A DNA stretch of 26,351 nt, taken from positions 1 through 26,351 of IMG/VR virus record IMGVR_UViG_3300028025_001147; one strand, 5' to 3'. Numbering within the stretch: position 1 is the stretch's first letter; each line of letters starts with the position of its first letter. Of the stretch, positions 1 through 26,351 are shown piece by piece. The DNA comes from a virus. The notes beneath the pieces were generated by a model. The model searched no databases. It was not told the origin of the DNA and saw only the letters and a program-made list of their open reading frames with translations. The translations under genes were made by a program, and so were the position numbers.

Positions 1-1
1 T

Positions 2-214
2 GACACACAACCATCAGCAGTTCCAGGTTCAGGTGCACGTCAATGTCCACACGGAACAATGACTCGTATCCACGGACTAACAGGTAAGTTTGGTCCATAC
101 AAAGGACACTTCTGCCCTGCTAAGCAAGGCGACCCAACAAAGTGCACAACAGTATATGTTAAGGCAGGCTCACCAGAGTTTGCTACATTCCAAGCCGACC
201 AGACAAAGGCATAA
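2..214 (+). CDS. C-terminal end of a zinc-motif phage protein (5' truncated)
   Basis: An open frame runs from the window edge to TAA at 212-214, giving the last 70 residues of a protein whose start lies outside. It contains CPHG (Cys15, His17 of the visible part), then a Gly-rich stretch GKFGPYKGHFCP (Cys38) and a final Cys48. This Cys/His set looks like a single zinc-binding fold at a protein C-terminus. The stop touches the ATG of the helicase gene (TAAATG), so the two are probably co-translated. Placement before helicase and primase suggests a replication or recombination accessory protein, for example a single-strand DNA-binding or annealing protein, but that function is inferred from position only. 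Confidence 0.6.
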   Translation, partial: DTQPSAVPGSGARQCPHGTMTRIHGLTGKFGPYKGHFCPAKQGDPTKCTTVYVKAGSPEFATFQADQTKA

Positions 215-1030
215 ATGAAAACACTCCGCCGTAGTATCGGTAAGCCAGAAGTGGGGGGCGAACCATTAGCCCCTCCCTTCCAGGCTTTCCAGCGTGAAGG
301 TATTATTCTGCGACGAGCAGAAGTTACTGTCATAGCGGGAACTCCAGGCGCGGGTAAGTCATCTATTGCATTGCATATCGCAGCAAGATTAAAACAACCA
401 ACACTATACTTCTCTGCCGATACCAATGCACATACAATGGCAATGCGTTTGCTTGCTATGAAAGCCAAGATAACACAGCAACAGTCAGAGTATATGCTCA
501 AGACTGAGCCTGATAAAGCGACAGAATATCTACGTGAGTTTGCTAATATGTATTGGTCGTTTGAACCTAGCCCTACATTAAAAGATTTAGATGAAGAGGT
601 CTCAGCATTTGAGACTATGTGGGGCAGGAGTCCAACACTTATAGTTGTAGATAATCTTATGGACATTGCAATTGATGGACATGAAGAGTTCGCAGGTATG
701 CGTGCAGTTATGAAAGAACTAAAGTATCTTGCAAGAGATACCAATGCAGCAGTATTAGTTCTGCACCACACACAAGAAGGAGCACCTGGCTATCCATGTC
801 AGCCACGCTCTGCACTGCAAGGTAAAGTAGCACAGATACCAGCAATGGTTCTTACCGTAGGACAGATGTTGCAAGGGCAAGACGCATACTTATGCGTAGC
901 CCCTGTTAAGAATCGCTATGGTAAAGCAGACCCTACTGGTGCTACATATATATCCCTATCATTTGAGCCAGCATCTATGTATCTAGAAGATGTTGTGAGA
1001 GACTATAGACAAGTGGAGATGACAGTATAA
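215..1030 (+). CDS. DnaB/RecA-like replicative helicase ATPase
   Basis: The 271-residue protein has a clear RecA-fold NTPase core. Walker A is AGTPGAGKS at residues 41-49, followed by a helix; Walker B is TLIVVDN at about 141-147; the VLVLHHTQ strand at about 170-177 carries the His pair seen in DnaB-type ATPases; and APVKNRYGKADPTG near 229-242 matches the late Lys-Asn-Arg finger region of DnaB helicases. It lacks the DnaB N-terminal domain, so it is a compact phage helicase that would act with the nearby primase at the fork. ATG directly follows the upstream stop, and its own stop overlaps the next ATG (TAATG at 1028-1032). Family assignment is confident; a recombinase-like ATPase role is the main alternative. 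Confidence 0.88.
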   Translation: MKTLRRSIGKPEVGGEPLAPPFQAFQREGIILRRAEVTVIAGTPGAGKSSIALHIAARLKQPTLYFSADTNAHTMAMRLLAMKAKITQQQSEYMLKTEPDKATEYLREFANMYWSFEPSPTLKDLDEEVSAFETMWGRSPTLIVVDNLMDIAIDGHEEFAGMRAVMKELKYLARDTNAAVLVLHHTQEGAPGYPCQPRSALQGKVAQIPAMVLTVGQMLQGQDAYLCVAPVKNRYGKADPTGATYISLSFEPASMYLEDVVRDYRQVEMTV

Positions 1031-1173
1031 TGCCAAAGTATAGAGTTACTTATTCGCAATACAAAGTAAAAGTTATTCGTGCTTCTTCGTTAGCAATAGC
1101 AGAAGAACGTGCAAAGAAAATGGAAACAGGACGCTGGGAATTAACAGAAGTTAGAGACGAACCACAAGAATGA
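1030..1173 (+). CDS. Small conserved-context protein, 47 aa, unknown function
   Basis: A 47-residue ORF fills the gap between helicase and nuclease. Its ATG overlaps the helicase stop (TAATG) and its TGA overlaps the nuclease ATG (ATGA at 1170-1173), a coupling pattern that strongly supports translation. It begins MPKYRVTYSQYKVKVIRA, a short beta-like segment, followed by a helix rich in Ala, Glu and Lys and a charged C-terminus. I recognise no family. The layout (beta hairpin, helix, strand) could be a small fold that binds a replication partner, but there is no direct evidence. Confidence 0.7.
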   Translation: MPKYRVTYSQYKVKVIRASSLAIAEERAKKMETGRWELTEVRDEPQE

Positions 1174-1535
1174 GCAAAGCAGCCAAAGCCAAAGGCTCGG
1201 GAGCAGAGCGAGATGTAGTTAAATACCTTAAGCAATGGTTTCCTTATGTAGATAGGCGATTGGCTGGTGCTACATTAGATAAGGGTGACATCTCAGGTAT
1301 ACCTGGAGTTACAATAGAGATAAAGAACCACGCCAAGATGGACTTGGCGGGTTGGACAGAAGAGTTGATAGTCGAAATGACTAACGACAAAGCATGGACA
1401 GGCGTGGTGTGGCACAAGCGCAAGGGTAGGGGAAGCCCTGGCGATTGGTATTGCACCATGCCTGCTCATGTATGGGTAGATTTATTACAACGAGCATTGA
1501 TTGGTGGACATACTGGTGGAGAAACCAAGCATTGA
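1170..1535 (+). CDS. PD-(D/E)XK nuclease, Holliday-junction-resolvase-like
   Basis: The 121-residue protein opens with a basic stretch and GSGAERDVVKYL, the first helix with the conserved Glu13. It continues with a Gly-Asp turn (Asp40 in DKGDISG) and a strand with Glu50-Ile-Lys52 (VTIEIKNH). The E, D, ExK arrangement is the catalytic signature of PD-(D/E)XK nucleases, and the size suits phage resolvases (RusA/Hjc-like in role, archaeal Hjc-like in fold). It would cleave branched DNA before packaging or trim recombination intermediates. It sits between helicase and primase, with coupled translation from the small upstream ORF and a 35-base overlap with the primase reading frame. A VRR-NUC-type nuclease is a close alternative. 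Confidence 0.82.
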   Translation: MSKAAKAKGSGAERDVVKYLKQWFPYVDRRLAGATLDKGDISGIPGVTIEIKNHAKMDLAGWTEELIVEMTNDKAWTGVVWHKRKGRGSPGDWYCTMPAHVWVDLLQRALIGGHTGGETKH

Positions 1536-1893
1536 AGAGTATCTTAATTACATAGGAGCAGACACACCAGCAGTTGGTGCAGGTTGGCGCAAGATGAAGT
1601 GTCCTTTTCATGGTGATACACATGCTAGTGCTGCAGTAAACTACGATAAGAATGCATTTGTATGCCACGGTTGTGGAGTGAAGGGCGACACTTACTCGCT
1701 CATTATGTATAAAGAAGGTGGTGATTACCGTGAGGCTGTCAAGTTCGCAACGTCAGTTCTTACTACAGGCAACTCAGAGATACGCGAGCAAGATAGATTT
1801 AGCAAAAGACTATCTATCAAGCCGTCAACTCTCGGTAGAAGAGGCAAACATATTTCACTTGGGAGTGGTAGACGACCCACTTCCAGGGCATGA
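1501..1893 (+). CDS. DNA primase, N-terminal CHC2 zinc-finger part (frame 1)
   Basis: This frame encodes the zinc-binding domain of a DnaG-type primase: Cys34-x2-His37, then Cys55-x2-Cys58 (KCPFHGDTHAS ... FVCHGCGVKGD), followed by the typical helix ending DYREAVKFATSVL. Up to about residue 102 the protein reads like a normal primase; beyond that (from 1807) the frame runs into an unconvincing Arg/Ser-rich tail and stops at 1893. The TOPRIM half is encoded one frame over from 1718. Start choice is uncertain: TTG 1501, GTG 1504 and GTG 1516 are all in frame, none with a strong ribosome site, and all overlap the nuclease gene. It is either a real frameshifted primase, two separate proteins, or one gene broken by a base error. 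Confidence 0.8.
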   Translation: MVDILVEKPSIEEYLNYIGADTPAVGAGWRKMKCPFHGDTHASAAVNYDKNAFVCHGCGVKGDTYSLIMYKEGGDYREAVKFATSVLTTGNSEIREQDRFSKRLSIKPSTLGRRGKHISLGSGRRPTSRA

Positions 1894-2362
1894 GGCTTAC
1901 AAAGGTAGGCTAGCAATACCATACATCACACCATCAGGTGTGGTAGATATTAGATTTCGTGGTATCAACAACGAAGACCCAAAGTATATGGGTTTAGTTG
2001 GTGCTAAGACCACGATGTTTAACACACAGGCTTGCTTCGTAGCAGATAAATATATTTGCGTTACCGAAGGTGAGTTCGATTGTATTATGATGTCAACTAA
2101 AACTACACACCCAACTATAGGTATTCCAGGTGCTAACAACTGGAAGCCACACTATGCAAAAATACTTGATGACTTCGACATTGTAATTGTATTAGCAGAT
2201 GGTGATGCAGCAGGACTAGAGTTCGGCAAAAAGATTAGCCGTGAACTAGGTAATGTTAACATCGTCTCAATGCCTGAAGGCGAAGATGTAAATAGCGTGA
2301 TGATAAAGATGGGGAGTGAATGGATTAATGAGCGAATCAGAGAATGCATTACCGTTAGATGA
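1718..2362 (+). CDS. DNA primase, TOPRIM catalytic part (frame 2)
   Basis: This frame carries a TOPRIM fold: the acidic motif VTEGEFDCIMM and, later, VLADGDAAGLEFGKK give the Glu and Asp-x-Asp metal ligands of DnaG-like primases. The region before it (DYLSSRQLSVEEANIFHLG) matches the primase linker where CHC2-TOPRIM proteins join. The only in-frame early start is GTG at 1718, placed inside the zinc-finger frame with no properly spaced ribosome site, and the residues it would add (1718-1800) look unnatural. The frame is therefore best read as the continuation of the 1501 frame through a +1 shift near 1804-1808, yielding about 286 residues. It would make primers for the helicase-led fork. Confidence 0.82.
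   Translation: MVITVRLSSSQRQFLLQATQRYASKIDLAKDYLSSRQLSVEEANIFHLGVVDDPLPGHEAYKGRLAIPYITPSGVVDIRFRGINNEDPKYMGLVGAKTTMFNTQACFVADKYICVTEGEFDCIMMSTKTTHPTIGIPGANNWKPHYAKILDDFDIVIVLADGDAAGLEFGKKISRELGNVNIVSMPEGEDVNSVMIKMGSEWINERIRECITVR
1804..1808 (+). other. Candidate +1 frameshift site joining the primase halves
   Basis: In frame 1 the codons read AGC AAA AGA (1801-1809); one base forward they read AAA GAC TAT. A Lys tRNA on AAA at 1804-1806 can re-pair perfectly on AAA at 1805-1807, with AGA as the waiting codon. The joined protein then reads EIREQDRFSKDYLSSRQL, continuous with both domains. A single extra A in this run (mutation or assembly error) would look identical, so the programmed nature is inference. 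Confidence 0.45.
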
Positions 2363-2636
2363 TAGTTTCTGGGAGCACTTGGCTCACTCTGGATTTACTG
2401 TAGGCATACCAGTATCTACCAACAAGACTATGGATGTCATGGCTGTGCTAGAAGATATATACTTTACAATAGATGAAGATACAGACGAAGCAAAACGCCT
2501 AATTATAATGATGGCTGCACTCTTAGTAGCAGCAAAAGATGGAGAAGCAGACAAACTCTGGCAAGAGTTTGCAGTAGAAGCAGCAATGAAAGACTTAGAC
2601 CACACACTAAAGGACATACTCAATGAAAAACCCTGA
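2328..2636 (+). CDS. Small acidic hypothetical protein, 102 aa
   Basis: Begins MSESENALPLDDSFWEHL, continues with a helical core rich in Met, Ala and Leu (RLIIMMAALLVAAKDGEADKLW) and ends DHTLKDILNEKP. I chose ATG 2328 because GGGGAG lies 11 bases upstream; a GTG at 2316 in the same frame would sit inside that ribosome site. It overlaps the primase end by 35 bases and the next gene start by 14, so it belongs to the replication operon. No zinc, nucleotide or membrane motif is visible. The amphipathic helical content would suit a small protein-binding factor, but I do not recognise a family. Confidence 0.7.
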   Translation: MSESENALPLDDSFWEHLAHSGFTVGIPVSTNKTMDVMAVLEDIYFTIDEDTDEAKRLIIMMAALLVAAKDGEADKLWQEFAVEAAMKDLDHTLKDILNEKP

Positions 2637-2946
2637 TGACTTATATATAATTCACAATGAGTTAGCAATTATTATGCTTAAGAAACATGAAGATTATGGT
2701 CCAATGAATATAGCGGGAGCACCAGGTGGTCCTATGAATGGGCTACGAGTCCGCATGTATGACAAGTTAGCAAGGCTTAACAACCTTGTAGATACAGGCG
2801 ACACGCCGAACTACGAAAGCATTGAAGATACATTAATTGACCTTGCCAACTATGCCATAATAGGACTACTTGTTCAACGTGGACAATGGGAAGGTTTACC
2901 CAATTATAATGGCAAAACAATCAAAGAGGGTCGTAGTCCTCAGTGA
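2623..2946 (+). CDS. DUF1599-like, nucleotide-modification-associated protein
   Basis: The 107-residue protein shows the spaced pattern of the DUF1599 family: KHEDYGPMNIAG near residues 21-32, then RVRMYDKLARLNNLV around 42-56 with paired basic and acidic helix residues, and ESIEDTLIDLANYAIIG around 65-81. The fold is an all-alpha, MazG/dUTPase-like metal-binding bundle. Members are often found with genes that make or regulate modified nucleotides, which is the basis for the family nickname; substrate is unknown. It overlaps both neighbours. A glycosyltransferase and a metallophosphoesterase follow in the same operon, which keeps a role in the nucleotide pool or DNA modification open. Confidence 0.75.
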   Translation: MKNPDDLYIIHNELAIIMLKKHEDYGPMNIAGAPGGPMNGLRVRMYDKLARLNNLVDTGDTPNYESIEDTLIDLANYAIIGLLVQRGQWEGLPNYNGKTIKEGRSPQ

Positions 2947-3661
2947 CCTACAGATACCTTATCAAGATAACAAAGCCGTAGATGCCACGCTAAATTTCAT
3001 TCGTGATTACAAACCAGATGAACTCTGGTGCGTAGGCGATGAACTTGATGCACCCGAACCAAGCCGTTGGAATAAAGGCATGCTTGGGGAATACGCAGAT
3101 ACATTGCAAGATAGTATTGATTTAACAAATGAAATCATGGCTGACTACAAGTCAGCACTAGGTAAGAACAAACCATTTTATATCCAACGGTCTAACCATA
3201 CAGACCGTATTGATACATACATGCGTAAGTTTGCACCAGCATTTAGTAGTCTCAAGTCTTTAAAGATTGAAGAGTTACTTGGCTACAAGAAGTTAGGTAT
3301 TACATACTTGCATAAGATGCATGAACTAATGCCAGGTTGGGTCATGGCACACGGAGATGAAGGCGCACTTAACCGTGCACCAGGTGCTACTGCATTGAAC
3401 TTAGCCAAGCGTTTAGGTAAGTCAGTAGTCTGTGGACACACGCATCGTGTGGGTTTGCAACATGAGACCACTGGTTTCTACGGTAAGACTAATACTCTAT
3501 ACGGATTAGAAACTGGACACATGATGGATATATCACAGGCTAGTTACTTAACTTCAGGTAGTGCTAACTGGCAGCAAGGTATCGGTATCCTTGTGCAAAC
3601 AGGTAACAAAGTAACACCGTTTGCTGTTCCAATTGTTAACGGTGAGGTAATCATTCCTTAA
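2909..3661 (+). CDS. Calcineurin-like metallophosphoesterase
   Basis: Five signature blocks of the metallophosphoesterase fold are present in order: Asp13-Leu-Gln15 (the usual D-x-H with Gln in the His position), GDELD at 43-47, SNHTDR at 95-100 (the GNH motif with Ser), HGDE at 148-151 and GHTHR at 176-180. It should hydrolyse a phosphoester, on DNA or on a small nucleotide, with two metal ions. The start is ATG 2909 (MAKQSKRVVVLSD); the frame stays open upstream to a TTG at 2870, but the domain begins at the ATG. At 250 residues it is the size of phage phosphoesterases. It overlaps the DUF1599 gene by 38 bases and touches the sigma-like gene (TAATG at 3659-3663). The Gln for His change may alter metal binding. 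Confidence 0.85.
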   Translation: MAKQSKRVVVLSDLQIPYQDNKAVDATLNFIRDYKPDELWCVGDELDAPEPSRWNKGMLGEYADTLQDSIDLTNEIMADYKSALGKNKPFYIQRSNHTDRIDTYMRKFAPAFSSLKSLKIEELLGYKKLGITYLHKMHELMPGWVMAHGDEGALNRAPGATALNLAKRLGKSVVCGHTHRVGLQHETTGFYGKTNTLYGLETGHMMDISQASYLTSGSANWQQGIGILVQTGNKVTPFAVPIVNGEVIIP

Positions 3662-4323
3662 TGAATTATATTTCAGAGTATAACGAAATGGTTCAGACTC
3701 TTGCTAGTGATTACGCACGCAAATACAGCATGCTTGAGCGTGATGATATAGCGCAAGAGTTGTGGGTCTGGTTTGTTTCTCACCCACGCAAATACAAAGA
3801 GTGGTCTGCTCTAGAACAAAAAGACAGAGATAAACTTATTGCCAAGTCGTTGCGTAATGCAGCGTTAAAGTATTGTGAACGGGCTAAATCCCAGAAGATT
3901 GGGTATGATATGTCTGATTTATACTACTATGATACGTCAGTTGTTGAAGCATTCTTGCCTTCAATCATAGGTGAAACATATGAAATCCCTACAAAGATTA
4001 AAGACCTGGGTAGCCAGGTTAAATCAAATGAAGTCAGCGATGGCAACAACTGGTTAGCACTGCGTTCAGATATAGCATCAGGTTACTACAAATTACCAGA
4101 AGCAAAGCAAAACATATTGCGTTTGCGCTTTAGCATAGAGCAACCAGACTGGGCAACACTTGCTAAAGATATGGACAGCACACCAGAAGGTGCACGTAAA
4201 AAAGTAGAGCGAGCACTTGCTTCGCTTGTTAAAAATCTAGGCGGTTGGAGACCATACCATGACAAAGACACGGAAGAATCAAGTGAACTCCCAAGTCAAG
4301 AGTCCAATACTTCCAAAGAGTAA
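3661..4323 (+). CDS. Sigma-70-like RNA polymerase sigma factor
   Basis: Residues about 8-40 (DYARKYSMLERDDIAQELWVWF) resemble sigma region 2, including the acidic ERDDIAQE helix. Residues 146-192 contain PEAKQNILRLRFSIEQPDW, then LAKDMDSTPEGARKKVERAL, a region 4 helix-turn-helix that would read a -35 element. The 220-residue length is in the ECF-sigma range. The middle is poorly conserved and the last 25 residues are Ser/Glu-rich and probably disordered. It could redirect host RNA polymerase to the late minus-strand operon; that is inferred from family and gene position. It follows the phosphoesterase with a one-base overlap. It might instead be a sigma-like HTH regulator that does not bind core polymerase. 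Confidence 0.72.
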   Translation: MNYISEYNEMVQTLASDYARKYSMLERDDIAQELWVWFVSHPRKYKEWSALEQKDRDKLIAKSLRNAALKYCERAKSQKIGYDMSDLYYYDTSVVEAFLPSIIGETYEIPTKIKDLGSQVKSNEVSDGNNWLALRSDIASGYYKLPEAKQNILRLRFSIEQPDWATLAKDMDSTPEGARKKVERALASLVKNLGGWRPYHDKDTEESSELPSQESNTSKE

Positions 4324-4996
4324 AGACTCAATCATCTTATGCTGGTGTGACAACGGCACTACTGATGGCAAGTTTACTGAAGGTATGGTTTATTCTGCAA
4401 TTGCATCGCAGTTGCCAATTAAATCTGCTATGCGTGTGCAAGGTAATCAGATTGGACGGCAGCGCCAACAGGCGCTGGACTTCTGGTATGACAAAACAGA
4501 CTTTGATTGGATATTGTGGGTAGATAGCGACATAGTTCTTACTGAAGATGCACTACAAAAAGTATGGATGTCTGCAGATAAAGATGCAAGACCTATAGTT
4601 ACAGGCACATACTTTATTTCAAAAGAAAACGAATCTTCTATTATGTCTCCATACCCTGCTGTATTTCAATGGACAGATAACGATTACAAGATTGCATATG
4701 TCCATCCACTACCTAAAGATGTATTAATTAAAACAGGTTCAGCAGGATTTGGATTTGTTCTTATGCATAGAAACGTAGTAACACAGATGCGGTTAGTTCA
4801 TGGTGCTGTCCCATACTTTAATGAGACTGGGGTAGGTGAAGAGTTTGTGTCAGAAGATATAAACTTCTTTAGGCTTATGCACAAGGCTGGTGTGCAACTG
4901 CACACACATACAGGTGCATTAGTCAAGCATATGAAACGCTTTGCTTTAGACATTGAATACTATAAGTTGTATTGGGAAAACAGACCAAGTGAATGA
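4259..4996 (+). CDS. GT-A fold glycosyltransferase (family 2-like)
   Basis: A 245-residue protein with a Rossmann-like start (SIILCWCDNGTT), a nucleotide-sugar region (GNQIGRQRQQALDFWYD) and the DXD metal motif Asp89-Ser-Asp91 inside ILWVDSDIVLTEDAL. A later GVGEEFVSEDINFFRLMHKAG segment supplies the acidic base (EEF...SED) typical of GT2-type enzymes, and HTHTGALVKHMKR closes the site. Predicted activity is transfer of a sugar from a nucleotide donor; the acceptor could be modified DNA bases, host surface glycan or virion protein. The early operon position and the DUF1599 gene nearby make DNA the more attractive acceptor, as inference. It overlaps the sigma-like gene by 65 bases. Confidence 0.8.
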   Translation: MTKTRKNQVNSQVKSPILPKSKDSIILCWCDNGTTDGKFTEGMVYSAIASQLPIKSAMRVQGNQIGRQRQQALDFWYDKTDFDWILWVDSDIVLTEDALQKVWMSADKDARPIVTGTYFISKENESSIMSPYPAVFQWTDNDYKIAYVHPLPKDVLIKTGSAGFGFVLMHRNVVTQMRLVHGAVPYFNETGVGEEFVSEDINFFRLMHKAGVQLHTHTGALVKHMKRFALDIEYYKLYWENRPSE

Positions 4997-5165
4997 CCTA
5001 AGAGGTATACCTGCATTTGCATGTATATGTGGATGCATGATGTTTAAAGTTACAGTAATGTGGGATGAAGATACCAGAACCGTAGGCTGGTATGATTTAG
5101 CACAAGAATGTATAGAGTGTGGGACAATTACAACTGCACCTACTGAGATAGATGGATGTGAGTGA
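4989..5165 (+). CDS. Zinc-ribbon mini-protein, 58 aa
   Basis: From GTG 4989 the protein has Cys12-x-Cys14-Gly-Cys16 and Cys41-x2-Cys44-Gly, two knuckles separated by a beta-hairpin (FKVTVMWDEDTRTVGWYDL), the layout of a zinc ribbon. The GTG overlaps the glycosyltransferase stop (GTGAATGA), and the TGA overlaps the next ATG. A longer frame from 4953 is open but lies inside the glycosyltransferase gene without a ribosome site, so I prefer the shorter form. Function is unknown; such proteins often bind nucleic acid or transcription machinery. Confidence 0.68.
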   Translation: MNDLRGIPAFACICGCMMFKVTVMWDEDTRTVGWYDLAQECIECGTITTAPTEIDGCE

Positions 5166-5326
5166 TGCCTAATTATGACTTCAAATGCGAAACGTGTGGC
5201 ACAGTGGTGGAGTTACAAGACTCGACAGCAACGGGTTGCACAACCTGTGGTAACACAATGGTTAGAATCTGGACAGCACCAGCCGTTAAGTTTAACGGCA
5301 GTGGTTTCTATTCAACAGGAGGATAA
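5165..5326 (+). CDS. FmdB-type zinc-ribbon protein, 53 aa
   Basis: The ORF starts at an ATG overlapping the previous stop (GTGATG) and reads MPNYDFKCETCGTVVEL, then GCTTCGNTMVRIWTAPAVKF, ending NGSGFYSTGG. Cys8, Cys11, Cys25 and Cys28 form the CxxC...CxxC ribbon, and the VKFNGSGFYSTGG tail is the hallmark of the FmdB regulator-like family common in Actinobacteria and their phages. It is probably a small regulatory or nucleic-acid-binding protein; the biochemical role is not established. The stop at 5324-5326 is followed immediately by the WhiB gene, whose strong AGGAGG site (5317-5322) lies in this gene's last codons. Confidence 0.85.
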   Translation: MPNYDFKCETCGTVVELQDSTATGCTTCGNTMVRIWTAPAVKFNGSGFYSTGG

Positions 5327-5328
5327 TG

Positions 5329-5601
5329 ATGTTCAAGCCAAGTCAAACACCTAGTTGCGAAGGCACAGATACAGAAGCGTTCTTTGCTATTGAAGGAACT
5401 AAAGCATATCCCGATAAAGAATTAATTACACGCATATGTAACTCATGCCCTGTTGCGAATGAATGTCTTGACTATGCATTGCATCATTCAGTAGTAGGCT
5501 GGTGGGCTAACACTGGAGAAAAACAACGTAGTAGAATGCGCACCCAGCGCAACATAATCCCTGAACCAATAACAATCAGATACTTAGGAGAAGCATGTTA
5601 A
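5329..5601 (+). CDS. WhiB-family iron-sulfur transcription factor
   Basis: Two adjacent ATGs exist at 5326 and 5329; AGGAGG at 5317-5322 is 6 bases from the second, so I start there. The 90-residue protein has Cys10, Cys37, Cys40 and Cys46, the CX26CX2CX5C set that holds a [4Fe-4S] cluster in WhiB proteins, followed by a VVGWWANTGEKQR turn that stands where the family has its G-V/I-W-G-G loop, and a basic segment (RSRMRTQR) for DNA contact. WhiB proteins bind the host primary sigma factor and alter promoter choice; phage versions can down-regulate host genes or block host WhiB. It is the best single host marker in the window. The stop overlaps the next gene. Confidence 0.9.
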   Translation: MFKPSQTPSCEGTDTEAFFAIEGTKAYPDKELITRICNSCPVANECLDYALHHSVVGWWANTGEKQRSRMRTQRNIIPEPITIRYLGEAC

Positions 5602-5813
5602 CAACATTAGATATAGTGATAGCAATTCTTGCTGCATTAGTTATCCGTGACCTAGTAGTAGTTGCACTAGATTGGCTAGCAAATGCATTAGCCCATCGTA
5701 AGTTTATAAAAGAACTTGATGATGTGTTAGAAGAACTTGAATACAATCAAGCAAGAGAACGACATCCAGCAACACGCAAACGTGCAGTAAAGAAAACAAC
5801 AAAAAGAAAATAG
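5595..5813 (+). CDS. Small membrane protein with basic tail, 72 aa
   Basis: ATG 5595 overlaps the WhiB stop and has AGGAG at 5586-5590. An N-terminal hydrophobic segment (TLDIVIAILAALVIRDLVVV, about residues 4-23) is followed by a moderately hydrophobic stretch, an acidic helix (ELDDVLEELEYNQ) and a strongly basic end (RKRAVKKTTKRK). This suggests one membrane span with a cytoplasmic, possibly coiled, domain and a nucleic-acid-attracting tail. It is the last gene of the plus-strand operon, directly before the terminator. Function is unknown; membrane anchoring of phage DNA or host takeover are guesses. Confidence 0.7.
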   Translation: MLTTLDIVIAILAALVIRDLVVVALDWLANALAHRKFIKELDDVLEELEYNQARERHPATRKRAVKKTTKRK

Positions 5814-5820
5814 AAAAAAA

Positions 5821-5855
5821 CCCCCAGTCGGTAGGTTAATATACCGAACTGGGGG
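5821..5855. terminator. Bidirectional terminator between convergent operons
   Basis: CCCCCAGTCGGTA (5821-5833) pairs with TACCGAACTGGGGG (5842-5855) with a single bulged A and an 8-base loop. On the minus strand the stem is followed by a seven-T run (complement of A 5814-5820), a classic intrinsic terminator for the late operon. On the plus strand the following TCTCTTAATTTT is a weaker U-tract. It sits 7 bases past the last early gene and 17 bases past the last late gene. Confidence 0.9.
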
Positions 5856-5872
5856 TCTCTTAATTTTATAGG

Positions 5873-6064
5873 TTACTTCTTAAGACCAAACTCAGGTGCT
5901 GACTTATCAAGCGCCTTCAAAATAGGACCTACAAAACCAGTAAGAAACGCTGTCGCCAGCACCTTTGGGTCATGTTGTCCTGCTGTGTAAAGAGCAACCA
6001 CTGAGGCTACTGCTGCACGTGCATATGATAAAGCGATTGCTTTAAGTTTAACTGTGTCTACCAT
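5873..6064 (-). CDS. Small holin-like hydrophobic protein, 63 aa
   Basis: The last gene of the minus-strand operon. AAGGAGAT lies 5 bases before its ATG, a near-perfect ribosome site. Residues about 9-28 (ALSYARAAVASVVALYTAGQ) and 36-51 (LATAFLTGFVGPILKAL) are two weakly hydrophobic helices joined by HDPKV, with a charged tail. Size, helix content and position right after the endolysin fit a holin or holin modulator, but the helices are less hydrophobic than standard spans, so it may be a different lysis-cassette component. I recognise the type as common in actinophage lysis regions without a known biochemical role. Confidence 0.65.
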   Translation of the reverse strand: MVDTVKLKAIALSYARAAVASVVALYTAGQHDPKVLATAFLTGFVGPILKALDKSAPEFGLKK

Positions 6065-6073
6065 CTTATCTCC

Positions 6074-6817
6074 TTAAAGAAGTTTAATTAATTCAGCCCA
6101 AGTTTTTGGACCAATGATGCCATTAGAATCAACTATGTCATGGTTATCTTGGAATGCAACAACAGCCTTCTTTGTTGCAGGACCGTAATCCCCATCTTCT
6201 ACTAACGTAAGCGCACGCTGAACAATCTTGACAGCCTCGCTTTTATCTCCTGGTTTAATACGACCAGGAAATGCTGGTGCTTCCGATGCAGGAACAGTTG
6301 CTTTTACTTTATTACCCTTGTAATTAGGGCGACCAAACCCTTCAATGAATACAGGAATACCTTTAGGATTCTTCTTGTATGCACGAATTTTCTTTACACA
6401 CTCACCGCCATTGGCTTGTGAGCCTGACTTCTTCTTATCACCTGCAGTGTTACCTTCAACGGTAGTTACTGTTCCATCTCCGTTGTCTTTGATAACAATA
6501 CCAACGTGCTCAATAGGAGCACCGCCTGTCATAAAGTCAAAGTAAACTATATCTCCTGGCTGTGGCTTTGCTGATGAAGCATCAGTCCAAGTTTTCATCT
6601 TCTTAAAAGATGCTGCCCCTGCCATAGTAGAAACAGTATTAGGAATCTTAACGCCTGCCTTATCGGCTACCCACATGCAAAATGAACCACACCAAGGTAA
6701 GAAGTTAGCCTTAGTAAATTTGCCATACTTGGTTTCGTTATCTTTAGGACCTTCTACATATCCGACTTCTGCTAGTGCAATTTCAACCATTGCCTCTGCT
6801 GTGCCTTGTTCTGCCAC
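6074..6817 (-). CDS. Endolysin: CHAP amidase/peptidase plus PG-binding domain
   Basis: The 247-residue protein has an N-terminal CHAP-type cysteine peptidase: catalytic Cys43 in FLPWCGSFCMWVAD, His104 in PIEHVGIVIK and the polar residues of VEGNT (121-124), with the PGDIVYFDF strand between. After a linker (about 165-185) a peptidoglycan_binding_1 domain covers 186-247 (IKPGDKSEAVKIVQRAL, DGDYGPATKKAVVAFQ, GIIGPKTWAELI). It cleaves host peptidoglycan at the end of infection. It starts at GTG 6817, with AAGGAG about 8 bases upstream. There is no signal peptide, so it needs a holin to reach the wall, and several candidate membrane proteins surround it. Confidence 0.92.
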   Translation of the reverse strand: MAEQGTAEAMVEIALAEVGYVEGPKDNETKYGKFTKANFLPWCGSFCMWVADKAGVKIPNTVSTMAGAASFKKMKTWTDASSAKPQPGDIVYFDFMTGGAPIEHVGIVIKDNGDGTVTTVEGNTAGDKKKSGSQANGGECVKKIRAYKKNPKGIPVFIEGFGRPNYKGNKVKATVPASEAPAFPGRIKPGDKSEAVKIVQRALTLVEDGDYGPATKKAVVAFQDNHDIVDSNGIIGPKTWAELIKLL

Positions 6818-6827
6818 AAGTTACTCC

Positions 6828-7145
6828 TTAGTTATAATCTGGGTCGTCTTGTTTTGCTTTTGCTTTATCTGCTGCTTGACGTTCTTCAACGGCTACATCA
6901 GCAACAGTCTTTGCACCTTTGTCTACGCTAGAAAATGCAGCATTAATCTCATCAAGAGTAAGTTTGCCATCATCCATAAAAGCGCGAGCAAGTCTTTCAA
7001 CAACTACTGCAACTGCTGTTAGTCCAGCAACCATCATTGCCTTAGCAACAGAGATACCTGCTACTGCACCAGCACCAATGACACCAAGACCTGATGCTGC
7101 AAACACAGCAACAATACGCATCAATACATTCTTTAATGATTTCAT
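6828..7145 (-). CDS. Holin-like membrane protein with EF-hand-like segment, 105 aa
   Basis: Two hydrophobic segments (about 9-30 and 33-50, rich in Ala, Gly and Val) form a hairpin, followed by a charged cytoplasmic tail. At 58-71 the sequence DDGKLTLDEINAAF resembles the second half of an EF-hand loop and its exit helix, a feature seen in some actinophage holins. The C-terminus is Lys/Ala/Asp-rich. ATG 7145 overlaps the stop of the 57-residue membrane gene (ATGA), and the endolysin start follows 10 bases after its own stop. This is the best placed holin candidate, but a second exists directly upstream. Calcium binding is only suggested by the motif; the loop lacks several ligands. Confidence 0.72.
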   Translation of the reverse strand: MKSLKNVLMRIVAVFAASGLGVIGAGAVAGISVAKAMMVAGLTAVAVVVERLARAFMDDGKLTLDEINAAFSSVDKGAKTVADVAVEERQAADKAKAKQDDPDYN

Positions 7146-7315
7146 TCTTCATCCTTTGGGTTACGTAATTTAAAAGTAATAATCCAGATAACACTGGATA
7201 CAGCAATGGCATAGCCAACAACAGACTTAGCCGAACCTTCAAGGACTACCCATGCAATGAACATGCCAAGGAGAGTCCAGAGTTGATTGGCTATATCTGA
7301 GAAAAAGTTTTTCAT
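7142..7315 (-). CDS. Two-span membrane protein, holin candidate, 57 aa
   Basis: Direct translation shows a 57-residue ORF from ATG 7315 to TGA 7142. It overlaps the stalk-protein stop upstream and the next holin-like start downstream by ATGA junctions, and AGGAGA lies about 6 bases before its ATG. Residues 12-26 (LWTLLGMFIAWVVLE) and 33-48 (VVGYAIAVSSVIWIIT) are hydrophobic, with a charged KLRNPKDEE end. A short two-helix protein in the lysis cassette is typical of class II holins; it could equally be an antiholin partner of the 105-residue protein. Confidence 0.75.
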   Translation of the reverse strand: MKNFFSDIANQLWTLLGMFIAWVVLEGSAKSVVGYAIAVSSVIWIITFKLRNPKDEE

Positions 7316-8409
7316 GGTTTTCTCCTATATGTAGCACCCGCAGCAGCCGTTACTGCAGCAGAGGTGGCAATGTTTCCTACGATAATGGCTGAGATAACTA
7401 CTTCTTCAGCCCTTTCTCGCACTTCTGGGGGAAGGTCTGCACCCACTGAACCAAGTGCAGCCAAGGCTGCAGCAGGGTCAGTGAATATAGTTGCTAGAAG
7501 TTCTGCTGGATTGCCCAACAACTCAATAGCAATAGCAACCTGTGCCGTTACTACTACGCCATTAGATAATTTTACTGGCGTGTCTGGCGGTAGTGTTGCT
7601 AAATCTATGTCATCTGCTTGTATAATTTCTTCATCTACAGCAGGAGGCTCAGATGGAAATTCAGGAACCAGTTCGGGAACTACAGGAGCAGGAACTTCCT
7701 CTTCAGGTTCAAACTCAGGAGCAGGCTCAGGTTGTTCTTCTTCTACTGGAACGACTTCAGGTTCAGGTTCTGGAACTGGAGTCTCTTCTACGGGAACAGG
7801 CTCAGGTGTTATCTCAGGTTCAGAAACAGGTTCTGGACTTGGCTCTGGATTCTGGATTACGACAGGCGGTTCTGGAACAGGGACAGGTTGTATTGGTAAA
7901 GGCTCAGGAACAGGCTCAGGAGCGGGTTCTGGGGCAGGAACAGGGGTAGGTGATGGTTCAGGCAACGGAACAGTATTGGTCGGCTCAGGTGAAGGCACTG
8001 GAACTACAGGTTCAGGAGTTACAGTTGCAGTTGAGGTCTCTGATGGAGACGGAGAAGGCTCGGGTTGAGGCTGAACAGGCTCAGGCGTTGGCTCTTCGGA
8101 AGGCGATGGAGTGGGACTTGGGGTAGTTGCTATCCCGTTGTAATACCATGTGCTCTCAGGTGCTGTTGTAGATACATAAGTATCCCATCCACCTGATGCT
8201 ATCTGGCAAAACAGCGCAGCAATGTTGCCTTTGCCCTCAAAAAAACTATTTGTATTATCCCAACCAACACTAAAATCTTTGGTTGTTCCACCTGCGTTAG
8301 CGCAAGTAACAGTTATTTGCCCTGTTAACTCAGCATTAGCAGTAGGTAAAGAAAATAAAGAAGTGCCTAATACAATTAAAGTTACTGCAAGTAAACGGGG
8401 AAGTTTCAA
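7312..8409 (-). CDS. Secreted Pro/Glu-stalk protein with C-terminal anchor
   Basis: The 365-residue protein starts at TTG 8409 (AAAGG a few bases upstream) with a signal peptide: MKLPRLLAVTLIVLG, hydrophobic core, and a SLPTANA cleavage site near residue 26. Residues 27-95 form a small domain with Cys36 and Cys68, a possible disulfide. Residues 96-258 are a low-complexity stalk of Pro-Glu-Pro, Pro-Ser-Pro and Pro-Val-Pro repeats. The C-terminal region holds helical segments (VAIAIELLGNPAELLATIF) and a weak hydrophobic helix (EEVVISAIIVGNIATSAAVT) ending YRRKP, like a membrane anchor with cytoplasmic basic end. It should extend through the cell envelope. In the lysis cassette it could disrupt outer layers, act as a spanin analogue or block superinfection; none of this is proven. 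Confidence 0.7.
   Translation of the reverse strand: MKLPRLLAVTLIVLGTSLFSLPTANAELTGQITVTCANAGGTTKDFSVGWDNTNSFFEGKGNIAALFCQIASGGWDTYVSTTAPESTWYYNGIATTPSPTPSPSEEPTPEPVQPQPEPSPSPSETSTATVTPEPVVPVPSPEPTNTVPLPEPSPTPVPAPEPAPEPVPEPLPIQPVPVPEPPVVIQNPEPSPEPVSEPEITPEPVPVEETPVPEPEPEVVPVEEEQPEPAPEFEPEEEVPAPVVPELVPEFPSEPPAVDEEIIQADDIDLATLPPDTPVKLSNGVVVTAQVAIAIELLGNPAELLATIFTDPAAALAALGSVGADLPPEVRERAEEVVISAIIVGNIATSAAVTAAAGATYRRKP
7636..8124 (-). repeat. Pro/Glu low-complexity repeat encoding a stalk
   Basis: The DNA coding for residues 96-258 of the stalk protein is a degenerate short repeat built from codons for Pro, Glu, Val, Ser and Thr (CCTGAGCC-type units on the minus strand). Such tracts change length easily by slippage, so the stalk length may vary between related phages. 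Confidence 0.75.
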
Positions 8410-8420
8410 CGGTGACCTTT

Positions 8421-8510
8421 CTAGTCGTCGTCTTCGTCATCTACCCATTCTTCTGGGTCTATGCCTACTGTTGGTAGTCCCCACAATGGCTCAGGTATTA
8501 TAAATCCCAT
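8421..8510 (-). CDS. Acidic mini-protein, 29 aa
   Basis: ATG 8510 overlaps the preceding stop (TAATG), and the frame reads MGFIIPEPLWGLPT then GIDPEEWVDDEDDD before TAG at 8421. The hydrophobic/Pro-rich N-terminus and the run of acidic residues at the end look like a deliberate peptide rather than noise, and the one-base overlap supports coupled translation. I know no function; it sits between a membrane-anchored coiled-coil protein and the stalk protein. Confidence 0.55.
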   Translation of the reverse strand: MGFIIPEPLWGLPTVGIDPEEWVDDEDDD

Positions 8511-8707
8511 TACTTACGCTCACATAACATTTCATATATACGGTCCACCCTGTCCTCTAATCTATTGACGGAGTCACGGAGACTAGTTCCAGAATTTGGT
8601 TTAAGTTCACTAAGATAATGTTGAACTAACCAGCGCACAAATGCTGTAAATCCAACTATAAGTGTCATGATTGCAACAGCAAATCCTGACCATTCTGCTG
8701 CACTCAT
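8510..8707 (-). CDS. Single-span membrane protein with coiled-coil, 65 aa
   Basis: Residues about 8-27 (GFAVAIMTLIVGFTAFVRWL) form a membrane span, followed by a short linker (LSELKPNSGTS) and a heptad-like helix (LRDSVNRLEDRVDRIYEML). Its ATG overlaps the 744-residue tail gene stop (TAATG). Small N-anchored coiled-coil proteins are common just after tail genes in actinophages and are often listed as holin-like or tail-associated. It may oligomerise in the membrane as part of lysis control. No enzymatic motif is present. Confidence 0.72.
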   Translation of the reverse strand: MSAAEWSGFAVAIMTLIVGFTAFVRWLVQHYLSELKPNSGTSLRDSVNRLEDRVDRIYEMLCERK

Positions 8708-10941
8708 TATACCGTCCTAATAGTTAGAGTAATAATTCCACCATAACCAGTTAAGCGTTTATCTGGTGGTGTAACTTGTGTAAACTTTACTTCTTCAATC
8801 AAACACTGGGCAATTTCGCTATTGCGAAAGTCTTGCCAAGTAATAATATCTCCGTTTGCTTCAGCGTTTTCAAGCGCTGCAAGGCGGTCTATTGCGCGTC
8901 CTTCATAGCCAACAGTTTGGTTATACTTGTCAGTCTCACTATCAAAGTTCATAAGAGGAACTGTAATTAAACGGTTACGTGGAGTAGCAGGCACAGCCTT
9001 TAACTGATAACCTTTAAATGTAGGACCTTTAGCAGGGTCAGTTGCATCTCTAAACAAAGTAAAACGTAGACCCATAGAATCTTGTGCACCAGCAGGTGAG
9101 GTAATAGTTACTTCGGGTGAACCAATTACAGAATCATACGATATTAAATCATACAATGTTCCTTCTTGACTACGTGTTTGTAGACTCATAGAGCCATAAG
9201 TAAATGACCCACGTCCAATTATACGCTTAAAGTTTTTAGGTTCTAGGGTGTTGTATCGGATAAGACCTGTTTCAATGTAACCGCTAGGGCGCAACTCGGT
9301 TGCGCTTTCAAGATAAACAGCGCCTACCTTTTTAACCTTAGCGGTAGATGATGTTACGGCTGTAGATGTTACGTTAGATGTAACACGGGCGTAAGTAAAT
9401 GTTGTAGTTGTTGGAACAGATAATACAGTTTCACCTGTGTATGGTGAACCGCTATCAAATGGAGCACCAACACCTTCCACCCATACTTTATCACCAACAG
9501 TTAAGCCGTGGGCTGAAGACATGGTAAGTGTGGCAACATCAGATGTTAATGCTTTATTAGTTACTAATGTGTCTGCAGTTGTGCCTGCAATAACAAATGC
9601 CACTCGGTCAGTGTTACCAATAAAAGCACAAGCAGTTGTTACTGTGCCTTCATAATTATCGTAATGAATATCATGTGCATATGGGAATCTAAGAGTTTCA
9701 ATCTCATTGCTAAGGTCAATACGAATAAGACCAGGCTCTCCATTAACACCAGTTGCACACCATACATAGGTATCCCGTGCACAAAAATCATAACAAGGTT
9801 GGCTAGTGTGGACAATCAAAGGACCATATGTCAATGAACCAGCACCATCAATTGATGCTACTCGTATACCTTTGCTAGTTCCAATCATCATATAACCAAG
9901 GTATTCATATATTTTATAAACAACTTCACCTTCTGGCATTTCTGCTGCAACTACGGCTGAAGTTAATGCTGGCATAGCACCAGTGTTGTCTACATTTATG
10001 CGAAAAATAGATGAACGAGAACCTAAAAATCCAGATACATATACAGCAGTGCCAGATTCTGTAATGCTTGTAAATATATAACTGCTATTAGGATGTGTAT
10101 AAATGTCAGTAAGAGATGCTGATGTAGATGCACTAGTTGGCACTGTAGATATAACATTGTTTACTGCTATAACTATACGGTGTTTAACATATTCCATTAC
10201 CGCTCTTGTTACTGTTGTTCCTGTTCTAGTAAACATAACAGTAGGTGAAACACCAGATGTAGCAGTTAATGCTTTTTTATCCATTTCAAGTTTGCCTGAA
10301 GCAGTGTCATTAGTTATCCAGTATGCAAATTGACCATCATCACACATAGCATATACAGGGTCATTAGTTCCAACTGTATAATCAACCCAATTGCTTAGGG
10401 TTCCATCGGCATCAATACGGTCAAGGTCATAGCCATCTAATAAAAGAAAAGCATCAGTATTATTGTAATGAATAGTGCGCATAATTTGACCAGGCATACG
10501 TGTAGATGCATTAACTTCTTGTGTTGTAATATGCACATTATCTACATCATTAAGTAATGTTACTTGACCAGGTGTCCATATGTTTACACCGTATGATTCT
10601 TTAGAACGGTATGAGTTAGATGCAATAGTTGTAGAATATGGGTTGGCTAGTGGGTCATAGTAGACAATACCCTCACCAGTGTGAAATGACATTTGACTAC
10701 GTAGCCACCAGTTGGAAAGCGACTGCTCTCCTGGGTCACGTTGTGAATCAAACTGTTGTTTACGGAACTGTGCAGTAGCACGAACATATGGGTTAGCATC
10801 ATCAATTGCAGCAAGGAATGGCAAACCACCGATAGCAAAATCATACTGAACACCAGTATTTTGCCAAAGTGTGGCAGTTGTTAAACCAATATCGACGGCA
10901 ATAGCACGGGTGCTTCTACCTTCGGTTATGTCTCTTGCCAC
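8707..10941 (-). CDS. Large tail protein, beta-propeller-like (nozzle/spike candidate)
   Basis: A 744-residue protein from GTG 10941 with AAGGAGAT 5 bases upstream. The N-terminus (MARDITEGRSTRAIAVDIG) is followed by a long stretch of repeated short beta motifs such as DPVYAMCDDGQFAYWIT, GYMMIGTSKGIRVAS and TYVWCATGVNGEPGLIRID, which read like propeller blades. Residues about 460-538 (ATLTMSSAHGLTVGDKVWVEG onward) form a separate small beta domain, and the C-terminus is again beta-rich, ending GYGGIITLTIRTV. The absence of a tape-measure gene and the position after the fibre genes suggest a distal tail or nozzle component of a short tail. Host-cell receptor contact is possible. Exact role is not identifiable by eye. 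Confidence 0.72.
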   Translation of the reverse strand: MARDITEGRSTRAIAVDIGLTTATLWQNTGVQYDFAIGGLPFLAAIDDANPYVRATAQFRKQQFDSQRDPGEQSLSNWWLRSQMSFHTGEGIVYYDPLANPYSTTIASNSYRSKESYGVNIWTPGQVTLLNDVDNVHITTQEVNASTRMPGQIMRTIHYNNTDAFLLLDGYDLDRIDADGTLSNWVDYTVGTNDPVYAMCDDGQFAYWITNDTASGKLEMDKKALTATSGVSPTVMFTRTGTTVTRAVMEYVKHRIVIAVNNVISTVPTSASTSASLTDIYTHPNSSYIFTSITESGTAVYVSGFLGSRSSIFRINVDNTGAMPALTSAVVAAEMPEGEVVYKIYEYLGYMMIGTSKGIRVASIDGAGSLTYGPLIVHTSQPCYDFCARDTYVWCATGVNGEPGLIRIDLSNEIETLRFPYAHDIHYDNYEGTVTTACAFIGNTDRVAFVIAGTTADTLVTNKALTSDVATLTMSSAHGLTVGDKVWVEGVGAPFDSGSPYTGETVLSVPTTTTFTYARVTSNVTSTAVTSSTAKVKKVGAVYLESATELRPSGYIETGLIRYNTLEPKNFKRIIGRGSFTYGSMSLQTRSQEGTLYDLISYDSVIGSPEVTITSPAGAQDSMGLRFTLFRDATDPAKGPTFKGYQLKAVPATPRNRLITVPLMNFDSETDKYNQTVGYEGRAIDRLAALENAEANGDIITWQDFRNSEIAQCLIEEVKFTQVTPPDKRLTGYGGIITLTIRTV

Positions 10942-10950
10942 TGTATCTCC

Positions 10951-11037
10951 TTAAATGTTTGATGCTTCTACTTTATCTACTGAATCGTCTATTGTGCGAC
11001 CATGCTCTTTAGAGCAATTACCACAGTCTTTACACAT
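10951..11037 (-). CDS. CxxCxxC mini-protein, 28 aa
   Basis: The frame reads MCKDCGNCSKEHGRTIDDSV and ends KVEASNI. Cys2, Cys5 and Cys8 plus His12 could bind one metal. It begins 6 bases after the stop of the Gly-rich gene and ends 9 bases before the tail gene start; its last codons overlap the AAGGAG ribosome site of that gene. There is no ribosome site of its own, so reinitiation would be needed. It may be a tiny real protein or a chance ORF, though the Cys cluster argues for the former. Confidence 0.5.
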   Translation of the reverse strand: MCKDCGNCSKEHGRTIDDSVDKVEASNI

Positions 11038-11043
11038 AGTTAA

Positions 11044-11895
11044 TTAGCCAACAACTACAATTACTACGCCTGTGCCACCAGCGCCAGATGGAGTTCCGCC
11101 TCCACCACCGCCTCCAGTATTTGCTGTTCCTGTTGTTCCAGCAGTGCTGCCAGAAGCCGCACCTGCACCACCACCGCCAGAGCCACCTGCTCCACCACCA
11201 GGACCACTACCTGAACCACCGCCTCCACCTGCATATGTAACAGATGCTCCAGTAATACTTATTGCCGTTCCTGCACCGCCTGCGCCACCAGTTCCGCCAG
11301 ATGCATTTGAGCCAGCAGCGGAAGCACCACCGCCTCCACCACCGCCAATTGTTCCAGTTCCGCTAAAAGTTCCAACGCCACCTGAATTGCCAAAACCAGA
11401 CATTCCAGCACCTGCTGTTCTAGAAGGTCCAGAACTTGAAGTTCCACCGCTACCGCCACCAGAACCACCGTTAAATCCAGTGCAAATAGGAGTTGGTCCA
11501 GAATTTGCACCACCACCCCCGCCACCAGGAGCAATGAAATTTCCAACCCTACTTGCAACTCCATTATTAGAGTTAAATATAACGTTATCAACACCAGCAA
11601 TACCACCTGCGCCAACTGTTACTGTTAGTGTTCCTGCAGGTAAAATTGCTGATGTATCATAAAGAAGTGCACCAGCACCACCTCCACCTGCAGACCCGCC
11701 ACCGCCAGAACCACCGCCACCAACTACTAAAATTTCAGCAGTTCCTGCTTGACCAATAGTAATAGAACCAGAACCAGTAAAACGATAAATAGTTTTACCA
11801 GCACGGGTAGATGAATCAATGTTAGGTGAACCAGTAGTAGCAGTTACAGTAGCCTTACCAATTCCACCTGCAGATACAGGGCTAAATAATGGCAT
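11044..11895 (-). CDS. Glycine-rich adhesin-like tail fibre tip protein 1
   Basis: The 283-residue protein has a short N-terminal domain (to about 60) with TIYRFTGSGSITIGQAGTAEILVVGGGGSGG, then over 200 residues dominated by Gly runs broken by Ala, Ser and Thr, ending GGTGVVIVVVG. The pattern (a strand pair, poly-Gly loops, a final hydrophobic strand) is that of glycine-rich phage fibre-tip proteins, where Gly segments can pack as polyglycine II helices and short loops bind the receptor. AAGGAG lies about 6 bases before its ATG. It sits next to fibre genes and has a paralogue-like partner at 12695-13711. Role in adsorption is inferred from family resemblance. Confidence 0.75.
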   Translation of the reverse strand: MPLFSPVSAGGIGKATVTATTGSPNIDSSTRAGKTIYRFTGSGSITIGQAGTAEILVVGGGGSGGGGSAGGGGAGALLYDTSAILPAGTLTVTVGAGGIAGVDNVIFNSNNGVASRVGNFIAPGGGGGGANSGPTPICTGFNGGSGGGSGGTSSSGPSRTAGAGMSGFGNSGGVGTFSGTGTIGGGGGGGASAAGSNASGGTGGAGGAGTAISITGASVTYAGGGGGSGSGPGGGAGGSGGGGAGAASGSTAGTTGTANTGGGGGGGTPSGAGGTGVVIVVVG

Positions 11896-11904
11896 TATGT
11901 CTCC

Positions 11905-12483
11905 TTAAGCGTATTTAACTGGACCAGCACCAAACACGGTGTAGGTAGGTGTTCCTGCTGTTTTAATAATTGTAAATGTGTATGCGTCAACTCCTGATGC
12001 ATTGCCAGCAGCAGGTGCTGTGCCACCAGACCAAAGAACAGTCTGTGCGTTTCCATCAATAGTTAATGCTGTGTGACGATATGCCGTGCCACCTTGTGCA
12101 ACAAGAAATGCAACAGTAATAGAATCACCTGTAGCCAAAGTGCTGTTTAAAGTAGCACCTGAACTACCACGAACGTTGAGTGTCCAGTTAGCAGATGCAT
12201 TAGTTGTATAATATAAAACACCTTGTGTAACCGCATCAAAGTTAATTGTTCCAGTTGCTGCAGTAGCAGATACTGTTGTGCGTTCTTCTGGAGATATTAC
12301 TATTGGAGAAGTTAACGTTGGTGTAGACAAAGGTGCATAAGTAGATGCTGCTGTAGCAGTTGCTAATTTAGTATCCATCTGTGTTTGAATAGCAGAGGTT
12401 ACACCATCTACATATCCTAATTCAGTTGAAGTAACACCTGCTGGTGCAGGTGCTGCGCTTGCTATATCTCTTGCTTTACTCAC
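11905..12483 (-). CDS. Tail-fibre-associated protein, 192 aa
   Basis: It begins at GTG 12483 with MSKARDIASAAPAPAG, a start seen in many phage fibre proteins, followed by a coiled collar-like stretch (STELGYVDGVTSAIQTQMDTKL, residues 19-40). The remainder is beta-rich (TINFDAVTQGVLYYTTNASANWTLNV, GDSITVAFLVAQGG), typical of a fibre knob, ending AYTFTIIKT through GPVKYA. GAGGAG lies about 7 bases upstream of the start. It overlaps the zinc-ribbon gene by 8 bases. It probably trimerises and attaches to the fibre or carries the Gly-rich tip. Function is inferred from similarity in style to fibre proteins. Confidence 0.75.
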   Translation of the reverse strand: MSKARDIASAAPAPAGVTSTELGYVDGVTSAIQTQMDTKLATATAASTYAPLSTPTLTSPIVISPEERTTVSATAATGTINFDAVTQGVLYYTTNASANWTLNVRGSSGATLNSTLATGDSITVAFLVAQGGTAYRHTALTIDGNAQTVLWSGGTAPAAGNASGVDAYTFTIIKTAGTPTYTVFGAGPVKYA

Positions 12484-12676
12484 TCAGAGTCTCCTCTATA
12501 ATTTCTGGGGCAGAAGTGCGTTCTGCTTCTGAAGCAAGCACCTCAGAAGATATTTCTACAAAGTCAGCAGAGGCACAACGAGTGCAACGAGTAATAAATT
12601 GTGACTCATCTGCTGCCCGCATTTCTATGTAATCATTACCACAATTAGGGCAATCATAAATATATTTAACTGTCAT
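12476..12676 (-). CDS. Zinc-ribbon protein in the tail operon, 66 aa
   Basis: Cys9-x2-Cys12 (YDCPNCGNDYIEM) and Cys31-x2-Cys34 (TRCTRCASADF) form an FmdB-like ribbon, followed by an acidic tail (EVLASEAERTS, EIIEETLSE). AGGAGA lies 9 bases before ATG 12676. Its stop overlaps the GTG of the fibre protein. A zinc ribbon wedged between fibre genes is unusual and might be a fibre chaperone, a regulator or a minor structural piece; no direct evidence selects among these. Confidence 0.75.
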   Translation of the reverse strand: MTVKYIYDCPNCGNDYIEMRAADESQFITRCTRCASADFVEISSEVLASEAERTSAPEIIEETLSE

Positions 12677-12694
12677 TTGTTATTCTCCTATAAA

Positions 12695-13711
12695 TTAGTA
12701 GTAAAGAAGTATGCAACCTACGCCACCATTGCCACCAGTTACTGTAGTTCCTGTGCCAACTCCACCTGCACCACCACCACCGCCTCCTGAACCGCCGTTA
12801 CCACCTGCGCCAGGTTGACCAGTATTATTAGTTGCTGTTGATGTGCCACCAGTGCCACCAGTGCCACCCAAACCAATTGCTCCACCAGTTCCAGGTGTTC
12901 CTTGACCTGTTCCAGCAGCATTAGCGCTTCCATTTCCTCCTGCTGCTAATAAACCGCCACCGCCACCACCTGCTGAACCAGAGTTTACGTTGTTGCCTTT
13001 ACCACCACAACCACCGCCACCGCCAACCATTCCAAAACCGCCAGCGCCTCCGTTAGTTCCTGCTACACCGCCAGCCTTAGATGAGCCACCAGCACCGCCA
13101 CCGCCAGATGTTCCATTACCGCCAGCACCGCCAGCAGTAGCATTACCATACCCACCGCCACCTGCTCCAACTCCAGAACCACCTTGGGTGCCTTCCGTAG
13201 TTGCTCCAGTGCCACCAGGTCCTCCATAAAAACTTGTGCCACCGTTGCCGCCATTGCCGCCATCGCCGCAACCACCACCGCCACCTGCGCCTAAAGTTCC
13301 TGCTAAACCACCGCTGTTTGCTCTACCCCCACCTCCACCGCCTGCTACCAATCCAGCAAATATAGTATTTCCTCCTTGGGTTAATGGACTTTCAGTAGCA
13401 TTTCTACCAACTCCACCTGCGCCAATTATGCAAGACATTGTTGTGGTAGGAATATAAACCCAACCTTGAAGCACAGCACCCGCACCTCCACCGCCAGATA
13501 CTTGACCAGTATTATTAGCAGATGCGCCTCCGCCTCCACCAACTAAAATAGCCCAAACCCAGTTAACATTAGACGGAAAGGTTATAGATGTTCCTGATGT
13601 AATAGTTTGCTTAAGTGTAAGACCATAAGGTGAATTAGAATTTGATTGAATAGGGTCACCTTGTTGTGTTAAAGGTGTGCTACTTGGTGCTGGAATTTGT
13701 GCTATACCCAT
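12695..13711 (-). CDS. Glycine-rich adhesin-like tail fibre tip protein 2
   Basis: The 338-residue protein starts MGIAQIPAPSSTPLTQQG, has an N-terminal beta module (LTLKQTITSGTSITFPSNV, then WVWAILVGGGGG) and a long Gly-rich body with GGNGG, GGAGG and GGTGG units, ending GGNGGVGCILLYY. It is the same architecture as the 283-residue protein, with different spacers, suggesting a duplication followed by divergence or two tips of different specificity. Position between the 101-residue protein and a zinc-ribbon gene places it in the fibre cluster. It probably forms an adsorption tip with polyglycine II-like packing. The overlap TAATG with the following (upstream) gene end keeps expression coupled. 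Confidence 0.75.
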   Translation of the reverse strand: MGIAQIPAPSSTPLTQQGDPIQSNSNSPYGLTLKQTITSGTSITFPSNVNWVWAILVGGGGGASANNTGQVSGGGGAGAVLQGWVYIPTTTMSCIIGAGGVGRNATESPLTQGGNTIFAGLVAGGGGGGRANSGGLAGTLGAGGGGGCGDGGNGGNGGTSFYGGPGGTGATTEGTQGGSGVGAGGGGYGNATAGGAGGNGTSGGGGAGGSSKAGGVAGTNGGAGGFGMVGGGGGCGGKGNNVNSGSAGGGGGGLLAAGGNGSANAAGTGQGTPGTGGAIGLGGTGGTGGTSTATNNTGQPGAGGNGGSGGGGGGAGGVGTGTTVTGGNGGVGCILLYY

Positions 13712-14017
13712 TTAGTTTATCTCCACTCCGCTGATATGAAAGTTAACTGCTACGTTAGACGCTCCACCAGTAATGGTATTAGTGGCAACAAGCACTTGCT
13801 TGCAATCAATGTATATAGTTGTATTTGCCGCTATAGCAGCAGTTGTGTGAAGTGCTGTTCCTGCCAAAGCAAGAGTAAATGTATATGCAGTAGAACCAGT
13901 GTTGGTTACTGCTATGTTGCTTACTACTGTTGTTGTTGCAGAAGGAACAGTATAAAGAGTTGTTCCTACTGTTGTTGTTGCTGCTCCACGGAACAGCGCT
14001 TTAGTTGTTGTTGGCAT
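13712..14017 (-). CDS. Beta-sandwich tail-associated protein, 101 aa
   Basis: A Thr/Ala/Val-rich, beta-only protein: TTTKALFRGAATTTVGTTLY, TVVSNIAVTNTGSTAYTFTL, IAANTTIYIDCKQVL and VAVNFHISGVEIN mark alternating strands, like a small jelly-roll or immunoglobulin-like fold. GGGAG lies about 7 bases before ATG 14017. It follows the large fibre gene and precedes the Gly-rich protein, so a fibre decoration or adaptor role is likely. I recognise the style from phage virion clusters but not a named family. Confidence 0.7.
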   Translation of the reverse strand: MPTTTKALFRGAATTTVGTTLYTVPSATTTVVSNIAVTNTGSTAYTFTLALAGTALHTTAAIAANTTIYIDCKQVLVATNTITGGASNVAVNFHISGVEIN

Positions 14018-14032
14018 TGTTTACTCCCTTTC

Positions 14033-16405
14033 TTAGAGTGCGCCCATTAAGAGCAATGTTAATTCGTCTTGGATACTGCCTACACCTGTAAGCACAACAT
14101 CTGTAACTCCATTAAGAGTTGTTATAGTTGCACCAGATGTAAGGGCTGTTGAACCAATAGTTGGGGCTGAATAGCCTGTAACTGTTGCCCATTGCAAACC
14201 AGTGCTGGTTGCTGAGTTAGCCTGTAGGTATTGTCCGTTAGTTCCAACGGCTAGTCTGCCAATTGTGTCAGCAGATACACCTGCAATTAAATCACCTTTA
14301 GCATCAATAACTGTTGGACTAATTACATTTGCTAATTCAAATGCAGTAAATGTAATAATTTCAAGAATGTCACCAGCAGCCAAGGCTGCAAGAGATGTAA
14401 TACTTGTTCCGCTTGTAGCGTTGTAATCTGTTGTGCGAACAAGAAGCACACCGTTTAAGTATACTTGTTCTTTACCAGGAATGTATGAAAGAGTTAAACC
14501 ATTATCATCAGGACCTGACTCAGATGTTTCTCCGCCTGTTGCTGTATAACGGAAACGATATATGTCAGCAGTAGATGAGATAGAACCCCAAGCAGAACCA
14601 GTCCAAGCAAACATTTGATTGCTTACTGAGTTCCAATAAATAGCACCAACAATAAGAGCGTTGCCATCATTGTCTAACGTAGGAGGCGTAGACTTGGCTC
14701 CTAGGTATCTATCGTCAAAGTTGTCATAAGTTGTAGCAGCAGCAGCAGCAGAGGCTGCAGCAGCGGTTGCAGAGCCAGCAACGGCATCTACATAGTCTTT
14801 AGGTGCAGCGTCTTTAGCATTGACTGGAGTTTTTAAATTCTTAACTGTGTAACTTGTATTAGCATCTAAGTCACCCAGTAGTTGACCAGTAGTTCTATTG
14901 AGGTATGTTCCTGAAAGACTAACCGCTCCAGTTAAACTATCTACAGATAGAACAGAATCTGTTGGGGTAAGCAATTCTTGCCAGTTGCCTAATGTAGATG
15001 CAGGTGTGGTTGTAAGAATAAATGATTTGTTAACATCTGTGCGGATTGCAACATCACCAGTTTGTGCTGTAAGTGAAGTCATTGCTGTTTGAGAAGTAAC
15101 AACAAATGTTTCTGAAATAGCAAGGGCAGGTAAATGGTCAACAGGAACTTTGCCTGTGCCATCAAGTGGAGCAAGACCATTGGCATAACCTGCTACAGAG
15201 TTAATGTAGTTAATACTAACAGCATCTGTGCCAGCAGTAGCCAAACCAAGACCTGTAATCTTTTGGCTATTCATTGAGAATGAAGTTGTAGGTGCAGTTA
15301 AATCTGTTACCTTAGATGTTCTTACTTGTGTATCAAAATCTGAAATAGTAGAGGCTGTTTGTGTGCCAGTGTGGTTAGCGCGGGCTAATGGGTCAACCGC
15401 TAATTTGCTAAGAGCAATACCAGCAGATGCATTTATATCAGCATTAACAATAGTGCCATCTACAAGGTCAGCAGATGTAATAGTTCCGCCAAGATTTAAT
15501 TTGGTCTTGGCAATAGCAGCACCAGCGTTAATGTCTCCATCAACTATAGTTCCATCTGCAATCATTGCCGATGTAACTGTTCCGCTATCTGCTATTGTTA
15601 CGGCTGTTCCAGCAATTTTAGTTTTAGCAATTGCAGCAGATGAATTTATATCTGCATCTACAATTGCTCCGTTAGCAATATCAGCAGAAGTAATAGAACC
15701 AGAAAGATTAAGTTTGCTATAAGCAATAGCAGCAGAAGCGTTAACGTCAGCGTTAACAATAGCGCCAGTTGCAATAGCAGTAGTTAGAGTTATATTACCA
15801 GAACCATTAAATGATTGGGCTGATGCTTCTACATCTCCTACAATTTGAAAATCTCTAGCAGTAGCAAGTGTTGTTGCAGTTGATGCATTACCAGTTACGT
15901 TACCTGTAAGGTTACCTGTAAATGTTCCAGCAATAGAACCAGTGCCAACAATACTTGGGCTAGTTAAAACTTTATTAGTAAGAGTTTGAGACTTGGCTGT
16001 GCCAACTATATCGCCATCTGCTGAGCCAAGACCGTGTAAAGTATGAAGACTAGTTCCATCATTGTAAGCAGCCGTTGCCTCAATGTGTAGGTTAGCCTCA
16101 CGCAAGTCACGACCAATAATCATGTGACGAACCACTGCACCCGCAGAGTGGTCTTGTGCTGTGGCACCAGCCATGTCAACAGCACGTGTTATTGTAAGGT
16201 TATTAGAACTACTACCAGTTACTTCTACAATTTCTTCAAGTGCTGTATCTGGGTCAATAACAACAGTAAATGTTTCACCAGAGTTAATTGTTGCGCCACC
16301 AAGAAGAGTTGATGCACTAAGCACTGGCATTGTAATAGCACCAGATGTTATTGCTGATGTAAGTGTTGTCTGCTGTGAGCGAGAACTGTATTTGCGGGTT
16401 GTCAT
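14033..16405 (-). CDS. Long tail fibre protein, 790 aa, with internal repeats
   Basis: Residues 12-97 form an N-terminal beta module (SAITSGAITMPVLSASTLLG, then EEIVEVTGSSSNNLTITRAV) that would attach to the tail. Residues 97-200 hold SLHTLHGLGSADGDIVGTA and TNKVLTSPSIVGTG, phage fibre motifs. About 214-336 is a four-fold repeat of G-A/T-IVxADIN...SAAIAKTKL. Residues 530-570 have AKDAAPKDYVD and an Ala-rich coiled stretch with DDRYLGA, and 575-610 carry PPTLDNDGNALIVGAIYWNS and MFAWTGSAWGS, a block widespread in fibres. The C-terminus is beta-rich. AGGAC is just upstream of ATG 16405. It is the main shaft for receptor binding, with the Gly-rich proteins probably at the tip. Confidence 0.85.
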   Translation of the reverse strand: MTTRKYSSRSQQTTLTSAITSGAITMPVLSASTLLGGATINSGETFTVVIDPDTALEEIVEVTGSSSNNLTITRAVDMAGATAQDHSAGAVVRHMIIGRDLREANLHIEATAAYNDGTSLHTLHGLGSADGDIVGTAKSQTLTNKVLTSPSIVGTGSIAGTFTGNLTGNVTGNASTATTLATARDFQIVGDVEASAQSFNGSGNITLTTAIATGAIVNADVNASAAIAYSKLNLSGSITSADIANGAIVDADINSSAAIAKTKIAGTAVTIADSGTVTSAMIADGTIVDGDINAGAAIAKTKLNLGGTITSADLVDGTIVNADINASAGIALSKLAVDPLARANHTGTQTASTISDFDTQVRTSKVTDLTAPTTSFSMNSQKITGLGLATAGTDAVSINYINSVAGYANGLAPLDGTGKVPVDHLPALAISETFVVTSQTAMTSLTAQTGDVAIRTDVNKSFILTTTPASTLGNWQELLTPTDSVLSVDSLTGAVSLSGTYLNRTTGQLLGDLDANTSYTVKNLKTPVNAKDAAPKDYVDAVAGSATAAAASAAAAATTYDNFDDRYLGAKSTPPTLDNDGNALIVGAIYWNSVSNQMFAWTGSAWGSISSTADIYRFRYTATGGETSESGPDDNGLTLSYIPGKEQVYLNGVLLVRTTDYNATSGTSITSLAALAAGDILEIITFTAFELANVISPTVIDAKGDLIAGVSADTIGRLAVGTNGQYLQANSATSTGLQWATVTGYSAPTIGSTALTSGATITTLNGVTDVVLTGVGSIQDELTLLLMGAL
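15398..15766 (-). repeat. Four-fold coding repeat in the tail fibre gene
   Basis: The encoded units read GAIVNADVNASAAIAYSKLN, GAIVDADINSSAAIAKTKIA, GTIVDGDINAGAAIAKTKLN and GTIVNADINASAGIALSKLA, each followed by a variable ITSADI-like spacer. The repeat length is about 31-39 residues. This is a standard way to lengthen a fibre shaft and a hot spot for recombination between fibre alleles. Confidence 0.85.
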
Positions 16406-16412
16406 TTATGTC

Positions 16413-17306
16413 CTATCGGCTGTAGTGGACGCGGGTTGGGTATTGAAGTTTTTGTTTTAATGACTCTTCCTCAAGACGATTGAGGTATAAAGCCTGAAGT
16501 TGTTTTGTTACATTTGTCCCTGTGCCGTAAGGTCGCTTGCTATCAATCTCATCTGCAGCAGCAGATGTGATAGATATACGTGCTGGGTCAATGTAGGAAG
16601 ACAAACGCCATGCAGCACCGTATGCAATTACATCTCGCATAGATGATGGCAGTCCTGTTGTAGTTTCAAAATCATCATTAAGATTTGTCATCTGAACTGG
16701 AAAATGTGTGTAGACAGTTTGAATCTTACGTCCAGGAAGGACGTTGTCATAAATAGATACAGTGCGTCCAGTTGCAAATGCACCTGTGTTAGCAATTGGG
16801 TCCCAACGCCATTGGCGTATAGGTAGCCATTCTTTTGTTGGACCTACTGATTGCCATGCCATTGAAAGAATTTGAATTGCTTCTGCTGGTAATGAATATG
16901 TTGTTCGGCTAGCAAGGAATGAAAGTTCTGTTGAACCAATTGCAAAAACTTTTGGATACACGCCATTGATTGTATCGTTAATTGCACGCTTAATTGCATA
17001 GCGTGGATATGTTGGAGTAATAGTTACTTTTGCATTAGCCGTGTGAGCAACAGCAGTAGAGCCGTTATATCCGCGACCAAAAGGAGCAATAGTAATAGTA
17101 TTTGCTTGACGGTCATATGAATCTACCCACATCATTTCTTCATCAATTTCAATAATACCTTTACCGATATTATCTGTTGATGCTACGTTAAGTGTAAGAG
17201 CACTGCTTGAAACATCTGTTAATAAATATGTAGCACGGTCTTGACGGTATGTAAAACCACTAAGGTCCATTTGGACATTGTCAATTAAGTTAGCAAATGT
17301 TGTCAT
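16413..17306 (-). CDS. Head-tail connector/adaptor-like protein, 297 aa
   Basis: The N-terminus MTTFANLIDNVQMDLSGF is helical and is followed by a small beta module at about 34-103 (SALTLNVASTDNIGKGIIEI, then EEMMWVDSYD, ITIAPFGRGYNGS). The body (AIKRAINDTINGVYPKVFAIG, TTYSLPAEAIQILSM, RWDPIANTGAFATGR) and the helical end with DVIAYGAAWRLSSYIDPAR resemble the adaptor/connector proteins that join portal to short tail, where helical bundles hold a beta insertion. ATG 17306 overlaps the upstream stop (ATGA). It lies between small head-region genes and the fibre gene, as expected for a connector. Resemblance to gp11-type podovirus adaptors is by pattern only. Confidence 0.72.
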   Translation of the reverse strand: MTTFANLIDNVQMDLSGFTYRQDRATYLLTDVSSSALTLNVASTDNIGKGIIEIDEEMMWVDSYDRQANTITIAPFGRGYNGSTAVAHTANAKVTITPTYPRYAIKRAINDTINGVYPKVFAIGSTELSFLASRTTYSLPAEAIQILSMAWQSVGPTKEWLPIRQWRWDPIANTGAFATGRTVSIYDNVLPGRKIQTVYTHFPVQMTNLNDDFETTTGLPSSMRDVIAYGAAWRLSSYIDPARISITSAAADEIDSKRPYGTGTNVTKQLQALYLNRLEEESLKQKLQYPTRVHYSR

Positions 17307-17635
17307 GAAGCAACCGTTCTTAGTGCTGTAACAATTTCAATGTATTTGGCTGGGTCAGTAATGCCAGCAATTTCTGAAGCAACAGCGTTGTGCCCCTTGT
17401 AACTTGTGTATACACGGCTAGGGTCTGCTTTTAAATTAAGAGCAGATACAAGCGGTGTTCCCGCTGGTGTGCCTACCCATTCATTTACCGCACCATCTTC
17501 ATCTGTGTATTCTGTGTAAGGTGGATACTCTCCACCATTCTTAAGCCTGTTTAGTTCGTCACGAAGGGTAGAACCAGGGCGACCATACAATGTATAGGAT
17601 GTCCCGTTATATACAGCAGTTCCGTAAACTGTCAT
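17303..17635 (-). CDS. Hypothetical virion-region protein, 110 aa
   Basis: Starts MTVYGTAVYNGTSYTLYGRP, a beta hairpin, followed by STLRDELNRLKNGGEYPPYT and a charged acidic stretch TDEDGAVNEW, then a helix-rich end (DPAKYIEIVTALRTVAS). ATG 17635 overlaps the upstream stop (ATGA), and its own stop overlaps the connector ATG. Size and location between the capsid genes and the connector suggest a head-completion or minor virion role, but no family is recognised. Confidence 0.72.
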   Translation of the reverse strand: MTVYGTAVYNGTSYTLYGRPGSTLRDELNRLKNGGEYPPYTEYTDEDGAVNEWVGTPAGTPLVSALNLKADPSRVYTSYKGHNAVASEIAGITDPAKYIEIVTALRTVAS

Positions 17636-17793
17636 TTCTTTCCCTTCTTTTGCGCTGCTCTCATGTTGTCAACAAGATTAGGATATTTTCTTCCAGCCTT
17701 TTTAGCAGCAGCCTTTGCTGACGCTTTAGCAGCAGGAGATAATGGTGTTGATTTTTTCTTTGGGTTTGGTGTTTCCCAAACTTTCTTAGCCAT
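17632..17793 (-). CDS. Lys/Ala-rich mini-protein, 53 aa
   Basis: Translation from ATG 17793 gives MAKKVWETPNPKKKSTPLSP, then Ala/Lys repeats (AAKASAKAAAKKAGRKYPNL) and RAAQKKGKK, with TGA at 17632 overlapping the next ATG. Over one quarter of residues are Lys and nearly one quarter Ala, the make-up of histone-H1-like tails and of nucleoid-binding proteins. Both ends overlap neighbours by 1-4 bases, so translation is coupled. I infer DNA or RNA binding; a role in packing or neutralising DNA in the capsid is speculative. Confidence 0.75.
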   Translation of the reverse strand: MAKKVWETPNPKKKSTPLSPAAKASAKAAAKKAGRKYPNLVDNMRAAQKKGKK

Positions 17794-18095
17794 TACTTCT
17801 TTCCTTTGTTGCGCTTGCTAATAGCAGCAGCCTTTGATTTAGCATCTGCTTTTGATGATGCCCCCCACGCTTGAAGCGATAGCAACAAGCGGGTAGGGTC
17901 ACCGTTAGGTTTGCGTTCTGGTCCTGGCATACCGCCCATACGAGCAAGGAAACTTGCTCTACGTGGATTATCACCAGACTTAACAGGTGCTTTTAGATTA
18001 GAGCCTTGAGCCTTAGCAGATGCACGTCCCTTTGCATTAAGTCCGCCTGCTGGATTCTTACCTTCTTTACGCTGCCATGCTGGTGATTTAGCCAT
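17793..18095 (-). CDS. KEGKNPxGGLN-type small basic phage protein (DUF6321-like), 100 aa
   Basis: Residues 1-25 contain WQRKEGKNPAGGLNAKGRAS, a motif shared by a family of short proteins in marine and freshwater phages that I believe is catalogued as DUF6321. It continues with GDNPRRASFLARMGGMPGP and NGDPTRLLLSLQAWGASS, and ends in a Lys/Ala-rich basic tail (SKADAKSKAAAISKRNKGKK). Many family members are just such 80-110 residue basic proteins of unknown role, found near structural genes. It overlaps both neighbours by one base or so. Likely nucleic-acid-binding; family recollection is from memory and unverified. Confidence 0.75.
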   Translation of the reverse strand: MAKSPAWQRKEGKNPAGGLNAKGRASAKAQGSNLKAPVKSGDNPRRASFLARMGGMPGPERKPNGDPTRLLLSLQAWGASSKADAKSKAAAISKRNKGKK

Positions 18096-18257
18096 TTACT
18101 TTCCTTTAACCTTTTTTAAGTTTGGATTTTTTTTCTTTGCAGCAGGTGATGCTTTACGAGTAGATGAAGCAAGAATTGCTCCAGCAGACTTCATTGATAC
18201 ACCTGACTTTTTAGCAATTGATTTTTGGGCTGCTTTAAAACCCATACCCTTTGCCAT
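18096..18257 (-). CDS. Lys-rich mini-protein, 53 aa (MAKGMGFKAAQ type)
   Basis: From ATG 18257: MAKGMGFKAAQKSIAKKSGV, then SMKSAGAILASSTRKASPAA and a tail KKKNPNLKKVKGK, TAA at 18096. ATG overlaps the stop of the next upstream gene. A Lys-Ala-Ser helix with an NPNLKKVKG end recurs in phage genomes as I remember them. Its tail (KASPAAKKKNPNL) resembles part of the 17632-17793 product, so the two may share ancestry. Probable nucleic-acid-binding or virion-packaged peptide; no experiment known to me. Confidence 0.75.
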   Translation of the reverse strand: MAKGMGFKAAQKSIAKKSGVSMKSAGAILASSTRKASPAAKKKNPNLKKVKGK

Positions 18258-18526
18258 TATTTTTTAATCTGCTTTCCTGCTTTGTTGTAACGTCGTCCTT
18301 GAAGAACAGCACCTAGTGCTTGACCCATCTGTGCATTTTGATTTTTATTAGCAGCACGTGCCCGAGCATTTGCTCCTGGCATAATATCTGCTGATGCATT
18401 AAAGGCTTTCTTCCAAGCCTTACCAAAGTCTTTAATTTCTTTACCAGCATTGGTAAAATAATTATCATTTGGTTTGTAAGTCTTGTTCATCTTAGAACGG
18501 TCATCTGCTGATTTGCGGTCAGCCAT
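18257..18526 (-). CDS. Basic hypothetical protein, 89 aa
   Basis: MADRKSADDRSKMNKTYKPN leads into NYFTNAGKEIKDFGKAWKKA, an amphipathic helix, followed by ADIMPGANARARAANKNQNA and a basic C-terminus (GRRYNKAGKQIKK). No enzyme motif is seen. It lies in the small basic-protein run between the capsid and connector genes; overlap with the previous gene is one base at each side. Net positive charge again suggests nucleic-acid or capsid-wall contact. Confidence 0.7.
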   Translation of the reverse strand: MADRKSADDRSKMNKTYKPNDNYFTNAGKEIKDFGKAWKKAFNASADIMPGANARARAANKNQNAQMGQALGAVLQGRRYNKAGKQIKK

Positions 18527-18528
18527 GA

Positions 18529-18762
18529 TTAAATCTTACGTCCGCCACCAGAAGGTTGTGTATACACACCTTGGATAACAGTTGCTGGACCGTTAGCGGT
18601 TCCTGCTCCTGAGCGTGGTGCAGATGTTGGTGCTTGACCTGGTGCAACTCCGCCACCAAAGTCTTTGCCCCAAGAGGACTTGTCAGTAGCAGCCTTACGC
18701 ACCTTTGCAGGAATAACAAGACCTGCTGCTGTCTCGTTTGATTTCATGTATTCGTTAGCCAT
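18529..18762 (-). CDS. Hypothetical Gly/Pro-rich small protein, 77 aa
   Basis: I start at ATG 18762 (MANEYMKSNETAAGLVIPAK) because AAAGGAAAA lies about 8 bases upstream; a longer frame begins at 18801 but runs into the neighbour without a ribosome site. It continues KVRKAATDKSSWGKDFGGG and ends GGGVAP, PTSAPRSGAGTANGP and VIQGVYTQPSGGGRKI, a flexible Gly/Ser/Pro region with a basic end. This looks like a partly disordered virion-associated peptide. No family recognised. Confidence 0.7.
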   Translation of the reverse strand: MANEYMKSNETAAGLVIPAKVRKAATDKSSWGKDFGGGVAPGQAPTSAPRSGAGTANGPATVIQGVYTQPSGGGRKI

Positions 18763-18764
18763 TG

Positions 18765-18950
18765 TTATTTTCCTTTTCCGTATGGTGTTGGAACATTCCA
18801 ACCCTTTATTACGCTTGCATCTGAGTTGTGCAGTTCTTGCCCACCAACCTTAGATGAACCTACATATGATGGTGCTACATGCTTGGTGTTTGTGCGCACT
18901 GGTGCGTCAATTGTTACTGCTGTATCTTTACATCCACATGCTGTGCACAT
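18765..18950 (-). CDS. Cys-containing mini-protein, 61 aa
   Basis: Starts MCTACGCKDTAVTIDAPVR: Cys2, Cys5 and Cys7 cluster at the N-terminus, a possible metal site or disulfide hub. The rest (HVAPSYVGSSKVGGQELHNS, DASVIKGWNVPTPYGKGK) is short and mixed. It lies between the Lys/Met-rich protein and the Gly/Pro-rich protein. Similar Cys mini-proteins recur in the window (10951-11037). Function unknown. Confidence 0.65.
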   Translation of the reverse strand: MCTACGCKDTAVTIDAPVRTNTKHVAPSYVGSSKVGGQELHNSDASVIKGWNVPTPYGKGK

Positions 18951-18952
18951 AA

Positions 18953-19156
18953 TTAACCCTTCTTGTTTTTCATAATCTTGTTGCGAAGAGCCATGTCCAT
19001 ACGCTTGTCTGCTGCTGCAGATGGCTTCTTCTTGTCCATCTTAATGTCAGCCTTTTTAAACGCAGCCTTCTTTGCAGGAGACATACCCTTCATCATTTTT
19101 GCATCTTGCTTCATGTCTGCTTTTTTAGACATAGCAGCCTTTTTCATCATTGCCAT
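18953..19156 (-). CDS. Lys/Met-rich mini-protein, 67 aa
   Basis: MAMMKKAAMSKKADMKQDAK, then MMKGMSPAKKAAFKKADIKM, DKKKPSAAADKRMDMALRNK and IMKNKKG: Lys and Met together make up well over a third of the protein, Ala and Asp most of the rest. It is a single helix-forming, strongly basic peptide. Its ATG overlaps the stop of the 163-residue gene (TAATG). The composition resembles DNA-condensing or membrane-active peptides; which applies is unknown. Confidence 0.72.
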   Translation of the reverse strand: MAMMKKAAMSKKADMKQDAKMMKGMSPAKKAAFKKADIKMDKKKPSAAADKRMDMALRNKIMKNKKG

Positions 19157-19647
19157 TATATTTGTCCAATCTCTTTCATAACTTCTACGGATGCTTTGTT
19201 TATATCTTTTGCCTTGGGCATCTTGTTGGCATCATATGGCTTGTTTAAAGTCTCTGATGCTTCCAGTGCTTTTTGTATTGCTTTTGTTGATGTGCCTTCT
19301 GGCTGCACGCCTTGGCGACGGGCTTCCTTGTAGAAGTTCAACTCTTTGTCCCATTTCTTTTGGGTAGTGCCACTGGCAATAATGTTGCCTGAAGCATCTC
19401 CAGTTGCTAGTTGCAGCGTCTTAGCCTTGCAACCAAAACAATTACATAATTCAGAATTTGTATGGTCAGGGTTTGATGCAATAACACCAAAGTCCAACCA
19501 CATCTCTGTTGATGTAGCATCACATTCAGTGCAACCCCAAAGCACTGTAACTGGTATCATGTTTTTTCTGTCTTCAGTTATGCGATATTCGTCTTTAAGA
19601 ACTTTACCAATATGTCCTCGCGTATTACAGTCATATCCCCTTGACAT
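19156..19647 (-). CDS. Zinc-binding virion-region protein, 163 aa
   Basis: Two cysteine pairs, Cys39-x2-Cys42 (LWGCTECDATS) and a CNCFGC cluster (residues about 68-73), form a likely zinc finger in the N-terminal half. The C-terminal half is helical (KKWDKELNFYKEARRQGVQP, EASETLNKPYDANKMPK, KASVEVMKEIGQI). It follows the 86-residue gene with a TAATG overlap. It sits in the head module after the capsid gene. I recall similar proteins in other actinophage head clusters, always unannotated. A head-maturation or DNA-stabilising role is speculation. Confidence 0.72.
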   Translation of the reverse strand: MSRGYDCNTRGHIGKVLKDEYRITEDRKNMIPVTVLWGCTECDATSTEMWLDFGVIASNPDHTNSELCNCFGCKAKTLQLATGDASGNIIASGTTQKKWDKELNFYKEARRQGVQPEGTSTKAIQKALEASETLNKPYDANKMPKAKDINKASVEVMKEIGQI

Positions 19648-19907
19648 TATTCCGCCCTTACGTTTGCCCCGAACCCTTGTTCAACCAAGGAATTGTATGT
19701 AGCCAAATCAATTTCATAGGTGCTTCCACCAAGAAAAAACTTATCTGCTTGTCTTATAACATCTTCAGTTGGGAATGCTGTTTGAGACCATATGCCATTA
19801 TTACGAACAAGGCTCTCGCCACGATTTAAGCGATAGCGGATAAACAAACGTCCACCGCCTGCTGGACCATATTCCACTACGGGTGGTGTTACATAATACT
19901 TAGTCAT
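19647..19907 (-). CDS. Hypothetical head-module protein, 86 aa
   Basis: It starts MTKYYVTPPVVEYGPAGGGR, with RLFIRYRLNRGESLVRNNG and ADKFFLGGSTYEIDLATYNS following: a small mixed alpha/beta protein ending EQGFGANVRAE. AGGAGA lies about 5 bases before the ATG. It is the first gene after the major capsid gene. Position suggests a head-tail joining or capsid decoration role, but the sequence alone does not show it. Confidence 0.7.
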   Translation of the reverse strand: MTKYYVTPPVVEYGPAGGGRLFIRYRLNRGESLVRNNGIWSQTAFPTEDVIRQADKFFLGGSTYEIDLATYNSLVEQGFGANVRAE

Positions 19908-19934
19908 TGGTCTCCTATAGTTAACTTACTGACA

Positions 19935-19958
19935 GGCAGGGACATTGCTGCCCCTGCC
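19935..19958 (-). terminator. Hairpin after the major capsid gene
   Basis: GGCAGGG (19935-19941) pairs with CCCTGCC (19952-19958) across a 10-base loop, starting 10 bases past the capsid stop. There is no following U-tract, so it is more likely a weak terminator or an mRNA-stabilising hairpin that sets capsid message above the downstream genes. Confidence 0.5.
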
Positions 19959-19968
19959 CATCCGTCAA

Positions 19969-21165
19969 TTAAACGAAGTTAATTGTTGAAGATGACTCTA
20001 CGCGGTAGAGTGCTTCCTCACGGTAGATAGCGTGACCAAGAACGCCATACCATCCAAGTGGACGGTGACGCATTAACTTGTCAACGACTGGTCCGATTAC
20101 AACGTGTGGCTCTTCTGCGACTGCTTCAGCAAGTGCTTGCTGTCCAGCAAAGTATGTATTAAATACCTTTGTCTCAGGTGTAACAGTAATAACTGTTGTT
20201 GCTGTGACTGCAGCAGAGAATACTGTATCAACAGTAACTGTTGATGTTGAACCATCTGTTGTGATTGCTGTGATAAGTGAACCAGAAGCAATACCTGTTC
20301 CAGAAATCTTGTCACCAGGTTGAGCATTTGCTGCGATAGCAGAAGAAGAAGCGATACCAAATGAGGTTGCTCCTGATGCTGCTGCAACAGTTACTGTTGT
20401 GGTTGCAAGTGCTGTGCGGTCTGCGCCTAACTTATCTGAGTATAGACGTGGTGATTCTACATAGAATGCACCTTCGTATGTTCCAATTTCGCCTGCCCAG
20501 ATAGCATCATTTGATTGATACTCATGTGGTTGCCGCCATGAACCTACGCCTGTTTCGGCGCGAAGGTCATGTGAAACTTCTGGGTGGATACCCGCCCAGT
20601 ATAGTGAACCCTTGCGAGGGATAGCCTTGTTAGCACGTAACTTAGCAGTTGCCTTACGAGCAAGTGCTGAAGTAAATACATCAGAAGATGTAAGTGCTGA
20701 ACGAGATGTAGCAGTTCCTGGACGAAGAACGTTTGTTCCAGCGCGTAGCACTGTTTGAGCAACTTCGTCAATTGAGTCTGCCATGTTGAACGCAATGATG
20801 TTAGCAACTGCTGGGTCTACATCAGCAAGGCTGAATAGTTCCAAAGCACGTGTTACCAATACTGCGTTACCATACTCTGCAAGAGTAATAGTTGTGAATG
20901 TAGGTGTAGCAAGCGCTACAGCATCTGGGTCAACTGTTTCTGTTAGTGTTGCTGTCTTCTTTGTTAAGTCAACATAACGCTGCAAAACAACTGATGAACC
21001 AGGGATGCTTTGACGTGCAGGAGTCTTATCGGCTACTGAACGGATTAATGGTTGTGCACGGAGTGCGAATTCAATCAGACGGTCATACGCCTTCTGGACT
21101 AAACCTGCACCACCAATTGTGCCGCCGAGAGACGAGGCACCTGTGGTTGTATATGCATTAGACAT
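19969..21165 (-). CDS. Major capsid protein, N4-gp56-like
   Basis: The 398-residue protein follows the HK97-fold N4-gp56 family pattern: Gly-rich N-terminus, then FALRAQPLIRSVADKTPARQ, PGSSVVLQRYVDLTKKTATL, LVTRALELFSLADVDPAVA, AFNMADSIDEVAQTVLRAGT, WAGIHPEVSHDLRAETGVG, WRQPHEYQSNDAIWAGEIGT and near the end FAGQQALAEAVAEEPHVVIG, LMRHRPLGWYGVLGHAIY. Between about residues 252 and 331 lies a Thr/Ser/Ala-rich beta segment (AAASGATSFGIASSSAIAAN, GDKISGTGIASGSLITAITT) that interrupts the fold and is probably a surface insertion. The gene has the strongest ribosome site in the window and a hairpin after it, consistent with very high expression. It forms the icosahedral shell around the packaged DNA. 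Confidence 0.9.
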   Translation of the reverse strand: MSNAYTTTGASSLGGTIGGAGLVQKAYDRLIEFALRAQPLIRSVADKTPARQSIPGSSVVLQRYVDLTKKTATLTETVDPDAVALATPTFTTITLAEYGNAVLVTRALELFSLADVDPAVANIIAFNMADSIDEVAQTVLRAGTNVLRPGTATSRSALTSSDVFTSALARKATAKLRANKAIPRKGSLYWAGIHPEVSHDLRAETGVGSWRQPHEYQSNDAIWAGEIGTYEGAFYVESPRLYSDKLGADRTALATTTVTVAAASGATSFGIASSSAIAANAQPGDKISGTGIASGSLITAITTDGSTSTVTVDTVFSAAVTATTVITVTPETKVFNTYFAGQQALAEAVAEEPHVVIGPVVDKLMRHRPLGWYGVLGHAIYREEALYRVESSSTINFV

Positions 21166-21171
21166 TTATTG

Positions 21172-21181
21172 CACCTCCTTA
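21172..21181 (-). promoter_or_regulatory. Perfect ribosome binding site of the capsid gene
   Basis: On the minus strand TAAGGAGGTG, a ten-base match to the 16S rRNA 3' end, stands 6 bases before ATG 21165. It is the longest such match I found and fits a protein needed in hundreds of copies. Confidence 0.85.
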
Positions 21182-21205
21182 TGAGGGTATTAGATTCGGT
21201 TGTTG

Positions 21206-21685
21206 TTATTTAAAATCGCCCGAATGAATCATTGCAATAATCTCTTCAGCGCTTTCAGCGTTGTTGAGCCTAAGCAATGCATCTTCGGCACGGTCAGGCG
21301 TAATAGCCTGCTGAGTTACAATGTCCTGCTGACGTAATGCAGCGCGGTCAAAGTTATTAGCGGCATCTTCTTTTGGTGCTGCTTGAAATCCGAATACTTC
21401 AGCGTTCTCGTCCAACCAGTTAGAAACTGTATCTTCAGATACTTCCTGTAGTTCATTCATAATCAAGCGTGCAGCCTTCGGACTTACGCCTTTTGTTTCT
21501 AGGACTTTCTTGATGACGGACTCACGCTGAGCCTTGCTAAATGTTTCAAGTTGTTCAGTGAGTTCTTTGATACGTTTCTCGTCAGCCCGCTTTGCTTTAC
21601 GCAATTGCTTCATGGCTGTATCGCCATCCATACTGATTTCGTTTGTATCGTTATCGTCTTCGTCGTCCCAGTAGTTGTTGCTCAT
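21206..21685 (-). CDS. Scaffolding-like acidic coiled-coil protein, 159 aa
   Basis: Started at ATG 21685 (MSNNYWDDEDDNDTNEIS), where GGGAGAA lies 8 bases upstream; the frame extends to 21727 without support. An acidic N-terminus is followed by a helical coiled-coil (TAMKQLRKAKRADEKRIKEL, EQLETFSKAQRESVIKKVLE), a PKAARLIMNEL helix, and a C-terminal helix (RAEDALLRLNNAESAEEIIA). A small acidic helical protein immediately before the capsid gene is the usual position and make-up of a scaffolding protein, which organises capsid subunits and leaves before DNA enters. Position plus composition, not sequence family, support this. Confidence 0.75.
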   Translation of the reverse strand: MSNNYWDDEDDNDTNEISMDGDTAMKQLRKAKRADEKRIKELTEQLETFSKAQRESVIKKVLETKGVSPKAARLIMNELQEVSEDTVSNWLDENAEVFGFQAAPKEDAANNFDRAALRQQDIVTQQAITPDRAEDALLRLNNAESAEEIIAMIHSGDFK

Positions 21686-21731
21686 AGCAACCGTTCTCCC
21701 ATTCTCATTAGTTGAATCGCAGACCACAGTT

Positions 21732-21749
21732 CTAGTTTGGGGAAACTAG
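21732..21749 (-). other. Leader hairpin before the scaffold gene
   Basis: CTAGTTT (21732-21738) and AAACTAG (21743-21749) form a perfect 7-bp stem around a 4-base loop. It lies downstream of the promoter candidate, in the leader of the scaffold/capsid message, and could protect its 5' end. Confidence 0.5.
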
Positions 21750-21768
21750 GCTGGCTTCTACTACCAGT

Positions 21769-21798
21769 CTTATACACCCCCCTGGGCTGGTCGGTCAG
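21769..21798 (-). promoter_or_regulatory. Promoter candidate for the scaffold-capsid genes
   Basis: On the minus strand, CTGACC (21793-21798; four of six matches to TTGACA) is separated by 18 bases from TATAAG (21769-21774; five of six to TATAAT). This lies in the only sizable gap of the late operon, 21686-21812, upstream of the scaffold gene. The spacer holds a GC-rich inverted repeat (CCCTG at 21796-21800 with CAGGG near 21780-21785) that may also attenuate readthrough. The elements were found by eye and their use is unproven. Confidence 0.45.
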
Positions 21799-21812
21799 GG
21801 TGGGGAATCTAT

Positions 21813-23003
21813 TTAGAAACTGCCTTGTGTTGCACGACTTAAACTAGTCGCACCTACACCAGACTCACCAGAGAACGATGCTCGTTCTAGTGACTTCAAT
21901 CGCTTTCTTTGTTCTGCTGCTTTAGCATTGCCTTTAAAGAACTCTTCTTCACCAGATGCTTGGTTGTATTCAATGCCTGCTTCTTTATAAATACTGCTTA
22001 GGTTTTTAGATGCAGGTAGAACTTCACCTATGTTTTGGTAACCTTGTAGTGCGGTAGCACGGTCAATACCATAGGCTGCTAATGATTCAGCAGTTCCTTG
22101 TAGCGCATTAAGACCCTGTCCCTTTGCTGCTGCACCAATCTCTGCTGCAGTAGCCTTTTCCTTTAACTTGCCTATTGTTGTTGCAGGGTCAAGGAAGTAT
22201 TGGACTAAGTCACTATCAGTAATGCTTGGGTAAAAAGTTTTAAATGTTTCTTTAATAGCAGGGTCAGCATTAACTACACGGTCTTGCACTGTTTGAATAC
22301 GGTCTTTAAACTCTGTTGCAGATACATCTGCACCAATATACTTAGCAAGCATTGCTTCATTAGTAGTGCGACTAGTAGTTAGCATGTTGCCTAGACCGTA
22401 TGCCTTTAAAGTATTGGCATATGAATCTTCTAGGTTAATGTATTCTGCTTCTGACAGTGCATTAAGACCAGCGTTAATACGCTTTTCATTACCAGCAAAA
22501 CGTAGTGTGTATGCAGCATTCCATGCTTTACCTGTAGCAGGGTCAATAGTTTTGTCATACTTAAGTTTAACTATTGCTTCATTGGCAGTAGCACCTGAAC
22601 GCATAATGCGTGTAATGCTGTCACTAAGGCTACCTAAACCGTATGCCTCAAAGACTACCTTAAGATTTTCAAATGCATCTTGTCTATCTGCTTCAGCCTG
22701 TGATTTAGCATAAGCAAGACCTGGGTCTTCTTTATTAGAATCACTCATTAACTCAGAGATTTGATTTTTTAAATCATCTATCTGGGAACCTAATTCATCA
22801 ATCTTTGATGTATCAACAGGCTTATCTTTAGTATCAGTTTTTTTATTAGGAGTTGGCTTAGGTGTTGGTTTAGGAGTAGGTTTAGGGGTTGGTTTAGGAG
22901 TAGGTGTAGGCTTAGGTGTAGCCTTTGGTGTAGGAGTTGGTTTAGGGGTTGGCTTTGGTGCAGGTGCTTTACTGCTAGGAGCAATTACTTTTTGCTTAGC
23001 CAT
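21813..23003 (-). CDS. Virion protein with PTPKP repeat and helical repeats, 396 aa
   Basis: Residues 12-55 are a Lys-Pro-Thr-Pro repeat (a stiff basic rod), followed by a short coiled-coil (DELGSQIDDLKNQISELMSD). The body has two related segments, VVFEAYGLGSLSDSITRIM near 117-135 and NTLKAYGLGNMLTTSRTTN further on, with RFAGNEKRINAGLNALSEAE between and DVSATEFKDRIQTVQDRVVN after: helical repeats. The C-terminus is Gly/Ser-rich (SFSGESGVGATSLSRATQGS). Proteins of this style recur in environmental phage genomes next to capsid genes, always uncharacterised. It likely sits inside the capsid or at the portal vertex, perhaps ejected with DNA. ATG 23003 overlaps the preceding stop. Confidence 0.72.
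   Translation of the reverse strand: MAKQKVIAPSSKAPAPKPTPKPTPTPKATPKPTPTPKPTPKPTPKPTPKPTPNKKTDTKDKPVDTSKIDELGSQIDDLKNQISELMSDSNKEDPGLAYAKSQAEADRQDAFENLKVVFEAYGLGSLSDSITRIMRSGATANEAIVKLKYDKTIDPATGKAWNAAYTLRFAGNEKRINAGLNALSEAEYINLEDSYANTLKAYGLGNMLTTSRTTNEAMLAKYIGADVSATEFKDRIQTVQDRVVNADPAIKETFKTFYPSITDSDLVQYFLDPATTIGKLKEKATAAEIGAAAKGQGLNALQGTAESLAAYGIDRATALQGYQNIGEVLPASKNLSSIYKEAGIEYNQASGEEEFFKGNAKAAEQRKRLKSLERASFSGESGVGATSLSRATQGSF
22839..22970 (-). repeat. PTPKP coding repeat
   Basis: The DNA for residues 12-55 is a short tandem repeat (units of 6-12 bases coding Thr-Pro-Lys-Pro) on the minus strand. The proline rod is basic and may bind DNA; its length is likely to vary between relatives by slippage. 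Confidence 0.85.
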
Positions 23004-24583
23004 TAGTTACCACCAAATCCAAATGCACTTAGAATATCTCTAGTAAAATCAGAAGCAATATTGCGTGCTTCATCTGTCTTACCCCACTCTGCTTCACCTT
23101 GCATTTCTTTATCCCAATCTGCAAGTGTCTTACCGCTTACTACTGCGCTCATAACCTTTTTGTCCTGTGTTGAATCTTTAACAACAACACCAAGTTTTCT
23201 AGTGCGAGCATATGCATATGTATCTGCTACATCTTTAACTGTCCCCCCACCAAGGATATGGTCCTTAAGTGTTGGATACATTTGAATAGCAAGACTCTTT
23301 AAACGCTGGGTCTGCTTAGCAATAAGGTCTTCTTGTCCTAAGCCATCAATTGCATACTTAAATGCAGTTGTTGAATCTATAGGCAAGCCGTAATCATTTG
23401 CCACTTTTCTTAAACTAGAAACATCTGTAGCAATTTTGCTACCTTTTTTACCTGAAAGAATAGCGTCAACATCTGTTACGCCCTTAAGGGACTTCTTAAC
23501 TACACCTGTTGCAAGTAACAAACGGTCTGTATCGCTAAGGCTTGAGCCTACGCTCTTAATTGTTTTATATCCGCCCTGACCATCAGCAACTGTAGTAGTT
23601 GCAGTGCGAGTCTTAGACTCGGCAGCATTAAGAGACTTATAGAAAGCCTTCTTTTCATCCGCAGTTGCAGGACGACCTAGCATGTCCATCATGTATACGT
23701 TGATGTATCGGTCTGCTCCACCACGGTCTGTAAAGGCTTGTTCTACACGGGTCTTAGTAGCACCCGCTCTGTTTTCTGCTGCAATAGTCTTAGCAGCCTC
23801 AGCAAATGTAGGTAGCGTTCCTTTGCCTTTGCCGTCAATGTATGACTGCATAGAGTTAACGCTATATGCACGTAAGAAACCATTAGCATCGTTATAGAAA
23901 TTACCACTGTTGTAGCCAGCCTCTTTGAGGGCTACCTTAAGTTTTTCTGTCCCGCCAAACTCTTCAATAAGTTTATTGCGGGCTACGTTAATGTCTGCAA
24001 CTGGTGCATCAATTACTCCACCAGCCGTCTTAGGTGGGACAACAAAGAACTCTTTAGTAGAACCAGTGCCAGTTACATAGGTATTACCCGCAGTATCGGT
24101 ATAAATGTTATAGTCAGAAGGATTAATTCCACCAGCAAACTCATCACTGGTCTGTCCCTGTCCATCTTTAGGTGGGTTCTTAATGTTATTAATCTGTGTC
24201 TGTAGTTCTGCTACTCTTCCTAGTTCGCCTTGACGGCGAGCAGAATCTAACTGTGCTTGAAGAGACCTTAAGGTTCCTGTATCTTCTTCTTTTTTCTTAG
24301 CAGCGTTCTTTGTTTCTTTCTTAGCCTCAATTATATCGTCTACCTTTTGACGGGTAGTATCATATGCAGTCTTGGCAGCCTCTAACTTAACCTTTGTTTC
24401 GTCAAATTCTTTTTTAATCTTAAGGTATCTAGAGTCAGTTTCTCCATACTTTGCAGCAGCACTATCAAGGGCAGATGCTAGACCTATGCCTGAATATCCT
24501 TTATATCCGTATAGACGGCTTTGTAGTTTCTGTAATGCTTCATACTTAGCACGCACATCAGGGTAGTTTGAATAATCAGCCAT
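23003..24583 (-). CDS. Large helical virion protein, 526 aa
   Basis: Residues about 45-135 form a charged coiled-coil (SRYLKIKKEFDETKVKLEAA, VDDIIEAKKETKNAAKKKEE, LGRVAELQTQINNIKNPPKD). A beta-type stretch (DYNIYTDTAGNTYVTGTGST) follows, then helical modules: NVARNKLIEEFGGTEKLKVA, YINVYMMDMLGRPATADEKK and, near the end, TQRLKSLAIQMYPTLKDHIL with GGGTVKDVADTYAYARTRKL. The last module resembles a repeated helical unit found in other phage head-interior proteins. It overlaps its upstream neighbour by a spacer of only three bases and is followed by the PTPKP protein, forming a three-gene set upstream of scaffold and capsid. An internal or ejection protein is the best guess. Confidence 0.72.
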   Translation of the reverse strand: MADYSNYPDVRAKYEALQKLQSRLYGYKGYSGIGLASALDSAAAKYGETDSRYLKIKKEFDETKVKLEAAKTAYDTTRQKVDDIIEAKKETKNAAKKKEEDTGTLRSLQAQLDSARRQGELGRVAELQTQINNIKNPPKDGQGQTSDEFAGGINPSDYNIYTDTAGNTYVTGTGSTKEFFVVPPKTAGGVIDAPVADINVARNKLIEEFGGTEKLKVALKEAGYNSGNFYNDANGFLRAYSVNSMQSYIDGKGKGTLPTFAEAAKTIAAENRAGATKTRVEQAFTDRGGADRYINVYMMDMLGRPATADEKKAFYKSLNAAESKTRTATTTVADGQGGYKTIKSVGSSLSDTDRLLLATGVVKKSLKGVTDVDAILSGKKGSKIATDVSSLRKVANDYGLPIDSTTAFKYAIDGLGQEDLIAKQTQRLKSLAIQMYPTLKDHILGGGTVKDVADTYAYARTRKLGVVVKDSTQDKKVMSAVVSGKTLADWDKEMQGEAEWGKTDEARNIASDFTRDILSAFGFGGN

Positions 24584-24586
24584 TTA

Positions 24587-26351
24587 TTAAAACCCCTTCT
24601 TAAATGATACATACGAATCGCGTGAATAGAAATTAAGAATAGACCTAAAGATTGCTCTGTTAGCCTCTGTTACATATAGGTTACCCAACATTAAATCACT
24701 CAAGTTAGCCTCAATCTGGTCACGACGTTCACGCTTCAAGTCAGTGAAGTTGGAAACATCTTTCATTGCTGGGTCTGTTGCAAACGCTATAAACTCTTCC
24801 ATCATGCGTATTGCTTGTGCCATACGTTGACGTGTTCCAGAATCTACAGGTGTGTTAGGGTTTTCAATCATTTGTTTAACGCTATTAAGCATTACACCTT
24901 CACTACCAATGTTGTTGCCTTCACCGATAAGGGCTGCTTCTAGCAATGGATTACCACGCTTAAGCGCTTCACGCGCTGCGGTAGCCTCACCAATAATAAC
25001 TGAACGCTCATCTGGGTTAGGAGTATTAAGTATTGCTTCCTTTTGCTTAGTTGCAATATCGTAATACGCCTGCTTATCTTGGGCTACTAGCAAATCTGAG
25101 TAGTATTTCTCAAGTGTTTTGTTTTCAACTAGCCCTGCAGCCTGAATCCAGTTATATGTAGCAGCATTAAAGTCACCAGTTTGTGGTGCGAATATGTAGG
25201 CTGCTTCGCCATATGTATCAATAAGGTCTTGGTTTTTGATAGACCAACTCTTTAATGCTTCTGTATTCTTTACAAGAACACGGGTTTGCTTAGCATCTCT
25301 TGATACTGTATAGATTAACTTACCTGGGTATTTGCCAGTAAAGGTTGCTAATGCTAATTCATATGGGTCTTGGACATCGCCATCTTTAGTAGCAGTAATA
25401 CCATTAAGAATATCAAAGAACTGTGGACGTAAACCAGTAACTCCTACACGCTTTAGGTAGTCAGGGACTCCCTTGCTTTCCTGTGTTGTAGGTGTAGCAG
25501 GTGCAATAAGACCCATTAGATTGCGCAGGAATACTACGTTATGCGCTGTAATGCGCATCTTATCTAAGTAATCTTTCTTCTCTTGCTCAGTTGAGTTAGC
25601 ATCTAAGAACAGTCCATGTGCTGCATTATATGCAACAGCCTGCTGTGCAGCAGTAACTTCTTGACGACTCTTCTCATTAACTGGTAGTAATGCCCATACG
25701 CGTTGCAATGACATAGGAACTACAGCACGGGTAATGTTCATGTTATCACCAATGCTACCTAGTGCAAATGTATCTATGTTTTCGCCTAGTTGTTTAGCAG
25801 ATGTTAACCCTGTATAACCTAGTAGGTTCTTAATACCAATAACTCCAAGTCCTGCAATAGGACCAGATAGTGTAGGCAATCCAGCATCTTGCTGGAATGA
25901 TGGGTTAACCATACGTAGTTTAACTGTAAACTCATTAAATGATGGTTGGCTATATCCGCTTAATCCACCACCCATAAGTGCTGTAAGCGTCCCATTGGTA
26001 GCCTTAAATAGCACATTATCCATAGGCATCATTACATACATCTCGCCTTCTTGGTCTGTGTATACAGAACCAGAAGCACTTAAACCTAAATGCGCTAATC
26101 GCATACGATATAGAGCGCGTGGCGCTACATCTTTCATACGATATATACGACGCGTAAAGTCTTCAGTAGCACGATAGTAACGACCTACGGTTCTTACGCC
26201 ATAAGAAAAGTTAGAACGGATATTAGGGTTATCTGCAAACTTAAGAACAGTATCTGCTGCATCTTGCATAGCAAGTTCAGTAAATCGTTTCTCGCCTAAT
26301 CCCTTGGCTGCTTCACGTAGTTTATTTAAACTGCGCTCGCTAGCATAACGC
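24587..26351 (-). CDS. Large virion protein, C-terminal 587 residues (5' truncated)
   Basis: The frame is open from the window edge (minus strand) to TAA at 24587; an internal ATG at 26269 is not necessarily the start, since 27 further in-frame codons without a stop precede it. The protein is largely helical (LNKLREAAKGLGEKRFTELA, YYRATEDFTRRIYRMKDVA, PMSLQRVWALLPVNEKSRQ, SVKQMIENPNTPVDSGTRQR) with a hydrophobic Gly-rich segment (LSGPIAGLGVIGIKNLLGYT) that could insert into a membrane. A large protein upstream of two other helical virion proteins fits an internal ejection protein or the tail end of a polyvalent virion protein. No catalytic motif seen in this part. Confidence 0.7.
   Translation of the reverse strand, partial: RYASERSLNKLREAAKGLGEKRFTELAMQDAADTVLKFADNPNIRSNFSYGVRTVGRYYRATEDFTRRIYRMKDVAPRALYRMRLAHLGLSASGSVYTDQEGEMYVMMPMDNVLFKATNGTLTALMGGGLSGYSQPSFNEFTVKLRMVNPSFQQDAGLPTLSGPIAGLGVIGIKNLLGYTGLTSAKQLGENIDTFALGSIGDNMNITRAVVPMSLQRVWALLPVNEKSRQEVTAAQQAVAYNAAHGLFLDANSTEQEKKDYLDKMRITAHNVVFLRNLMGLIAPATPTTQESKGVPDYLKRVGVTGLRPQFFDILNGITATKDGDVQDPYELALATFTGKYPGKLIYTVSRDAKQTRVLVKNTEALKSWSIKNQDLIDTYGEAAYIFAPQTGDFNAATYNWIQAAGLVENKTLEKYYSDLLVAQDKQAYYDIATKQKEAILNTPNPDERSVIIGEATAAREALKRGNPLLEAALIGEGNNIGSEGVMLNSVKQMIENPNTPVDSGTRQRMAQAIRMMEEFIAFATDPAMKDVSNFTDLKRERRDQIEANLSDLMLGNLYVTEANRAIFRSILNFYSRDSYVSFKKGF

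Follow-up and report, generated by a model that had tools for sequence, protein, structure and literature searches.

The window, i.e. the complete 26,351-base virus record that was analysed, carries on its minus strand a gene for a stalked protein (7312-8409) that lies between tail genes and holin/endolysin genes, as the first-pass annotation of this DNA had placed it, although the strand had to be corrected to minus. Upstream lie a gene for a 744-aa protein (8707-10941; PHROG 11667, function unknown), which is probably a tail protein, and a gene for a 65-aa protein with one N-terminal hydrophobic stretch (8510-8707). Downstream follow, likewise on the minus strand, a 57-aa protein with two hydrophobic stretches (7142-7315; overlapping the stalk gene by 4 nt, ATGA), a hydrophobic, holin-like 105-aa protein (6828-7145; overlapping the 57-aa gene by 4 nt), an endolysin with matches to a CHAP domain and a peptidoglycan-binding domain (6074-6817) and, at the end of the cassette, a 63-aa protein (5873-6064). 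The 105-aa protein matched a holin PHROG weakly (E=0.055) and PHROG 26427, labelled nuclease, with E=4.5e-25; the latter label may be wrong, because both the sequence of the protein and its place look holin-like. Further into the tail region, two glycine-rich proteins are encoded on the minus strand, of which one (11044-11895) passes the Pfam cut-off for Gly_rich_2 (PF21722) and the other (12695-13711) matches a tail PHROG. A WhiB-like gene on the plus strand (5326-5601), a marker of actinobacterial phages, and the close relatives of the phage among cultured Planktophila phages (see below) point to a freshwater actinobacterium as its host.

The stalk gene, delimited by its ORF and by comparison with homologues, encodes 365 residues from a TTG start that is preceded at 6 nt by a likely ribosome-binding site (AAAGG, 8416-8420). 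Residues 1-26 (8332-8409) form a predicted signal peptide, with K/R, a core of mean hydropathy 2.2 over 15 residues and A-N-A before the predicted cleavage between TANA and ELTG. Next comes a head domain (residues 27-95; 8125-8331), delimited by alignment, in which two cysteines, C36 and C68, are invariant across 20 aligned sequences and which AlphaFold2 models as strands plus one helix (mean pLDDT 84.7). The stalk (residues 96-255, some 160 residues; 7645-8124) stands out by its composition of 37% Pro and 21% Glu and carries a net charge of -34. Comparison of homologues delimits a conserved anchor domain (residues 266-365; 7315-7614), modelled with a mean pLDDT of 77.5 (lower at the end) as short strands, three short helices and then one 34-residue helix; within it lies a predicted membrane helix (residues 337-355; 7345-7401; mean hydropathy 1.94), closely followed by the basic tail RRKP (residues 362-365; 7315-7326), which homologues also support. 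The signal peptide, two-cysteine head, Pro/Glu stalk and hydrophobic C-terminus with basic end that had been read from the single sequence were thus borne out, also by homologues of the same build, except that the C-terminus is more than a hydrophobic end, the last 100 residues being a conserved domain of their own.

An initial scan of viral contigs recovered 19 homologues that share this plan. In later profile scans the head was found at 106 loci, the anchor domain at no fewer than 465 and the 57-aa protein at no fewer than 598. All evidence on the family is sequence-based, and the contigs counted may be fragments. The presence of same-build homologues in viral contigs, together with the dN/dS values obtained from 26 independent pairs (head 0.23, stalk 0.41, anchor 0.12, 57-aa gene 0.09), indicates that the ORF is more than a chance occurrence. 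Signal peptides and membrane helices were called from hydropathy, charge and cleavage-motif counts, and by these counts the signals are kept in most of the 127 non-redundant homologues: a strong N-terminal hydrophobic core is present in 106, K or R ahead of the core in 125 and A-x-A past it in 112. At the other end, the C-terminal 19-residue stretch reaches a hydropathy of 1.6 or more in 115; 112 carry a net positive charge after the helix and 115 a net negative charge before it. Given the signal peptide, the stalk, the single C-terminal helix and the charges that flank it, a topology with the N-terminus outside and the C-terminus inside is well supported, and with it the earlier suggestion of an envelope-spanning surface protein. 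The length of the stalk varies from 147 to 397 aa (median 249) among homologues with a window-type head, and in some homologues it is rich in Ala, Glu, Arg and Lys in place of Pro and Glu.

The stalk protein had no match in Pfam (PA14, PF07691, included) or NCBIfam and none that was convincing in PHROGs. Tblastn searches of the INPHARED phages (50,697 records in the case of the stalk protein) gave no match for the stalk protein, the 57-aa protein or the anchor domain. When 84,980 bacterial and archaeal genomes were scanned with the anchor and head profiles, no relative was returned, but each scan relied on one or two short peptide patterns, so that a distant host origin may still apply. At the level of structure, the head model gave nothing significant in Foldseek and, in a structural second look, only scattered unrelated entries (best Z 3.8); the anchor model gave no significant PDB match, and the sole BFVD match of note was an uncharacterised phage protein (A0A6J5NAZ9, TM 0.80). 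Weak profile matches of the head to antibody heavy chains (E=0.005) were set aside in view of the modelled strands plus helix and the Foldseek result.

Of the 19 homologues found first, 18 keep the order 744-aa gene, 65-aa gene, stalk gene, 57-aa gene, 105-aa gene and CHAP endolysin (the remaining homologue, L002, is on a contig that ends earlier). Among 204 contig groups, 153 non-redundant contigs contain the 57-aa gene, and in all of them the ORF immediately upstream is an anchor ORF; the two genes overlap by 1 nt in 83 of these contigs, overlap by 4 nt in 60 and are spaced by 0-2 nt in 10. Of the loci behind this count, 80 were found by the 57-aa protein alone. On other backbones the pair adjoins M23 peptidases or a terminase-like 599-aa gene; where enough flank is available it is mostly found beside holin or endolysin genes, even as the upstream genes and the type of endolysin (CHAP or M23) vary, and on a few of these other backbones there was no holin or endolysin match within the available flank. 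The link to the lysis region is therefore stronger than the single locus could reveal. In terms of pairwise similarity the anchor correlates with the 57-aa protein (r=0.44) and the 105-aa protein with the CHAP endolysin (r=0.85), and as a consequence the cassette looks like two pairs. Judged from gene content, the module of anchor and 57-aa protein is tied together, usually linked to lysis genes, and optional.

That it is optional follows from a comparison of loci in which the 65-aa gene is followed by at least 2.5 kb of sequence. Among these, 101 carry the module, all with a CHAP endolysin, whereas 33 lack the anchor, 57-aa and 105-aa genes and have a VanY-like endolysin in 23 cases and a CHAP endolysin in three; in many of the 33 the endolysin follows the 65-aa gene immediately. 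The split in endolysin type is not absolute, since one short contig (L277) combines the anchor and the 57-aa gene with a VanY-like match. In several module-less loci (L291, L294, L298, L299, L305 and others) the order is the 65-aa gene, then mostly a VanY-like endolysin, then a relative of the 744-aa gene. The 65-aa protein, kept in module-less relatives, is likely the common holin-like gene of these cassettes. The comparison extends to cultured phages: the Planktophila phages LanE43-AprE7 and AprF5 (OX376640, OX376641), which lyse their host, resemble the window phage in their major capsid protein (~69%) and 744-aa protein (55% identical) and have the same flanking 65-aa and 63-aa genes, but no stalk, 57-aa or 105-aa gene was found between these flanking genes, and AprE7 has a putative VanY-like endolysin of 167 aa where the window has the CHAP endolysin. 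The 33 relatives without the module at this locus and the host lysis by the cultured module-less phages together imply that, as far as gene content tells, the stalk module is accessory and has no core lysis function.

What varies within the module is mainly the head. The anchor profile also matches proteins that bear other heads, at least six types in all, including the lectin-type PA14 fold; among the 95 contigs with an upstream flank the window-type head is found in 70, a second, beta-rich type in 13 and a third in 5, the rest falling into smaller groups. In six anchor proteins the head passes the Pfam cut-off for PA14 (one of these adds a sub-threshold fibronectin match), and the phage PA14 copies contain an ADDG motif; in PA14 adhesins glycans are bound through a paired-aspartate calcium site (PMC6218569). 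Synonymous divergence (pS) reaches 0.57 in the heads, as against 0.34 in the anchor and 0.33 in the 57-aa gene, as would be expected from an exchange of heads by recombination. The head types that were tested occur in anchor proteins and in the frameshift partners described below, plus one split gene (L304), and none was seen in the tail genes of the sampled loci.

In one branch, programmed -1 frameshifting apparently determines whether the protein is anchored. Seven contigs (L144, L151, L174 and L184-L187) have a classical -1 slippery heptamer, CCCAAAA or TTTAAAA, immediately before the TAA that closes the head ORF, and the anchor is encoded further on in the -1 frame (predicted sites at 3705-3732 in L144 and 3729-3738 in L151). 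A long stem-loop is predicted to follow 5 nt later in the five sequences that were folded, but only one of them is clearly better than its shuffles (z=-2.8), the others ranging from z -0.8 to -1.6. If the frameshift is real, the phages of this branch make both a soluble and an anchored form of the protein.

Several known systems share part of this plan. The closest in proposed action is LysZ of the Corynebacterium phages CL31 and Cog, which, as reported in PMC13056207, is a protein of 177 aa with one helix and an N-in/C-out topology that is proposed to promote lysis via lipid-anchored glycans. Both are actinobacterial phage proteins with one membrane helix and a proposed action on envelope glycans. 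By that description the stalk protein is nevertheless set apart from a LysZ-type protein: its signal peptide and flanking charges give N-out/C-in instead, and it is larger, with a stalk and exchanged heads. LysF1b of mycobacteriophages (PMC13056207) has a single helix in N-out/C-in orientation and a place in the lysis cassette of actinophages, frequently together with a two-helix partner, but it has an N-terminal helix, a charged cytoplasmic part and no exported head, and in layout the 65-aa neighbour is closer to it than the stalk protein is. Ltp of Streptococcus phage TP-J34 (PMC3952083) is likewise exported and tethered outside the membrane, with a low-complexity spacer and a separate active domain; it differs in having a lipid anchor, a repeat domain and a place in the lysogeny module, as opposed to the C-terminal helix, other heads and lysis region found here. 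An Ltp-type lipoprotein was rejected for lack of a lipobox cysteine (the predicted cleavage after ANA is followed by ELTG, and the first cysteine is residue 36). The yeast adhesins of the PA14/Flo5 type (PMC6218569) also combine a lectin-type head, a long low-complexity stalk and a C-terminal anchor, and PA14 heads do occur in the wider family; these adhesins are, however, eukaryotic and GPI-anchored, and the window head differs from theirs in lacking a PA14 match. Spanins, which belong to phages of Gram-negative hosts, are envelope-spanning lysis accessories as well, but the stalk protein has no lipobox, on which ground a spanin was rejected, and its topology is opposite to that of the inner-membrane spanin. 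A sortase-anchored wall protein was dismissed since an LPXTG motif is missing just ahead of the helix (LPPDTP, which resembles it most, is located ~60 residues away from the helix on its N-terminal side), and a phage holin was ruled out by the size of 365 aa and by the presence of a signal peptide, a head and a stalk.

We tentatively propose, with a confidence somewhat below even, that the stalk protein is a wall-spanning and probably glycan-binding accessory of lysis that resembles LysZ in action while standing outside the LysZ family. Its signal peptide would direct its export and the C-terminal helix would retain it in the cytoplasmic membrane, with the head outside and RRKP inside, and the long, negatively charged stalk would take the head across the cell wall. 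The translationally coupled 57-aa membrane protein would probably be the working partner of the anchor. The head would bind a ligand, most likely a glycan, at the envelope surface, and the two proteins would engage outer envelope polymers so that, upon the action of holin and endolysin, the cell opens and its progeny are released efficiently. The sequences themselves support the export signal, the stalk, the anchor domain, the constant pairing with the 57-aa gene, the place in the lysis region and the exchanged heads; from these we infer surface exposure, contact with the 57-aa protein and a role in lysis. Glycan binding by the window head would follow by analogy with other members of the family, given that Pfam gave no match to this head and the PDB none that was convincing. 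What favours a lysis accessory is the kept gene order, the pairing with the 57-aa gene, the correlation between the two proteins, the lysis neighbours, the topology, the PA14 heads, the head exchange and the precedent of LysZ. On the other side, the module-less relatives and the lysing AprE7 and AprF5 mean that the module is not needed for lysis as such, the largely soluble product predicted for the frameshift branch would fit a lysis role poorly, and position alone is no proof of function.

The main rival is a superinfection or receptor block, in which the displayed head covers the receptor, traps incoming phages or spares progeny from debris, comparable to T5 Llp or to Ltp. Such a block would suit the accessory distribution of the module, the exchanged, recognition-type heads and the branch that may yield both soluble and anchored forms, and Ltp is built along similar lines, from an anchor, a low-complexity spacer and an active domain, its form without the lipid anchor acting on more phages (PMC3952083). 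The linkage of the gene to lysis genes and the 57-aa gene, however, speaks against this role, and late expression would be late for exclusion. The idea that heads match the tail genes was assessed by Mantel correlations of pairwise similarity: over all heads, head similarity tracks neither the 744-aa gene (r=0.04, n=86) nor the tail fibre (r=0.06, n=32), and within window-type heads the correlation with the 744-aa gene is weak (r=0.11), values that bear on function only as far as one of these genes encodes the receptor-binding protein. This weak or absent covariation gives no support to a receptor-matched block, nor does the absence of the tested head folds from the tail genes of the sampled loci, and we consider a superinfection block unlikely, if still worth weighing. 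A matching of heads to the endolysin was tried in the same way and rejected: r=0.34 over all heads vanished within window-type heads (r=0.08, p=0.12). Of the two roles named in the first-pass annotation, i.e. envelope disruption or superinfection block, either may apply: the link to the lysis region stands, a core lysis function does not, and a receptor-matched block has no support.

Further down the scale, the constant coupling to a two-helix protein under strong constraint could mean that the stalk protein regulates the timing of lysis, its head sensing a surface signal that the anchor relays to the 57-aa protein as a holin or antiholin, as in T4 RI and T; this is improbable, as nothing points directly to signalling, relatives do without the module and the 105-aa protein is a holin candidate too. 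Slightly more improbable still is a surface adhesin with an ecological role, e.g. in the sticking of infected cells or in altered grazing by protists, which draws on the adhesin-like plan with PA14 heads and on that plan alone, and leaves the link to lysis genes unexplained. A virion component, i.e. a tail-attached spike for host recognition, is very improbable: the gene adjoins tail genes and its product weakly matches a tail fibre profile (PHROG 15824, E=0.005), but the conserved signal peptide and C-terminal membrane helix are normally missing from virion proteins, and the pair is also found beside other types of genes such as the terminase-like 599-aa gene.

The locus may represent an undescribed modular surface-display system, in which one anchor with its own partner carries swapped, stalked heads as an accessory beside the lysis genes of many actinophages and appears to be -1 frameshifted in one branch; this is a possible reading, held a shade more loosely than that of a lysis accessory. 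The hosts of freshwater actinobacterial phages include some of the most abundant bacteria of lakes, and most genes of these phages lack a known role. If the reading is true, many of these phages display a swappable recognition protein on a cell that is about to burst, which would provide a handle on the opening of the Gram-positive envelope or on the competition of phages for one cell. The genes for the stalk protein and the 57-aa protein form a clear pair for deletion or expression.

Two minor observations concern the make-up of the module. In L304 (2319-4852, minus strand) a head ORF adjoins a stalk-plus-anchor ORF in a different frame and no slippery heptamer was seen, so this arrangement may be a split gene, a frameshift or an assembly error. 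In addition, EF-hand-like DGxxTxxE stretches are present in the 105-aa protein of the window and recur as repeats near the anchor in some homologues (L150, 2505-3998; L173, 1469-2935; L304, 2319-3617, minus strand), and it is possible that these stretches constitute a shared calcium-binding module.
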